Shown here piece by piece: positions 1-60,525 of a DNA stretch of 60,525 nt. The notes beneath the pieces were generated by a model. The model saw only the letters and a program-made list of their open reading frames with translations. It had not been told where the DNA came from and did no database searches. The stretch covers positions 1 through 60,525 of the forward strand of contig WGCU01000050.1 in NCBI GenBank assembly GCA_015493635.1, in the 5' to 3' direction. Position numbers and translations under genes: made by a program. The DNA comes from Spirochaetaceae bacterium (lineage in GTDB: Bacteria > Spirochaetota > Spirochaetia > B11-G9). Positions within the stretch are counted from its first letter, which is position 1. Each line of letters opens with the position of its first letter.

Positions 1-1
1 T

Positions 2-115
2 AAACGATCGGGGATGCATTGGACGGTCCGGGGAGCCAACAGCATTATTGCCCTTCGATGTTCAAGACTCAGCGGAAGATATGAAAACTTTATGGATGAA
101 CGAAAAGCCGGTTAA
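2..115 (+). mobile_element. C-terminal end of an ISKra4-type transposase (5' part outside window)
   Basis: The frame is open from base 2 to a TAA at 113-115 and encodes 37 residues that begin KRSGMHWTVRGAN and continue with IIALRC and LSGR. This combination (SGM.W...GA..I..LR...LSGR) is the usual C-terminal signature of ISKra4-type transposases. It is the end of a gene whose 5' part lies left of the window, so completeness of the element cannot be judged. The bases after the stop (about 121-146) end in GTCGTACACCC and may be the right terminus, but no partner repeat is visible. Confidence 0.6.
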
Positions 116-185
116 CGATGGTGAAAAACAAAATTGTCGTACACCCTTTTTTTACTTTTTTGTCAAGAGTCTCTCTCATAAACCG

Positions 186-207
186 AAAAGGGAGAGGCCA
201 CCCTCCC
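186..207 (-). terminator. Possible intrinsic terminator after the band-7 operon
   Basis: Read on the minus strand, GGGAG and CTCCC (203-207 with 190-194) form a short stem with one internal mismatch, followed by CTTTTC. It lies about 30 bases past the stop of the last band-7 gene. The stem is short, so this is only moderately supported. Confidence 0.4.
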
Positions 208-234
208 CCCGATACAGCTACAAAAAAGCAGACA

Positions 235-1155
235 TCATCTCTCAAGCATCTTCTTTACCCGGGAAATTATCTCTTTCGTATCCGTCAAATCCATTGGCAG
301 AATAATGTTACTCCCGGTTCCTGAGAGATTTTTAAGTTCATTAATGTACCCTTCCGATACCCGTAATATTGCGGCTTCTTCTCCACCGGAGTTTTCCAAA
401 GCCGCCGCAACTTTTCTGATGCCTTCTGCTGTTGCTTTAGCAACTGCTAGAATCTCGCTTGCCTTCCCTTCAGCCTCATTTATCTTCCGTTGTTTTTCTC
501 CTTCACTCTTGTTTATAGCCTCCGACATGGCCGCCTGGGAGTGGTTTATCCTGGCTTCCATCTCCCCCAGGCTCCTGGCAATTTCGGCTCTCTTTTCCCG
601 TTCCGCTTTCATCTGGACTTCCATAGCACCTAGAATTGTCTGAGGGACATTAATATTCTGGATTTCGTACCGGGATACTTTTACACCCCATGGGTCAGAC
701 GCTTCATCAACGCTCTGCACAACTTCTCCATTAATTCTTGCCCGTTCCTCAAAAGTTTTATCCAGTTCCAGCTTTCCGATAACTGACCGCATGGTCGTTT
801 GAGCAAGCTGTATCGTTGCATACTGATAGTGGGATATTCCATAACTTGCCTTCCGGGGATCAACTACCTGCATGTAGAGAACACCGTCAACTCTCACTTT
901 GACATTATCCTGTGTAAAACAGTCCTGTGCGGGAACATCAATTGCTGTTTCTTTCAGATTATGTTTATAGCGGACTTTTTCAATAAACGGAACAAGGACA
1001 TGAAACCCCGCATTGAGAATCCGGGAATACTTCCCGAGGCGCTCAACAACCAGAGCTGTCCGGGAAGGAACGATACGGATGCTTCTCAGAATTGCAATAA
1101 CAACAATAAACCCTAGAATTCCGATAAGAACATACATAGGTAAAAAAGGATTCAT
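235..1155 (-). CDS. SPFH/band-7 (stomatin-like) membrane protein, copy 2
   Basis: 306 residues. One hydrophobic segment (about 8-25) anchors the N-terminus. A band-7/SPFH domain follows (about 25-190) with the family stretches YKHNLKE, VDEASDPWGV and IGKLELD. A long charged helix rich in K/E and alanine (about 190-260) should form the coiled coil for ring oligomerisation. The family forms large membrane-associated rings in lipid microdomains. The start overlaps the stop of the next upstream gene by 4 bases, so the two are translationally coupled. The two band-7 proteins are clear paralogues (shared SDPWG, KLELD and TTMRS blocks). Substrate or partner protease is unknown; the genetic partner is the NfeD gene upstream. 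Confidence 0.9.
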   Translation of the reverse strand: MNPFLPMYVLIGILGFIVVIAILRSIRIVPSRTALVVERLGKYSRILNAGFHVLVPFIEKVRYKHNLKETAIDVPAQDCFTQDNVKVRVDGVLYMQVVDPRKASYGISHYQYATIQLAQTTMRSVIGKLELDKTFEERARINGEVVQSVDEASDPWGVKVSRYEIQNINVPQTILGAMEVQMKAEREKRAEIARSLGEMEARINHSQAAMSEAINKSEGEKQRKINEAEGKASEILAVAKATAEGIRKVAAALENSGGEEAAILRVSEGYINELKNLSGTGSNIILPMDLTDTKEIISRVKKMLER

Positions 1156-2084
1156 TCTGCGCCTCCTTCACTCCGGGGTGAAACCGCCGGCAGAAGTGCT
1201 TGAAGCAGCCCCTTTACATTGGCGATGTCAGAGGGAAGAACGGAAACCTGAGAATTCTTCAAGATTTCACCCATCTGCTCAATATACTGTTCAGCAAGCC
1301 GTATGGACATGGCAGTTTTCCCTTTCGGCTCCTGCAAAGCCGATGCAACTTCCCTAAGACCTTCCGAAGTCGCCTGCGCCAGAATCTCAATAGCCTTCGC
1401 TTCCCCTTCGGCTACATTGATCCGCCGCATCCGCTCTCCCTTGCTGATATTTATCGCTTCTTCCCGTTCCCCTTTGGAACTGTTTATCCTTGATTCCTTG
1501 TCCCCTTCACTAGAGAGGATTTCAGCCCGTTTTTCCCTTTCCGCCCGCATCTGCTGCTCCATGGCCTGTTCAATAGTCTCGGTAGGGGTAATATCCTTAA
1601 TTTCATACCGTGTTACTTTTATACCCCAGGGATCTGAAGCCTCATCCACAGCCTTTACAATATTGTCGTTCACCTCTTCCCGTTCGGAAAAAGTACGGTC
1701 AAGTTCAAGCTTCCCAATTGCTGAACGCATCGTTGTTTTCGCAAGCTGTGCTGTCGCGTACTTGTAATTATCAATACCATAACTTGCTTTTACCGGATCG
1801 ACAACTTTCAGATAAAGAATTCCATCAACCGTAACCTGTACATTATCATTCGTTATGCAGACCTGGGGATCAACATCAATGACATCCTCTTTTAACGAAT
1901 GTTTGTACGCGACCCTCTGCACAAAGGGAATAACCAGGTGCAGCCCTGATCCAAGGGTCTTCCTGTATTTTCCAAACTGCTCAATTATATAGCTTTCCTG
2001 TTCGGGGACAATACGTATCAGCTTAAAAAATACGATAATAACAAACAATGCTATGGCATACGTCAAAATAACACTAAACATCAC
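1152..2084 (-). CDS. SPFH/band-7 (stomatin/QmcA-like) membrane protein, copy 1
   Basis: 310 residues: one N-terminal membrane segment (about 4-23), band-7 domain (about 24-195) with YKHSLKE, SDPWGIKVTRYE and KLELDRTFSERE, then a Glu/Lys/Arg-rich helical region with repeated SKGER units (about 200-230) and an alanine-rich helix. It sits 14 bases after the nfeD-like gene and overlaps the second band-7 gene by 4 bases, giving the order nfeD, band-7, band-7. The NfeD-stomatin pairing is widespread in bacteria. The specific membrane role (microdomain organisation, protein quality control) is inference. Confidence 0.9.
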   Translation of the reverse strand: MMFSVILTYAIALFVIIVFFKLIRIVPEQESYIIEQFGKYRKTLGSGLHLVIPFVQRVAYKHSLKEDVIDVDPQVCITNDNVQVTVDGILYLKVVDPVKASYGIDNYKYATAQLAKTTMRSAIGKLELDRTFSEREEVNDNIVKAVDEASDPWGIKVTRYEIKDITPTETIEQAMEQQMRAEREKRAEILSSEGDKESRINSSKGEREEAINISKGERMRRINVAEGEAKAIEILAQATSEGLREVASALQEPKGKTAMSIRLAEQYIEQMGEILKNSQVSVLPSDIANVKGLLQALLPAVSPRSEGGAE

Positions 2085-2098
2085 TCTCCTCCATCTTG

Positions 2099-2560
2099 TT
2101 AATCCTCTATTTCGTCCAGAAAATGCTTCGTAACGATAAACGTAAGGTTATCCTCTTTAATTATATCCACCTTATCTCCGGGGTCAAATTTTTCTGTGTA
2201 ACTGACCGCTTTCCAGCTTGTACCCTGGTACCGTACTCTACCGGGCTTATCGGGCCCTATAGCCTCAATAACAACAGCACTGTGACCTACATCCTTATCT
2301 GTTTCTCTTCCAAGTACAGTACCTTTGAATATCTTTTTAAATTTCTTCCTGAAAAATCCGAAGGAAAGTACTGTGGAAATAATCCATACTATTCCCTGAA
2401 GAATATAGCTTCCGGATAGTCCCGGTATAACAGCAGAAAACAACCCTGTGACAAGTGCGCCAACACCGAAAAAAAATATCACAAACCCGGAAACAGCCAT
2501 CTCCGCACCTATAAGGATCAATCCCAAAACGGCCCATATAAAGGGAGGACTTAAAAACAC
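2099..2560 (-). CDS. NfeD-like short membrane protein with OB-fold domain
   Basis: 153 residues. The first ~75 residues hold two or three hydrophobic helices with a glycine-rich turn (FFFGVGALVTG). The C-terminal ~70 residues (about 80-150) match the beta-barrel/OB-fold of NfeD: GxxGxxRYQGTSWKAVS, then DPGDKVDI. There is no ClpP-like protease domain, so this is the short NfeD form. The start is GTG at 2560, with AAGGAGG placed 8-9 bases upstream. It is the first gene of the three-gene nfeD/band-7/band-7 operon. The OB domain probably binds the SPFH partner, as in other NfeD-stomatin pairs (family knowledge). Confidence 0.85.
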   Translation of the reverse strand: MFLSPPFIWAVLGLILIGAEMAVSGFVIFFFGVGALVTGLFSAVIPGLSGSYILQGIVWIISTVLSFGFFRKKFKKIFKGTVLGRETDKDVGHSAVVIEAIGPDKPGRVRYQGTSWKAVSYTEKFDPGDKVDIIKEDNLTFIVTKHFLDEIED

Positions 2561-2697
2561 AGCTTACCTCCTTACTTTTCACATTACTCCTTTAACCATA
2601 CTCATTTTTCTTTACTATGTCTGTAGTTCCTTCCGGTATTAGTTAATTCTTTAAGACATTTGTATGAAACGTTGGGTTTCCCCAATTTTGATCTTTC

Positions 2698-2726
2698 TTG
2701 ACTTATGAAAGAGGCTTACCTATTAT
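2698..2726 (+). promoter_or_regulatory. Sigma-70-type promoter for the PEBP-like gene
   Basis: TTGACT, a 17-base spacer, then TATTAT. Initiation would fall near 2733, only about 13 bases before the ATG, so the leader is little more than the ribosome-binding site. Confidence 0.6.
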
Positions 2727-2745
2727 AAAGGGAAGGAGATAAGAG

Positions 2746-3198
2746 ATGATTTTAACAAGTACTGCTTTTCAAAATGGGAAAGCCATTCCTGAGCGCTATT
2801 CATGTAAGGGAGAAGACATCTCACCACCCCTTTTCTGGGATGATGCACCGAAAGGAACCCAGTCTTTTGTTATTATTGCCGATGATCCGGATGCTCCCAT
2901 GGGTACCTGGGTACATTGGGTTTACTACAATATCCCCCCGCAGTTACACAGCCTGCATGAGGATGTAAGTCCAGTGGAAAATCCCGGCACGGGGGGAATA
3001 CAGGGAATCACCAGTTTCGGTACTCCGGGTTACGGCGGACCCTGTCCCCCAAGTGGTACACACCGCTATTTTTTTAAACTTTACGCGGTTGATGATAATC
3101 TAAATTTAAGAAAAGGGGCAGATAAAAAGCAGGTGGAAAAAGCCATGAAAGGGAGGATACTGGCTGAAGCGGAACTCATGGGAACCTTCAGCCGGTAA
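2746..3198 (+). CDS. YbhB/YbcL family (PEBP, Raf kinase inhibitor-like) protein
   Basis: 150 residues, the usual length for bacterial PEBP proteins. Family landmarks appear in order: YSCKGEDISPPL, DDPDAPMGTWVHWV (ligand-pocket loop with Asp-Pro-Asp), YGGPCPPSGTHRYFFKLYA, and a C-terminal helix ending ELMGTFSR. The start is ATG with GGAAGGAG 8 bases upstream. It has its own promoter and no co-directional neighbour, so it is probably monocistronic. The biochemical role of bacterial members is poorly defined; they share the phosphatidylethanolamine-binding fold. No signal peptide, so likely cytoplasmic. Confidence 0.92.
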   Translation: MILTSTAFQNGKAIPERYSCKGEDISPPLFWDDAPKGTQSFVIIADDPDAPMGTWVHWVYYNIPPQLHSLHEDVSPVENPGTGGIQGITSFGTPGYGGPCPPSGTHRYFFKLYAVDDNLNLRKGADKKQVEKAMKGRILAEAELMGTFSR

Positions 3199-3276
3199 GG
3201 TACTATGAATCCAGCATCTGCTTTTTGATATTATCTGCCATATCCATGGACTGCGCCTCTTTCTTGTATAATTTCT

Positions 3277-3300
3277 ATAGGGAGCAAAAATGCTCCCTAT
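3277..3300. terminator. Perfect 10-bp hairpin between convergent genes
   Basis: ATAGGGAGCA and TGCTCCCTAT (3277-3286 and 3291-3300) pair completely around an AAAA loop, between the convergent PEBP-like gene and gdhA. The flanks are AT-rich but have no strong T run on either strand. It may act as a weak bidirectional terminator or an mRNA 3'-end stabiliser. Nothing else is recognised in the 159-base gap. Confidence 0.45.
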
Positions 3301-3357
3301 CCTGTTCATTACTATTTGAACGTCTGACCAATTCCTCCGTATCTTTTGAACGCACCA

Positions 3358-4695
3358 TTAATACCCGAGATCAAGCATTGCGTCAGCCACTTTTTTAAAG
3401 CCGGCAATGTTGGCACCCCGGACATAATTTACGTAACCGTCAGCCTGTTTCCCTTCCCTAACGCACGCTTCATGAATATCTTTCATGATAATTTTCAATT
3501 TCCCGTCAACTTCTTCAGCTGACCATGAATATTTCATTGCGTTCTGAGACATTTCAAGGCCGGAAACAGCAACACCGCCCGCGTTAGCAGCTTTCCCGGG
3601 GCCAAAAGGAATTTTTTTATCTATAAAATAGTTAACGGCTTCGGTAGTACACCCCATGTTGGAAGTTTCAATAACGTACGAAATACCGTTTGCAACAAGT
3701 TGTTTTGCATCATCTATGTTTAATTCATTCTGGAACGCACAGGGGAAAGCCATATCCACTTTTTCTTCCCAGGGTTTACGGCCGGCAAAAAACTTGGCAC
3801 CAAACTTTTTCGCGTAGGGTTCAACGACATCGTTGTTGGATGCTCTCAGCTCCAGCATATAATCCCACTTTTCCTGTGTGTTTATACCATCTTCATCAAG
3901 AACATACCCGTCAGGTCCGGAAATTGTTACAACCTTTCCACCAAGCTGAGTCGCCTTTATGCAGGCACCCCATGCAACATTACCAAAACCGGAAACAGCA
4001 ATCCGTTTTCCCTTGAAGGTATCTCCATGTTCGCGAACTATTTCATCGGCAAAGTACATCGTGCCGTACCCTGTCGCCTCCGGACGGACAAGAGAACCTC
4101 CCCAGTTCCGTCCCTTTCCGGTCAGTACGCCGGTATTCTCTACCCGCAGACGCTTATACTGCCCGTACAGGTATCCGATTTCCCTGCTCCCAACACCAAC
4201 ATCTCCCGCCGGAACATCTGTTTCGGGACCGATATATTTTTGCAGCTCTGTCATGAAGGACCGGCAGAACCGGAGGATTTCGGCATCTGATTTACCTTTC
4301 GGATTAAAATCAGAACCGCCTTTTCCCCCTCCCATGGGAAGTGTTGTCAAACTGTTCTTAAAGATCTGCTCAAAACCGAGAAACTTCAACGTACCAAGGG
4401 TAACGCTTGGGTGAAACCGAAGTCCGCCCTTGTAAGGACCGATACTGTTGTTAAACTGTACCCGATATCCCTTGTTAACCTGAATTTCACCGTTATCATC
4501 TTCCCATTCAACCTTGAACATAAACGTCCGGTCCGGCTCCGTTATCCGTTCAAGAATCTTCGCGTCAACATACTCGGGATCTTCATTGACAATATCAATG
4601 ACAGAATCGAGAACCTCACTTACCGCCTGAATAAACTCAGGTTCACTGGGATTTTTCCGTTCAAGCTCGGTCATAAACTCTTTTTTATCATACAT
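3358..4695 (-). CDS. gdhA: NADP-type glutamate dehydrogenase
   Basis: 445 residues, standard for the hexameric bacterial enzyme that interconverts 2-oxoglutarate plus ammonium and glutamate. Visible features: YKGGLRFHPSV, the catalytic-lysine loop PMGGGKGGSDF, PAGDVGVGSREIGYL, and the nucleotide-binding loop SGFGNVAWG. The C-terminal part contains GPGKAANAGGVAVSGLEMSQN. I start it at the ATG at 4695 (MYDKKEF), which has GGAGG 6 bases upstream; an in-frame ATG seven codons earlier lacks a binding site. Cofactor preference for NADP is inferred from the family. It is transcribed away from the ATP-grasp gene at 4821 from a 125-base gap. Confidence 0.95.
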   Translation of the reverse strand: MYDKKEFMTELERKNPSEPEFIQAVSEVLDSVIDIVNEDPEYVDAKILERITEPDRTFMFKVEWEDDNGEIQVNKGYRVQFNNSIGPYKGGLRFHPSVTLGTLKFLGFEQIFKNSLTTLPMGGGKGGSDFNPKGKSDAEILRFCRSFMTELQKYIGPETDVPAGDVGVGSREIGYLYGQYKRLRVENTGVLTGKGRNWGGSLVRPEATGYGTMYFADEIVREHGDTFKGKRIAVSGFGNVAWGACIKATQLGGKVVTISGPDGYVLDEDGINTQEKWDYMLELRASNNDVVEPYAKKFGAKFFAGRKPWEEKVDMAFPCAFQNELNIDDAKQLVANGISYVIETSNMGCTTEAVNYFIDKKIPFGPGKAANAGGVAVSGLEMSQNAMKYSWSAEEVDGKLKIIMKDIHEACVREGKQADGYVNYVRGANIAGFKKVADAMLDLGY

Positions 4696-4732
4696 ACTAT
4701 GCCTCCATGACATCATACATCTTTACCCGCAT

Positions 4733-4761
4733 AACCTAACGCCAACAGAACCTCTCGTCAA
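4733..4761 (-). promoter_or_regulatory. Candidate gdhA promoter
   Basis: On the minus strand TTGACG is followed after 17 bases by TAGGTT, about 38 bases before the chosen gdhA start. The -10 match is only 3 of 6. Confidence 0.4.
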
Positions 4762-4820
4762 GTAAAATACTGCCTAAAATAGTACTTTATCATAAAAGAA
4801 TCATACTGTATGATGCAGTT

Positions 4821-7775
4821 ATGGAAACACGCTACTATTTCAAGGAAACCCCTTTCGAAAAACTTATGTCAATACGGATACGGGAGATACTCCTTGTATG
4901 CAGCACGTATGATAAGTTTATGCTTGAAGAGGACGGAAGAATTGATGAACAGCTGTTTCAGGAATACGTTTCCTTAAGCCTGCGCTATCCTCCCAAATTC
5001 ACTCAGGTTTCGACTGCCGGCGAAGCAATGGAAACCCTCAACGCAAAATACTACGATCTCATTATTGTCATGCTCAGTATCGGAGACACCAGCGCCCTGG
5101 AACTTGCTTCAAAAATAAAATATCTGTATCCCGCAAAACCAATTATTCTTCTTACCCCCATTTCAACACGGGATACCATACTGCATCTTAAAAGAGGTGA
5201 TTTTAAATCTATTGATTATATTTTTTCATGGCAGGGAAACTCCAACATCATGCTGGCCATGGTGAAACTTATAGAGGATAAAATCAACGTCGATTTTGAT
5301 TCAGAAACAGCAGGAGTTCAATCTATTATTCTTGTTGAAGATTCAGTCAAATACTATTCAAGCTACCTTCCCATGATCTATAAGACCCTCTTCCGTCAAG
5401 CCAGGAATTTAATGAAAGAAGGTCTTAACGAATGGCAGCAGACAACACGTATGCGGGGACGTCCGAAAATTCTTCTAGCCCGGACATTTGAGGAAGCACT
5501 GAACCTTTATCAAAAATACAAAAAAAACATTCTCGGTATCATTTCAGATATTGCATACAGCAAGGGAGAAAAAACCGACCCCGACGCCGGTTTAAAACTC
5601 TGCGCGTACATTCGAAACGAGAACAGGGAACTGCCCATCCTTCTCCAGTCGTCCCAGAAAGAACATAGGGAAAGAGCTTTTAAAGCAGGTGCTGATTTTC
5701 TGTACAAACACTCTAAAACACTGCTTAGAGATCTCGAAAGTTACATCCGCCATAATTATGGTTTTGGTGATTTTGCCTTTAGAAATCCGATAACCCTGGA
5801 ACCAATTGGATATGCCCATGATCTCCGCAGCCTTCAGAAGCAGCTCGCACAGATTCCGGATGAATCCTTCGCCTACCATGTCCGGAACAACGATATTTCA
5901 AAATGGCTGAAGGCAAGAGCACTCTTTTCTCTTGCAACGTACCTCAGACCGAAACAGCTTGATGATTTTGAAAGTATACGCGCGACAAAAGAATTCATTA
6001 TTAAAGCAATAAAAAACTTCCGCTCCCATGAAGGACGGGGAACCATTGCCGAGTTTGATAAAAACAAGTTTGATGAACTTACCTTTTTTTCCCGTATTGG
6101 TTCAGGATCCATGGGGGGGAAAGGCAGAGGTCTCGCTTTTATGGACCTGCTGCTTAAAAAAAACAGGCTGACATACAAGTATGAAAATATTGTTATTTCC
6201 ATCCCCAAGACTGTTGTACTCACCACGGAGGTATTTGATGAGTTTATGGAAGAAAACAATCTCTTTGAGACAGCCCTTGGGGATAATGATGATGATAAAA
6301 TATTGTCTGTTTTTCTCCGCTCAAAACTTCCTTCCCGTATCCAGGATGATTTGCAGGCCATCCTTGAAGAAATCAAGCAGCCCCTGGCAGTGCGGTCATC
6401 CAGTCTTCTGGAAGATTCCAGATATCAGCCATTTGCCGGAATTTACTCGACATTTATGCTCGCAAATAACGGAATCAGTAAAAAAGAAAATCTTGAAGCT
6501 CTCTGCAAGGCTATTAAAAGTGTGTATGCATCTACCTATACCCGCAGAAGCAAGGATTACATGGCTGCCACAAACAACATCACAGAAGATGAAAAAATGG
6601 CAGTTATTATTCAGGAACTAACCGGGCTCAAGTATGGTACGCGGTACTATCCCACTTTATCGGGAGTTGCACGTTCACTGAATTTTTATCCCATCGGAAA
6701 AGAAAAACAGGAAGAGGGTATTGTTAATGTTGCTTTCGGACTCGGCAAAACAGTCGTCGATGGAGGAATCTCGCTGCGGTTTTCTCCATACTACCCAAAA
6801 AAAATCATCCAGCTTTCTGATCCCCGGAATGCGCTTAAAAATACACAGCAGATGTTTTACGCCCTTAATCTGGGAAACACTTCCTTTGATCCTCTTAAAG
6901 GAGAAAAGTCAAGTCTCCTCTATCTTCCCGTTGCATCAGCTGAAGAAGACGGCTCACTGAAACCCGCAGCATCAACGTACGATTTCCAGAATAATAGAAT
7001 AAGAGACGGTATTACCCGTCAGGGAAAGCGGATCATCACCTTCGCCGGAATTCTGAAATACAATCAATTTCCCCTTGCTGATATTTTGAAAGAGATTCTC
7101 AAACGGGGACAGGAAGCCATGAACGTACCGATAGAAATTGAGTTCGCTGTTAATCTCAAATCCGGAGACAGCAGGCCGGGACTTTTCAGCTTTCTGCAGA
7201 TACGCCCCATTGTGGAAGGATTTGAAAGTGAAGATATCTACATAGAAGAGGAATTCCCCCCGGATACCATTATCTATTCCCAAAAGTCGATGGGCAACGG
7301 TTCCTATCCTAATTTGAAGGATATCGTGTATATAAAGGGTGAAAACTTTGACCCTTCCAAAACAAAAATGATGGCGGAGATGATCAGCCGTATTAATGCC
7401 GAATTCAGCATGACACGGACAGGCTACATTCTTATTGTACCCGGACGCCTCGGCTCCACCGACCCCTGGCTTGGAATACCTATTGCATGGCAGGATATCT
7501 CTTTTGCCCGGGTTATGGTAGAAGCCGGTCTAAAAAATTTCAGAGTGGAACCGAGCCAGGGAACCCACTTTTTTCAGAATATAACATCCCTGCAAAACGC
7601 TTATTTAACCATCAACCCCTACCTTGATGACGGCATACTTAACACAAAGCTTCTCGACTCCCTGGATCCGGTATTTGAAAATGAGTATCTCAGGCACGTC
7701 AGATTCCCCGCACCCCTCGTCATCAAGGTAAACGGCAGAACAGGTAAGGCAATTATCTACGCAAATAATTCCTGA
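4821..7775 (+). CDS. Receiver-receiver-PEP/pyruvate-binding (ATP-grasp) signalling protein
   Basis: 984 residues. Residues ~20-165 form a receiver-like domain whose acceptor position is lost (DLIIVMLSIGD). Residues ~168-315 form a second receiver with the acidic pair in LVEDS, a candidate acceptor Asp in GIISDIA and a lysine in FLYKHS. Residues ~420-805 match the PEP/pyruvate-binding ATP-grasp domain of PEP synthase and pyruvate phosphate dikinase: GSGSMGGKGRG, AVRSSSLLEDS, FAGIYSTFM, and QIRPIVEGF at the end. The phosphohistidine swivel domain and PEP-binding barrel of those enzymes are absent. An uncharacterised ~170-residue tail contains PGRLGSTDPWLGIPI and SQGTHFFQN. Similar proteins occur in Bacteroidetes and other bacteria (recollection). 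It probably transfers phosphate from ATP to an unknown acceptor under receiver control (inference). No clear Shine-Dalgarno; the start follows family N-termini. Confidence 0.8.
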   Translation: METRYYFKETPFEKLMSIRIREILLVCSTYDKFMLEEDGRIDEQLFQEYVSLSLRYPPKFTQVSTAGEAMETLNAKYYDLIIVMLSIGDTSALELASKIKYLYPAKPIILLTPISTRDTILHLKRGDFKSIDYIFSWQGNSNIMLAMVKLIEDKINVDFDSETAGVQSIILVEDSVKYYSSYLPMIYKTLFRQARNLMKEGLNEWQQTTRMRGRPKILLARTFEEALNLYQKYKKNILGIISDIAYSKGEKTDPDAGLKLCAYIRNENRELPILLQSSQKEHRERAFKAGADFLYKHSKTLLRDLESYIRHNYGFGDFAFRNPITLEPIGYAHDLRSLQKQLAQIPDESFAYHVRNNDISKWLKARALFSLATYLRPKQLDDFESIRATKEFIIKAIKNFRSHEGRGTIAEFDKNKFDELTFFSRIGSGSMGGKGRGLAFMDLLLKKNRLTYKYENIVISIPKTVVLTTEVFDEFMEENNLFETALGDNDDDKILSVFLRSKLPSRIQDDLQAILEEIKQPLAVRSSSLLEDSRYQPFAGIYSTFMLANNGISKKENLEALCKAIKSVYASTYTRRSKDYMAATNNITEDEKMAVIIQELTGLKYGTRYYPTLSGVARSLNFYPIGKEKQEEGIVNVAFGLGKTVVDGGISLRFSPYYPKKIIQLSDPRNALKNTQQMFYALNLGNTSFDPLKGEKSSLLYLPVASAEEDGSLKPAASTYDFQNNRIRDGITRQGKRIITFAGILKYNQFPLADILKEILKRGQEAMNVPIEIEFAVNLKSGDSRPGLFSFLQIRPIVEGFESEDIYIEEEFPPDTIIYSQKSMGNGSYPNLKDIVYIKGENFDPSKTKMMAEMISRINAEFSMTRTGYILIVPGRLGSTDPWLGIPIAWQDISFARVMVEAGLKNFRVEPSQGTHFFQNITSLQNAYLTINPYLDDGILNTKLLDSLDPVFENEYLRHVRFPAPLVIKVNGRTGKAIIYANNS

Positions 7776-8956
7776 TATTTTTTCAAACCTTCTTCCAGAA
7801 TCTTGATAGCCGGTTTTAAATCCTCAACAGCAAGAACATAGGCAAGTCTGACCTGATTCTTTCCAAGTCCCTCAGTAGCATAGAATCCGGCTGCAGGGGC
7901 AACCATCGTGGTAGCTCCGCCGAAACGGAAATCTGTAAGCATCCAACGGGCAAAATGATCCGCGTCAGCAATGGGAAGCTGAATAATCATGTAGAAAGCT
8001 CCCTCCGGTTTTTTTACTAGTACCCCCGGTATGGCGGATACCGCGTCAAAGGCAAAGTCTCTCCTTTTACGGTACTCGCTGTTTACCTCATCAAAGTAGG
8101 AAGCGGGAGTATCAACTGCCGCTTCAGCAGCCATCTGATCAATCGTTGGAGGGCAGAGCCGTGCCTGGCCAAGTTTAAGAACAACTTCAAGAAGTTTTTT
8201 ATTCCGGGTAATAAGGGTTCCCACCCGAGCTCCACAGGCGGAATACCGCTTTGATACGGAATCAATAAGCACAGCATGTTCTTCTATACCGTCAAATTCA
8301 AGAATTGAATGAGCCTTCCGTTCTCCGTAGGTAAATTCACGGTACGCTTCATCGGAAAAAATATACAGATCATGTTTTTTAGCAAAAGCAATAAGCCCGT
8401 CAAGCCTCTCTCTTGAAAAAACCGCACCGGTGGGATTACCGGGGTTAGAAAAGAGTATTGCTCTCGTTTTATCAGTACGCACCTTTTCAAACTCTTCCAT
8501 TGGAGGAAGTTGAAACCCGTCTTCTATTTTTGTAGTAACAGGAACAACGTTAACACCTGCCATAACCGCAAATCCATTGTAGTTTGTATAAAACGGTTCG
8601 GGAATAATAACCTCATCGCCGGGAGAAAGAGCTGCCATAAGAGAAAAAATAATAGCTTCACTTCCGCCGGTTGTGATAAAAACATTATCCGCTGTGACAG
8701 GGATTCCTCTTGTTCTGTAATATTCAGCCAGTTTTGTTCTGTAGCTGTACAGTCCGGCGCTCGGACCGTACGCGACAACCTCCGGTATGTTCTGATAGGC
8801 TTTTCTCATGCCCGAAGGAGTCTTTATATCCGGCTGACCGATATTGAGATGATACACCTTAACACCCTCTTTTTTTGCTTCGTCCGCGAAAGGAGCAAGC
8901 TTCCGAATCGGACTTTCCTGTAATGAACTGTTGCGTGATGATACCTGTAATGACAT
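7757..8956 (-). CDS. PLP-dependent class I/II aminotransferase (aspartate aminotransferase-like)
   Basis: 399 residues, cytoplasmic, fold-type I. The N-terminal substrate segment reads LNIGQPDIKTP; SNPGNPTG is the conserved turn before the cofactor Asp/Tyr; the Schiff-base lysine is K236 in DSVSKRYSACGARVG; the C-terminal Arg region follows NQVRLAYV. This matches the AspC/AlaT-type group, but substrate specificity cannot be read from sequence. I start at 8956 (MSLQVSSRN), where GGAGGA lies 7 bases upstream, rather than at the in-frame ATG 15 bases earlier. Its 3' end overlaps the 3' end of the ATP-grasp gene by 19 bases. It is the last gene of the parE-parC-rluA run. Confidence 0.9.
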   Translation of the reverse strand: MSLQVSSRNSSLQESPIRKLAPFADEAKKEGVKVYHLNIGQPDIKTPSGMRKAYQNIPEVVAYGPSAGLYSYRTKLAEYYRTRGIPVTADNVFITTGGSEAIIFSLMAALSPGDEVIIPEPFYTNYNGFAVMAGVNVVPVTTKIEDGFQLPPMEEFEKVRTDKTRAILFSNPGNPTGAVFSRERLDGLIAFAKKHDLYIFSDEAYREFTYGERKAHSILEFDGIEEHAVLIDSVSKRYSACGARVGTLITRNKKLLEVVLKLGQARLCPPTIDQMAAEAAVDTPASYFDEVNSEYRKRRDFAFDAVSAIPGVLVKKPEGAFYMIIQLPIADADHFARWMLTDFRFGGATTMVAPAAGFYATEGLGKNQVRLAYVLAVEDLKPAIKILEEGLKKYQELFA

Positions 8957-8982
8957 AACCGATTCCTCCATATCTTCTGGAT

Positions 8983-11028
8983 TTATTTTTTTGCGAGCTG
9001 CTGGACGATATAAACTTCTATATACCGCATAAAAGCATCTTTCTTTTTTATTTTATCAAACGCACTGTTTTCACCAAGATGTTCAGCAATATTCCGTATC
9101 CGCTGTTTATCCGGAGGCTTGACTGAAAACCCTCTCCTCATTCCCCGCAGATAATCACGGATCATGGAATTGACATCCTCTATGAGATCATCCCGTGCCT
9201 TCCCCTCCATAAGAGGATTCCACTGATTAATTAATGAATCAGCCTCCTCCTTCAGGGTTCCCTCTTCTCCAACATACTGAATCTTCAGATGATTAACCAT
9301 CTCACGGTAATTTTGAATCTGTTCCTTTGAAGTAGCCCCCCGCGTGCGATGTACCGTCTGTTCACGGGGAACAGTATTACTATTCGTGGAAACTTTATCC
9401 GGAAGTTCCGGTTTGCTGCTGGTTTTTTCGACAGGTTTACTCGGGGTATACCGGTACGATTCTGCCGGTTTAACCATTTTTGAGTATAGATCTGTCGGAT
9501 CTTTTATGTTCTCAGCATGCCTGCGAACACCGGCAAATATCTTTTTCAGTATCATACCGAGAGGACCGATAAGGGGCAGCGTTTTCCACAGAGGGAGTGT
9601 TGCTTTCGCATCAGCATAGAGAGCATGCCTGTCAAGCCGGAATATTTCATCAAGCGGAATAAGGGATTCCTTACTCCGGGTAAAAAGGCGCTCGGTTTCA
9701 ATGTAGATCTCTTTCGGAGGTTTTGTTTCCTCAAGACAGACCCTGAGAAAATCCGGTCTCAACAGTATTGTCAGTAAAGGATCAAGGTTGTTCAGCCGCC
9801 TTCCAATATCCGCAATAAAAACATCACGCTTGTACATCTCCGGAATACGTTTAAACCTTCCAAGAATATATCCCCATTCTTCAATGTACTGTTTTTTCAT
9901 TTCTCTTCCATCTTCCTGGATTTTACGAAGCGTCAGAGAAAGATACTTTTCTTTATTGAGAAAAAGATCTCTGTTACTATCCTTGGAATTAAATTTAAGA
10001 ATATCTGGTAAAACCTGGCTCTCAACAGGGGTACTTTTTTCTGTAAGAAAGGCAGCAAGGTCCTTCCTGTCAACTTTTCTTGACAGAGGGAAGCCGCTCT
10101 TGTCACGAAACCCCATAATATCGGAAAAAGTAAATAGATAAGGGGCTTTCCTCAATCCAACATCTACCATTTTCAAAGCTGCTTCCCTGTCACGGCTCTT
10201 CCGCTTAGTTCCTTTAAAATAGAGGTTGTAAAAACCAAGGAGATAAGCCGCCTGGGAAAATGATGTTTCCTTGTCCAGCTTATCCTTTTTTTCCCTGAAC
10301 TCTTTCAACACAAGACCGGCAAAGTGTGACCAGAACTGGAAAGTGAAATCATCAGGATTAACGATAGTGGTTATAGACTGATTCCGGTGAGACATGATTT
10401 TTGTAAACATATCTTTCAGATTCTGGTCTTTCCGTTGAAAGATACCCAGCAATTTATGAAAGATAAAATCATAATTCCTTCTGTCGTTAAGATACACCCT
10501 GAATTTCGAGATACAGAGCTGCAGAAGTTCAGGATACAGAAGGTTGGACACCGTCACAATACTCTTCAGCCCCTCGGGAAAAACAAGTCTCAGAAGTTCA
10601 TGGGTATCCTGGGCATCCTGTTTCAGCCGTTCGATGAAATCGGTTTTTACATCTACGATGGTTATCATTTCAGAGGGGAATACCCCGCCAAGATACTCTT
10701 CATCAGGAAAAGGCTTCTCCGGATCTTTTTCAACATCTTCAAAAGCCTTTTTTACACTTTCCAGATAGTAATCATTTAAAATAACTGCTGTGGGGAATCC
10801 TTCTTCCGTTTGGAGGGTGCAGACACCGCTTTTTTCAGCCCTGTGCAGGATATTGATAAAGGTATCCGTATCAAACGTGGAAAAATCGGTAAACTCTCTT
10901 TTCTTTTTACGGATCTCCATACTCCACAAACCCGCATATTTCTCCAGATCTGCGAAACTCATTACCGGAGTACGTTTCTTCCGTGTGTATGTTTTTACTA
11001 TGTACATCAGATCCTGCAAATCAGACAT
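8983..11028 (-). CDS. Large conserved-looking protein of unknown function
   Basis: 681 residues; I do not recognise the family. There is no signal peptide and no clear membrane span; one hydrophobic stretch at ~500-515 (LWKTLPLIGPLGMILKKIF) could be an amphipathic or membrane-contacting helix. The N-terminal ~80 residues look like a winged-helix-like unit (KKREFTDFSTF). The middle (~150-480) is mostly helical and charged. A low-complexity linker rich in K, P, S and T (~535-595) precedes a basic helical C-terminal domain of ~90 residues. It sits between rluA (49-base gap) and the aminotransferase (26-base gap), all co-directional. The start at 11028 has no good ribosome site; an ATG at 11007 preceded by AGGA is an alternative. 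Confidence 0.7.
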   Translation of the reverse strand: MSDLQDLMYIVKTYTRKKRTPVMSFADLEKYAGLWSMEIRKKKREFTDFSTFDTDTFINILHRAEKSGVCTLQTEEGFPTAVILNDYYLESVKKAFEDVEKDPEKPFPDEEYLGGVFPSEMITIVDVKTDFIERLKQDAQDTHELLRLVFPEGLKSIVTVSNLLYPELLQLCISKFRVYLNDRRNYDFIFHKLLGIFQRKDQNLKDMFTKIMSHRNQSITTIVNPDDFTFQFWSHFAGLVLKEFREKKDKLDKETSFSQAAYLLGFYNLYFKGTKRKSRDREAALKMVDVGLRKAPYLFTFSDIMGFRDKSGFPLSRKVDRKDLAAFLTEKSTPVESQVLPDILKFNSKDSNRDLFLNKEKYLSLTLRKIQEDGREMKKQYIEEWGYILGRFKRIPEMYKRDVFIADIGRRLNNLDPLLTILLRPDFLRVCLEETKPPKEIYIETERLFTRSKESLIPLDEIFRLDRHALYADAKATLPLWKTLPLIGPLGMILKKIFAGVRRHAENIKDPTDLYSKMVKPAESYRYTPSKPVEKTSSKPELPDKVSTNSNTVPREQTVHRTRGATSKEQIQNYREMVNHLKIQYVGEEGTLKEEADSLINQWNPLMEGKARDDLIEDVNSMIRDYLRGMRRGFSVKPPDKQRIRNIAEHLGENSAFDKIKKKDAFMRYIEVYIVQQLAKK

Positions 11029-11077
11029 ACATTAGAGTATAGATTCAGTTTTACAATTTTTCAACCGCACGAAGAAA

Positions 11078-11755
11078 TTAAAATGACGCAAACTCGTTCC
11101 ACAGTGCATCTACAGGAGCCGGAGCAATAATTTCCACGCTTTTTTTTGTTACCGGATGGTCAAAAGCAACTTTTCTGGCATGAAGATAAATCCCTCCTCC
11201 CGGGTTGGACCGGGGATAACCGTACTTCATATCCCCCTTTATTCTGCATCCAACCGCAGCTAGCTGCGCGCGGATCTGGTGATGCCGTCCGGTAAAAATC
11301 CGTATTTCAAGAAGATAGTACCGTTTTGTCGCTCCAACAACACGGTACGAAAGCTTTGCCTGCCTGCTTCCCGGTTTCTCAACAGAAGACGCGTAGGACT
11401 TATTCTGTTTTCTGTTACGGGAAATATAGTGGAGAAGTGTCCCCTCTTCTTCAGGAGGAAGTGTATCAACCACCGCCCAATAGATCTTTTCAATATGTCC
11501 TTCCTGAAGGAGCCGGTTCATTCTGCTTAAGGCCTTTCCGGTTTTGGCAAAAATAACAACGCCGCTTGTCGGTCTGTCAATGCGGTGGACAATACCGAGA
11601 AATACATTTCCCGGTTTATGATAGGTTTCTTTCAGATATTCCTTGACCATCTCCGAGAGGGGAGTATCTCCCGTCTTGTCCCCCTGCACTATCTCCGAAG
11701 AACGTTTATTTACAATAATAAGGTGATTATCTTCATATAGTATTCTTTCTTTCAT
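11078..11755 (-). CDS. RluA-family pseudouridine synthase
   Basis: 225 residues: catalytic domain only, no N-terminal S4 domain. The catalytic Asp is D60 in the signature HRIDRPTSG; other landmarks are EKIYWAVV, the basic FTGRHHQIRAQL block and LHARKVAFDHPVT. It isomerises uridine in rRNA or tRNA; the target base cannot be predicted. Length and missing S4 place it near the RluA/TruC-type short members rather than RluC/RluD. Its ATG overlaps the stop of parC by 4 bases, so it is co-translated with the topoisomerase genes. Confidence 0.9.
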   Translation of the reverse strand: MKERILYEDNHLIIVNKRSSEIVQGDKTGDTPLSEMVKEYLKETYHKPGNVFLGIVHRIDRPTSGVVIFAKTGKALSRMNRLLQEGHIEKIYWAVVDTLPPEEEGTLLHYISRNRKQNKSYASSVEKPGSRQAKLSYRVVGATKRYYLLEIRIFTGRHHQIRAQLAAVGCRIKGDMKYGYPRSNPGGGIYLHARKVAFDHPVTKKSVEIIAPAPVDALWNEFASF

Positions 11756-13668
11756 TTTTTTATCTTTACAAACTTGATGGATTTTATCTCTTTTGTACTT
11801 AACCGGACCCCGTTGGCTTTAACACTTTTTACAAGATACGTACGTAAAGGGCTCCTCTCTTCCAGAATCTTCACCCGAGGCTTCGGCTTATACTGAATAA
11901 CAACTTCAACATCCTCTTTAATGGTAAGTTTCAGAATCCTGCTCTTCTCAGGAACAAATACGTATGATTTATCAGTAATGTATTTCTCAACCTTAAACCG
12001 TTTCAGGTAGATATACTTGTTCTCTATATTCCTGTAGAGTACCGAAAAAACAAGAGGGGACAGGCTCTCTTTATCAGCCAGTCCGCAAAAATATATTCCT
12101 TTGTCAACAAAAAGCTTACCGGGAATGTTCACTACAGAATAAATCCCGTTTTTACGCATTACTAAAATCTTGTCATAGGAAGAAACCTTGAAAAGAACCG
12201 ACCCTGTTTTAACTTCAGTCCCAAGGTAACCGGTTGTATCATCATAGAAAAGGTCAAGGTCACGCCTCGCTGCTTCCCGGACGTCAATCTTGTTAAATGA
12301 TGTCACTTCGGTCTTCCGGGGGAAATTTACGCCATTATCCGCGATTATTTCTTTCAGAAAAGAGACTGCATAGCCTTTCAGATTTTTTAATCTTCCCCTG
12401 ACTCCTTTCAACCGGGACTGAATCTCTTCAATCTCTCTCCGCGCCTTATTGATGTCATAGAGGGATATTCTCCGGATGGGTATTTTAAGCAGCCGTTCCA
12501 CATCCTCCCGGGTAACATCCCGTTTTATCTCTTTTTTAAAGGGAACAAAACCATCCAGTACAGCCTGCAGTACCGTTTCCTGTGATGTCATTTCCTCTAT
12601 ATCCTTATAGATACGCTCTTCTATAAAGATCCGCTCCAATGTTCTTGCATGCAGTGTATCTTTCAGATGCCCTTCCTCCACATGCAGTTCCGCTTTAAGA
12701 ACATCCAGAAGATGCTGTGCATGATACCTGACAACTTCGGATACGGTCATAAGTGTTGGAACATTGTCCCTGATAACAAGAAGGTTTACCGATATGGACG
12801 TTTCACAATCGGTAAAAGCATAGAGAGCATCAACCATATCCGCGGTATGTATTGCACGGGGAAGCTTTATTTCTATTTCAATATTCTCTGCTGTAAAGTC
12901 AGTAATGGATCCGATTTTAATCTTCCCTTTCCGTGCCGCATTCTCGATTGATGTTATGAGGCTCTCCGTCGTTGTCCCATAGGGGATCTCCCGGATAACA
13001 ATCCTTTTTGGATCAGAAGTATCCAGGCGGGCCCTTACAAGGACCTTTCCCCTGCCATCCTGATAGTCTGAAGCGTCCAGAATACCTCCTCCGGGAAAAT
13101 CGGGAAACAATTCAAAAGCTTCTCCGTTTAAAGAAGAAACAACCGCCTCACATACTTCTGCAAAATTATGAGGAAGGATCCTTGTGGACATCCCCACCGC
13201 AATACCTTCCGCTCCCTGAATAAGAACAACAGGGATTTTAGCAGGAAAACTGACTGGTTCCTTGTTCCTTCCGTCATAGGAAGGAATGTATTCTGTAATT
13301 TCAGGACTGTAGAGGACTTTTCGGGCAAAGGAAAGAAGTCTGCACTCTATGTACCGTGCCGCGGACGCGGGATCTCCCGTAAGTACATTACCGAAATTCC
13401 CCTGTTTCTCTATAAAAAGCTCCTTGTTTGCCAGGACAACGAGAGCCGAATAGATGGAAGCGTCGCCATGAGGGTGGTACTGCATACAATGGCCGACAAC
13501 ATTGGCAACCTTATTGAACTTGCCGTCATCCATTTTAAACAGGGAATGGAGGATCCTCCGCTGAACCGGTTTCAGACCGTCTCTGATATCGGGAATTGCA
13601 CGGTCCTTGATAACATAGGATGCGTATTCCAGAAAGTTTGTATCGTACAGCTTCTTGATATAACTCAT
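11752..13668 (-). CDS. parC: DNA topoisomerase IV subunit A-like (type IIA cleavage subunit)
   Basis: 638 residues, shorter than E. coli ParC (about 750). The winged-helix/tower core is intact: DGLKPVQRRIL, HPHGDASIY, and the catalytic pair R105-Y106 in SAARYIECR. The C-terminal ~150 residues are a reduced beta-propeller-like region with repeated hydrophobic strands (GSVLFKVS, KILVMRKNGIYSV), with no gyrase-box motif (QRRGGKG-like), which argues against gyrase. It works with the adjacent ParE-like subunit to pass duplexes and decatenate chromosomes. The start codon shares one base with the parE stop (TAATG). Assignment as topo IV rather than a second gyrase is inference from the missing gyrase box. 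Confidence 0.85.
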   Translation of the reverse strand: MSYIKKLYDTNFLEYASYVIKDRAIPDIRDGLKPVQRRILHSLFKMDDGKFNKVANVVGHCMQYHPHGDASIYSALVVLANKELFIEKQGNFGNVLTGDPASAARYIECRLLSFARKVLYSPEITEYIPSYDGRNKEPVSFPAKIPVVLIQGAEGIAVGMSTRILPHNFAEVCEAVVSSLNGEAFELFPDFPGGGILDASDYQDGRGKVLVRARLDTSDPKRIVIREIPYGTTTESLITSIENAARKGKIKIGSITDFTAENIEIEIKLPRAIHTADMVDALYAFTDCETSISVNLLVIRDNVPTLMTVSEVVRYHAQHLLDVLKAELHVEEGHLKDTLHARTLERIFIEERIYKDIEEMTSQETVLQAVLDGFVPFKKEIKRDVTREDVERLLKIPIRRISLYDINKARREIEEIQSRLKGVRGRLKNLKGYAVSFLKEIIADNGVNFPRKTEVTSFNKIDVREAARRDLDLFYDDTTGYLGTEVKTGSVLFKVSSYDKILVMRKNGIYSVVNIPGKLFVDKGIYFCGLADKESLSPLVFSVLYRNIENKYIYLKRFKVEKYITDKSYVFVPEKSRILKLTIKEDVEVVIQYKPKPRVKILEERSPLRTYLVKSVKANGVRLSTKEIKSIKFVKIKK

Positions 13669-15464
13669 TAGATAAGATTCTCCATAATATACGTTCTCCG
13701 CTCCGGAGTATTTTTACCCATGTAGAACTCCAGTGTCTGACGGATATTCTTCATGGATCTGATATTAACCGAAATAAGACGGATGTCATCTCCGATAAAC
13801 TGTTTGAACTCACCGGGAGAAATTTCCCCCAGCCCCTTAAAACGGGTAACCTCGGGAGAGGAAATTTCTCCGGTTGCCGTATCACGCTCTTTGATGCTGT
13901 AGCAGTACCGGGTCTCCTTTTTATTCCGTACCCTGAAAATCGGCGTTTCAAGGATAAAAACTCTCCCTGAAACAACAAGTTCATCAAAATAGTTCAGGAA
14001 AAAGGTAAGAAGCAGATTCCTGATATGAAAACCGTCATAGTCGGCATCTGTCGCTATGATAATTTTTCCGTAACGTAAATTTTCCATATCGTTTTCAATA
14101 CCGAGTGCCATCATCATGTTGTACAGTTCTTCATTCCGGTAGATATCCGCTTTCTTTCTATTAAAAACATTCTGCGGTTTACCCCGGAGAGAAAACACCG
14201 CCTGCCGGTATACATCCCTCGAAGCAACGATTGAACCGGAAGCTGAAGCTCCTTCGGTGATGAATATCATCGATTCTTCTCCGTCTTTTCCACCGAGATG
14301 GTACTTGCAGTCTTTCAGGTTCGGTATTTTTAGCGCTATCTTCTTTGCAGCTTCCTTGGCTTCCTTCTTGACAGCAATAAGCTCTTTTCTGAGTTTTTCA
14401 TTATTGACTATCTTGTCTTCAAGCTTTTTTGATGCTTCATTATTTTTATGCAGGAAATCAACAACAGCTGATTTAACCTCCTGGATTATCCAGCTTCTTA
14501 TTTCACTGTTTCCAAGTTTGTTTTTTGTCTGACTTTCAAAAACCGGGTTCTGCAGCTTTACAGCGATAGCTCCCGCAACACCCTCCCGTACGTCTATACC
14601 GGAAAAGTTCTTGTGATAAAAATCGTTTACCCCTTTGAGAAGCCCTTCCCTGAACGCACTCTGATGTGTTCCCCCGTCGCTGGTATACTGACCGTTTACA
14701 AACGAAAAGTATGTTTCCCCGTAATCATTCGTGTGTGTAAAGGCAAACTCAATCTTTCTGCTCTTGAAATATCCTATCTCATACAAGGTATCATTTCCAA
14801 TTTCACCGGAGAGAAGATCAAACAAACCGTTGCGCGACACAAACCTTTTCCTGTTAAAAACAAGGGTCAACCCCGCATTTAAACAGGCGTAATTCCACAT
14901 CCGCTGTTCTATAAATTCAGAATTAAACTCATACTCATCAAATATCTCGGAATCAGGAACAAACTCCACGTACGTTCCGTTTTTTTCATCAGGCTTCTTT
15001 CCGCTTTTTTTACTCTTCAGTACACCCCGTTCAAAAACAGCTTCAAAATACTTTCCGTCCCTGAACGCAACAACACGGAAATACTCCGACAGGGCGTTTA
15101 CCGCCTTAGTTCCAACACCGTTAAGACCTACCGAAAACTGAAAAACCTCATCATTGTACTTGGCACCGGTATTTATAATGGAAACACACTCAATAACTTT
15201 ACCCAGGGGGATTCCGCGTCCGTAATCCCTCACTTTTACCGTTTTCTTTTCCACTTTAACAACAATCCGGTCACCGTATCCCATAATGTGTTCATCAACA
15301 CTGTTATCAATAACCTCTTTCAGAAGAATATAAATCCCGTCATTCAAATTGGATCCGTCACCTAAACGGCCGATATACATACCGGTACGGAGCCGGATGT
15401 GTTCCAGAGAACTTAACGTCTTTATTTTACTCTCGTCATAGACTGTTTTATGCTTTTCACTCAT
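13668..15464 (-). CDS. parE: DNA topoisomerase IV subunit B-like (ATPase/TOPRIM subunit)
   Basis: 598 residues. GHKL ATPase domain: general base E50 and Mg ligand N54 in LKEVIDNSVDE, YGRGIPLG, and GLNGVGTKAVNALS. The transducer domain carries the QTK loop (SQTKNKLGN). TOPRIM has the catalytic Glu at E404 and the metal triad in DADYDG (D473, D475, D477). The usual EGDSA is written EGASA here (A406 in place of Asp); the catalytic Glu is kept. The ending ERRTYIMENLI is the normal C-terminus, so the protein is complete. First gene of the minus-strand operon parE-parC-rluA-unknown-aminotransferase; AGCAGG upstream serves as a weak ribosome site. Confidence 0.88.
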   Translation of the reverse strand: MSEKHKTVYDESKIKTLSSLEHIRLRTGMYIGRLGDGSNLNDGIYILLKEVIDNSVDEHIMGYGDRIVVKVEKKTVKVRDYGRGIPLGKVIECVSIINTGAKYNDEVFQFSVGLNGVGTKAVNALSEYFRVVAFRDGKYFEAVFERGVLKSKKSGKKPDEKNGTYVEFVPDSEIFDEYEFNSEFIEQRMWNYACLNAGLTLVFNRKRFVSRNGLFDLLSGEIGNDTLYEIGYFKSRKIEFAFTHTNDYGETYFSFVNGQYTSDGGTHQSAFREGLLKGVNDFYHKNFSGIDVREGVAGAIAVKLQNPVFESQTKNKLGNSEIRSWIIQEVKSAVVDFLHKNNEASKKLEDKIVNNEKLRKELIAVKKEAKEAAKKIALKIPNLKDCKYHLGGKDGEESMIFITEGASASGSIVASRDVYRQAVFSLRGKPQNVFNRKKADIYRNEELYNMMMALGIENDMENLRYGKIIIATDADYDGFHIRNLLLTFFLNYFDELVVSGRVFILETPIFRVRNKKETRYCYSIKERDTATGEISSPEVTRFKGLGEISPGEFKQFIGDDIRLISVNIRSMKNIRQTLEFYMGKNTPERRTYIMENLI

Positions 15465-15492
15465 TGATTCTGCCTGCTTATTAATTTATCAT
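15464..15492 (+). promoter_or_regulatory. Candidate ppiC promoter
   Basis: TTGATT, 17-base spacer, TATCAT, about 45 bases upstream of the ppiC ATG. The -35 hexamer overlaps the first codon of the divergent parE gene. Confidence 0.45.
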
Positions 15493-15536
15493 ACCTTATC
15501 ATACTTGAATAAGAGTTTCAAAGGAGGTTTCCTTTT

Positions 15537-15812
15537 ATGGAATGGAAAGCCAGCCACATTCTCGTTAAAGACCGGAGTCTGGCGCAGGATCTGCTGCGAA
15601 GGGTAAAACAGGGACAGAGTTTTGAAGCACTGGCACGGGATTTTTCCACATGCCCCAGTAAGTCAAAGGGCGGGGACCTGGGATGGTTCGGTCCGGGTAA
15701 GATGGTTCCCGCGTTTGAAGCGGCAGTAAAGAGAATGGGGACCGGTGCAATCAGTGATGTTGTCCCGACCCAGTTCGGTTTCCATATAATTAAACTGACG
15801 GGGAAACGATAA
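15537..15812 (+). CDS. ppiC: Parvulin-type peptidyl-prolyl isomerase, stand-alone
   Basis: 91 residues, almost the length of E. coli PpiC (93). It consists of one rotamase domain: ASHILVKD at the N-terminus, FSTCPSKSKGGDLGWFGPG in the centre, and FGFHIIKLTGKR at the end. There is no signal peptide, so it is cytosolic. AAGGAGG precedes the ATG by about 9 bases. It stands alone, divergent from parE and about 150 bases before the oad operon. Confidence 0.93.
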   Translation: MEWKASHILVKDRSLAQDLLRRVKQGQSFEALARDFSTCPSKSKGGDLGWFGPGKMVPAFEAAVKRMGTGAISDVVPTQFGFHIIKLTGKR

Positions 15813-15883
15813 GGGGAACAGCTTTTATCTTCTTTCCGGGAGTGGTATTATCTTTAAAACAGCCTTATGTCAGGATTATATGC

Positions 15884-15912
15884 TTGAAACTGTACCATGA
15901 AACAGATATAGT
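15884..15912 (+). promoter_or_regulatory. Promoter of the oadGAB operon
   Basis: TTGAAA, exactly 17 bases, then TATAGT; about 50 bases before the oadG start. Both boxes are close to the sigma-70 consensus. Confidence 0.65.
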
Positions 15913-15914
15913 TT

Positions 15915-15927
15915 ACTTTCCGAAAGT
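15915..15927 (+). promoter_or_regulatory. Dyad at the oad transcription start
   Basis: ACTTTC-C-GAAAGT is a perfect 6-bp inverted repeat around one base, at about +1 of the oad promoter. The position suits an operator, but no regulator gene is adjacent. Confidence 0.3.
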
Positions 15928-15962
15928 TTATAAAGCAACGATAACTCTATAAGGAGATTAAT

Positions 15963-16214
15963 GTGATATTACATGGATTAACTCTTACTGTTGTAGGGAT
16001 GACCGTAGTTTTTGTATTTCTGACACTTCTCGTATACGCCATGAAACTGCTCTCTCTCATTGTTACGAAGGTTGCTCCGGAAAGCAAACCCTCCGGCAGA
16101 AATCAAAGGATACAGAAACCGGTGCAGCTAACCGAACAACCGGCTGCACAGATTTCCAACGATGCGGAAATTGCTGCCGCTCTTGCAGCAGTACGAGTAT
16201 TTACAAATAATTAA
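15963..16214 (+). CDS. oadG: Oxaloacetate decarboxylase gamma chain (OadG-like)
   Basis: 83 residues: one N-terminal membrane helix (about 5-28, LTLTVVGMTVVFVFLTLLVY), a short charged linker, and a C-terminal segment ending EIAAALAAVRVFTNN that is typical of gamma chains. The family anchors the alpha subunit to the membrane beta subunit. The start is GTG at 15963 with AAGGAGAT upstream; the overlapping ATG two bases earlier is followed at once by a stop. It is first in oadG-oadA-oadB, with 14 bases to oadA. Confidence 0.88.
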   Translation: MILHGLTLTVVGMTVVFVFLTLLVYAMKLLSLIVTKVAPESKPSGRNQRIQKPVQLTEQPAAQISNDAEIAAALAAVRVFTNN

Positions 16215-16228
16215 AGAGGATTTTTTAG

Positions 16229-18433
16229 ATGAAAAAGAAAAAAATTGATTTCATGGTCACCGCCTTCCGTGACGGCTTTCAGTCTGTTTACGGCGCGAGA
16301 GTTTTTACAAAAGATTTCCTGCCTGCAGTTGAAGCTGCTGTTGATGCAGGAATAACCCATTTTGAAGCAGGGGGCGGTGCACGCTTTCAGTCACTTTATT
16401 TTTACTGCAATGAAGATGCCTTCTCCATGATGGATCAGTTCAGAGCTGCTGCGGGACCAGAGGTAAACCTGCAGACCCTTGCACGGGGAACCAATGTCGT
16501 AGGACTTGAATCGCAGTCACGGGATATTATAAACCTCCATGCGCAGCTTTTTAAAAAACACGGGATTTCCACCATTAGAAACTTTGACGCGCTTAATGAT
16601 ATAAACAATCTTGTTTATTCAGGACAGTGTATTGTTGACGCCGGCCTTAAACACGAAGTAAGTATAACCATGATGGAACTTCCTCCGGGCGCGAAAGGAG
16701 CTCATACTCCGGAGTTTTATATGGGTGTTCTTAAAAAGATAATGGATTCCGGTTTGCACTATGATTCGGTATGTTTTAAAGACGCTTCCGGGACATCAGC
16801 CCCCCAGAAAGTATACGAAACAATAAAGCAGGCACGGGCGCTTCTCGGACCGGACACCCGGATTGTATTTCACAGCCACGAAACAGCAGGAACAAGCATT
16901 ATCGGATACAAGGCTGCTATTGATGCCGGCGCAAATCAGGTAGACCTCTCCATGGCTCCCGTTTCAGGAGGAACAGGCCAGCCGGATCTTATCACCATGT
17001 GGCACGCGCTGCGGGGAACAGAATATGATCTGGGGATAGATATCAACAAAGTTATGAAAGCCGAAGCAGTATTTAAAGACTGCATGAAAGACTACTTTAT
17101 GCCTCCTGAAGCAAAAAGCGTAGAACCTCTTATGCCTTTTTCGCCCATGCCGGGGGGAGCTCTTACAGCAAACACACAGATGATGCGTGATAACGGTATT
17201 CTGGATAGATACAATGAGGTTGCCGCTGCCATGGGAGAAGTCATTGAACGGGGCGGATATGGAACATCCGTTACTCCGGTTTCCCAGTTTTATTTTCAGC
17301 AGGCGTTTAACAATGTTATGTTCGGCCCCTGGAAAAAGATAGCTGAAGGATACGGCAAGATGGTTCTCGGTTATTTTGGGAAAACCCCTGTAGAACCCGA
17401 TCCTGAAGTTATAAAGATGGCTTCCGAACAGCTGAAAATGGAACCGACCACACGGATTCCCATCGATATAAACGATGAAGATCCAAAAAAAGGTATTGCG
17501 GTTGCTACAAAAACCCTGAAAGAAAACAATCTGAAGGTTACCGATGAAAATATTTTTATAACGGCAACCTGCAAGGAAAAAGGTATTGCCTTTCTAAAGG
17601 GTGAGGCAAAAATAGGCGTCCGAAAAATTGAAAAGAAAGCTTCTCCGTCAAAAACAACGTCAGGAGAGTTTACCGTTAAGGTTAACAACACTCCCTACAA
17701 CGTTCAAATCAAGGGAAAACAGGCTGTTGTAAACGGAATCACCTACAGTATTGATGTAAAAGAGGGTCTGAGCACACTGCCGAAACCTGCTGCAGCTCCA
17801 GCAGCTCCAACCATGCCCGCTGCTTCTGCACCAAAAGCGGTTCAATCCGTTTCCACACCGGCTGCTGCCGGCGGTAAAGAAGTTGAAGTTGAAGCTCCCC
17901 TTCCCGGTCTCGTTTTAAGAATTGTAAAAAATATCGGTGATACTGTCGAAGAAGGAGATGTCCTTCTCGTTGTTGAATCCATGAAAATGGAAACAGAAAT
18001 TCATGCACCCCTTTCCGGTGTGGTAAAAGCCATACCGGTGAAAGAGGGGGATCAGATCGTTGCCGGTGATATTCTTGCCGTTGTTGCTTCAGCACAATCC
18101 CAGGCAGTTCAGCAGCCTGCAGCACCGGAGCCGAAAGCGGTTTCTCCAGCACCAACATCGGTACCAGCACCCAAACCAACTCCGGCACCAGTTCCTTCTG
18201 CTTCTTCGGGGCAGACATCGGATATTGAAGCACCGCTGCCCGGGCTGGTTCTGAGAATTGTAAAAAATCCCGGTGAATCAGTAGCTGAAGATGAAGTTGT
18301 TATGGTCGTTGAATCCATGAAAATGGAAACAGAGATAAACTCTCCCTTCAGTGGTGTCATAAAAGAGATTCCGGTAAACCAGGGAGATCAGATCAGCGCC
18401 GGCGACCTTCTTGCAGTTGTTGAAAGGAGCTAG
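16229..18433 (+). CDS. oadA: Oxaloacetate decarboxylase alpha chain with two biotinyl domains
   Basis: 734 residues, about 140 more than the usual OadA (about 600). Residues ~1-470 form the carboxyltransferase: FRDGFQS, metal ligands in HSHETAG, the lysine in CFKDASG, and MPGGALTANTQ. An Ala/Pro linker follows. The first biotinyl domain (~555-625) carries ESMKMETEI with biotin-accepting K586. A second Ala/Pro linker (~625-665) leads to a second biotinyl domain (667-734), again ESMKMETEI, with K698. The two domains begin with the same 14 residues (EAPLPGLVLRIVKN), pointing to a tandem duplication. The enzyme decarboxylates oxaloacetate to pyruvate, passing CO2 to biotin and then to the OadB pump. 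Pyruvate carboxylase is excluded because no biotin carboxylase domain is present. Confidence 0.9.
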   Translation: MKKKKIDFMVTAFRDGFQSVYGARVFTKDFLPAVEAAVDAGITHFEAGGGARFQSLYFYCNEDAFSMMDQFRAAAGPEVNLQTLARGTNVVGLESQSRDIINLHAQLFKKHGISTIRNFDALNDINNLVYSGQCIVDAGLKHEVSITMMELPPGAKGAHTPEFYMGVLKKIMDSGLHYDSVCFKDASGTSAPQKVYETIKQARALLGPDTRIVFHSHETAGTSIIGYKAAIDAGANQVDLSMAPVSGGTGQPDLITMWHALRGTEYDLGIDINKVMKAEAVFKDCMKDYFMPPEAKSVEPLMPFSPMPGGALTANTQMMRDNGILDRYNEVAAAMGEVIERGGYGTSVTPVSQFYFQQAFNNVMFGPWKKIAEGYGKMVLGYFGKTPVEPDPEVIKMASEQLKMEPTTRIPIDINDEDPKKGIAVATKTLKENNLKVTDENIFITATCKEKGIAFLKGEAKIGVRKIEKKASPSKTTSGEFTVKVNNTPYNVQIKGKQAVVNGITYSIDVKEGLSTLPKPAAAPAAPTMPAASAPKAVQSVSTPAAAGGKEVEVEAPLPGLVLRIVKNIGDTVEEGDVLLVVESMKMETEIHAPLSGVVKAIPVKEGDQIVAGDILAVVASAQSQAVQQPAAPEPKAVSPAPTSVPAPKPTPAPVPSASSGQTSDIEAPLPGLVLRIVKNPGESVAEDEVVMVVESMKMETEINSPFSGVIKEIPVNQGDQISAGDLLAVVERS

Positions 18434-18436
18434 TTG

Positions 18437-19588
18437 ATGAATATACTCAGTTCTCTGCTCTCATTCTGGGATAAAACAGGTATAATGAACTTTTCATGGC
18501 AGCAAGTCGTCATGATCCTCATAAGCGGACTCATAATTTATCTGGCAATAAAGAAAGAATTTGAACCGCTGCTTCTGCTGCCTATCGGTTTTGGAGGGAT
18601 TCTGGCGAATATCCCTGTAGTATTTATAGCAGGCCCCGAGGGACTTTTAGGTATTATCAATTCCTTCGGTATTCATAACGGTATGTTTCCCCTTCTTATT
18701 TTTATGGGTGTCGGGGCATTAACCGATTTCGGGCCCCTTATAGCCAATCCAAAGACAGCCCTCCTTGGAGCTGCGGCACAGTTTGGAATCTTTACAACAC
18801 TTCTCGGTGCTCTGGCTCTTACAAGGTATGCTGGATTTCATTTTTCTCTCTCAGACGCAGCATCCATCGGAATAATCGGAGGTGCAGACGGTCCGACGGC
18901 TATCTATGTCGCCCGTAAACTTGCCCCGGATCTTCTGGGTGCCATTGCGGTGGCGGCCTACTCCTACATGGCCCTCGTACCCATTATTCAACCGCCGCTG
19001 ATGAGAGCATTTACAACAAAACATGAACGTCAGATTAAAATGACACAGCTCCGGCCTGTCAGCAAACTGGAAAAGATTCTTTTCCCGTTAAGCGTCCTTA
19101 CCATCTGTATCCTCCTTGTTCCTGATGCCACTCCCCTTATCGGTTCTCTTATGTTCGGAAATCTTGCCAAGGAAAGCGGAGTTGTTGAACGGCTCTCGCA
19201 TACCATGCAGAATGCGCTCATGAATATTGTTACCATTCTTCTGGGGCTCGGCGTCGGGTCAAAACTGGCAGCTGAAAAATTTCTTACGGTTGAAACCCTG
19301 GGGATTTTGATCCTCGGTCTGCTTGCTTTTGCTATAGGAACCATATCGGGAGTACTTCTCGCGAAGCTGATGAATGTTCTCTCAAAGGAACCCATCAATC
19401 CCCTTATCGGTGCCGCTGGAGTTTCCGCGGTTCCCATGGCAGCCCGGGTAGCCAACAAAGTCGGACAGGAATCCAACAAACACAACTATCTGCTCATGCA
19501 TGCCATGGGTCCCAATGTCGCAGGGGTTATAGGTTCTGCTGTTGCCGCAGGAGTCCTTCTCGCTGTTGTGCCCATGTTCGGAGGATAA
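18437..19588 (+). CDS. oadB: Sodium-pumping oxaloacetate decarboxylase beta chain
   Basis: 383 residues, about ten hydrophobic helices. Family blocks: [34 protein letters not shown] (sodium/carboxybiotin site region) and, near the end, [17 protein letters not shown] followed by [20 protein letters not shown]. It decarboxylates carboxybiotin on OadA and exports Na+ across the inner membrane. I start at the ATG at 18437 with AAGGAG 7 bases upstream; an in-frame TTG directly before it is less likely. It begins 3 bases after the oadA stop. Related biotin-dependent pumps (methylmalonyl-CoA, glutaconyl-CoA) share this subunit; the oadA partner favours oxaloacetate. Confidence 0.93.
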
Positions 19589-19608
19589 TAACCCATTTTT
19601 TCAGTCAG

Positions 19609-19633
19609 TAAGCCGGATAAAAACTCCGGCTTA
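19609..19633 (+). terminator. Terminator-like hairpin after oadB
   Basis: TAAGCCGGA and TCCGGCTTA form a perfect 9-bp stem around a 7-base loop, 20 bases after the oadB stop. The T run that follows is weak (TTATTCTC). Its 3' arm is the start of the repeat described next. Confidence 0.5.
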
Positions 19634-19674
19634 TTCTCAAACGAGTGAGTGGAGCGGGACAACGCAGTGGTCCC
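19631..19674 (+). repeat. Dispersed repeat with hairpin, copy 1 (upstream of diguanylate cyclase)
   Basis: From TTATTCTC through AAACGAGTGAGTGGAGCGGG to AACGCA this stretch matches, with only a few differences over about 37 bases, the minus strand at 32677-32714. Both copies then close a hairpin with the loop starting AACGCA: GGGAC/GTCCC here and GGGAA/TTCCC in the other copy. Confidence 0.75.
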
Positions 19675-19800
19675 GTTCCCGTGCGAGTGCAAAAAACGAA
19701 AGGTTGAAATACCCCGCAGTTTACTGCGGAACAGGCCGCAATAGCGGTTCAGGGGAAGGACTTGCCCTGAGGTATTGATACCTTTCATTTTTTTTCTTTG
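19656..19800 (+). ncRNA. Structured leader region ending in a terminator, upstream of the GGDEF gene
   Basis: After the repeat come several consecutive inverted repeats: GGGAC/GTCCC (19656-19674), CCGCAG/CTGCGG near 19714-19729, CCGC/GCGG near 19736-19747, CAGGG/CCCTG (19750-19754 with 19765-19769) and AGGTA/TACCT (19770-19783), followed by a long T-rich run. The region ends about 33 bases before the cyclase gene. The layout resembles a cis-acting attenuator, but I do not recognise a known riboswitch class. Confidence 0.4.
19770..19800 (+). terminator. Intrinsic terminator before the diguanylate cyclase
   Basis: AGGTA/TACCT stem with a TTGA loop followed by TTTCATTTTTTTT. The stem is short but the T tract is strong. 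Confidence 0.5.
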
Positions 19801-19832
19801 TTTTTTTCACTAAAAGAGATAGAATACGTATA

Positions 19833-21284
19833 ATGGAATCAATGTATAATCTTATCAAGAACGCAACGATACAGTCCGCTTCTCTCAGCCGTCTTACGTT
19901 TAAAAGTAATACAAAAATAATGGAATTTATCAGTACGGATATGTTTAATGAGGGTATATTTATATGGGCCCCCAAAAATAATATTATTTATCTTTCTGAT
20001 TCGATTGCCCGGAATTATACCAATACTTCTCTACGAGACTTCATAAACAGTATTTTCAAACCTGAAACAAAACAGATTCTCATTGATAAAATCAAGGGAC
20101 TCTTTGACGCTCCGAAGTTAATTTCATTTGAGATAAGAACTACTCCGGATGAGACAGGAACTTTCTTCTGGCTGAATATCAAAGCCCGGTCTGCTTTTTA
20201 CAAAAATGGAAGTTTCAAAAACTTGAGCGGAACAATTGAAAATATTACTGAAAGGAAAGTATCAGAAGAGAAAGTCACACAACTGCTCAAGATCAAGGAC
20301 GCACTTCTTGAAGTCAACCACCAGATGGCTACGATAGCTAATCTTGATAAGCTTATTACCAGCATTCTTAATAAAATATCCCATGCGGTATCCTTTATTG
20401 ACTGTGCAAGCTTTCTGACCCTTACTGATGATAACTATTTTACCATAACTTCCAGTATAGGATACGATCCGGAGGCAGTAAAAAAGTTCAAACTGCCTTT
20501 GCATGAACTCTTTTTCCAGCAGGTAGGTGCTGATTCATACAACGAACCGATAATAGTAAACGATATCCATAAAATGGAAGGGCAAATTACTCCTATTGCC
20601 AAAACAGTAAAAAACATAACAATAAAATCCCTTATCAATGCTCCCATCAAGATAAATAATAAACTTATCGGGATTATATCTCTTGACAGCAGCATGAATA
20701 ACATTTTCGGGAAAGATGAACTGGAAATTATGCGGTATATCAAGGAACAGGTTGAAATTGCAATTGCAAAGTATAAAATGTATGAAAAAATAAAATTCCT
20801 TTCACGGCATGATCAGCTGACAGAGTTTATCAACAGGAGCTATTTTGAAGAAATTTTTGAACAGAGCAGAAAACTGGTAAAACGATACAATGGAACATTT
20901 TCTCTTGCCGTTATTGATCTTGATGGCTTAAAACGTATCAATGATAACTACGGGCATCTGGCGGGAGATACCCTTATTTCTTACTTTGCCGGTAAATTAA
21001 AACAATTTTTTCGTGATTCTGATACATTTTCCCGGTTTGGAGGAGATGAATTTGTGGCACTCTTTGTTTCAACAGAAAAAGATAAATTATCTCAAAAGTT
21101 TACTGAACTGGAATATGCTTTTGAAAAAAAACCCCTCTTGTTTAATAAGGAGGAGATCATCTGCAGATTCAGTTATGGTCTATCATCATACCCTCAGGAA
21201 GGAAGTACGTTCCAGGAACTGTTTAAACGGGCGGATGAAAGAATGTACCAGGCAAAAGAACTGAAAAAGAAACCCCCGGGTTAA
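19833..21284 (+). CDS. PAS-GAF-GGDEF diguanylate cyclase
   Basis: 483 residues, no membrane segment. Residues ~30-150 look like a PAS domain closed by GTIENITERKV. Residues ~165-325 match a GAF domain (ending VEIAIAKYKMYEKI). Residues ~330-480 are the GGDEF domain: the active-site loop is intact GGDEF (403-407), with VIDLDGLKRINDNYGH as the metal/nucleotide region. The inhibitory site RxxD is also present (R394-D397, five residues before GGDEF), so product feedback is expected. It should make cyclic di-GMP from two GTP in response to a cytosolic signal sensed by PAS or GAF. There is no EAL domain. The ribosome site is weak (AGAGAT), and the gene is preceded by a structured leader and terminator. 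Confidence 0.88.
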   Translation: MESMYNLIKNATIQSASLSRLTFKSNTKIMEFISTDMFNEGIFIWAPKNNIIYLSDSIARNYTNTSLRDFINSIFKPETKQILIDKIKGLFDAPKLISFEIRTTPDETGTFFWLNIKARSAFYKNGSFKNLSGTIENITERKVSEEKVTQLLKIKDALLEVNHQMATIANLDKLITSILNKISHAVSFIDCASFLTLTDDNYFTITSSIGYDPEAVKKFKLPLHELFFQQVGADSYNEPIIVNDIHKMEGQITPIAKTVKNITIKSLINAPIKINNKLIGIISLDSSMNNIFGKDELEIMRYIKEQVEIAIAKYKMYEKIKFLSRHDQLTEFINRSYFEEIFEQSRKLVKRYNGTFSLAVIDLDGLKRINDNYGHLAGDTLISYFAGKLKQFFRDSDTFSRFGGDEFVALFVSTEKDKLSQKFTELEYAFEKKPLLFNKEEIICRFSYGLSSYPQEGSTFQELFKRADERMYQAKELKKKPPG

Positions 21285-21295
21285 AACCGCGGGGG
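21264..21295 (-). terminator. pckG terminator embedded in the end of the diguanylate cyclase gene
   Basis: CCCCCG.GG pairs with CC.CGGGGG (21273-21295, one bulge). Read on the minus strand, after the pckG stop, it is followed by TTTCTTTTTC. The loop contains the TAA stop codon of the plus-strand cyclase gene. Confidence 0.6.
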
Positions 21296-21308
21296 CATGA
21301 ATTATAGA

Positions 21309-23201
21309 CTATCCCTTGTAAACTCCCGGTTTAATAAGATCTCCGTATTTCGCCTTTGCATCTTTTATTTTTGCTATGGTTTCATCCCACTTTTTATAGA
21401 TGTAGGATGGAGTACCTGCGTCCATCTTTTTGAAAAACTCTTTTGACCGTTCAAGTTTTGCTATCCAGTTATCACACCGGAATGTAAACTGATAGGTATA
21501 TTCATCCTCGGTATAATCTTCATCGAGGAATTTCTTAAAGAGATCCTTTACATCTTTGTAAAGAGGAATTTTACCTGTGGGGGTATCAAGCGCTTCATAC
21601 TCTCCATGAATTCTTCCTTCAGCCCAATGCAGCCACACCTTCTTTGCAAGCTTGCTGTTGCAGAACTGGCCTTTTTCATCTTTCAGAAAATAATTTGTTG
21701 AAAAGATTTTCGGAACTTCTTTCAACCCTTTTACAAATTTAACGTTGTTATCTGTGTATTCTCCAATGGGGTAGGAAACAAAATCCAGATTTGCCATGGG
21801 AGAAGGTTTTCTGACCCCTTCGGCTCCAAGCGTCGCGGAGGTCGTTTCGGATTCCAGTGTACAGGCTTTAAGAAGGATACCATCTTCCCAGCTGGGAGAC
21901 TCTTCTACAGGGACTGTTATTCCGGAATCACGTCCGCCGTACAGTACCCCTTGAACCTTGACACCCTTTTTATCCTCAAACCCTTTCCGGTCAAAGTTCT
22001 TCAGATAATCAAGACGCATCGTATACCGGGCATTACCATGGGCTATGCCGATTTCATTACCATCGGCATCTTTCTTGCCCTTGTACCAGCCGGGACCTGA
22101 ATGGTTCCGTCCTTTATCGGGAGCTTCAATACCGGAACCAAGCCAGTAAGGATTACCGTCAGGCCCCTTCAGCACGTTGGAAAATATCAGTTCATGTTCT
22201 TTGAGAAGATTTTCAAAAATCACCGGATCATCTTTCGCATTTACATCCTTGATAATACCAAAGATTCCCTTTTCAACATTAACAGCCCGGAATTCACCGT
22301 CGATATTTCTAAAGTACGCTATATCATCACCGACAACTTCTTCCCCCGGAATCATTGAAGTAGAGGTTTTCCCGCAGCCGGAAGGATACGCTCCGGTAAA
22401 ATAGGTTCTCCGCCCCTTGTCTTCATTCAGGCACGCCATAACAAACATGTGCTCACAGAGCCACCCTTCTTTGCCCGATTTGTTTATTGCCAGACGCATG
22501 GAATGTTTTTTCAAGCCGAGTGAATTTCCCGCATACTGGTTGTTCATGGAGTATACAATATTGTTCTGGGTATCCATGTATATCCTTCGTTTATCAAGAT
22601 TAGCTGAACAGCCAAGATCATCAAGTTCTCCCGCGGAATGGATAAATCTGAAGAAGTCATCCTTGTTTTTCATCTCTTTGAAGTGTGAATACGCCGGACG
22701 GTACAGAATACATTCCGAATGAGCTACGTACCATGAATCGGTAAACTGAACGCAGGGCATGGTAAACTCACTATGCGCGGGGCCTTCACAGTAGAATTTG
22801 ACAACCGCGTCCTTCCCTTTCATAATACCGTCCGCAATGGAAAGAACTTCCTTTTCTCCCTCTTCAAACTCTATCGAGTTAAGGGATTTCATCCGTTCAA
22901 GATGTTCTTTTTTGACAAGGTATTTTGTATTTACCTTATCCCTGGCCTGATCTTTGTAATTATCCCAATGGATAGTCTGCCCGGTTTTGGCAAGCTTTTC
23001 CTCTTCTCCCTTTGTAAGAGCCATCTCCCTTATATACGCTTCATCTTCCTTACTGTCATCACAGACATAGAGGGTCTCCGGCTTACACAGCTCCGTAAAC
23101 CGGCCGACAAAATCCATCAGTTTTTCATTTTCCAGTGCCGTAAGTTTACGGTAACTTGCCTCGTTCATTTTGCTCTTTAACAGAGCATCATACTTACTCA
23201 T
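21309..23201 (-). CDS. pckG: Phosphoenolpyruvate carboxykinase (GTP)
   Basis: 630 residues, usual size for the GTP-dependent enzyme that interconverts oxaloacetate plus GTP with PEP plus CO2. P-loop (kinase-1): GAYPSGCGKTSTSM with K278, a small variation on the common PSACGKTN. The next metal-binding block reads GEEVVGDDIAYFR. The C-terminal guanine region includes FLKDEKGQF and WLHWAEGR. The start has AAGGAG upstream. It follows the SlyD-like gene by 18 bases on the same strand. Together with the nearby oxaloacetate decarboxylase it can interconvert C4 and C3 acids; the flux direction is not evident. Confidence 0.94.
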   Translation of the reverse strand: MSKYDALLKSKMNEASYRKLTALENEKLMDFVGRFTELCKPETLYVCDDSKEDEAYIREMALTKGEEEKLAKTGQTIHWDNYKDQARDKVNTKYLVKKEHLERMKSLNSIEFEEGEKEVLSIADGIMKGKDAVVKFYCEGPAHSEFTMPCVQFTDSWYVAHSECILYRPAYSHFKEMKNKDDFFRFIHSAGELDDLGCSANLDKRRIYMDTQNNIVYSMNNQYAGNSLGLKKHSMRLAINKSGKEGWLCEHMFVMACLNEDKGRRTYFTGAYPSGCGKTSTSMIPGEEVVGDDIAYFRNIDGEFRAVNVEKGIFGIIKDVNAKDDPVIFENLLKEHELIFSNVLKGPDGNPYWLGSGIEAPDKGRNHSGPGWYKGKKDADGNEIGIAHGNARYTMRLDYLKNFDRKGFEDKKGVKVQGVLYGGRDSGITVPVEESPSWEDGILLKACTLESETTSATLGAEGVRKPSPMANLDFVSYPIGEYTDNNVKFVKGLKEVPKIFSTNYFLKDEKGQFCNSKLAKKVWLHWAEGRIHGEYEALDTPTGKIPLYKDVKDLFKKFLDEDYTEDEYTYQFTFRCDNWIAKLERSKEFFKKMDAGTPSYIYKKWDETIAKIKDAKAKYGDLIKPGVYKG

Positions 23202-23219
23202 GCTTTACTCCTTCATATT

Positions 23220-23687
23220 TTAATGAGTATGGTGTTTCCACCCTTCAATTTCCCACTTTTCAGCTTTCTTAATATCTATAATTTCCGCTTCCACATACAG
23301 CTTTTTTCCCGCCAGGGGATGATTTCTATCTACTAGAACGGTATCTCCATCAACTGAAAGAACGGTAATAATCCCCTCTCCGTCATCATCTTCAATATCG
23401 AACTCCATACCAGATTCAATTTCCGGATTCCCTTCGAAATCTAGGCGGCTCAGTTCGATGATATTTTCCTCATTTCTCTTTCCAAAGCCTTCTTCCGGAT
23501 CAATCCAGACAGCAACGGATTCTCCCTTTGACTTCCCTCCCAGTGCTTTTTCCACTCCGGGAAGCATCAATCCGTGGCCGTGAAGATATTCCAGGGGCTC
23601 TTCCCCGGTGGATGTATCAACAAGCTGTCCTGCTTCATCCTTTAAAATATATTGTATGGTTATTATATGATCTTTTTCCACTTTCAT
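23220..23687 (-). CDS. SlyD-like FKBP-type peptidyl-prolyl isomerase
   Basis: 155 residues. FKBP domain with the SlyD-style inserted flap: N-terminal VDTSTGEEPLEYLHGHG, then LPGVEKALGGKSKGE, VWIDPEEGFGKRNEENI, and the return strand VDRNHPLAGKKLYVEAEII. The histidine-rich metal-binding tail of E. coli SlyD is reduced to HHTH at the C-terminus. Cytosolic chaperone/isomerase by family. First gene of a two-gene unit with pckG. Confidence 0.9.
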   Translation of the reverse strand: MKVEKDHIITIQYILKDEAGQLVDTSTGEEPLEYLHGHGLMLPGVEKALGGKSKGESVAVWIDPEEGFGKRNEENIIELSRLDFEGNPEIESGMEFDIEDDDGEGIITVLSVDGDTVLVDRNHPLAGKKLYVEAEIIDIKKAEKWEIEGWKHHTH

Positions 23688-23748
23688 AGTGATAACTTAA
23701 CTATATTTATAGAAAAGAATCAACATAGTATGCTACTTTAATGTATAA

Positions 23749-25932
23749 ATGACTGTTAAACCCGAATTACTTTCACCAGCAGGCAGTTTTTCCGCCGCTC
23801 TTTACGCTTTCAAAAACGGAGCAGATAGCGTATACCTCGGGATGAAGGATTTCTCCGCAAGAAAAGCAGCACATAATTTCACCTTTGATGAACTTCGCCG
23901 CCTTAAAACCTATGCATCTGCTACGGGGAAGAAAATCTATGCTGCACTAAATACCATTATTAAAGAGGAAGAATTCCCCGATCTTTACTGTATCCTTCAG
24001 AAACTTTCCATTGTGGAAATAGACGGTGTTATTGTTCAGGATGCCGGTGTCCTGGCCCTTCTGCAGAGGGATTTCCCCGAACTCGAAATTCATGCATCCA
24101 CCCAGATGGCAGGACACACGGATGAAGGGATATCAGTTTTAAAAGGAGAAGGGGTCCGGAGGGTTATTCTGGCCAGAGAACTGTCCCTGAAAGAAATACA
24201 GGCTCTGAAGCAGAATCATCCCGATATAGAACTGGAGGTTTTTATACATGGTGCCCTCTGCTTCAGCTTCTCGGGGCTATGCCTTGCTTCGGGCACATTA
24301 CTGGGAAGGTCCGCCAACAGAGGAGAATGCGCTCAAGTTTGCAGAACATGGTTTAAGGGTAATTCAGGCAGCGGCTATTACTTCTCCATGAAGGACCTTG
24401 CTGCCTTCAGACACATAAAGAAGCTGCAGGAAACGGGAGTTGCTACTTTAAAAATTGAAGGCCGGATGAAGACGCCTGAATATACAGGCGCCACCGTAAA
24501 ACTCTACCGGGAGCTGATTGACGGAACTATCGATCCCGGTCAGTGGGAAAAATATTCAAAAGAATCCAGAACACTTTTTTCCCGGACACAGAATGACTAC
24601 TGGCTTGCGGGGAAACCCCGTTCCCTCGTTGTAGATTCCTCATACGCTTCTCATAGAGGCATCAAAACCGGTACAGTGCTTAAAACAGAAAAAAATTCTT
24701 TTACCATAAAGACAACTGCCGAACTGTCCGTACGTGACGGGCTACTATTCTTCCTCAAAAGCATACCTCCGGATCCCGTCAATTTTGGTATAAAAAGAAT
24801 GTTTGATATGAACGGAAAAAAAATCACTTCTTCCTCTTCCGGAACAACCGTCCAAATTTTTACTTCCCGGCTGCCTGAACCGGGCAGCATACTGTATAAA
24901 ACCTCATCCCACGATTTTCACTGGCCGGAATTAAAATCCGCATCATATCCGCCATGGAAAAGATCACTTTCCATAAACATAACACTCACCGGCAGCGATA
25001 TAACCGTTTCATCAGATACGCCCGCGGGAACGGCGGAAATCACAGAAACTGTTACCGTTGAACAATCCCGCGGGGAAATAGATTTCAGAGCACTGCTTGG
25101 AAAAGTTTTTGCTGCCTCCGGTGATTCATGGTTCACTGCCGGAACGGTTTCCCTTGAAAACAAAACTGTCTTTGCTGACAACCGAATCTTTATCCCCCCC
25201 GCTCAACTTAAAAAAGTCAGGAAGATCTTCTACGAAAAAGCAGGGGGAATGATGGAAGAAGTATGCAGGCCTTTCATTTCCGCTGGAGAGACAGACATCC
25301 CTGTGATAAAAGGTATTCCGAGATCAGCTCTTGTGCCAAAGAACCATGCCCCCATACCCTTTGTCCTCTTTCATAACGGCCTGTCCCTTTCAGATCTGAC
25401 AGAAATTAATGATAAGTGGTATCTGCCCCTTATGCCGGTTACCTTCGAAAGCGGTAACTACTTTAAACATCTTAGAGAGTTTGTCGAAAATCATCCCGGG
25501 GGGAAATTCGTTCTCGGACTCAATAATATTGGACACCTGAAGTGGGTTGAAGCATTTTCAGATAATCCCCGGATATCCTTTTTTATTGATTACGGACTTT
25601 ATATTGCGAATAGAGAGGCATATCTCTTTTTCGTACACAGAGTACCCCGCCTCGAATTTTTATATTTCTGGATAGAAGGCAATAGGAAAGATTACAACAT
25701 ACTTCTAAAATCCATTCAGGCAGCGGGGGACCCGCTTCTACCGCTTTATTTTATCAAAGAGGATTTCTCCCCGCACCTTTTTGTCAGCAGGGCATGCCAT
25801 ACAAACATTCTTAACGGGGGGGTGTGTCCTCCAAACTGCGGGAAAAGCTTTTCCTACAGCATTTCACAGCCCGGAAAACATTTTGAAGTAAAAGTGGAAG
25901 ACTGCATAACCTGGCTATTCGATAGATTCTGA
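23749..25932 (+). CDS. U32 family peptidase / RlhA-like protein
   Basis: 727 residues, a long U32 protein. The N-terminal half carries the family marks ELLSPAGSFSAALYAFKNGADSVYLG, then DGVIVQDAGVL and HASTQMAGH. The U32 signature follows around residues 165-205: EVFIHGALCFSFSGLC and RGECAQVCR with clustered cysteines. The C-terminal region ends with a second Cys cluster, GGVCPPNCGKSF. Members include proteases and the E. coli 23S rRNA C2501 hydroxylation protein RlhA; the length and Cys pattern fit the latter group (inference). No ribosome site is evident. Its 3' end overlaps the following minus-strand gene by 18 bases. Confidence 0.85.
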   Translation: MTVKPELLSPAGSFSAALYAFKNGADSVYLGMKDFSARKAAHNFTFDELRRLKTYASATGKKIYAALNTIIKEEEFPDLYCILQKLSIVEIDGVIVQDAGVLALLQRDFPELEIHASTQMAGHTDEGISVLKGEGVRRVILARELSLKEIQALKQNHPDIELEVFIHGALCFSFSGLCLASGTLLGRSANRGECAQVCRTWFKGNSGSGYYFSMKDLAAFRHIKKLQETGVATLKIEGRMKTPEYTGATVKLYRELIDGTIDPGQWEKYSKESRTLFSRTQNDYWLAGKPRSLVVDSSYASHRGIKTGTVLKTEKNSFTIKTTAELSVRDGLLFFLKSIPPDPVNFGIKRMFDMNGKKITSSSSGTTVQIFTSRLPEPGSILYKTSSHDFHWPELKSASYPPWKRSLSINITLTGSDITVSSDTPAGTAEITETVTVEQSRGEIDFRALLGKVFAASGDSWFTAGTVSLENKTVFADNRIFIPPAQLKKVRKIFYEKAGGMMEEVCRPFISAGETDIPVIKGIPRSALVPKNHAPIPFVLFHNGLSLSDLTEINDKWYLPLMPVTFESGNYFKHLREFVENHPGGKFVLGLNNIGHLKWVEAFSDNPRISFFIDYGLYIANREAYLFFVHRVPRLEFLYFWIEGNRKDYNILLKSIQAAGDPLLPLYFIKEDFSPHLFVSRACHTNILNGGVCPPNCGKSFSYSISQPGKHFEVKVEDCITWLFDRF

Positions 25933-27210
25933 ATGCTGTTCATTTGCTCTGACTATCTTACGAGCCAGCAGCTTTGACAGGAAGATACCGTAATGGGGAT
26001 ACCGTTTCATAACCTGCACAAATGATTTCCGGGAAATTCTGATAAGCTTTCCCGGAGTTACCGCTTTCACCGTCGCGCTGCGGCGGTTATTCAAGAGAAA
26101 AGCCATCTCTCCCATGAAAAGATCAGAGGGCGTTGATACGCCGACAATCTTCCCGTTGTGATAGATTGTGTACCGGCCGCTGGATATATAGTAGAGAAAA
26201 TTGCCCTTTTCTCCTTCCTTGAAAATAATATCCCCTTCAGAGGGATAGAGAGCCTGTTCCTTGGCAAATCCCAACGGAGCTTCCCGGGCTACGGAGAGAT
26301 CATGTCTGAAGACAACGGTAACCTCATTCCCTTTATCATTATATTCTACACTTTCACAAAGATTCTCAGCCATAAGAATGCCTCTCCCATGCTGGGAAAA
26401 AGGATCATTATCATCCACTTTCTTGTGGATCTTTCCTACATCAAAACCTTCTCCTTCATCGCGGATGATAAACACTGATTTATCCCGTTCCGTTTCCCAT
26501 TCAAAATGCACTCTCTTTGCCGCAATTTCAGGATCCCTGCATTTTTCAATAACAAGGTCAATAACACTCTTCCCGCTGTTGAGATATGCTGTTTTTTCAT
26601 CAAAGGTAATACCGCAATGCCCGTGCTCGATACCGTTAAAGATAAGCTCTGATAGAGCAAGCTGAAGGTGCATTTTATTTTCAGGAGCAAGAAAACCCCG
26701 CTGGACAAGGTTTGTTACAGCAATACCGGCATAGATGGAAACAGAAAGAATATCATTGCCTATGGAAAATGACCCCGAGGAATGTTCCATAAAGTGGCTT
26801 GAAATGTCCTTCTGATAGATAAGCTGCCAGTTTTTTGCAATGATGGACACGCTTTTTACTATGTGGCTGGCAATACGGGAGTAATCCAGTAAAACGAGGA
26901 CATTAAGATCTCTCAACTCTTCAGATAATTCCTGTTCCTTCTGTTTTTCACCGTTGTACAAACCTATTATTCCAAAACTATGAAGCCATGAATCTTTTCT
27001 GACCTGCTCCGCGATTGATTTATAGGAAACCTTGGGATCTGAAACATTCATAATAACAATCTCGGGTAAATCGAAGTTCAGCGATTCAAGAATCTGTTTT
27101 TCATTTGCCATCATGATAATGGGAAAATCGTAACACTTTTCTTTCCGGAAAGCAGTTTCAATTTTCCGTTTTATTTCCTGATCTGAATTGATAAGAACAA
27201 TAAATCCCAT
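25915..27210 (-). CDS. Pseudo-receiver / anti-sigma-type ATPase / cNMP-binding regulator
   Basis: 431 residues from the ATG at 27210 (MGFIVLIN); an in-frame TTG at 27228 is less likely. Residues ~1-115 look like a receiver with the acceptor Asp replaced (IVIMNVSDP). Residues ~140-310 are a RsbW-like HATPase: N box LALSELIFNGIEHG, G1 box IRDEGEGFD, G2 box HGRGILMAENL. Residues ~315-430 are a cyclic-nucleotide-binding domain with SEGDIIFKEGE and the phosphate cassette MGEMAFLLNNRRSATV. No membrane segment. It could phosphorylate or sequester an anti-sigma antagonist in response to cAMP or cGMP (inference); no STAS or sigma gene is adjacent. It is transcribed alone. Confidence 0.82.
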   Translation of the reverse strand: MGFIVLINSDQEIKRKIETAFRKEKCYDFPIIMMANEKQILESLNFDLPEIVIMNVSDPKVSYKSIAEQVRKDSWLHSFGIIGLYNGEKQKEQELSEELRDLNVLVLLDYSRIASHIVKSVSIIAKNWQLIYQKDISSHFMEHSSGSFSIGNDILSVSIYAGIAVTNLVQRGFLAPENKMHLQLALSELIFNGIEHGHCGITFDEKTAYLNSGKSVIDLVIEKCRDPEIAAKRVHFEWETERDKSVFIIRDEGEGFDVGKIHKKVDDNDPFSQHGRGILMAENLCESVEYNDKGNEVTVVFRHDLSVAREAPLGFAKEQALYPSEGDIIFKEGEKGNFLYYISSGRYTIYHNGKIVGVSTPSDLFMGEMAFLLNNRRSATVKAVTPGKLIRISRKSFVQVMKRYPHYGIFLSKLLARKIVRANEQHSESIE

Positions 27211-27249
27211 AATTTGTCTCTCGCCCAAACTGAATTAATGATCATTCCT

Positions 27250-27288
27250 AAAAAAAGGCCGAACCATCATTTATAGGTTCGGCCTTTT
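27250..27288 (-). terminator. Intrinsic terminator of asd
   Basis: AAGGCCGAACC pairs with GGTTCGGCCTT around a 10-base loop (27255-27265 with 27276-27286); on the minus strand it is followed by seven T. It lies about 20 bases past the asd stop. Confidence 0.88.
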
Positions 27289-27307
27289 CTTGCACAAGCA
27301 AAAGTAA

Positions 27308-28363
27308 TTAATTATCCATATACTTTGAAACAAAGGCTTCAGCATTCTGAATGGAACCTCCGGCAGCTCCTTTTACAACATTATTTACAAGAAGGGTAAA
27401 ACCAATCCGCCGCCCCTGACGTTTCAATCTGCCGGTATACACAACCATTCCCTGTGGATCTCCATAAAAAGCCATCTTTACCTGGGGAAGATCATGCTGG
27501 TCCTCATAGATAATGGGCTTTTCCGGAGTTGAAGGGAGATGGTCAATACCGCTTGAACTGCCCGCCCATGCATCTTTGATATCATCAAGGGTTACATCCT
27601 GCTCAAACTCAACCCATACCGTTTCAAGATGGCCGAACATAACAGGAACACGCACACAGAATGGATGAATATCAACATCAACTGAAAGGATCTTTTTAAA
27701 TTCCTTTATCATCTTGTCTTCTTCACCGCCGATGTAGGGGACAACATTTCCCGTTATATCAAGCGCCGACAGTCCGGGATGTCCCGCACCGCTGACAGCC
27801 TGATAGGTAGAAACAATGAGATCTTTTATCCCGAATTTCCGCAGAGGGGCCATGGCTACGGCCAGTCCGGTGGTGGAACAATTCGCGTTCGTAATAATAA
27901 ACCCTTTCTCCGGGTATCCCTGCTCTTTAATCCAGTCAAGCTGTTCTATATTTGCTTCAGGAATAAGAATAGAAACATTTTCTTTATACCTGTGGGTGGA
28001 TGCGTTGGAAAATACCCTGAATCCGGCACCGATAAGTTCCGGTTCAATGTTCTGTGCGACAATATCAGGTAAAGCGGAAAAGACAAGCTGAATTCCCTCC
28101 GCTTTCATCTCTTCAATATCAAAACTCTTGATTTCCAGAGGAAGAATTTCTTCAGGTATCTCAAAAGGGAGAATCCAGTGAACCTCTTCTCCGTAATTTT
28201 TACCGATCCTTGAATCAGAAGCAACAACCCGTGTTAATTCAAACCAGGGATGGTTGTAGAGCATCCACATAAAAACCTGCCCTACTGCTCCAGTTGCTCC
28301 AAACAGTGCTACTTTTATCTTTTTTTCCCGTTTAAACTTGTCTCTCCGCAAAATGGTACTCAT
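27308..28363 (-). CDS. asd: Aspartate-semialdehyde dehydrogenase (archaeal/fungal-type)
   Basis: 351 residues. Rossmann loop FGATGAVGQVF near the N-terminus; catalytic cysteine C162 in NANCSTTGLA; VSTYQAVSGAGHPG before the substrate region; HIDxHPFCVRVPV-type core (DVDIHPFCVRVPV). The overall pattern follows the archaeal/fungal branch rather than the E. coli branch. It reduces aspartyl phosphate to the semialdehyde for lysine, threonine and methionine synthesis. AGAGGAT lies just before the ATG. It has a good promoter and a strong terminator, so it is probably a monocistron. Confidence 0.93.
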   Translation of the reverse strand: MSTILRRDKFKREKKIKVALFGATGAVGQVFMWMLYNHPWFELTRVVASDSRIGKNYGEEVHWILPFEIPEEILPLEIKSFDIEEMKAEGIQLVFSALPDIVAQNIEPELIGAGFRVFSNASTHRYKENVSILIPEANIEQLDWIKEQGYPEKGFIITNANCSTTGLAVAMAPLRKFGIKDLIVSTYQAVSGAGHPGLSALDITGNVVPYIGGEEDKMIKEFKKILSVDVDIHPFCVRVPVMFGHLETVWVEFEQDVTLDDIKDAWAGSSSGIDHLPSTPEKPIIYEDQHDLPQVKMAFYGDPQGMVVYTGRLKRQGRRIGFTLLVNNVVKGAAGGSIQNAEAFVSKYMDN

Positions 28364-28391
28364 GACAATCCTCTCTGTAAAATTTTATTGT

Positions 28392-28420
28392 ACTATGCAG
28401 AAAAACAGGATTAATGTCAA
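28392..28420 (-). promoter_or_regulatory. asd promoter
   Basis: On the minus strand a perfect TTGACA is followed after 17 bases by CATAGT, about 28 bases before the asd start codon. The flanking DNA is strongly AT-rich. Confidence 0.65.
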
Positions 28421-28457
28421 GCTATTAATAATATTTTGTTATAATAATAACATATTG

Positions 28458-28673
28458 TTATGCGATTTGACGGTGACGCCGTTCAGATTTAACAGCAGTG
28501 AGAAAGCCTGTCCGTACACATAACTCAAAGAGATGCTTACTCATCATCTCTGTCTTCTCCCGTACTGAAGATTCTGTCACCCGTTTCATAATAAGTTTGT
28601 ATGAATCGTCAAACTCCTCCAGAATTTCAACGTACGTTGTAAAACTGCCTTCACCTTTTACTCTATATTCCAT
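28458..28673 (-). CDS. Small protein of unknown function (71 aa)
   Basis: I do not recognise it. The 71-residue product is highly charged with no membrane segment: an N-terminal beta-like half (YRVKGEGSFTTYVEIL) and a helical, basic C-terminal half ending KSERRHRQIA. It is supported by a good ribosome site (AGGAG about 9 bases before the ATG) and a gene-like composition. It is transcribed toward asd, with about 95 bases between them that carry the asd promoter, and away from the lipoprotein gene at 28798. Confidence 0.6.
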   Translation of the reverse strand: MEYRVKGEGSFTTYVEILEEFDDSYKLIMKRVTESSVREKTEMMSKHLFELCVRTGFLTAVKSERRHRQIA

Positions 28674-28752
28674 ACCCTTATTCTCCTGTTATTCTCCTTT
28701 AGATTATCGGTTACTCATGAAAATCCTTAAGGATAAGCCTGAATCCGCAGTC

Positions 28753-28781
28753 TTGAACTGATGGATATCCTGTCCTATACT
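28753..28781 (+). promoter_or_regulatory. Promoter of the lipoprotein-nitrilase pair
   Basis: TTGAAC, 17 bases, TATACT. Initiation near 28788 would leave a leader of only about 10 bases consisting of the ribosome site. Confidence 0.6.
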
Positions 28782-28797
28782 CAGACAGGAGGTTTTC

Positions 28798-29898
28798 ATG
28801 AACCTGAAAATTATCTTAACACTCACCGTTCTTGTTGCTGCCTTATCATGCACATCAAAGACAGGTACCGTACCGGCAGGTCCGGTAACAGAAAAAAAGT
28901 CATACGTCTTCAGCCAGACTGCGCTTAAGGAACCGTCTCCGGCCACAGGAAGGGATTACACAGCATATAATAAGCAACATACAGTCGGACCTGTTATTCC
29001 CGGATTGTACGACGGAGCTGTTCCCCAGGGAATGGCATATGATTCAGAGAAAAAGGTCATGTTCATTTCTAACTACATGTACAACGGTAAGCCAAGTTCT
29101 CTCAGCGTTCTTTCCATGGAAACCGGAACCTTTACAAAGGTACTCTGGCTCTACAATCCTGATGGAACACCCCATACCGGCCATGTCGGCGGTCTTGCAG
29201 CCAGCAAAACCCATCTGTGGGTCGCTTCCGGAAAGGGAGTGTACCGTATCAATCTCTCTTTCCTGTATACGGCACAGAATGGAGACCATATTAAAATGGC
29301 ATTGTTTATTCCGACTGCGGCAAAAGGTTCATTTGCTACATACTCCAATGGTATTCTCTGGGTGGGAGAGTTTACCAGTAAAGACGGATCGTATGCTGCT
29401 CCCGTTTCACATCATCTGAAAACTTCATCAGGAAAGGTACACCATGCATGGATGGCAGGGTATCTCCTGGATAAAAATACCGATCTTATAGAGTCAAAAA
29501 AAATTACCGGAGGAAGAGTTTACCCCGATTATATTATTTCCATCCCCGATGAGGTTCAGGGAGCCGCATTTTCAAAAGATATACTTATTTTAAGTCTTTC
29601 CTACGGGAGAAGAAACAAAAGCACCCTCATAAGTTTCAAAAATCCGCTGATGAGTAAAATCCAGGATAGTTTCAAACTTCCTGACGGTACCAAAATTCCT
29701 CTTGCCGTTCTCGACACCCCGCAGCGGGTTTATGCCCTCACAGCTCCTCCCATGACAGAAGGAATTTCCGTCTATAAAGATTCCCTTGCTGTGGTGTTTG
29801 AATCCGGATCGGACAAATACAGAAGTACAGCTCTCTTCCCCCAGGGGCAGATACAGTTTCTGCCGCTTGATATCTTCAGGAAACCGGAGAATAAATGA
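28798..29898 (+). CDS. Predicted lipoprotein of unknown function, possible beta-propeller
   Basis: 366 residues. A signal peptide (about 1-17) ends in AALSC with the lipid-attachment cysteine at C18; spirochaete lipoboxes are often relaxed like this. The mature part is rich in short beta segments and aromatic/glycine turns (GMAYDSEKKVMFISNY, THLWVASGKGVYRI, GILWVGEFTS), suggesting repeated propeller blades. No enzyme motif is recognised. CAGGAGG precedes the ATG. The stop overlaps the start of the nitrilase-family gene (ATGA), so the two are coupled. Confidence 0.8.
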   Translation: MNLKIILTLTVLVAALSCTSKTGTVPAGPVTEKKSYVFSQTALKEPSPATGRDYTAYNKQHTVGPVIPGLYDGAVPQGMAYDSEKKVMFISNYMYNGKPSSLSVLSMETGTFTKVLWLYNPDGTPHTGHVGGLAASKTHLWVASGKGVYRINLSFLYTAQNGDHIKMALFIPTAAKGSFATYSNGILWVGEFTSKDGSYAAPVSHHLKTSSGKVHHAWMAGYLLDKNTDLIESKKITGGRVYPDYIISIPDEVQGAAFSKDILILSLSYGRRNKSTLISFKNPLMSKIQDSFKLPDGTKIPLAVLDTPQRVYALTAPPMTEGISVYKDSLAVVFESGSDKYRSTALFPQGQIQFLPLDIFRKPENK

Positions 29899-30710
29899 GC
29901 ATGCTGAGAATAGGACTTGGGCAGCTGAATACCCGGGACAACATAACCGAATCGTTCAGGACAATAGAAAAACAAACAAGAGCATGTGCCGAAAGAGGAG
30001 CAGATCTGGTGGCCTTTCCTGAGCTTTCAACGTATCTTTCAGAGTCCGGGACAGGAGCCAAAGCAGAAGACCTGAACGGAGATCTTATAAAAAAATTTAA
30101 AAAATTAGCGCGGACCTACAACGTATACATCCATAACGGGAGTTTTATAGAGAAATCTCCTGATGATGATAAAGTGTACAACACCTCTGTCCTGTTAAAT
30201 CCAGCAGGGGAAGTAGAAGCTGTGTACAGGAAGATTCATCTTTTTGACATGAATCTGGATAAAAACCATTCCTACAGGGAATCCGACCGGTTTATAGCCG
30301 GAAAAGCAATCATTACCGCAGAAACAGACGCCGGACATTTCGGATTCAGCATCTGCTATGATCTCCGCTTTCCGGAACTTTACCGGAATCTGACATTACG
30401 GGGTGCCCGGCTTATCTTTATTCCAGCCGCATTTACCCTTTTTACGGGTAAAGATCACTGGGAAACACTCCTCAGGGCCAGAGCCATAGAGAATCAGGTG
30501 TACATAGCCGCCCCCAATCAGATCGGGGAACATCCGGAGGGTAAATCGTGTTACGGCAACAGTATGATTATTGATCCCTGGGGGAAAGTAATTGCCCGGG
30601 CATCGGACCGTGTTACTGCAATTGTTGCGGATATTGATTTTGATTATCTTCAAACCATACGGGAAAATCTTCCGTGTCTGTATAACCGGTCTGAAGTGGA
30701 TAAAATATAA
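29895..30710 (+). CDS. Nitrilase-superfamily amidohydrolase (Nit1/omega-amidase-like)
   Basis: 271 residues, single carbon-nitrogen hydrolase domain. The Glu-Lys-Cys triad is complete: E43 in FPELS, K113 in YRKIHLFD, C154 in ICYDLRFPE. The KIHLFD..(…)..SYRES stretch resembles the Nit1/Nit2 branch (deaminated glutathione amidase, omega-amidase), so a small-molecule amide repair role is likely but not certain. Cytosolic. The start overlaps the lipoprotein stop by 4 bases; a strong terminator follows. Confidence 0.88.
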   Translation: MSMLRIGLGQLNTRDNITESFRTIEKQTRACAERGADLVAFPELSTYLSESGTGAKAEDLNGDLIKKFKKLARTYNVYIHNGSFIEKSPDDDKVYNTSVLLNPAGEVEAVYRKIHLFDMNLDKNHSYRESDRFIAGKAIITAETDAGHFGFSICYDLRFPELYRNLTLRGARLIFIPAAFTLFTGKDHWETLLRARAIENQVYIAAPNQIGEHPEGKSCYGNSMIIDPWGKVIARASDRVTAIVADIDFDYLQTIRENLPCLYNRSEVDKI

Positions 30711-30761
30711 AATTTATAGCTCCAGTGTAAAAGTCCACCTTTTTCTTTTAAAACGTGTATT

Positions 30762-30805
30762 CCAAGTGCCCTACGGGCACTTGGAGGCAATTGAATTGCC
30801 TTTTT
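30762..30805 (+). terminator. Tandem terminator hairpins after the nitrilase gene
   Basis: A perfect 10-bp stem CCAAGTGCCC/GGGCACTTGG (30762-30784) is followed at once by AGGCAA/TTGCCT and TTTTT (30785-30805). The second hairpin is a normal intrinsic terminator; the first may block read-through or stabilise the 3' end. It separates the pair from the convergent channel gene. Confidence 0.72.
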
Positions 30806-30818
30806 GCACTGAAGCCGT

Positions 30819-32444
30819 CTATTTCTTTTTTAAGGAAACAATTTCGCTCCACGGTCCGGGTCCTGAAATATTGACAGCCCTTACCCTGTATTCAGGATAC
30901 GTTATTTTTTCATAGTTCCGGTCACTGTAACGGGTAACCTGCAGATTTTTATCCAGATAGGTCCACCTCTTTGCACCATGTTTCCTCCGCACTATTTCAT
31001 AATGACCGAAATCGTCAACCGCTTTCCAGTTTAGAATAATGACTGAACCGCTTACCTTCAGAACAAGTCCTGTTATTTTTCCGGGGGGACTGTACTCTTT
31101 TTCTTTATTTTCTCCGCCTTTTTTCTCTTTTTTTATCTTTGCCGCATTTATTTCTTCTCGCCGTTTCTCCGCCAGTTCCCGTATCGTAGCGGCAAAAGAG
31201 GGATACCGGGCAAGAATCCTGTCAAAGGTTTCCTTATCCAGACGGTACAAATCACAGTAATCCCGGGCTATAATTGATGCTGTCCTCGGCATACTTAAAA
31301 GAAGTGCAATTTCACCGAAAAACTGTCCATCCGACAGTGTTGCATAGGTGGTTGTCCCGTCAGCGGATACAACATCAACAGTCCCTTTGCTGATAAAGAA
31401 CATATCATATCCGACTTCTCCCGCGGTTACGATATAATCTCCCGGAGTAAACACAACCGGGGTAAGATGCAGTATCGTTTCCTTGATAAACTCCTGGGAG
31501 GCTCCCTCGAAAATAGGGACCTTCTCGATCACCTCCTTGTTGAGGAAAAGGGCGACCCAGGTTTTCAGGGACGGAGGCAGCTCTTTCAGGACATCAGACT
31601 CTTCATACCCCCGGCGGGTCTGCCACAGATACTCGAAATAATCATTGATCTTCCTGCTGATATCCACCGGAATATTCCGGTATCTGAGAAAGGTATTCAG
31701 CTTCTCCATTTTCTCCCGATGCTGAGCCTTTGCTACATCTATATTTGCAATAAGGTTTGCAATATTACCAATAATGAGACCGTACATGCCTGCACCGATA
31801 ATTTCTATAATAATGACATAGATTGTCTGGTACGTTCCCGTAGGCAATACATCTCCGTACCCTATCGTTGTTAATGTCGTTGTCGTCCAGTAGAATGCCC
31901 TAATATAAAGGGCAGCCGGAGAAAGCCCGTCTGGATTCCCTGTCATAATTATCCAGCCGCAGGCAATTGTATGCGCGGCCATCATGATCCAGAAAACAAG
32001 GAGAACCAGTCTGAAAATAGCAGGGTTCATCCGCGGACCGCTTAATCGTTTTAAGGATTTACTAATCCGTGTCAATTTTAAGAGCCTGTTTAGTCGTAAA
32101 ACCCTGAACATACTACCCGCGCCTGCTACAGGGAAAAATATTTGAAGGAGAGGAACAGGAAGAGCCGCAAGGATATCAATGATGAGCCAGTGTTTTATAT
32201 AATTGAGTGATATGGCTTTTCTATCAAAAATAAGTTTTCCCCGTCCGGGGATAGCTGTATAAAAATTAATACCTATATCAGCAGTAAAAACAAGGGTAAC
32301 GAACCAGAGAGAAATAACGTTGAAATTATTCCCAAATATCTTGAATACAATAAAAAGGGGTACGGTAATTGCTGAATAAACGGTAACCGCCAAAACCGCC
32401 ATATCCCATATTCGCTTAAACTTTCCATCGGGGTCCAGTACCAT
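30819..32444 (-). CDS. SthK-like cyclic-nucleotide-gated K+ channel with C-terminal fibronectin III domain
   Basis: Residue numbers here count from an in-frame TTG at 32495; I prefer the ATG at residue 18 (32444), which has AGGA 8 bases upstream. Six membrane helices: S1 ~31-53, S2 ~58-80, S3 ~100-122, S4 ~130-150 with regularly spaced Arg/Lys, S5 ~160-183, S6 ~222-250. The potassium filter is TTIGYGD (209-215). A C-linker with TRRGYEE and a cNMP-binding domain (~325-445) follow; its phosphate cassette is FGEIALLLSMPRTAS with R404. All of this follows SthK of Spirochaeta thermophila closely (recollection). After a Lys/Glu linker (~450-468) comes a fibronectin III domain (~469-556) on the cytosolic side, which SthK lacks. 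Confidence 0.9.
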   Translation of the reverse strand: MVLDPDGKFKRIWDMAVLAVTVYSAITVPLFIVFKIFGNNFNVISLWFVTLVFTADIGINFYTAIPGRGKLIFDRKAISLNYIKHWLIIDILAALPVPLLQIFFPVAGAGSMFRVLRLNRLLKLTRISKSLKRLSGPRMNPAIFRLVLLVFWIMMAAHTIACGWIIMTGNPDGLSPAALYIRAFYWTTTTLTTIGYGDVLPTGTYQTIYVIIIEIIGAGMYGLIIGNIANLIANIDVAKAQHREKMEKLNTFLRYRNIPVDISRKINDYFEYLWQTRRGYEESDVLKELPPSLKTWVALFLNKEVIEKVPIFEGASQEFIKETILHLTPVVFTPGDYIVTAGEVGYDMFFISKGTVDVVSADGTTTYATLSDGQFFGEIALLLSMPRTASIIARDYCDLYRLDKETFDRILARYPSFAATIRELAEKRREEINAAKIKKEKKGGENKEKEYSPPGKITGLVLKVSGSVIILNWKAVDDFGHYEIVRRKHGAKRWTYLDKNLQVTRYSDRNYEKITYPEYRVRAVNISGPGPWSEIVSLKKK

Positions 32445-32772
32445 TATTCTATTCCTGTCTTTCAATACTTCGAATTTTTTATATTTTCGGTACAATAAGA
32501 CAAAATCATTACCTTAAGGGCTAGGGATTATCACTCCAGGGAATTGTTTGATGTATTTTGCCGGCAAGATCATCCATCATGGCATCATCATGGTACAGGA
32601 GCTTCGCACTGCTGATTCGTACTGTTTTACCCTCTTTCGTAAACCTGAAGGCCTTATGATGGCCCGCGGGGGAATCAAATTGCGTTTTCCCGCTCCACTC
32701 ACTCGTTTAAGAATAAAGTGTGCAGGTTGATCCACTTGAAAGTATACTTACTATCGATGAGAAATTCCTTTT
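32445..32772 (-). promoter_or_regulatory. 328-base non-coding leader between the HAD gene and the channel gene
   Basis: No convincing gene. It holds the second copy of the dispersed repeat (32669-32714), several short inverted repeats (TTGCCGGCAA near 32560, CCTTAAGG near 32513) and, if the channel starts at 32444 rather than 32495, its untranslated 5' end. I see no strong promoter boxes. Confidence 0.35.
32669..32714 (-). repeat. Dispersed repeat with hairpin, copy 2 (upstream of the channel gene)
   Basis: Minus-strand counterpart of the repeat at 19631-19674. It reads TTATTCTT, AAACGAGTGAGTGGAGCGGG, AAAACGCA and closes GGGAA/TTCCC. The 5' edge lies about 60 bases after the HAD gene. Confidence 0.75.
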
Positions 32773-33243
32773 TTATGACCTAAGGGTCGCAATAAGCCGC
32801 TTTGGATGGATAAAAAGATTAAGGGCATCAAAAACATTCCTGCAGACAACGTCAGCGGCAAAGAGTGTTTCGGAAGCTGCCCCTTCTTCCTGCAGTACCG
32901 CAATACCCAAAGCAGCATTTTTTAGCATGGTGCTGTCATTTCTTCCATTACCAATTGCCGCGGTATTCTTTCCACCAAGAGAGGTAATATATGCATATTT
33001 CGCCTCTTTCTGGTTCTCCTTTTCCAGAATTTTCAGGGTGCAGGGCACTCCTTCAAGCTCCCGGGCAGCCAATCCGAAGGTATCTGCCGTTACAACATGC
33101 AGATCAGCCGCTCCAGAAACCTTCAGCAGAAGCCCGCGGAGCCCCGGCAGCAGCTTTCCATCTACCGCAAGGGTTCCATTATAGTCCATCACAATACAAG
33201 TAATGGCAATATCTCCAAATTCGGGAACAGCTATAGATACCAT
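32773..33243 (-). CDS. HAD-family soluble P-type-ATPase-like phosphatase (COG4087-like)
   Basis: 156 residues from the ATG at 33243 (MVSIAVPEFGDI), chosen by family N-termini; in-frame starts lie upstream at 33267 (ATG) and 33279 (TTG), and none has a clear ribosome site. HAD motif I is DYNGTLA, with Asn replacing the second Asp as in the soluble P-type ATPase group. Motif II is VVTADTFG; motif III is a lysine near KEAKYAYI; motif IV is GNGRNDSTML. The protein has the catalytic core only, with no cap and no membrane domain. Substrate unknown. Probably monocistronic; it ends about 60 bases before the dispersed repeat. Confidence 0.85.
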   Translation of the reverse strand: MVSIAVPEFGDIAITCIVMDYNGTLAVDGKLLPGLRGLLLKVSGAADLHVVTADTFGLAARELEGVPCTLKILEKENQKEAKYAYITSLGGKNTAAIGNGRNDSTMLKNAALGIAVLQEEGAASETLFAADVVCRNVFDALNLFIHPKRLIATLRS

Positions 33244-33317
33244 GTGGTTGATTGTAATACGTACCATGCAGAAGGACAAGTTTTTTTAATTATATCTGTG
33301 CTCATCCTGCACATTAA

Positions 33318-33326
33318 TGGTATACT
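33318..33326 (+). promoter_or_regulatory. Extended -10 promoter for the microprotein-pepF unit
   Basis: TGGTATACT is an extended -10 element about 20 bases before the microprotein start. No good -35 box is visible. Confidence 0.4.
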
Positions 33327-33346
33327 TGTACACAAGAGGTACTATC

Positions 33347-33448
33347 ATGAGTAAAGAAAAATCAATAAAAAAAGACACAAAAAAGAAACCTGCAAAATCA
33401 ATTAAAGACAAGAGAAAAGAAAAGAAAGAAAAGAAAAAGAATTATTAG
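33347..33448 (+). CDS. Lysine-rich 33-residue microprotein coupled to pepF
   Basis: ATG at 33347 with AGAGGT 5-8 bases upstream; 33 codons, then TAG immediately followed by the ATG of pepF. More than half of the residues are lysine, with the rest mostly Glu, Asp, Arg and Ser; the C-terminus is KKNY. It would be a very basic, disordered or helical peptide. Similar Lys-rich tiny proteins are known in other bacteria without assigned function. It could act as a leader that couples or tunes pepF translation, or bind nucleic acid or acidic surfaces (inference). Confidence 0.5.
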   Translation: MSKEKSIKKDTKKKPAKSIKDKRKEKKEKKKNY

Positions 33449-35239
33449 ATGAACATGCGATGGGATCTTAACCCGCTTTACACATCATTTGAGTCAGAAG
33501 AATACATCCACGATATAAAGGAACTGGACTCAGATATTAAAGAAATTATCCGCTTAGCAAAAACAGAATGTACAGGAACACCGGGAAAAGATTCCTCCCC
33601 GGAAAAAACAGAGGAGGTCCTGGTAAAATACATAGATCTGTACACAAAAATCCAAACACTCTTTTCCGGACTTTTATACTATGCCAATCTGACCTTCAGT
33701 GTTGATGCGGCCGATATGACTGCCCGAAAATACTCAGAAATACTAGAACAGAAACTGCCTGAATTAACGAAAGCGGACGTTCCTTTTACCCGATGGATTG
33801 CAGGAATAAAAGATATTGATGCTGTTATTGAAAACTCCGGCGTATTGAAAGACCATCGCTTCTTTTTACAGGAAAGGATGAGGGAAAGCAGATATCTCCT
33901 TTCTGATAATGAAGAAATCCTTGCGGCAAAACTTAAAAATACCGGGTCAAATGCCTGGGAACAGCTTTGGAATGTTCTGACTTCTACCGTAAAAGTTGAT
34001 ATGGTATCAGACGGTGAGCGCAAAGAACTGCCGCTTCCTGTTGTACGAAACATGGCATACAGCGGGGATGCAGCTGTACGGAAAACTGCCTTCGAGGCAG
34101 AGCTTGCAGTTTATGAAAAGTTTAATGAATCCGCGGCCGCTGCCTTAAACAGTATCAAGGGTGAAGTTATTACCATGGCGGAATTACGCGGGTTTGAATC
34201 TCCTCTTGATATGACGCTGAAAAATTCACGGATGGACAACGAAACACTTCAGGCAATGCTCACCGCTGTCAGGGAATATCTGCCGGTATTCAGAAAATAT
34301 TTCTTAAAAAAAGCAGAGCTTCTCGGCCACCGAGGAGGGCTTCCCTTTTATGACCTTTTTGCTCCTCTGGGAAAAGGAGAAACGCGTTTCACCTATAAAG
34401 AGGCGAGGGATTACATCGTTAAAAACTTCAGGAAGTTCAGTGAGCCCCTGGCGGCCTTCGCGGATAATGCTTTCGAAAAAAGATGGATAGATGCCAAGCA
34501 GCGGGGAGGAAAGCAGGGCGGCGCGTTCTGTGAGAATCTCCATGTCATTGGAGAAAGCAGGATAATGACAAACTTTGACGGAAGTTTTTCCAGTGTAACA
34601 ACACTGGCGCATGAATTGGGACATGGATATCACGGACACTGCCTTAAAGACGAACGGTTCCTTAATGCAGATTATCCCATGCCTCTGGCCGAGACAGCCT
34701 CAATCTTCTGCGAGACGCTTATCTTCCAGGCCGCCCTTAAGGATGCCGATAAAAACGAGGCCTTTACCATTCTTGAAAACAGCATTCAGAGTGATGCCCA
34801 GGTTATTGTGGACATCTACAGCCGGTTCCTTTTTGAGACCGAACTTTTCAGCAGACGAAAGGTTTCATCTCTCTCGGTAGAAGAGCTAAAGGGAATAATG
34901 ACTGATGCCCAGAAGAAAGCATACGGCAAAGGACTTGATGAGCAGAATCTTCATCCGTACATGTGGGCATGCAAACCCCACTACTACTATGCTGATTATA
35001 ATTTCTATAATTTCCCCTATACTTTCGGCCTCCTTTTTGCCAGAGGGCTCTATGCTCTCTACCTTAAAACAGGAGACAGCTTTATAGAAAGGTACGATAC
35101 CCTTCTCAGAGAGACAGGGAAAAACAGCATTACAAAGGCAGCATCCATGATGGATATTGATGTGAACGATCCTTATTTCTGGCGGAATTCACTGGAAGTT
35201 ATCAAGAAAGACATAGATACATTTCTTGCAATTGCCTGA
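33449..35239 (+). CDS. pepF: M3-family oligoendopeptidase F
   Basis: 596 residues, normal for PepF. The zinc site is HELGH with H388, E389 and H392 in TTLAHELGHGYHG; the third ligand Glu lies in PLAETASIFCET. The N-terminus (MRWDLNPLY) and C-terminal DINPDPYFW-like end (DVNDPYFWRNSLEVI) are family-typical. A cytosolic metallopeptidase that cleaves short oligopeptides. The ATG abuts the stop of the Lys-rich microprotein (TAGATG), with only A-rich sequence for ribosome binding, so translational coupling is likely. Convergent with the MFS-HEAT gene, 5 bases apart. Confidence 0.93.
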   Translation: MNMRWDLNPLYTSFESEEYIHDIKELDSDIKEIIRLAKTECTGTPGKDSSPEKTEEVLVKYIDLYTKIQTLFSGLLYYANLTFSVDAADMTARKYSEILEQKLPELTKADVPFTRWIAGIKDIDAVIENSGVLKDHRFFLQERMRESRYLLSDNEEILAAKLKNTGSNAWEQLWNVLTSTVKVDMVSDGERKELPLPVVRNMAYSGDAAVRKTAFEAELAVYEKFNESAAAALNSIKGEVITMAELRGFESPLDMTLKNSRMDNETLQAMLTAVREYLPVFRKYFLKKAELLGHRGGLPFYDLFAPLGKGETRFTYKEARDYIVKNFRKFSEPLAAFADNAFEKRWIDAKQRGGKQGGAFCENLHVIGESRIMTNFDGSFSSVTTLAHELGHGYHGHCLKDERFLNADYPMPLAETASIFCETLIFQAALKDADKNEAFTILENSIQSDAQVIVDIYSRFLFETELFSRRKVSSLSVEELKGIMTDAQKKAYGKGLDEQNLHPYMWACKPHYYYADYNFYNFPYTFGLLFARGLYALYLKTGDSFIERYDTLLRETGKNSITKAASMMDIDVNDPYFWRNSLEVIKKDIDTFLAIA

Positions 35240-35244
35240 ACTTT

Positions 35245-37458
35245 TTAACCCGTGAAAGAGCCTTTCTCAATCTGATAGGTAAAGTAAAGAACCGCAAGAA
35301 TGTCATCATGGTCTATGACATCATGTCTCTCTCCATAGCGCAGGATTCCTTTTCTTAGCCCCGCTTTATATCCGGAAAGACTACCCGCAGGATACCTTTC
35401 AGGAAGTAATGATTGAACACAGAAATCCCGGAGAACACCCCATTTCTCTTCCCTGACCCATAATTTCAGCTTGTGATAACTGCGGTAAAAGAACTCAGAA
35501 TCCCGGGTACCATCTACAAACTCCCTGATCCCTCTGCCCGGCATCAGATTGCAGGCCTGATACACCTGTGTCAGAGAGGGAGTCATCCCGTACAGATCAG
35601 CACAGAGGGCATAGTACGTCTGTCTGAAATTCCCTTCCGGCCTCCCTGTCCCCTCATCAAAGAGATACTCAAGATACGCTCCGGAATCATCCATATTTTT
35701 AAGAGCTATAAGATAATTTATCCTGTCCCATGAAGATTCTGCCTGCTCTGCCATGGACCGCACGAAGGGCAGCCGCTGCTTATAGCCTATCCGTCCGAGG
35801 GATTTAGCCGCGTTGGACCGTACCGCGGAATCATTGTTTTCAAGCAGTGTAAGAAGCAGGGCCTCTACCTCCGGAGAAGGATACGCGCCGAGAGCAAAAA
35901 TCGCTTTCAGCTGATGATACGAACCGAAGTCCCGGGCTTCCCGTAAAAGCTCCGGCAGCAGTTCAGGCCGGGGGTGTCTGAAAAGGGATTTAATAACCTC
36001 TCCCTTCGAAGCCGACAACGGCAGGGCCAGTATCTTCCTGAGTTCTTCTGTCGCTGCAGGAGCTTCATTTTCACTGATGGAAAGGAGCACCGTCTTCTTT
36101 TTGACAGGGTCTTTAGCCCCCTTCATCTTTCCGATATTGATATATGCCTTCAGCCCTTCGAAGGAAAAAAGAATGGCAGCTGTTTCCCTGCCTGACAGGC
36201 TACCTTTGTCAATAAGCAGTAAACTTAAAACTACCACAAGAAAACTAAGCACTACACCAAAGATAAAAAGGTAACTGTACCTGTTAAAAAGTAAAAAAGA
36301 GGAATACCGGCCCCCATTTATAAGAAACCCGCCGAGGATCCCTGCCGCCGCAGAAAACAGAGCAGTAACAAAATTAACCATCGCATTGTAGCTGAAGGAT
36401 TCTTCCTCAGGCATTGTATTTACCACAACCCTTGTAATGAGAATATTATCAAGGCGGAGGAAGAAGTTGGTAAAAAACCCGAGAATATAGTAGATGGCCG
36501 AAGAAAGAAGCCCTCCGCTTCCCGAAACAGGAAGAATTGTCCACAGGAGGTACGAGATACCGAGAAGCAGACTCATTCCGAACAGCAGCGGTCTGCTCCC
36601 CATCCGGTCGGCAAAGGTCCGGGCAAAAAGCCCCGACATGATAACCGCAACAGCCATAACAAGAGAGTAGAGAAAGACATAATTGGAACCAAACCCGGCT
36701 TCTTTCCGGATAAACGGAATAATCAGCCCGTTAAGAACAATAATGGATACAATGAGCCATTTCAGCAGCAGCGGATATCTTCTTTCTCTGCTTCTTAGTG
36801 CATCGGTTAAAATAACGAAAATGTTTCTTCCTTTCGTATATTCCACGGTCTCCCTGCAGGGAATTTTCCGCAGAGATCCTACCGCAACAGTGTTAAAGAT
36901 AACCCCCAACACCTGCAGAAGGAGGATCCCCACGATGCCTGAAAAATACTGAAGGGAAGTAACAGCCGCGCTCACAAACCGCGCAAGGACCGAAGAAGTC
37001 TGATTTAAAATGCTCCCCTGAGCAATGACCTTTCCTCTGTCTCCGGAATCGGCTACCATCTTTATAAGGGCATTCCAGACAGCCATGCCGACCATCCGCG
37101 ATGCACTGAACAGTGTGTAAACGATGAGGATGAGATAGATGGCAGCTTCTCCGCGTATTCTGAACAAAAACAGGTAAAGAAGAATAATAAGGCCCCGGAG
37201 GAACCATGCCGCGGACTGCACTTTTACAAGGTTTTTACCTGCCAGCAGCCGGGGAAGTGCAACGAGAATGATACCGGTTAGAAAGATGACCGACGAAATA
37301 TACCCAAGCTGAAAATTATTGGCACCAAAGTGAATGGCCAGGAGGTAAACGGAGGTTGCCCCCATAAAATTAAAACCAATGCCGTTAAAAACCTGAAACT
37401 GATAGAGCCGTTTCCGGCCTTCCTGCCGCTCATCCGCTGTCAGATATTTCGTTTTCAT
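35245..37458 (-). CDS. MFS transporter fused to HEAT-like repeat domain (copy 1)
   Basis: 737 residues. Residues ~15-425 hold about twelve hydrophobic helices in MFS arrangement, with loops FADRMGSRPLL (after helix 8) and ADSGDRGKVIAQGS (after helix 4). Residues ~450-735 are soluble and helical, with HEAT-like units such as PEVEALLLTLLENNDSAVRSNAAKSLGRIG. The substrate is unknown. The same architecture is encoded at 56931. Its start overlaps the ATL gene stop by 4 bases, so it is in an operon with the MAT2B-like and ATL genes. The HEAT part lies on the cytoplasmic side if the MFS topology is standard (inference). Confidence 0.82.
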   Translation of the reverse strand: MKTKYLTADERQEGRKRLYQFQVFNGIGFNFMGATSVYLLAIHFGANNFQLGYISSVIFLTGIILVALPRLLAGKNLVKVQSAAWFLRGLIILLYLFLFRIRGEAAIYLILIVYTLFSASRMVGMAVWNALIKMVADSGDRGKVIAQGSILNQTSSVLARFVSAAVTSLQYFSGIVGILLLQVLGVIFNTVAVGSLRKIPCRETVEYTKGRNIFVILTDALRSRERRYPLLLKWLIVSIIVLNGLIIPFIRKEAGFGSNYVFLYSLVMAVAVIMSGLFARTFADRMGSRPLLFGMSLLLGISYLLWTILPVSGSGGLLSSAIYYILGFFTNFFLRLDNILITRVVVNTMPEEESFSYNAMVNFVTALFSAAAGILGGFLINGGRYSSFLLFNRYSYLFIFGVVLSFLVVVLSLLLIDKGSLSGRETAAILFSFEGLKAYINIGKMKGAKDPVKKKTVLLSISENEAPAATEELRKILALPLSASKGEVIKSLFRHPRPELLPELLREARDFGSYHQLKAIFALGAYPSPEVEALLLTLLENNDSAVRSNAAKSLGRIGYKQRLPFVRSMAEQAESSWDRINYLIALKNMDDSGAYLEYLFDEGTGRPEGNFRQTYYALCADLYGMTPSLTQVYQACNLMPGRGIREFVDGTRDSEFFYRSYHKLKLWVREEKWGVLRDFCVQSLLPERYPAGSLSGYKAGLRKGILRYGERHDVIDHDDILAVLYFTYQIEKGSFTG

Positions 37459-37760
37459 GGTATCCAGCGGTCCTTTTCAGGGATCTGTCCGGAGGCATCG
37501 GGAAAAACACCTTCCATTTCAAGAAGCGCCTTCTGTTCCGCAAATCCTTCATGGTCTTTTATGGCAATGTATCCTCTGCTGTTTATCACCCGGTGCCAGG
37601 GAAGATTGTATTTTTCAGAGGAGGAATGGAGGATCCGTACAACCTGACGTGCCGAACGGGGGCTGCCGGCACAGACAGCAACAGCACCGTAGGAAATAAC
37701 CTTTCCTTCAGGGATCTTCTTAAGTATCTCTATCACTTTTTCAGTGAAGGGTTCCGCCAT
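37455..37760 (-). CDS. Alkyltransferase-like (ATL) DNA-binding protein
   Basis: 101 residues: only the C-terminal DNA-binding half of O6-alkylguanine transferases. The usual acceptor PCHRV is PWHRV (W55), the hallmark of ATL proteins that recognise O6-alkylguanine but cannot repair it directly and instead recruit nucleotide excision repair. SPRSARQVVRIL is the recognition helix with the arginine finger. The ATG lies 28 bases inside the end of the MAT2B-like gene, and its stop overlaps the MFS-HEAT start. Confidence 0.9.
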   Translation of the reverse strand: MAEPFTEKVIEILKKIPEGKVISYGAVAVCAGSPRSARQVVRILHSSSEKYNLPWHRVINSRGYIAIKDHEGFAEQKALLEMEGVFPDASGQIPEKDRWIP

Positions 37761-38635
37761 AACAGTTTTCCCGTTTTTATTGCCTCAGAAAAGGAAGTGG
37801 GGCTTATGTTTACACGTTTTTTCAGTTTCTCCGTATCAAGATGACTGTTCTCCGGCCGTTTGGCTGATCCTCCTGCGGTTCTGTCCGGAGAAATGCAGAC
37901 TTCATCAATATGGAGATACGGTGCCATCATCAGTGCCATTTGATACTTCGTTAGAGCATCCTTTCCCGAAAAATGGTAAATACCCGTAAAGCTGTTTCCC
38001 GCTTCCCTCATGAGGATGATTTCCTCAAGAATCCGGGCAACATCTCCTGTATAGGTCGGATACCGGATAGCTGTATCGTCAAACCTGCCACCCCTGTTTT
38101 TATTGAGGGAAGCGGCAACCGTGCTTATTGAAGATTCTAAAGGATACTGCTCTCCACCATAGAGAATAGGGACCCTCAGAATGGTAAAATCAGATACTGT
38201 GTCCTGCACTGCTCTTTCCCCTGCAAGCTTTGTCCGGCCGTAAAAATTGAGAGGATTCGGCAGTGAATCGGGATAATACGGGGGATTCGTTCCGTCAAAA
38301 ACATAATCCGTTGAAATATAGATCATGCAGATTCCATTTTTCTGTGCGTGCTCAGCAAGATGCGCGGTAACCTCCACATTAAGCTGCTCCGATGCCTCCG
38401 GTTCCGCCTCACTGACATCCGGTCTCCGTTCTGCCGCACAGTGTACAATACAGTCAGGCTGCTCTTCTAAAAGAAAAGAACGGAGATCATCGTTATTACG
38501 GAGGTTCAACGTAACAAGGGGTGCTTTGGAACGGGAAAACCCGGCACCAACCACCATGAAACTGCTTTTTTCTTTTAACTGACGGTAGACAGCTCTGCCG
38601 AGCAGCCCCGTCGCTCCGGTAACTACTATCTTCAT
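37733..38635 (-). CDS. MAT2B/RmlD-like extended short-chain reductase
   Basis: 300 residues from the ATG at 38635 (MKIVVTGATGLLG); an in-frame ATG 36 bases earlier only adds an atypical extension. Rossmann loop GATGLLGRAVY; IVHCAAERRPDVSE; catalytic tyrosine/lysine in FYGRTKLAGE; LRVPILYGG and RYPTYTGDVA near the C-terminus. These blocks match the MAT2B-like branch (regulatory subunit of methionine adenosyltransferase in eukaryotes) and dTDP-4-dehydrorhamnose reductase. No other sugar-nucleotide genes are present, so a rhamnose role is not supported. No clear ribosome site. First gene of the operon with ATL and MFS-HEAT. Confidence 0.82.
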   Translation of the reverse strand: MKIVVTGATGLLGRAVYRQLKEKSSFMVVGAGFSRSKAPLVTLNLRNNDDLRSFLLEEQPDCIVHCAAERRPDVSEAEPEASEQLNVEVTAHLAEHAQKNGICMIYISTDYVFDGTNPPYYPDSLPNPLNFYGRTKLAGERAVQDTVSDFTILRVPILYGGEQYPLESSISTVAASLNKNRGGRFDDTAIRYPTYTGDVARILEEIILMREAGNSFTGIYHFSGKDALTKYQMALMMAPYLHIDEVCISPDRTAGGSAKRPENSHLDTEKLKKRVNISPTSFSEAIKTGKLLWRNPSLKK

Positions 38636-38706
38636 ACAGACAAGTATACGGTATCCTTGATTCTCTGTCATTGTCTCTTTTATGAAATTACGGTAGATTT
38701 AAAAAA

Positions 38707-40239
38707 ATGGGAAGAAAAAGAATAGAAATTACTCTTCATACCGGATACAGCGAACAGGAGCTTATAAAAAAAATAGGCAGATCGGTACAGACAGATTCCT
38801 TTTCGTACCGGATAGAAAAGAAGAGTCTTGATGCCCGGAAAAAGGATTCCATCACATGGAAGCTGCGGATTATCGTATCTTCCAACTCCCTTACCGGAGA
38901 GATCCCCGATATCCCCGCCCTCTCGATCCCCTATAAAAAAAGGAATAAGCATGTCACCGTTGTCGGTTCCGGCCCGGCGGGCTTCTTCTGCGCTTATGTC
39001 CTGCAGCTTGCCGGTTTTAAAACAACAATTATCGAGCGGGGCAGCGATGTTGTAACCCGGAATTCTGGAATAAAGGAATTCGAAAAGAGCGGTATCTTTG
39101 ATCTTCAGAACAACTATGCTTTCGGAGAAGGTGGCGCAGGGACCTTTTCTGACGGAAAACTTACCTCCCGGACAAAAAATATAACAAAAGAAAAGTTGTT
39201 TATCCTTCAGACATACGTACAGGCAGGTGCTCCCGAAGAGATCCTGTACATGACGCATCCCCACCTTGGAAGCGACAACCTGATACGGATCGTTAAAAAT
39301 CTGCGTACTGCCTACCTGGAAAAAGGGGGAACCATACGCTTCGGCGAACAGGCGGATGATATTTTGCTTGCCGGGGATACGGTTCTCGGGATACAGACAA
39401 ACATCCGGGAACTTTCATCAGACACTGCTGTGTTTGCCCCCGGACATTCAGCCTACGATACCTACCGGATGCTTATGAAGAAAGGTGTGCCTATCAGAAC
39501 AAAGAATTTTGCCATTGGAAGCAGGGTTGAACATCCCCAGAGGCTTATCAATAGAGCCCAGTGGGGAGTTGAAACACTTCCGGGGGTAAAGGCCGCCGAA
39601 TACCGCCTGACCTATCACAATGACACCAGTCTCCCCGTCTATACATTCTGTATGTGCCCCGGCGGCAGGATCGTTCCGGCAGGAGCGTTTCCGGATCTGA
39701 ATATCGTTAACGGTATGAGTCTCTACAACCGCAGCAGCCCTTTTGCGAACGCGGCCTGTGTTGCAGGAGTTAATCTGGAAACCCTCCTTGAAAAAGAGGT
39801 ATCTGCTGAAGATGCCCTGAGGTGGGTAGAGCATCTTGAACGTTCCTTTCACACCTATACCGGCAGCTACGCTGCCCCTGCCTGCAGTATAAGAGATTTC
39901 ATCCGCCGAAAAGATCCGGACCTGAAAACAGCAACAAGTTATCCCATGGGCCTTAAAAATGCACCGCTCAGAGAGCTCTTTCCTGAAAGAATTGCAGACT
40001 CACTGGCACAAGCGCTTACCGTATTCAGCCGGAAAATCAGAGGATTCGACTCCGGCATCATTTTAGGGCTTGAAAGCAAAACCTCCGCCCCTGTCCAGGT
40101 TATTCGGGATACGGAACGAAGATGCGCGGGGTTCAAGAATCTTTATCTTATCGGTGAAGGGAGCGGATACTCAGGAGGCATTATTTCCAGTGCGGTGGAA
40201 GGGGTAAAAACAGCTTTTCAGTTATGTGAAACCCTATAG
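38707..40239 (+). CDS. FAD-dependent dehydrogenase (COG2509-like)
   Basis: 510 residues. A ~75-residue N-terminal alpha/beta domain precedes the FAD Rossmann loop VVGSGPAGFFCAY. Then FGEGGAGTFSDGKLTSR, the cysteine-containing FCMCPGGRIVPAG, and the second FAD contact LYLIGEGSGYSGGI near the C-terminus. This layout matches the widespread but uncharacterised COG2509 family. Cytosolic; substrate unknown. The ribosome site is weak. Stand-alone gene; its last 6 bases overlap the end of the geranylgeranyl-reductase-like gene. Confidence 0.87.
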   Translation: MGRKRIEITLHTGYSEQELIKKIGRSVQTDSFSYRIEKKSLDARKKDSITWKLRIIVSSNSLTGEIPDIPALSIPYKKRNKHVTVVGSGPAGFFCAYVLQLAGFKTTIIERGSDVVTRNSGIKEFEKSGIFDLQNNYAFGEGGAGTFSDGKLTSRTKNITKEKLFILQTYVQAGAPEEILYMTHPHLGSDNLIRIVKNLRTAYLEKGGTIRFGEQADDILLAGDTVLGIQTNIRELSSDTAVFAPGHSAYDTYRMLMKKGVPIRTKNFAIGSRVEHPQRLINRAQWGVETLPGVKAAEYRLTYHNDTSLPVYTFCMCPGGRIVPAGAFPDLNIVNGMSLYNRSSPFANAACVAGVNLETLLEKEVSAEDALRWVEHLERSFHTYTGSYAAPACSIRDFIRRKDPDLKTATSYPMGLKNAPLRELFPERIADSLAQALTVFSRKIRGFDSGIILGLESKTSAPVQVIRDTERRCAGFKNLYLIGEGSGYSGGIISSAVEGVKTAFQLCETL

Positions 40240-41331
40240 AAACAGATTTTTAATAATGTACCGCCGCCCTGCTCCTGTTCCCAGAAGAAGCGTATTAAAG
40301 AGAAACCGTTCGATTTGGGAAGTCTCTTTTATTACCGACGGAGCATCAGGTTTCCCGAAAGCGGAAATGATTTTTTTTCTATAGTTACCAAGATCCGACC
40401 GGCTGAACATTGTCCCCTGCGCCTCAATAATTGTTTCAGCAGCAAGGGAGGCGGACAGGACAGCAGGACGGATACCCTCTCCGCTTGTAGAGGAAGAGAA
40501 CCCGGCCGAATCTCCAACAAGAAGTGCTCTCTCTCCAACAAGGTTTCTTTCTCCTCCGGGATATATCTTGTATGCGTGGCCGGTGAAGGGATTAAGCTGT
40601 TCAAGAAGTTCATCCGGCAGCCTCCCGGAACGTTTCAAAGTATCAAGGAATACGGAAAGACTCCGGTGAACGTCCTTTCTCTTTAAACTGCCGATCCCAA
40701 TATTCAGATAGCTGTCCTTTGAAAAGAACCAGGCATATCCTTTTAGATCTTCAAGATAGATTACTTCCGGACTTCCCGGATAGGAAACGTACTTTTTAAT
40801 CAGATGTTCATCAAGCTTCGTTTCACTTTCCATGGCAGCAAGGGTGTACGTATCAGAAACACTATTTCCCAGAGACTTCGAAACCGGGCAGAAGTGTCCA
40901 CCCGCGCCGACAATTACCTTTGCCTTCAGGTCTCCATTCAGCTCTACATACTCCGGCATAACATTGATTCCGTTTACACGGTACTCTTCATAAACCTTTA
41001 CACCGCTCCTTTCAAGAAGATAGCTGTCAAATTCCCTGCGGAGGATACCGTAGCTCACCGTTTCTCTGAAATTGACCGGATGTGCCTTATTGTTTCTATC
41101 CCAGACAGTAAATTGGGAAATAGGCTGAAGAACATGATCCCTGGAATACTCTTCGGGAGAAAGGTGCAGCATATCAAAAACACTGTTTGTTACCCACCCG
41201 GCACACAATTTGGAGCGGGGAAACGATTCTTTATCAACAACAGCAACCGAGAGTCCGTTCCGTTTCAGCAGTCCGGCACAGGTACTTCCAGCCGGACCGC
41301 CGCCCACAACTATTACGTCCAGAAGTTCCAA
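40234..41331 (-). CDS. Geranylgeranyl reductase-family flavoprotein
   Basis: 365 residues. FAD loop VVGGGPAGSTCAGLL; PRSKLCAGW after it; the conserved LLVGDSAGFSSSTSGEGI block near residue 275. These define the geranylgeranyl-reductase/FixC-like flavoprotein family, which reduces isolated C=C bonds in lipids or acts in related redox steps. It starts with TTG inside the last codons of the cyclopropane synthase gene (19-base overlap), with AAGGAG about 11 bases upstream, so the two are tightly coupled. The pairing suggests a lipid substrate (inference). Confidence 0.85.
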   Translation of the reverse strand: MELLDVIVVGGGPAGSTCAGLLKRNGLSVAVVDKESFPRSKLCAGWVTNSVFDMLHLSPEEYSRDHVLQPISQFTVWDRNNKAHPVNFRETVSYGILRREFDSYLLERSGVKVYEEYRVNGINVMPEYVELNGDLKAKVIVGAGGHFCPVSKSLGNSVSDTYTLAAMESETKLDEHLIKKYVSYPGSPEVIYLEDLKGYAWFFSKDSYLNIGIGSLKRKDVHRSLSVFLDTLKRSGRLPDELLEQLNPFTGHAYKIYPGGERNLVGERALLVGDSAGFSSSTSGEGIRPAVLSASLAAETIIEAQGTMFSRSDLGNYRKKIISAFGKPDAPSVIKETSQIERFLFNTLLLGTGAGRRYIIKNLFL

Positions 41332-42536
41332 TGGTAATCTTCTCCTTCAGGATCATGAAATGCTTTTCTGTTCAGCCGTGCATGGCTCATCCGCCCTTTT
41401 CCAATAAGCAGCTGGCTCAACGTCAGGTCGCCGGCACTGAAACTTGCTATGGCACCGGAAAGATAGATATCCCACATCCGGACGAACTGTTCCCCGAAAT
41501 TTTCCATGATTTCCGCTTTATGCTCATAGAACTGCTCCCGCCAGAAGTGGAGCGTCCTCGCATAATGAAGACGCAGGTTATCAATATCAAAAATAATCAG
41601 ATTATGCTTTTCCAGCGAGGGAATAACATCACTGAGCGCGGGAATGTAACCTCCGGGGAAGATGTACGTGTCAGTGAAAAGATCAGTAGGAACCGGATGA
41701 CGTTTCGTTATGGAATGAATGAGTCCGAGGCCTTCATCTTTCAAATGGTCATGTATAATATCCGCGAAAGCCTGGTAATTCGATTTCCCTACATGCTCAA
41801 GCATTCCAATTGAAGCAAATTTATCAAAGGTCCCCGTGACATTCCGGTAGTCTTCTTCAAGGAAATCAATTCTATCCTGAAGCCCTTCTCTTTTAGCCCA
41901 TTCCCGGGCATAGGAAACCTGTTCATGGGAAATATTGTACGAAGTAACCTTTACATTGTATTTCTTTGCGGCATAAACAGCAAACCCGCCCCAGCCGCTT
42001 CCCGTTTCAAGAACCGTCTCCCCGGGTTTCAGTTCAAGCTTGCGGCACACATACTCCATCTTGTTCAGCTGGGCATCTTTCAGAGACTGCTCCGGATAAT
42101 CAAAAAAAGCACAGGTATATTGCATATTTTCATCAAGCCACATCCGGTAAAAATCATTACCCAGATCATAGTGTGACTTGATATTCCGTTTGGAGCCTTT
42201 CAGGGTATTGCGGTTTTTAAGATACATGGTAATGAACTTTACCTTGTCCCGTACCGTCGGTTCAAAAAGGGAAAGAGAAGGATCATAGGGAACAGAAAGA
42301 CAATCAGCGAGGTCTCCCTCCACTTGGATCTCTCCAAGCATGTAACTTTCGGCAAACCCTATATCTCCCCGGAGCATAAAGTTTTTCAGCCCTTTTTCAG
42401 TAACAAACTTTACACTGAAAAACCTGCCGTCATCTTTGTCTCCGAAGGTTTCCCTCTCTCCATCAGGAAACTGAATTTCAAACTTCTTCCCTCTGTACTT
42501 TGAAAAGATACGCTTTATAAAATCTCTTGTTTTCAT
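41313..42536 (-). CDS. cfa: Cyclopropane-fatty-acyl-phospholipid synthase family methyltransferase
   Basis: 407 residues. N-terminal lipid-binding part (~1-110, FAESYMLGEIQVEGDLADCL). SAM-dependent methyltransferase core: SHYDLGNDFYRMWLDE, LETGSGWGGFAVYAA, SIGMLEHVGKSNYQAF, and FPGGYIPALSD. The C-terminal part includes HYARTLHFWREQF. By family it adds a methylene or methyl group from SAM to the double bond of phospholipid acyl chains at the inner membrane. AGAGGC precedes the ATG. The downstream flavoprotein gene overlaps its end. Confidence 0.9.
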   Translation of the reverse strand: MKTRDFIKRIFSKYRGKKFEIQFPDGERETFGDKDDGRFFSVKFVTEKGLKNFMLRGDIGFAESYMLGEIQVEGDLADCLSVPYDPSLSLFEPTVRDKVKFITMYLKNRNTLKGSKRNIKSHYDLGNDFYRMWLDENMQYTCAFFDYPEQSLKDAQLNKMEYVCRKLELKPGETVLETGSGWGGFAVYAAKKYNVKVTSYNISHEQVSYAREWAKREGLQDRIDFLEEDYRNVTGTFDKFASIGMLEHVGKSNYQAFADIIHDHLKDEGLGLIHSITKRHPVPTDLFTDTYIFPGGYIPALSDVIPSLEKHNLIIFDIDNLRLHYARTLHFWREQFYEHKAEIMENFGEQFVRMWDIYLSGAIASFSAGDLTLSQLLIGKGRMSHARLNRKAFHDPEGEDYHWNFWT

Positions 42537-42665
42537 AGAAAGCCTCTGTTTTTATCTATGTTAATAGAAAAATACTATTCATCAGATTATAAAGCAAGAA
42601 GAAAACCGGACAATTTACTTTACAAAAAATATAACTTCTCTTACCATCTGCATAAGAGGTCCCGA

Positions 42666-43418
42666 ATGAATGAAAAAGACTTTGATCCAGGCGGGGTAGG
42701 CATTCCCAACGGGAACTATTTTGGATTCCCCTATACTCCGGAAGAAGCAGATGTTCTGCTCATTTCAGTCCCTTGGGATGTTACAACTTCTTACAATGCC
42801 GGTTCTTCCTATGGCCCCAAAGCAATACTGGACGCTTCAAATCAGCTTGATTTTTTTGACCCGGAAATTCCTAAAGCATGGGAAATTGGGATAGGAACCG
42901 ATCCTTTTAACGATGATTTATTGAAGAAAAGCAAAAGGTTAAGAGCCGAAGCGGAGGAAGTCATAAACCACCTTGAAAACGGAGGGAGTCTGACCGATCC
43001 GGAAATTACAGAATCTCTGGCTAAAGTCAACGATGGCTCCAAAGAACTTAACTCATGGCTATATGAAAAATCCAAAACCGCATTAGCGGCTGACAAGCTT
43101 GTAGGAGTAGTAGGGGGAGACCACAGTGTCCCTTTCGGCCTCCTCCGGGCCCTATCTGAAAAACATACCGGCTTCGGAATCCTTCAAATTGATGCTCATG
43201 CCGATTTAAGGAGGGCTTATGAAGGATTTGAGTATTCACATGCATCGATAATGTACAATGCCATGAACCTGAAGAGCATCGAAAAAATTGTACATCTCGG
43301 AGTAAGAGACCTTTGCGAAGTTGCTCCCGGTGAGGATGAATGGGACGCAAACGTAGGAGCCAGGATTCTATATAAACTCACCAATCTGATGTATACATCA
43401 AACCGAGGCGTCCAGTAA
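42666..43418 (+). pseudogene. Truncated arginase/agmatinase-family protein
   Basis: 250 residues from the ATG at 42666 (AAGAGGT upstream); a longer in-frame start at 42558 lacks support. Clear ureohydrolase core: SVPWDVTTSYNAGSSYGP, VGGDHSVPFG with the first Mn ligand His, and IDAHADLR with the next Asp/His/Asp ligands. The last third of the family fold, with SFDIDALDP and the two final metal-binding Asp residues, is missing. After GVRDLCE the protein runs into ~32 residues with no family resemblance and stops. It is probably a degraded gene after a deletion, since the active site cannot be complete. An unusual short paralogue is less likely. Confidence 0.65.
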
Positions 43419-43459
43419 AGAACGGCACAATTCCCTTACATATTTGTATAGAACAAATA

Positions 43460-44182
43460 TCACGAAAGCAACCTATTTCCGGGAAGGACACTTTGTTCTA
43501 TCCGGCCTATTATCTGATCGAGAAGAACAGCCAGAACAGCAGTAGTAACAGCACCTTCAAGAATAAACGCCTGATTATTCCAGACGATACCTGAGATTAT
43601 CGGATTTCCCAGTCCCCCTGCTCCTACTACCGCTCCAATGGTTGCGGTACCCACATTAACGACAACCGACATTCGGATTCCGGCAAAAAGTACCGGAAGA
43701 GCAAGGGGCAGTTCCACTTTAAGGAGAATCTCACTCTGGGTCATCCCCATTCCCCGGGCTGCTTCCTTCACCGTGGGAGACACTTCCTCCAGCCCTGCAA
43801 TGGTATTACGGAGAATCGGTAAAATACTGTACAGAAAAAGAGCAAGTACCGTAGGTTTAAATCCGAAACCCACAAGAGGTACCGCCAGGGCCAGTACGGC
43901 AACCGGCGGAATTGTCTGACTTAAGGCTCCAAGGTCACCGGCAATGCCCTTGAATCCGCTTCCTGACTTCCTTGTAACAAAGATACCAAGGGGAACACCA
44001 GCAAGCACAGCAGCAAAGCTGGATATGGCCACAAGAATAAGATGCTGTCCCAGCATCTGCGGGAGAGAGACCCGCGGGTAGAGAACTGCTTTAAGTCCCG
44101 GCCACAGAGAGATATTGAATACCGTATATAAAAAGAGAAACGTAAAAAGTACAATGCCCAGCCATGCTTTGAAATACTTCAT
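43460..44182 (-). CDS. ABC permease of osmolyte/betaine importer (YehW-like)
   Basis: 240 residues, about six membrane helices. The binding-protein-dependent EAA-type loop reads EAARGMGMTQSEILLKVELPLALP. Glycine-rich VVGAGGLGNPI near the C-terminus is typical of OpuB/ProW/YehW permeases. Last gene of the four-gene operon; its ATG overlaps the ATPase stop by 4 bases. It forms the membrane channel together with the larger permease encoded upstream. Confidence 0.9.
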   Translation of the reverse strand: MKYFKAWLGIVLFTFLFLYTVFNISLWPGLKAVLYPRVSLPQMLGQHLILVAISSFAAVLAGVPLGIFVTRKSGSGFKGIAGDLGALSQTIPPVAVLALAVPLVGFGFKPTVLALFLYSILPILRNTIAGLEEVSPTVKEAARGMGMTQSEILLKVELPLALPVLFAGIRMSVVVNVGTATIGAVVGAGGLGNPIISGIVWNNQAFILEGAVTTAVLAVLLDQIIGRIEQSVLPGNRLLS

Positions 44183-45276
44183 GATTCGGAAACCTGTTCA
44201 ATATCCCGGAGGCTGATCTCTCCCTGCAGTATCCCTTTTTTATCTACAACCGGTACATTTTTTATTCCCTGACCGAGCATCTTTGAAAGAACCAGCTTAA
44301 GGGAATCCTCTCTCTGCACAGCAATGTTAAAAACCTCAATCTTTGAATAACCTGACAGAGGATCTGCAGCAAAGAGGGGATGTTTTATGTCTATCCATCC
44401 CTTAAGCTGTAACCGGGCGTCTGTAGCCCATACAAAGGCAGCCCCTTGTTCGGAAAGTTTTATCAGATGTTCAGAAACCTTATCCGTTTCTATATCTACC
44501 GAACGGGCCTCCCTCATTACCTGTGCCGCGTCATAACGGGAAAGTTTTTTAAGTGAACGGTCCACACCAACAAAATCCCTCACAAAAGAATTGGCCGGAG
44601 AAGTAAGGATTGTTTCAGGTATGTCATACTGCACAATACGGCCGTCTTTCATTATTGCAATTCTGTCTGCCAGACGGATAGCCTCATCCAGATCATGGGT
44701 TACAAAAACAACGGTTTTTTTAAGTTTACGCTGAATGGAAAGAAACTCATCCTGCAGCAGCAGCCGTCCCAGGGGATCTACTGCTCCGAAAGGTTCGTCC
44801 ATAAGCAGAATAGGCGGATCAGCAGCCAGCGCCCGGGCTACCCCAATACGCTGGGCTTCTCCTCCGGAAAGTTCATGAGGATATTTCTCCCCGTACACAA
44901 CCGGATCCAGATCGATTAGCTCCATAAGCTCAGTAACCCGTTTTTTCACCCGATCCCTGTCCCATTTCATAAGCCGGGGTACCACAGCAATATTATCCCG
45001 GACCGTCATGTGGGGGAAGAGACCAATACTCTGAATAACATACCCTATGGATCGGCGGAGAAGCTCCGGTTTCCCTGCCATATTATCGTGCCCATCGATA
45101 AATATTTTCCCCTCGGTAGGGATAATCATACGGTTTATCATCTTGAGGGTAGTTGATTTCCCGCACCCTGAAGGGCCTATGAGCACACACAGCTCTCCTT
45201 TCTCTACGGAAAGGTCAAGAGCATTAACAGCTGTTGTTCCGCCGAATACCATTGTTACCTTCTTGAGTTGTATCAC
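44179..45276 (-). CDS. ABC ATPase with CBS pair (OpuBA/YehX-like)
   Basis: 365 residues. Walker A GPSGCGKST, signature LSGGEAQRIGVARAL, Walker B ILLMDEPFGAVDP, H-loop VTHDLDEA. Residues ~250-360 form two CBS-like units ending GISLRDIEQV-type (EISLRDIEQVSES), as in OpuA-type ATPases, which may sense ionic strength. The start is GTG, overlapping the upstream TGA. It energises uptake of glycine betaine, choline or a related osmolyte; the exact ligand is not readable. Confidence 0.9.
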   Translation of the reverse strand: MIQLKKVTMVFGGTTAVNALDLSVEKGELCVLIGPSGCGKSTTLKMINRMIIPTEGKIFIDGHDNMAGKPELLRRSIGYVIQSIGLFPHMTVRDNIAVVPRLMKWDRDRVKKRVTELMELIDLDPVVYGEKYPHELSGGEAQRIGVARALAADPPILLMDEPFGAVDPLGRLLLQDEFLSIQRKLKKTVVFVTHDLDEAIRLADRIAIMKDGRIVQYDIPETILTSPANSFVRDFVGVDRSLKKLSRYDAAQVMREARSVDIETDKVSEHLIKLSEQGAAFVWATDARLQLKGWIDIKHPLFAADPLSGYSKIEVFNIAVQREDSLKLVLSKMLGQGIKNVPVVDKKGILQGEISLRDIEQVSES

Positions 45277-46472
45277 ACCGGCCCTCCCGTATTCATGTTT
45301 CTCAGTTTCACCCCCCGGGGTGTTAACAAACCGGTTATCAGCAGCATCAACCGGTCAACAAGCACTGCGAGAATAACAACAGGAAGCGCTCCCAAAAGAA
45401 TAAGATCGGTAGCCGCCTGACCCAGACCCTGAAAGATAAAGAATCCGAACCCCCCTGCTCCGATAAGCGCAGCGACAGTGGTATTTCCGATTGCCTGCAC
45501 AGCCGCCAGACGGAGTCCGTTCAGCATAATCGGTACAGCAAGAGGTATTTCTATGGTAAAAAGCAGCTGGAATCTGCTCAAGCCCATCCCCTTTCCCGCT
45601 TGAATAATGACCGGATCAACAGCTTTTAATCCGGTATAAATATTACGTGTTACCGGCAGCAGCGCGTAGAGCGTCAGGGCAATGAGAGCCGGAGCAGATC
45701 CGGTTCCCCGGATACCCAGGGTCCTGAAAAAACTGAACCTGGTATACAGGTAGGAAAGCGGAGCAATAAGGAGTCCGAAAAGAGCAAGGCTGGGAATGGT
45801 CTGGGCAGTATTTACAAAATAGAAGATGCTCTTTTCCGCTCTTTTCTTACGGTACGCGTGTACTCCCAGAGGAATGCCGATAAGCAGGGCAAGTCCGACA
45901 CTGGAAAAAGAGAGAGACAGATGATGGTAAAACTCTTGAATAAACCGGCCCTTTTTTGCACTGAACTCCTGTACCAGCGAAAGATGGCTGAACAGCCCCT
46001 CAATACCAAAAATCACAAGAAAGACAAGAGATAGATACACCAATGTAATGCGCACGGGAAGAGAGGTAATCTCTTTTACAGCTGAAGCAGTAAGAATGTA
46101 CCCTCCCAAAAGCATCAGCCAGGCCCCTGCCCCCAGGGAAATCCTGCTTACACCAGTCCTGTTTTCCAGAAGGAAGGCGGACGTTTCAACCAGAGCCAGA
46201 AAAACAAAAAGAATAATGAGATTACCTAAAACCGCCGTTATGACAGGATAGAAGGAACGGAACCTGAGAAAGACAAAAGTACCGGCAACTGCTGCCAGTA
46301 AAATAATGAGAGCAACGGTATACACCGGTTCTGTAGACTGCCACAGAGCGGTTGGAACCCCTCTTGCCAGGCGGTTCTCCCTCAGTACAGTGAACCCCGG
46401 AAAAAAAGCAGCCATTAGAATTACCATACTGAACCCCGCTAGGCGGGGCAAATCACTTTTTCCGGATTTCAC
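45273..46472 (-). CDS. ABC permease with extended N-terminus (YehY-like)
   Basis: 399 residues (E. coli YehY is about 385). Roughly six extra hydrophobic segments occupy the first ~180 residues, ahead of a standard six-helix permease with loop IQAGKGMGLSRFQLLFTIEIPLAVP and VAALIGAGGFGFFIFQGL. GTG start. The long N-terminus and the gene order (binding protein, long permease, ATPase, short permease) match yehZYXW rather than the opuB arrangement. Confidence 0.88.
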   Translation of the reverse strand: MKSGKSDLPRLAGFSMVILMAAFFPGFTVLRENRLARGVPTALWQSTEPVYTVALIILLAAVAGTFVFLRFRSFYPVITAVLGNLIILFVFLALVETSAFLLENRTGVSRISLGAGAWLMLLGGYILTASAVKEITSLPVRITLVYLSLVFLVIFGIEGLFSHLSLVQEFSAKKGRFIQEFYHHLSLSFSSVGLALLIGIPLGVHAYRKKRAEKSIFYFVNTAQTIPSLALFGLLIAPLSYLYTRFSFFRTLGIRGTGSAPALIALTLYALLPVTRNIYTGLKAVDPVIIQAGKGMGLSRFQLLFTIEIPLAVPIMLNGLRLAAVQAIGNTTVAALIGAGGFGFFIFQGLGQAATDLILLGALPVVILAVLVDRLMLLITGLLTPRGVKLRNMNTGGPV

Positions 46473-46525
46473 AGAAAACTTCTCAACCGGACCGGGAGAA
46501 CAATCGGCGTAGATCCTTCATAACG

Positions 46526-47464
46526 CTATTTCAAAAACTTATGTTCTTTCAGAAATGTTTCAGCAACAGCACCGGCATCTTTCCCCCCGATAACAATTTC
46601 TCCGTTAAGCGTCTGCAGTGTAACAAGATCCAGACTAAGGAAAACCGGTTTTAGAATAGCTGCTATCTCCGGATGCAGATCCAGTACCGACTTTCTTATT
46701 ATCGGTGCCGGTTCATACACAGGCTGCACACCTTTGGTATCCTGCAGGACAGTGAGATTAAACGCTGCAATTGATCCGTCGGTACCATAGGCCATGGCAA
46801 AATTAACTCCGTCAGTATTATCCGCTGCTGCTTTTTCAGTCTGAGCAGTGTTGCCTCCCGCCAGAATAAGAAGCTGATCATTCTGCAGTTTAAATCCGTA
46901 CGTTTTCTCAAACGCGGGAAGTGCCGCAGGACTTGTAGAAAACTCCTCGGAGCAGGCAATCTTTATCTTTCCGCCGTTGTTTATATAGCGGGCCATATCA
47001 TCCAGAGTTTTCAACTCCTCTTTTCCGGCCAGATCCTGCCTGACTGCGATTGCCCAGGTATTGTTAGCAGGAGCAGGAGTCAGCCAGACAATTTTATTCG
47101 CTTCAAAATCCAGCTTTTTTACTTCCTGGTAACCGCTTTGCGAATTTTTCCAGATCTCCGGTTTCTTACTGGAAAAGAAAAACTGTCCGTTTCCCGTATA
47201 CTCCGGATAGATATCTATTTCTCCGCTGATTAATGCTTTACGGACAACACTTGTCGGGCCGAATTCGGTTTTATCTTCCACCTCAATCCCGTTTGCTTTA
47301 AGCATTTTTACAATCATCTGGCCAAGGAGTGCACCTTCCGTATCAATCTTTGAAGCGACAACTACCGGCGGTCCGGCCAAAGCTGCTTCCTTACTGCCGG
47401 CAGCATAGAGAAGGGAAACTCCGGTTATCAGTATAACTGCCAATACACATACTATCTTTTTCAT
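46526..47464 (-). CDS. Osmolyte-binding protein of ABC importer (OsmF/YehZ-like)
   Basis: 312 residues. Sec signal peptide (~1-22, VCVLAVILITGVSLLYAAG), no lipobox. The mature protein starts with SKIDTEGALLGQMI, then EIDIYPEYTGNGQFFF and LTPAPANNTWAIAVR, family landmarks of the quaternary-ammonium binding proteins (OpuAC/OpuBC/ProX group). First gene of the operon, 53 bases upstream of the long permease. Periplasmic capture of glycine betaine or a similar solute is expected. Confidence 0.9.
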   Translation of the reverse strand: MKKIVCVLAVILITGVSLLYAAGSKEAALAGPPVVVASKIDTEGALLGQMIVKMLKANGIEVEDKTEFGPTSVVRKALISGEIDIYPEYTGNGQFFFSSKKPEIWKNSQSGYQEVKKLDFEANKIVWLTPAPANNTWAIAVRQDLAGKEELKTLDDMARYINNGGKIKIACSEEFSTSPAALPAFEKTYGFKLQNDQLLILAGGNTAQTEKAAADNTDGVNFAMAYGTDGSIAAFNLTVLQDTKGVQPVYEPAPIIRKSVLDLHPEIAAILKPVFLSLDLVTLQTLNGEIVIGGKDAGAVAETFLKEHKFLK

Positions 47465-47504
47465 ATTTTCATCCTTCTATCTCTCGTTGTTAAACTATCA
47501 TTAA

Positions 47505-47533
47505 ACCTTACTATCTCCGACTATAACTGTCAA
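47505..47533 (-). promoter_or_regulatory. Candidate promoter of the osmolyte importer operon
   Basis: A perfect TTGACA on the minus strand directly after the upstream gene's stop, then 17 bases and TAAGGT (3 of 6). About 40 bases before the binding-protein ATG. Confidence 0.4.
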
Positions 47534-47534
47534 G

Positions 47535-48902
47535 TTAATCTCCGAGGGGTTTCAAATCATTAAAAATCCAGGGAACAAGTTCCGAGACGGTAGGATGGGG
47601 AATAACCACCTCCTGAAGCTTTGTGTAGGGAAGCCCTGCCTGCATGGCAAGAGCGAGCATCCCGATAATCTCATCGCCTCCCACTCCGAAGATTGTCGCA
47701 CCCAATATCTGACTGCTTCCCTCCTCAACCAGAAACTTGATAAGCCCCTTAGGTTCATCCTTTTCTTTTGCCCGGCCGATGGTATCCATACTGCGGACTG
47801 CCATAAGAACCTTTTTCCCGGATTTCCGTGCTTCCCGTTCAGACATTCCCACCCTTGCGAGGGGAGGATCTATAAACATGGAATATATAAGAATCCGGTC
47901 GCTTATATGCCTGCTGCCCCCTTCCAGATGTTCCAGAAAAACCTGTCCGTCATGCACAGAAGTATGGGTAAACGCGCCGCGGCCGTTTACGTCTCCCAGC
48001 GCATAGATGTGGGGTACTGAAGTCTGGCATACTTCATTCACTGTGATGAATCCTCTCTCGTTAGTAACAACCCCGGCAGCGGAAAGATTTAGCATATCCG
48101 TATTAGGTACCCGCCCTACAGCTATAAGCAGCTGATCTCCGGACAGCTGTTTCCTTTCGCCGGATTCGGTAAAAATAACCTGTATTCCTCCATCTGGTTT
48201 TTCAAGAGCCGTTATTTCCGTGTTATAAAGTATCTGTATCCCTTCATCCGTTAAAATATCCGCGGCTGCTTTACTGATATCGGAATCTTCACGGGAGACA
48301 ATACGTTCTCCATGTTCAAGAACGGTAACCTTACTGCCCAGTCTGCGGAAGGCTTGAGCAAACTCAAGACCCACATAGGAGCCGCCGATAACCAGCAGAT
48401 GCTCAGGAAGAGCTTCCAGCCCGAGAATTCCTTTGTTGTCCAGCCAGGGAACCGAATCAATTCCTTTAAAAGGAGGCTTCCGCGACCGGGTTCCCGTGTG
48501 TATAATGATGGTTTCACCACGCAGGATATCCTCTCCCACCTGTACGGTGTGATCATCGACAAAAGACGCTTCACCGGGATAGAAATCAGTTGTTTTCTGG
48601 AGCCAGGATTTAAATCCATCACTGGAAGAAAATCGCATGGCGTTTACCCGTTCCATCACTTTCCGGAAATTTACCGAAACTTTTCCAGTTTCAACTCCGA
48701 AATCGTTTCCTCTTCCGGCCATGTGTGCGGCCCGTGCACTGGCAATAAGGGTCTTTGTAGGAGTGCAGCCCCAATTGACACAGGTACCCCCTACCCGGTC
48801 AGATTCAATAACGGCAATCTTTAATTTCCGCTTCAGAAGGTTCGGCAGTACTGTGCCCGTAGCCTGACCCGTTCCTATAAAGATAATATCGTATGATTTC
48901 AT
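47535..48902 (-). CDS. Pyridine nucleotide-disulfide oxidoreductase (dihydrolipoamide dehydrogenase/MerA-like)
   Basis: 455 residues. FAD loop IIFIGTGQATGTVLP, redox-active disulfide GGTCVNWGCTPTKT, NAD(P) loop VIGGSYVGLEFAQAF, second FAD contact YALGDVNGRG, and the C-terminal HPTVSELVPW that supplies the catalytic His-Glu pair. The fold and motifs fit dihydrolipoamide dehydrogenase, mercuric reductase or the soluble transhydrogenase-like branch; no E1/E2 or mer genes are near, so the physiological substrate is open. AAGGGG precedes the ATG. It follows the nucleoside operon by 18 bases and may be its last gene. Confidence 0.87.
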   Translation of the reverse strand: MKSYDIIFIGTGQATGTVLPNLLKRKLKIAVIESDRVGGTCVNWGCTPTKTLIASARAAHMAGRGNDFGVETGKVSVNFRKVMERVNAMRFSSSDGFKSWLQKTTDFYPGEASFVDDHTVQVGEDILRGETIIIHTGTRSRKPPFKGIDSVPWLDNKGILGLEALPEHLLVIGGSYVGLEFAQAFRRLGSKVTVLEHGERIVSREDSDISKAAADILTDEGIQILYNTEITALEKPDGGIQVIFTESGERKQLSGDQLLIAVGRVPNTDMLNLSAAGVVTNERGFITVNEVCQTSVPHIYALGDVNGRGAFTHTSVHDGQVFLEHLEGGSRHISDRILIYSMFIDPPLARVGMSEREARKSGKKVLMAVRSMDTIGRAKEKDEPKGLIKFLVEEGSSQILGATIFGVGGDEIIGMLALAMQAGLPYTKLQEVVIPHPTVSELVPWIFNDLKPLGD

Positions 48903-48920
48903 ATTGAGCCCCTTTCATTC

Positions 48921-50234
48921 TTAATGCCGGGAAACGTTATATCTCTGCATTGGCCCGTCTGATACCGTTGAAATCAACCGCCTTGATATTTCGGCAGCCT
49001 CCTCCCGGAGGGATGAAACATCCACCGTTGCCAAGCGGCCGTCCCGAACGGCAATCTTTCCATCGACTATTACCGTATCAATGTTCCGGTTATTCAGAGA
49101 ATACAGGATATCCGCAAATATGGAATTACCGGGGAACATATTCGGGGTAGATGGTTTTATACAGACAAGATCTGCAGGCGCACCGGGTACAATTTCTCCG
49201 TAATTCTGCAGTCCCATAACCGCTCCGTTCGTCATAAGAGGAAGAATATCATCAATTTTCCCCTTTTCAGGATCGGCATCCGCACATTTTGCCAGAAAAG
49301 CGGCATCCCTGGCTGTCTCAAAGATATCCATGGTATTGTTGGATGCACAGCCGTCACTGCCGAATCCGACAGGGATACCGGCGTCAAGAGCCCTGGAAAG
49401 AAGATTATTCACATCACCGAACTTCATGTAGGTTTTCGCACAATGCGCAATCCCGGCACCGCTTTCCTTTACAAGCTTCAGATCCTCATCAGTCGCCCAG
49501 TACGCGTGTGCAAGAATAGTACCCTTCCGGAGAACTCCTGTTTTCTGAAGCACCTGTATGGGAGACAGCCCTCTGGTTTTCAGTGAATCCTGAACCTGAC
49601 CGGACGTTTCCGAAACATGAATATGCATGGGAATATTCAGATTCTCTGATTCCTTCACAATCTCTTTCAAAAAATCGTCGGAACAGAGATAGGGAGAGTG
49701 AGGGCCGAGAGACATGGTTATCCGGCTGCTTTTCCCTAGGTACTCTTTCGTAAAATCAAGAGCCCTGCTGTACTTTTCACGGCTGTCTTCTCCGGAACCA
49801 AAAACAGCCCAGGCAAGATTGGCCCGCATACCGGAGAGAGTGTATGCATCGAAGGCCTGCTCCATATTAAAATAGTGGTCCGCTACTGCTGTTACTCCCG
49901 AAAGAAGCATTTCCGCCGCTCCAAGGAGCGTACCGACATAAACATCCCGGGGCGTCAAACTCCGCTCATAGATCCATACATACTTATTAAACCAGTCACC
50001 AACCGTGACATCCTCGGCTACCCCCCGGAGCAGGGTCATGGCTGTATGGCTGTGGTTGTTGGTAAGTCCGGGGAAAACGTACATCCCCTTCCCGTCTATA
50101 ACCGAATCGGAAACTGAAGAATGGGGAGTAGTATCGAGTATTTTCTCAATTCTCCCGTTTCTTATGTAAACGTCCGCATTCCGGCGTACTGAAAGTGATG
50201 AAAAAGAAAGTATCGAAATATTTTTTAAAATCAC
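48921..50234 (-). CDS. Amidohydrolase, MtaD/SAH-deaminase-like (purine deaminase)
   Basis: 437 residues. Metal ligands H61 and H63 in NNHSHTAMTLLRG; HIHVSETSGQ and ILAHAYWATDED supply the next histidines; GSDGCASNNTMD holds the catalytic Asp. This is the deaminase branch of the amidohydrolase superfamily (5'-methylthioadenosine/S-adenosylhomocysteine deaminase, guanine and related deaminases). The usual AHNPxSNxKL stretch is AHCAKTYMKFG here, so specificity may differ. It starts with GTG overlapping the upstream hydrolase stop. Placement after two nucleoside hydrolases and a nucleoside importer suggests deamination of a purine base or nucleoside (inference). Confidence 0.85.
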   Translation of the reverse strand: MILKNISILSFSSLSVRRNADVYIRNGRIEKILDTTPHSSVSDSVIDGKGMYVFPGLTNNHSHTAMTLLRGVAEDVTVGDWFNKYVWIYERSLTPRDVYVGTLLGAAEMLLSGVTAVADHYFNMEQAFDAYTLSGMRANLAWAVFGSGEDSREKYSRALDFTKEYLGKSSRITMSLGPHSPYLCSDDFLKEIVKESENLNIPMHIHVSETSGQVQDSLKTRGLSPIQVLQKTGVLRKGTILAHAYWATDEDLKLVKESGAGIAHCAKTYMKFGDVNNLLSRALDAGIPVGFGSDGCASNNTMDIFETARDAAFLAKCADADPEKGKIDDILPLMTNGAVMGLQNYGEIVPGAPADLVCIKPSTPNMFPGNSIFADILYSLNNRNIDTVIVDGKIAVRDGRLATVDVSSLREEAAEISRRLISTVSDGPMQRYNVSRH

Positions 50235-51178
50235 CCCAGTTTCCTGTTTAGTTTTTCTATCGCAGCAGTCATCATGGACACAAAACGGCGGGCATCAAGC
50301 TCCAGGGCAACATCCACATTTGGTTTCTGTTTCGTAACTCCATAGAAATCAACAAGGGTCATCCCCCTTGTTAGTTCCCCCGCGGTTTCAACCGCAACGT
50401 GCAGATGTTTTGTCTCTACAATTCCCGGCTCAATAACAGCGGCAACAGCCAGAGCATCATGGAGAGGCGCCCCGGGGAGGCCGAAGATATCTTTATTTGC
50501 CCGGGCAAAAAACCGCAGAAGAGGGACGACTACGTCAGAGACCTTTCCTCCGGGAACGGTAAGTGCTTCGATATCTTCCGGAGTCATAATTGCCCTGTTG
50601 GTTACATCAAGACCGACCATCGTTATAGGTACTCCTGATTCAAAAACGACCTTTGCCGCCTCTGGGTCCACATAGATATTATATTCTGCGGCGGGAGTAA
50701 CGTTGGAATCGTGCATCCCCCCTCCCATCAATACTATACGCTCAACCTTCTCTTTTATGCGGGGAGCCTTTATCAACGCCAGAGCAATATTGGTAAGAGG
50801 CCCGGTAGGTACAAGAACCATTTTTTCTCTGCTCTGTTCAAGGGTCATAATGATAAAATCCGCCGCATGGACATCCAGAGGCTTAATACCGACAGGAGGA
50901 AGATCAGCACCGTCAAGTCCCGTCTGACCGTGAAACTGGGGTGCCGTTAATAGCTCTCTCACCAGCGGCTTATCCGATCCCCGGGCAACGGGGGCATTAT
51001 CCTTTATGAGGGTAAGTACCTGACAGGCATTCCGGAATGTTTTATCACCCGTTTGATTCCCTGCTACCGTCGTTACACCTGCAAGCTCCACCTCTTTTGA
51101 TGCGGAAGCGAGCATGATAGCCATCATGTCGTCATGCCCGGGATCACAATCAATAAGTATTTTTTTCCTGTTATTCAT
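50231..51178 (-). CDS. Inosine-uridine preferring nucleoside hydrolase, copy 2
   Basis: 315 residues. Calcium/ribose-binding N-terminus DCDPGHDDMMAI, VTTVAGNQTGDKTFRNA, and central VLVPTGPLTNIALAL. The C-terminal half contains GAPLHDALAVA, where the His-Asp pair is conserved. It hydrolyses the N-glycosidic bond of ribonucleosides. Its ATG overlaps the permease gene by 8 bases. It is related to, but clearly distinct from, the hydrolase at the start of the same operon. Confidence 0.92.
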   Translation of the reverse strand: MNNRKKILIDCDPGHDDMMAIMLASASKEVELAGVTTVAGNQTGDKTFRNACQVLTLIKDNAPVARGSDKPLVRELLTAPQFHGQTGLDGADLPPVGIKPLDVHAADFIIMTLEQSREKMVLVPTGPLTNIALALIKAPRIKEKVERIVLMGGGMHDSNVTPAAEYNIYVDPEAAKVVFESGVPITMVGLDVTNRAIMTPEDIEALTVPGGKVSDVVVPLLRFFARANKDIFGLPGAPLHDALAVAAVIEPGIVETKHLHVAVETAGELTRGMTLVDFYGVTKQKPNVDVALELDARRFVSMMTAAIEKLNRKLG

Positions 51179-52160
51179 CGGCCGCCGATATATCCTTTAC
51201 CACACTCGAAATAACATCTTCACTGTAGAGTTCATGTGCCTCATCCACCCGCTTCTTTTTCATCTGTTTCCGCATGGCAAAGAGTGCCAGTGCAATAATG
51301 GTGATAAGATAGGGAATCATCTGAATAAGCTCCGAAGGGATATCAAGTGATGCGATGTAAATTGCAAACGAATTTACAAATCCAAAGAGAAGCGAGGACC
51401 AGAACATGCCCATAGGCATATTCCCTCCCAGTGTTGAAGCGGCAATGGCTATAAATCCACGGCCTGCTGTCATATCCCGGGAGAACCAGGATACGTACCC
51501 CATGGACAGATACAACCCGCCGAACGCACCGAACAGTCCGGAGAGAAGAAGCGCGTACACCTTAATCCTGTTTACATTGATTCCGACAGATTCAGCGGCA
51601 TTCGGATTTTGTCCGACAGCCCGAATCCTCAGTCCGAGAGGTGTTTTGAATACAAGAACATAGAAAAAAGGAACCGCAAGAAGAGCAATATACGTCATTA
51701 TATTATGACCGCTGAAGATGGGACCCAGTACAGGGATTGATTTAAGAATCGGTATCTGTATTTCCGGGAAAACAAGACTTTTTAACGAGCTGGTACTCCC
51801 TTTATCTCCCGTAAACAGGTACAGCATAAAAATCGTGAACCCTGAAGCAAACATGTTCAGAGCAATGGCAGCAAGGATAATATCCGCTTTAAGCTTCAAA
51901 TGGAAATATGCCAGAATACCTCCGGTAGCCACTCCCGCAGTAATTCCTGCCAGAAGGGAAAGCCAAATACTTCCGGTAAATGTACTGACAATGACACCGA
52001 AAAAGGCAGACATGAGCATAATCCCTTCCAGCGCAATATTTACCGAACCTGCAAGCTCTGATATGGCAACGCCGAGAGCAGGGAGCAGAATCGGGGTCAT
52101 AACCCGGAGAATGGCAAAACCGAATCCTGTTGAAAAAATACTCTTAAGCAATGGACTCAT
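51171..52160 (-). CDS. Nucleoside ABC permease (YufQ/RnsD-like)
   Basis: 329 residues, about nine membrane helices of the BPD_transp_2 type. Landmarks: ISELAGSVNIALEGIMLMSAF at the N-terminus, and RAVGQNPNAAESVGINVNRIK in the cytoplasmic coupling loop. GAGGAGG lies before the ATG. It overlaps the neighbouring permease by 17 bases and pairs with it. Confidence 0.92.
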   Translation of the reverse strand: MSPLLKSIFSTGFGFAILRVMTPILLPALGVAISELAGSVNIALEGIMLMSAFFGVIVSTFTGSIWLSLLAGITAGVATGGILAYFHLKLKADIILAAIALNMFASGFTIFMLYLFTGDKGSTSSLKSLVFPEIQIPILKSIPVLGPIFSGHNIMTYIALLAVPFFYVLVFKTPLGLRIRAVGQNPNAAESVGINVNRIKVYALLLSGLFGAFGGLYLSMGYVSWFSRDMTAGRGFIAIAASTLGGNMPMGMFWSSLLFGFVNSFAIYIASLDIPSELIQMIPYLITIIALALFAMRKQMKKKRVDEAHELYSEDVISSVVKDISAADE

Positions 52161-53220
52161 TACCCGCCTCCTCTAACGAAGCCTGTTTCATGGTTATTTT
52201 ATATTTCCACTGGGAGAGAAATGCTTCTGCTGTTATAAGGATAATGATGATAGCCTGAATAACCGCAACGAGTTCAGAAGGAACGTCCGCCATAAGGTTA
52301 AGGACCTGACTACCAACCCGGAGATAGGAAAGGAAAAGTGCGGCAAAAATTATAAGGATAGGGTGGTTCCTCCCAATTATTGCAACGATAACACCATCCC
52401 ATCCGTAGCCGGGGCTGTTCTGCCAGTTAAACCGGTGATGAATTCCCATAACCTCCGTCATACCTCCAAACCCCGCAATCATCCCGGAGATAACCTGGGA
52501 CAGGATAACTACCTTTACAACGTTGATACCGCCGAACCGTGCAAACTTGTCATTATTCCCTGTTGTACGGATCTCATACCCTGTTGTTGTATGGTAGAGG
52601 AAATAATACCCCAACAGCGCAAATATAACCGCCAGAATAATTCCCACATGAATCCGGGTTCCGGGAATTATCTGAGGCAGCCATGCTGTCTTGGGAAGCG
52701 GCAATGATACCAGAAAACCGGCACTCTTGTCCCTGAAGTGTGAATTAATAAGATAGAGGCCCAAAAAGTAAGCAACATAGTTCATCATAAGGGAAGAAAC
52801 AAGTTCACTGGCCCCCCATTTGGCCTTTAAAACCCCCGGAATCCAGCCCCAGGCCGCGCCGGTTAACCCTGCAACAACAAGGATAAGGATAACATGGGGT
52901 AAAGCCGGCATGTGGGTAGATACAGCAAAAGCTGTTCCGATAGCAGCACTTAAAAACAGAGCTCCTTCTGCTCCGACGTTAAACTGCTTTGCCTGAAAAG
53001 CAATTGCAATGGCTACACCGCAGAAAATAATAGGGGAAGCATTCTCAAAAACATTTGCCAGCCTGCTTTTGGAAAGAATCGGACCAAGTAAAAACTGTTT
53101 TAATGAATAAGCAGGTGTTTTACTGATCAAGTAAATGAGTACAATGCTTATTATAACTCCGACAAGAATGGCAATTAACGTCCGGATCAGCGTAAAATAC
53201 TTAAGAATGAATTTCTCCAT
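52144..53220 (-). CDS. Nucleoside ABC permease (YufP/RnsC-like)
   Basis: 358 residues, BPD_transp_2 fold with about nine helices. Landmarks: ASPIIFCGVAIAIAFQAKQFNVGAEG (written in part), GWIPGVLKAKWGASELVSSLM, and EIRTTGNNDKFARFGGIN as the coupling loop. GAGGAGGGGG precedes the ATG. It starts 20 bases inside the end of the ATPase gene. Forms the heterodimeric channel with the second permease. Confidence 0.9.
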   Translation of the reverse strand: MEKFILKYFTLIRTLIAILVGVIISIVLIYLISKTPAYSLKQFLLGPILSKSRLANVFENASPIIFCGVAIAIAFQAKQFNVGAEGALFLSAAIGTAFAVSTHMPALPHVILILVVAGLTGAAWGWIPGVLKAKWGASELVSSLMMNYVAYFLGLYLINSHFRDKSAGFLVSLPLPKTAWLPQIIPGTRIHVGIILAVIFALLGYYFLYHTTTGYEIRTTGNNDKFARFGGINVVKVVILSQVISGMIAGFGGMTEVMGIHHRFNWQNSPGYGWDGVIVAIIGRNHPILIIFAALFLSYLRVGSQVLNLMADVPSELVAVIQAIIIILITAEAFLSQWKYKITMKQASLEEAGNESIA

Positions 53221-54748
53221 GCGCCCCCTCCTCTTTTTTTACACCGAGCATATACGGTCCTAAATCTTTACCGGTTACTTTGGATACATCTTTAAAATGA
53301 GCTGTAATTTCACCATTATAAATAACAATAATCCTTGATGACAATTTCAGTATCTCATCAAGATCAGCAGAAATAAGAAAAACCGCTTTCCCGGAATCCC
53401 GGGCATCTTTCAACAGAACATGGATAAGTTCTTCAGACCCGATATCCACTCCCCTGGTCGGCTGCGCCGCAATAATTATCTGCGGATCAGAAGAAAGTTC
53501 CCGTGCAACAACAACCTTCTGTATATTTCCTCCTGAAAGAGATCCGGCAGGAGTTCTGGATGACTGGGTTAGAATGTTGAACTTCTGAATAAGTTCCTTA
53601 CTGTATTTTCTAATATACTTCCAGTCCAGTTTTCCGTATCTTGAAAACTCTTTTTTATAGTACCGGTCAACAATAAAATTTTCTTCCAAAGAAGCAGTAT
53701 CAGCAACACCATTCTCCATCCTGTCTTCAGGAATATGGGACATCCCAAGTTCACGTACCTGCCGGGGAGATAACCCGGCGATATTTTTCCCGTCCATGGA
53801 GATACTGCCTTCTGTAGGCCGTGATAAACCTGTCAAGATATCTATAAGCTCCGTCTGTCCGTTTCCGTCCACCCCCGCAATTCCGAGGATCTCTCCTGCT
53901 CTGATATCAAAGTTTATATTTTTTAATACCTGAACATTCTCATCATCAATATAGGAAACATTTTTAACAGAAAGGCGGACACCGCCCATTTTCTCAGGAG
54001 GATCGAGACGGGCAGTGTCAATATCACGTCCTACCATGAGATGAGCTATTTCTTCTTCTGTAACATCTGAAGCATCTTCGGTGGTTATAACACGAGCATC
54101 CCGCATAACTGTAATCCGGTCAGCAAGCTGCTTTACTTCGCTGAGCTTATGGGAAATAAAAAGAATCGTCTTACCGTTCTCTTTCAACCGGAAGAGTGTC
54201 TTAAACAGAATAACCGTTTCCTGGGGCGTAAGAACCGCTGTCGGCTCATCAAGAATAAGAAGCTCAGCATTACGGTACAGTGCTTTTAAAATTTCAACCC
54301 GCTGCCGGACACCAATCGGCAGATCCTTGATTTTTTTATCCGCGGGAACGTCAAGGCCGTACCTTTCAGAAACTTCTTTCGTGATGCGTACCGCTTTATC
54401 CGTATCAAGAAACAGAGAGCCTTTCCGCGGCTCAACTCCCAGAATAAGATTTTCAGCAACCGTAAGATCCGGAGCCAGCATCAGATGCTGGTGAACCATC
54501 CCTATACCAACATTAATGGCATCATCGGGATTCTTGAAATTAACCTTCTTTCCTTTGTAGATTATATCCCCTTCCTGAGGGTGAATAATACCGAAAATGG
54601 CCTTCATAAGCGTTGATTTTCCCGCACCGTTTTCGCCGACTATTGCATGAATTGTTTTTTCTGTGACATCTACACTTACGTTTTTGTTTGCAATAACCCC
54701 TGCAGGATATACCATCGTAATGTTATTGACCTGAAGAATACTTTCCAT
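53201..54748 (-). CDS. Nucleoside ABC transporter ATPase, tandem ABC domains (YufO/RnsB-like)
   Basis: 515 residues with two ABC modules. The first has Walker A VGENGAGKSTLMKA, signature-region LPIGVRQRVEILKAL, and Walker B ILDEPTAVLTP. The second has GVDGNGQTELIDIL in place of a canonical Walker A, signature LSGGNIQKVVVAREL, and AAQPTRGVDIG. Degeneracy of the second site is normal for this sugar/nucleoside family. The ribosome site AAGGGG lies just after the attenuator hairpin that separates it from the binding protein gene. Confidence 0.93.
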   Translation of the reverse strand: MESILQVNNITMVYPAGVIANKNVSVDVTEKTIHAIVGENGAGKSTLMKAIFGIIHPQEGDIIYKGKKVNFKNPDDAINVGIGMVHQHLMLAPDLTVAENLILGVEPRKGSLFLDTDKAVRITKEVSERYGLDVPADKKIKDLPIGVRQRVEILKALYRNAELLILDEPTAVLTPQETVILFKTLFRLKENGKTILFISHKLSEVKQLADRITVMRDARVITTEDASDVTEEEIAHLMVGRDIDTARLDPPEKMGGVRLSVKNVSYIDDENVQVLKNINFDIRAGEILGIAGVDGNGQTELIDILTGLSRPTEGSISMDGKNIAGLSPRQVRELGMSHIPEDRMENGVADTASLEENFIVDRYYKKEFSRYGKLDWKYIRKYSKELIQKFNILTQSSRTPAGSLSGGNIQKVVVARELSSDPQIIIAAQPTRGVDIGSEELIHVLLKDARDSGKAVFLISADLDEILKLSSRIIVIYNGEITAHFKDVSKVTGKDLGPYMLGVKKEEGAHGEIHS

Positions 54749-54760
54749 GTGTTCCCCTTT

Positions 54761-54794
54761 GATAAAAGGGGAAGCCCTACAGGACTTCCCCTTT
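54761..54794 (-). terminator. Intercistronic hairpin between the binding protein and ATPase genes
   Basis: AAAGGGGAAG (54765-54774) pairs with CTTCCCCTTT (54785-54794), a perfect 10-bp stem with a 10-base loop; on the minus strand the stem is followed by TTTTATC. It probably acts as a partial terminator or mRNA stabiliser, giving more binding protein than transporter. Confidence 0.7.
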
Positions 54795-54812
54795 CAAATT
54801 CACGTTGAAAAT

Positions 54813-55898
54813 TTACTTCCCGAACGCAGTACCAACCTTGATTTCACCGCTGATGATCTTTTTCTCTATATCCATAATCTTGTTTCTGAACTTTTCAGGA
54901 ACAACTTTCTTGTAGTTCTCATTATCTGCAATACCAATACCGTCTTTTTTAAGACCGAGAACTTCCGCTGCACCGTACTTTAATGTTCCTGCCTGAGCCA
55001 TTTTAATAGCTCTGTAAATTGAAACATCTACATTCTTCATCATCGAAGTAACAATGTGGGATGCTTTTGCAGGATCAGTGTCCTTGAACAGCTGATACTG
55101 GTCAGAGTCAACACCAATGGTATATTTATTTTTATCCTTCGCAGCATCTATACCGCCAAGTCCCGTCTCACCGGCAACATTAAAGGTAATGTCCGCACCC
55201 TGATCAAACATCGCAAGGGTCAGCTCTTTACCTTTTGCAGGGTCTGAAAAAGCTCCGGCATAGGAAACAAGAACCTTGACTGAAGGATCAATGTATTTCA
55301 CACCTTCCGTAAAACCAACCTTGAAATCGTTAATAACAGGGATGTCCATTCCTCCGAGAAAGCCAACAACCTTCGCAGGATTTGCCAGAGGCATATCGGA
55401 AGTTGTTATCATGGCCGCAAGAGCCCCTACAAGAAAAGATCCCTCATTCTGGCTGTACAGGATGGAGTAAATATTACCCAGTCCCGGCTTTGAATAATCA
55501 ACTGACGTATCATAGGTAAAAAACTTTTTCTCAGGATGTTTAGGAGCAATCTTCTCCAGATAAGCCTGAAGCTGCCATGTTCCCGCAATAATTATATCCC
55601 AGTCGCCTTCTGCCAGCTGTGCAATATCCGGTTCCCATTTGGCAGGATCATATCCTCCCTCTACAACCTTACCCATAATACCAAGCTTATCCTCCGCCAT
55701 CTTGACGCCGCGGGCCGCGGAATCAAAAAAGGACTTATCTCCCAAGGTACCGTTTACATACAGAACAACCTTAAGCTTTTTTGCAGGTGCTTCCGCTGCT
55801 GCAGTTTCCTTCTTTTTACACCCAGTAAATACTGCCGCTACAGCAAATACCATTAAGAGTGCTAAAACTGTAAAAATCAATTTTTTCATTTTACTCAT
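54813..55898 (-). CDS. BMP-family nucleoside-binding lipoprotein
   Basis: 361 residues. Lipoprotein signal peptide with VFTGC and lipid-attached C27. The mature protein is a two-lobed BMP/PnrA-like binding protein: SFFDSAARGVKMAE, the aromatic-rich AGTWQLQAYLEK, and NEGSFLVGALAAMI. Spirochaete BMP lipoproteins such as Treponema PnrA bind purine nucleosides (established). The transporter, two hydrolases and a deaminase in the same operon support nucleosides here. TTGGAGG precedes the ATG. A 32-base gap separates it from the hydrolase upstream. Confidence 0.93.
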   Translation of the reverse strand: MSKMKKLIFTVLALLMVFAVAAVFTGCKKKETAAAEAPAKKLKVVLYVNGTLGDKSFFDSAARGVKMAEDKLGIMGKVVEGGYDPAKWEPDIAQLAEGDWDIIIAGTWQLQAYLEKIAPKHPEKKFFTYDTSVDYSKPGLGNIYSILYSQNEGSFLVGALAAMITTSDMPLANPAKVVGFLGGMDIPVINDFKVGFTEGVKYIDPSVKVLVSYAGAFSDPAKGKELTLAMFDQGADITFNVAGETGLGGIDAAKDKNKYTIGVDSDQYQLFKDTDPAKASHIVTSMMKNVDVSIYRAIKMAQAGTLKYGAAEVLGLKKDGIGIADNENYKKVVPEKFRNKIMDIEKKIISGEIKVGTAFGK

Positions 55899-55930
55899 AC
55901 ATGAACCTCCAATAAAAATTTATAGATTAT

Positions 55931-56839
55931 CTATTTTAAAGCCTTTATCCGTTTTAGTATAGTAGAAAATTTGCCTTTATCAATCTCCATTATAACATCA
56001 ATTGAAGAACCGGCACAGGTTACCGACGCGCCGCGCATTGTATTGTTGGTTAATTCCATCTTTAAATTGCTCTTTATACGGTATGAGGCCGTCGTTTCAT
56101 CAATAACGTATGCCATTGCCAATGGATCCGGCTGACCGGCTATTTTCCCGCCGAATATTTTCTCAAAATACTTCATTGGCGTCTGTTCAAGTTCAAGAAA
56201 GAGTTTTCCCGCCTTTGAATCCTCAAATCCCAGATTATTAATATCATCCTCGGTAAACATTGCTTTAAGGGCCGCATCCCAGGGAACAATGGTAAGAGGC
56301 ACCCCTGAGTCAATAACAAACTGGGCTGCTTCGGGATCTGCGGCAAAATTAAACTCCGCGAATTTTGTTACATTGCCGTAATTAATAGCTCCCCCCATTA
56401 CAACCATATCATGTATGTAATCTTTCAAATCAGGATAGAGGTTAAGTGCAATGGCAATATTTGTCAGCGGTCCAATTGCAACAAGGGTCAGGCCCTGGTT
56501 CTCTTTCGCAGTTTTATACAGCCCGTCAGGGGCAAGAAGCGCTTCTGCAGTTTTTCCCGTATGGGGGAGCTTAACATCTCCAAATCCATTATCCCCATGA
56601 ACGCCTCCCGCACGGATTTTCTGCCCGAGCAGAGAAGTGGATGCTCCTTTAAAAACAGGAATATCTTCACGGTTAAAATACCCAAGGAGACGGGTTATGT
56701 TATCCACAACAAGGTCAAGTGCTACGTTTCCGGCAACAGCACTGATACCGGAAACTTCAACTTCAGGGCTTACAAGAGCCATCATGATGGCAACAGCATC
56801 ATCAATTCCGCAGTCAGAATCTATAAATATCTTTTTCAT
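55931..56839 (-). CDS. Inosine-uridine preferring nucleoside hydrolase, copy 1
   Basis: 302 residues. N-terminal metal/ribose site DSDCGIDDAVAI, where Cys replaces the usual Pro; SAVAGNVALDLVVDN; VAIGPLTNIAIAL; a C-terminal lobe with GKIAGQPDPLAMA in place of the more common HDALA. The His that often acts as leaving-group acid in inosine-uridine enzymes is not obvious, so base preference may differ from the second copy. First gene of the operon. The ribosome site is weak and the start lies directly after a TATACA box. Confidence 0.9.
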   Translation of the reverse strand: MKKIFIDSDCGIDDAVAIMMALVSPEVEVSGISAVAGNVALDLVVDNITRLLGYFNREDIPVFKGASTSLLGQKIRAGGVHGDNGFGDVKLPHTGKTAEALLAPDGLYKTAKENQGLTLVAIGPLTNIAIALNLYPDLKDYIHDMVVMGGAINYGNVTKFAEFNFAADPEAAQFVIDSGVPLTIVPWDAALKAMFTEDDINNLGFEDSKAGKLFLELEQTPMKYFEKIFGGKIAGQPDPLAMAYVIDETTASYRIKSNLKMELTNNTMRGASVTCAGSSIDVIMEIDKGKFSTILKRIKALK

Positions 56840-56840
56840 A

Positions 56841-56925
56841 TCTGTATAGTGAAGTAATTTTTTTTATTTGTCGAGGTTTATTTGCAATATTTTGTTGTAA
56901 TATTTATCTTCTTGTTCTATACAGA
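56841..56925. promoter_or_regulatory. Symmetric divergent promoter region with 9-bp inverted repeat
   Basis: TCTGTATAG (56841-56849) and CTATACAGA (56917-56925) are exact inverted repeats at the two ends of the 91-base gap between divergent genes. Each copy contains TATACA placed a few bases before its gene's ATG. Confidence 0.5.
56895..56923 (+). promoter_or_regulatory. Candidate near-leaderless promoter of the MFS-HEAT gene
   Basis: TTGTAA, 17 bases, TATACA. Initiation would fall at about 56930, next to the ATG at 56931; no ribosome site is visible. Confidence 0.4.
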
Positions 56926-56930
56926 AGAGT

Positions 56931-59111
56931 ATGGTGGGCTACAGTATTGCAAAAAAAAGGAAAGGAAGAAGAAAGTACAACTTTTTTGGTCTCTTCAATG
57001 AGTTTTCATATACTCTGATTGTCGGGAATGTCATCATTCTATACCTTATCCGGCTTCATGCTTCAAACAGCTTTATAGGATTGATATCATCCTTCAGCTA
57101 TATCTCCTTTTTCTTTATAATTTTCGGTAAAAAAGTTATTAAACGGCTGAAAATTGTAAAAACCATGGGGTGGACTTGGCTGCTCAGAAACACCGTCCTG
57201 CTGCCGATGATCTTTTCCCCGTATTTTGCCGTACGGGGTAATACAAAGACAGCAGCCGCCATTATATTCATGAGCCTTCTTTTATTTCACACCGTCAGGG
57301 GAGTCGGCCTTGTGGGGAACAGCCCTCTGGTCAGGGAACTTTCTGCAGGAAAAGACCGGGGCAGATTTTTATCAACCTACCAGACCCTTGTAAATCTTTC
57401 TGTTCTCCTGGCAAGTGTAACGATTGTTATTTTCCTGAAAGACAAGGCTCCTTTGTACATATTCTCTGTTTTTTTTGCTCTTGGTATCCTTACAGGATTC
57501 ATAGGAACCATGTTTCTCTTTGCCATTCCGGAACCGGAAGGAGGAGATGAAGGAGCGGAAGACAAACTGTTTGATTCATTCCGTGAAAGTTTGAAATCAC
57601 CGGCTATCAGGAGATTCATTCTCCCTTTTTCCTTTTTTCTCTTTACAAGCGCCATGACCCGGCCCTTTATCCTCGTGTACGCAAAGGAAATTTTCTCTAT
57701 ATCGGACAGAACGGCCATGATCCTTTCAATATCAGGCACCTTCGGTGCTATTGTTATGGGCATTCTATCCGGTTTTTTTCTGGATCGTATCGGTGCAAAG
57801 CCGCTAATTATCGTATACGCGTTTTTAACGGGAATTAGTCTATTGCCGGGACTTTTACCCGCAGGCACCGTTCTTCTGAACTTCTTTCTTCTGATCAGTC
57901 TCATGTTTTTCTTTTTTCAGCTTGGATCCCTGGGAGCAATAAACGGCTGTCAGACATATTTTTACAGCATTATCTCTCAACGGGATCAGGTTAATCTCGG
58001 TATCATCTATTTCTTTATCATGGGCCTTACCGGAGCTCTCGGTGCAAATATCGGAGGCTGGTACCTCGACCTGCTCCGCTATTCTCTTCCCGGAGATTCA
58101 TCTCTCGTTTATAGAATATTCTTCTCAACAATCCTGCTTTTCGTCCTTATCGCCATAATTCTTATGGGAAGACTTGCGGGTAAAGGAGCCCAACCGCTTC
58201 CGAAAGCCCTCCGGATAATGTTCTCGGTCAAAGATTTGCGAGCTATCAGTCTGCTGAACAAACTTGATAATATTGCCTCAGTCGAGGATGAACAAAAAGT
58301 AATACGGGAAATCGGTGTTTCCCATTCATCATTTCCTGAAAGAGAGATTCTGAAAAAGCTGACAGCACCAAGTTATGCCGTACGTTCAGAAGCTCTGTAC
58401 GCCCTCTCGAAAATGAGAATAACCTCTGGAATCAGGGAAGCACTTATAACCCAGATAGAGCATTACCACTATACAACAGCTTCCATTGCCGCCAGGATAT
58501 GCGGGCAGCAAAGGATAAGAGAGGCAATCCCCGTACTCCGTTCATCTCTGGAAAGCAACGACTATCTCCTTATTTCGAAATCTATGCTTTCTCTTGCTCA
58601 ACTTGAGGATAAAAAGAGCCGCCTGCAGATAGAAGAAATTGTCCGGATATCGGAAAATCCGATGGTTCTTATTCATGGAATTTCCGCACTGAAATTGTTT
58701 TCAAATCCCGAATCAATAAAAACACTTTTTTCAGTACTGACACGACCGGACATTCCTACCTATCTCCGGGAAGAAATATTTGTATCTCTCTCCGGCCTGC
58801 TGAACTTTGAAGACTGGTTCTACCGATTCTACATTATCTACCGGGATAACAGAGAAGAAGGTATCGAAATGCTTCTTGATCAGCTTGAACAGAAAGGAGT
58901 ATCAAAAGGAATAGATTTTTCATTTTTTTCTGAATCTAATCTTGGTACCGTCGATTTTATCGTCAAAGCCAGCGCCTTTCTTGAAACAATGACCGTTGAC
59001 CGGAAAGTAAGAAATATTCTTACAACCGGACTGGAAACAGAAAATATCAGTACGTACAAGGGGCTAAGCTTCCTTATTGGAGCATTTATCATATACAATT
59101 ATGTTAAATAA
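56931..59111 (+). CDS. MFS transporter fused to HEAT-like repeat domain (copy 2)
   Basis: 726 residues. About twelve membrane helices (~20-420) with MFS loops AGKDRGRFLSTYQTLVN (after helix 4) and LDRIGAKPLIIVYAF (helix 8-9). Residues ~440-720 are soluble and helical with HEAT-like units (APSYAVRSEALYALSKMR, NDYLLISKSMLSLAQLED). It shares the whole architecture, and several loop motifs, with the protein at 35245, though identity looks modest. Substrate unknown. No Shine-Dalgarno; possibly leaderless. The M20 peptidase gene follows after 9 bases, so transport of a peptide or amide conjugate and its hydrolysis may be linked (inference). Confidence 0.82.
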   Translation: MVGYSIAKKRKGRRKYNFFGLFNEFSYTLIVGNVIILYLIRLHASNSFIGLISSFSYISFFFIIFGKKVIKRLKIVKTMGWTWLLRNTVLLPMIFSPYFAVRGNTKTAAAIIFMSLLLFHTVRGVGLVGNSPLVRELSAGKDRGRFLSTYQTLVNLSVLLASVTIVIFLKDKAPLYIFSVFFALGILTGFIGTMFLFAIPEPEGGDEGAEDKLFDSFRESLKSPAIRRFILPFSFFLFTSAMTRPFILVYAKEIFSISDRTAMILSISGTFGAIVMGILSGFFLDRIGAKPLIIVYAFLTGISLLPGLLPAGTVLLNFFLLISLMFFFFQLGSLGAINGCQTYFYSIISQRDQVNLGIIYFFIMGLTGALGANIGGWYLDLLRYSLPGDSSLVYRIFFSTILLFVLIAIILMGRLAGKGAQPLPKALRIMFSVKDLRAISLLNKLDNIASVEDEQKVIREIGVSHSSFPEREILKKLTAPSYAVRSEALYALSKMRITSGIREALITQIEHYHYTTASIAARICGQQRIREAIPVLRSSLESNDYLLISKSMLSLAQLEDKKSRLQIEEIVRISENPMVLIHGISALKLFSNPESIKTLFSVLTRPDIPTYLREEIFVSLSGLLNFEDWFYRFYIIYRDNREEGIEMLLDQLEQKGVSKGIDFSFFSESNLGTVDFIVKASAFLETMTVDRKVRNILTTGLETENISTYKGLSFLIGAFIIYNYVK

Positions 59112-59120
59112 GGAGAGATC

Positions 59121-60269
59121 ATGGAATATCTGATACAGCTTGGCAGAAAACTGTGGGATGCGGCGGAACCCGGTTTTCATGAAGTTAAAACAGGAAAAAT
59201 ACTCACAGCTACGTTTACAGAAGCAGGATTTATCCTGGAAAAATTTGGTAATTTTCCGGGTTTTGCCGCAACAGTAGACGGTAATTACCGTACAAAGAAA
59301 GTAGCCCTTATTGCTGATATGGATGCTCTTCCCCTCCCGGGTTCAGAACCCCGGCAATACATCCATTCCTGCGGGCATCATGTTCAGTTAACCGCCCTGG
59401 CGGGAGCTGCTGCTGCTCTGCAGAAATCCAAACCGGAACTTCTTAAGCATATATCATTCATGGCGATACCGGCAGAAGAATATATCGATTTGGAAAAGAG
59501 GGAAACATTACGGCAGGAGGGTAAAATTTCGCAGCTGAGCGGGAAACTGGAACTTATTCAACGGGGAGTTTTCAACTACCCGGACGTAATTATTTCCATG
59601 CACTCAGCAGCATTCAGCAATCCTCTTTATATCAGCAGTGTCCGTGCCATGAGCGGTTTCGATGTAATGCATTTTACCTTTACAGGAGCTGCATCCCATG
59701 CGGGAGCCTCCCCCCATAAAGGAATCAACGCTCAGAATGCCGCGGTACTGTTCCTCCAGGCATGCGCTTTCCAGAGAGAAAGCTTTAATGAGGATATGCA
59801 CGTACGCATTCATCCCATCCTTAAACTGGCGGAAAATCAGTCGGTAAACCTTATTCCCGACTATGCGTTTGTAGAAACCTACGTTCGAAGTGCTGATCCG
59901 GAAACCATACAGGAAGTAAGTAGAAAACTGAAGAACGCCGCTGAAGGATGCGCACAGGCAATTGGAGCCGGGGTAACGGTGGAAACCATTCCCGGATATG
60001 CACCCTTTAGAGCTGATATGAGGCTCCACACCCTTTTACAGGAAACCGCGCAGGCGGAAGGAATTCCCTTTATTGATGAGGCATACAGCTCCGCGTCTAC
60101 CGATGTGGGGAATATATCCCAGCTGAAACCAACAATAATGCTCGGGCTTCCCGGAGTCAACGGCAAGTTTCACAACCCCGCTTTCAGAGTTACCGATGAA
60201 GAAGCCGCCTATGTATTTCCCGCATCATTCCTTGTTCACTACCTTGAGAAAGTATGTTCATTCTCCTGA
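59121..60269 (+). CDS. M20-family amidohydrolase/peptidase
   Basis: 382 residues. Metal and catalytic landmarks: LIADMDALPLPG, SCGHHVQLTALAGAA (Cys-Gly-His), the adjacent glutamates in IPAEEYIDL, SHAGASPHKGINAQNA in the dimerisation lid, and GVNGKFHNPAF near the end. This fits the AbgB/HipO-like aminoacylase-carboxypeptidase branch, which hydrolyses N-acyl or aminobenzoyl amino acid amides. AAGGAGAG precedes the ATG. Operonic with the MFS-HEAT gene. Its last 12 bases overlap the end of a minus-strand gene fragment. Confidence 0.9.
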   Translation: MEYLIQLGRKLWDAAEPGFHEVKTGKILTATFTEAGFILEKFGNFPGFAATVDGNYRTKKVALIADMDALPLPGSEPRQYIHSCGHHVQLTALAGAAAALQKSKPELLKHISFMAIPAEEYIDLEKRETLRQEGKISQLSGKLELIQRGVFNYPDVIISMHSAAFSNPLYISSVRAMSGFDVMHFTFTGAASHAGASPHKGINAQNAAVLFLQACAFQRESFNEDMHVRIHPILKLAENQSVNLIPDYAFVETYVRSADPETIQEVSRKLKNAAEGCAQAIGAGVTVETIPGYAPFRADMRLHTLLQETAQAEGIPFIDEAYSSASTDVGNISQLKPTIMLGLPGVNGKFHNPAFRVTDEEAAYVFPASFLVHYLEKVCSFS

Positions 60270-60375
60270 TACTTCCGCGATAATGGTAAAATCTCCCGGT
60301 ACATATCCTGAAACAGAACTGACATGTGCTGAATACTTCCGTACATGATGAACAACATCTTTCTCATCAAAGAAA
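60258..60375 (-). pseudogene. C-terminal fragment of an unknown gene interrupted by the IS66-type element
   Basis: On the minus strand an open frame of about 38 codons ends at TGA (60258-60260). The residues look protein-like (DEKDVVHHVRKYSAHVSS, then GYVPGDFTIIAEVSGE), a beta-rich C-terminus. The frame is joined at 60376 to the left tip of the insertion element, so the rest of the gene would lie on the far side of the element, outside the window. I do not recognise the family. Confidence 0.45.
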
Positions 60376-60525
60376 GTAAGCGTCAATTTAACCGCACCTT
60401 TTGCCAAAGAATAAGTTGAAGTAAGATCTCCCATTGAAGGAGATAAAAATGCAAAAATACAGCAAAGAAGAAAAAGAGAAACACTTAAAGCAGTGGCGAA
60501 GTAGCGGCCTTAGCGGTCAAGAGTA
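60376..60525 (+). mobile_element. Left end of an IS66-type insertion sequence (continues past window)
   Basis: The element appears to begin with GTAAGCG at 60376, the usual IS66-family tip (GTAA), followed by ACCGCACC. About 70 bases later a ribosome site (GAAGGAGAT) precedes the first element gene. The right end is outside the window. Confidence 0.6.
60449..60525 (+). CDS. IS66-family accessory protein (TnpA-like), 5' part only
   Basis: ATG at 60449 with AAGGAGAT 5 bases upstream; 25 codons are visible before the window ends. The product starts MQKYSKEEKEKHLKQWRSSG and continues LSGQE. This is the usual N-terminus of the small helix-turn-helix accessory protein encoded first in IS66 elements, ahead of tnpB and the DDE transposase. 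Confidence 0.7.
   Translation, partial: MQKYSKEEKEKHLKQWRSSGLSGQE

Follow-up and report, generated by a model that had tools for sequence, protein, structure and literature searches.

The 984-aa protein encoded at positions 4821-7775 of the analysed window (the whole stretch of DNA, 60,525 nucleotides, from a Spirochaetaceae bacterium) is, judging from its sequence, probably a dedicated, signal-gated and ATP-dependent regulator of the glutamate dehydrogenase (GDH) encoded beside it, a reading to which we give a probability of roughly 0.6. The protein begins with two receivers, of which the first lacks the acceptor Asp and the second is canonical; a DUF5752-like linker, an ATP-grasp domain (PPDK_N) and a tail of ~173 residues follow in this order. 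Its full-length relatives are 34-64% identical to it. This architecture is not a product of chance, since it is conserved over 103 relatives. The family is widespread among bacteria, and its link to GDH is strong. A preliminary description had read the protein as a receiver-controlled ATP-grasp protein without a swivel domain and with a conserved tail His, which stands, but it overlooked GDH as a conserved neighbour; it also omitted the DUF5752-like linker and the divergent gdhA upstream. The features of the locus are as follows.

3358-4716, minus strand: gdhA, encoding a 452-aa glutamate dehydrogenase; divergent from the family gene and proposed target of the regulator (NF010633, 796.9 bits, cutoff 743)
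4821-7775, plus strand: receiver-receiver-ATP-grasp-tail gene (ORF and translation, 984 aa)
4878-5309, plus strand: receiver-like domain 1 (residues ~20-163), with Met84 at the acceptor position (Pfam Response_reg at 43-121; alpha/beta fold in the AlphaFold2 model)
5316-5759, plus strand: receiver domain 2 (residues ~166-313), canonical (conserved residues; related by Foldseek to PleD, PorX and single receivers)
5547-5549, plus strand: Asp243, predicted phospho-acceptor (invariant, n=103)
5823-6035, plus strand: DUF5752-like helical linker (residues ~335-405; location taken from the L049, L060 and L054 matches)
6081-7211, plus strand: PPDK_N-type ATP-grasp domain (residues ~421-797; PF01326 at 1.1e-44, Foldseek and motif alignment)
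7254-7772, plus strand: tail domain without an assigned fold (residues ~812-984; AlphaFold2 pLDDT 90.7, pTM 0.89)
7443-7454, plus strand: G875-R876-x-G878 motif of the tail (invariant in 103 relatives and in the 26-row core alignment)
7566-7568, plus strand: tail residue His916, within S-x-G-[ST]-H-F-F, a candidate for a catalytic or acceptor role (invariant)
7757-8971, minus strand: PLP aminotransferase, convergent neighbour (NF005744, 590.8 bits; its cluster c5 occurs in 8 surveyed loci)

Receiver domains and linker

The significant Pfam matches of the 984-aa protein are confined to Response_reg (two stretches, 5.7e-9) and PPDK_N (1.1e-44, residues 430-799). Conservation counts given here refer to an alignment of the 103 full-length relatives, and the deepest alignment contains 26 members across the N-terminal architectures. 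The acceptor position of the first receiver (residue 84), where Asp would be expected, is Met in 90 of the 103 relatives, and this domain lacks the set of residues (an acidic pair, the acceptor Asp, a Ser/Thr and a Lys) that is typical of response regulators. The second receiver has all of these, with Glu173 (103/103), Asp174 (96/103), Asp243 (103/103), Ser277 (103/103) and Lys296 (102/103) conserved among the relatives. Pfam and the alignment of relatives therefore agree with the earlier claim of two receivers fused to an ATP-grasp domain, the first of them without an acceptor Asp. In PorX and PleD, both returned as fold matches by Foldseek, receivers likewise gate an enzymatic output, but the output of the present family is an ATP-grasp domain rather than an alkaline-phosphatase-like or GGDEF domain. 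The neighbour clusters of the surveyed family loci did not reveal a kinase gene that recurs beside the family. For the linker that follows the receivers, PF19027 (DUF5752) is matched by 14 of the 17 members of the group labelled A2, with a best value of 7.1e-7.

ATP-grasp domain and tail

The PF01326 match spans profile positions 3-311 of 328, and Foldseek relates this part of the protein to the ATP domain of rifampin phosphotransferase (5hv6) and to HpeI (9goj). The motifs GGKG (K434), VRSSxxxED (R525, E531 and D532), (D/E)xE (E772 and E774) and LQxRP (Q793) are all kept and align with those of the host's own PPDK and PEP-synthase-like proteins. K434, R525, E531, D532, Q598, E774 and Q793 are invariant in the 103 relatives, so that a loss of ATP-binding residues across the family, an outcome that the preliminary description had considered, is not seen. 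As far as sequence comparison goes, the ATP-grasp domain is a member of the PPDK/PEP synthase/rifampin phosphotransferase superfamily, while the protein as a whole is outside those enzymes: it shares with them the homologous PF01326 domain and the same motifs, but is without their swivel, barrel and rifampin-binding domains and has receivers and an unassigned tail. Two of the host's own genes with related products deserve mention. A PEP-synthase-like gene (L001, contig C47) carries an in-frame TAG immediately behind the FAG motif in the ATP-grasp domain it encodes, reflecting either a pseudogene or a sequencing error, and a second PPDK-like protein (L185, contig C18:150612; 890 aa) reads GIRGKEA where GGKGANL is expected and keeps the swivel His.

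The PEP/pyruvate TIM barrel (PF02896) is absent, the protein stopping about 185 residues past the ATP-grasp domain. The His swivel domain (PF00391) has no match in the 984-aa protein or in 75 tails of the family, no Pfam family is matched by more than one of these 75 tails, and hhalign detects no similarity between the tail and the swivel domain of the host PPDK (probability 0.1%). AlphaFold2 predicts a confident fold for the tail, in which Foldseek shows no swivel and for which it finds no PDB match at E<=0.001; searches for PDB sequence homologues gave chance matches only (best E 0.034), and comparison of the model with a viral fold library gave nothing. A swivel domain hidden in the tail is thus ruled out by Pfam (75 tails), hhalign and Foldseek, and the earlier statement that the swivel and the barrel are both missing is borne out. 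The conserved-looking GTHFFQ pointed out previously in the tail proved to be conserved indeed, with S912, G914, H916, F917 and F918 invariant in 103 sequences, and the columns that do not vary in the 26-member alignment include G875, R876, G878, E901, S912, G914, H916 and F917. In the AlphaFold2 model, His916 sits at the N-terminus of a predicted helix, and the order strand-loop-[ST]H-helix-strand recalls the setting of the swivel His.

The absence of a swivel domain bears on two alternatives to a regulator of GDH. The preliminary description itself had proposed, as one option, phosphorylation of a separate His protein; the protein would then be half of a split dikinase and act on a swivel His carried by another protein, in the manner of HpeI on HpeH. 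There is precedent in the split dikinases HpeHI, CreHI and phenylphosphate synthase, in which a stand-alone ATP-grasp component, likewise unfused to the swivel domain, works with a swivel partner (PMC12167813), and the Foldseek match to HpeI is in line with it. But the neighbour clusters of family genes contain no swivel or HPr-type protein as a conserved neighbour, no swivel partner is found near a family gene in the host genome, and the five swivel domains that the host encodes all lie inside large ORFs (584-905 aa), several of them recognisable as PTS enzyme I, PPDK and PEP-synthase-like proteins. The family also differs from the split dikinases in its receivers, DUF5752-like linker, tail and GDH partner, and since the role of a dikinase half would leave the invariant tail unexplained, we consider it very unlikely. 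The second alternative is a non-catalytic sensor, which binds ATP or AMP and clasps GDH with no phosphotransfer. ATP-grasp closure by itself could drive such a conformational switch, and no acceptor domain was recognised by Pfam, hhalign or Foldseek; yet the invariance in 103 relatives of all ATP-site residues, E774 and Q793 included, and of the tail His goes beyond the needs of binding, making a pure sensor quite unlikely.

Family architectures

The family presents several N-terminal architectures on the ATP-grasp-tail core. The type of the window carries two receivers on this core, members of 1522 aa (L054:7884-12449 and L057) carry repeats and two receivers, and core-only members of about 580 aa exist as well. 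A type of ~860-930 aa has a front part that is RecA/KaiC-like by eye and without a Walker A motif, in which Pfam finds only PPDK_N, while a type of about 1060 aa combines a different front part with a C-terminal nucleotidyltransferase having an intact GS...DxD motif. This nucleotidyltransferase domain is absent from the 4821-7775 product according to Pfam and is a property of the sister type only. The tail is found in every architecture of the family, from which we conclude that the ATP-grasp domain and the tail form the conserved unit. Regulators typically show such a combination of a constant core with exchangeable input domains, and the variety of N-termini suits a regulatory output.

Some loci have further peculiarities. 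In L054 and L057, about four copies of a sensor-like repeat precede both receivers, and one copy occurs in the nucleotidyltransferase-fused type. A stand-alone RecA/KaiC-like protein (by eye) of ~430 aa is encoded at L063:4834-6117, and another in L069, in each case just upstream of a family member with a similar N-terminus. Proteins made of the core and the C-terminal GS...DxD nucleotidyltransferase (L070:4706-7897, L068:6757-9942 and L186-L193) adjoin an archaeal-type GDH.

Linkage to glutamate dehydrogenase

At the window, gdhA and the family gene are 105 bp apart, and the region between them contains 2 promoter-like sites against 0.9 expected, a number near chance. The only other family copy of the host genome (contig C5) is 41% identical and is followed by a second gdhA. 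Further upstream in the window, positions 235-2084 hold two tandem SPFH/stomatin-like genes, followed by a gene for a small NfeD-like membrane protein (2099-2560; all named by eye).

We examined the linkage in two independent even draws of genomes, 393 from the host phylum and 80 from the phylum to which Bacteroides pyogenes belongs. In the host phylum, GDH is present in 101 of 103 family-positive and in 149 of 290 family-negative genomes, a co-occurrence that is not corrected for phylogeny, and the assemblies of the two family-positive genomes without GDH are incomplete (92% and 77%). Of the 111 family genes in this phylum, at least 67 lie within 5 kb of GDH; a gene placed at random in a genome of ~3 Mb would be expected to do so in well under 1% of cases. 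In the second phylum, GDH-I is present in all 12 genomes with the receiver type, though only 25 of the 80 genomes have one, and 13 of 16 full-length genes are within 2.5 kb of GDH, 12 of them within 500 bp. GDH is present in 64 of 120 family loci, and in some genomes the family gene and GDH are far apart. The 149 family-negative genomes that keep GDH indicate that GDH does not generally need the family.

All four relative orientations are seen among 45 close family-GDH pairs, which indicates that the pairing has been re-formed repeatedly. The trees of the two partners correlate, with a Mantel r of 0.45 against a permutation maximum of 0.22, species history being uncorrected in this value. All 7 complete loci of the nucleotidyltransferase-fused type have a GDH of a different class (about 31% identical) next to the family gene; in one of these 7 members, the fused domain itself is lacking. 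A row of five genes at L186:3805-15171 (minus strand) encodes, in this order, nucleotidyltransferase-fused, core-only and receiver-type members and GDHs of class I and class II, an arrangement well suited to studies of the system. Because the association with GDH persists across rearrangements, duplications and different GDH classes, we infer that GDH is its likely target. The genomic linkage as such shows a partnership, and neither its direction nor its chemistry.

Comparison of GDHs with and without a partner gave few differing positions (H102, P325 and H415) and no convincing modification site. The GDHs of small genomes without the family (L174-L179) are changed at these three otherwise invariant positions and are probably one GDH subgroup. 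H102, P325 and H415 were dropped as partner-dependent GDH sites, as the differences are mostly confined to this apparent single subgroup.

Genes for glutamate synthase, 2-oxoacid:ferredoxin oxidoreductase and aminotransferase also recur in the neighbourhood of the family. These metabolic neighbours, together with the catalytic-looking motifs of the tail and the small-molecule substrates of the ATP-grasp relatives (rifampin phosphotransferase, HpeI and PEP synthase), would fit a metabolic enzyme, namely a phosphotransferase or ligase whose substrate is a small molecule from glutamate/2-oxoglutarate metabolism and whose receivers serve only as allosteric gates. However, the substrate-binding domain of known phosphotransferases is absent, and swappable sensory N-termini as well as the specific coupling to two GDH classes suit a regulator better, so that a metabolic enzyme of this kind seems unlikely.

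Proposed mechanism and relation to known systems

For the regulator of GDH that we favour, the following sequence of events can be proposed. A sensor kinase would phosphorylate Asp243 of the second receiver, upon which the receiver pair and the DUF5752-like linker would open or close the ATP-grasp domain. ATP would then be used at a site that the tail, standing in for the missing swivel domain, completes with R876, D881, E901 and H916. The output would alter GDH activity with the nitrogen state, most likely through covalent modification of GDH or else through an ATP-driven conformational action. The candidate chemistries are transfer of phosphate to GDH, autophosphorylation of the tail and a clasp driven by ATP.

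A more specific proposal is that the family constitutes a new covalent-modification system, in which the ATP-grasp domain and tail phosphorylate GDH under two-component control and the sister type nucleotidylates it, thus forming a GDH counterpart of GlnE across Bacteroidota, spirochaete-like and related bacteria; we put this forward tentatively, as possible but doubtful. GlnE uses nucleotidyltransferase activity on glutamine synthetase. The resemblance of the family to GlnE/GlnD is one of functional analogy only, that of a dedicated regulator of a nitrogen-assimilation enzyme, with some family members having a GS...DxD domain; the core, by comparison, is not homologous, its chemistry is that of an ATP-grasp domain and its proposed target is GDH. 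In Bacteroides, Prevotella and many anaerobes, GDH is one of the main routes by which ammonia is assimilated; no mechanism of post-translational control of its activity is known from these organisms, nor did the open-licence literature yield one.

The preliminary description had called the biology undescribed. Within the open-licence literature, which is weak evidence on this point, we found no functional description of the family and no paper on B. thetaiotaomicron BT1970-BT1973, and for the protein itself the claim thus holds. It does not extend to the subject as a whole, since the title of Baggio & Morrison (1996, J. Bacteriol. 178:7212; via PMC4539542) names, for Bacteroides, trans-acting gene(s) that lie downstream of gdhA. 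As judged from that title and from the gene position in B. pyogenes, these gene(s) are likewise located beside gdhA and affect GDH; in B. pyogenes (L112), a family gene of ~3 kb lies directly downstream of one gdhA, in convergent orientation. In the 1996 study, a 3-kb segment was reportedly required in trans for activity in E. coli, and the GDH of B. fragilis was reportedly found in 1987 to be reversibly inactivated in vivo. On the basis of the B. pyogenes gene order and the reported 3-kb segment, the Bacteroides members of the family may be the trans-acting gene(s) of the 1996 title. For the sign of the effect, activation or reactivation of GDH is favoured, on account of the 1996 title, the reported 3-kb segment, the reported inactivation in B. 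fragilis and the B. pyogenes gene order.

The family thereby offers a concrete candidate, with residues named, for the factor of the 1996 title. If the protein is indeed a regulator of GDH, it would represent a new output of two-component systems, in which ATP-grasp chemistry is directed at a metabolic enzyme.
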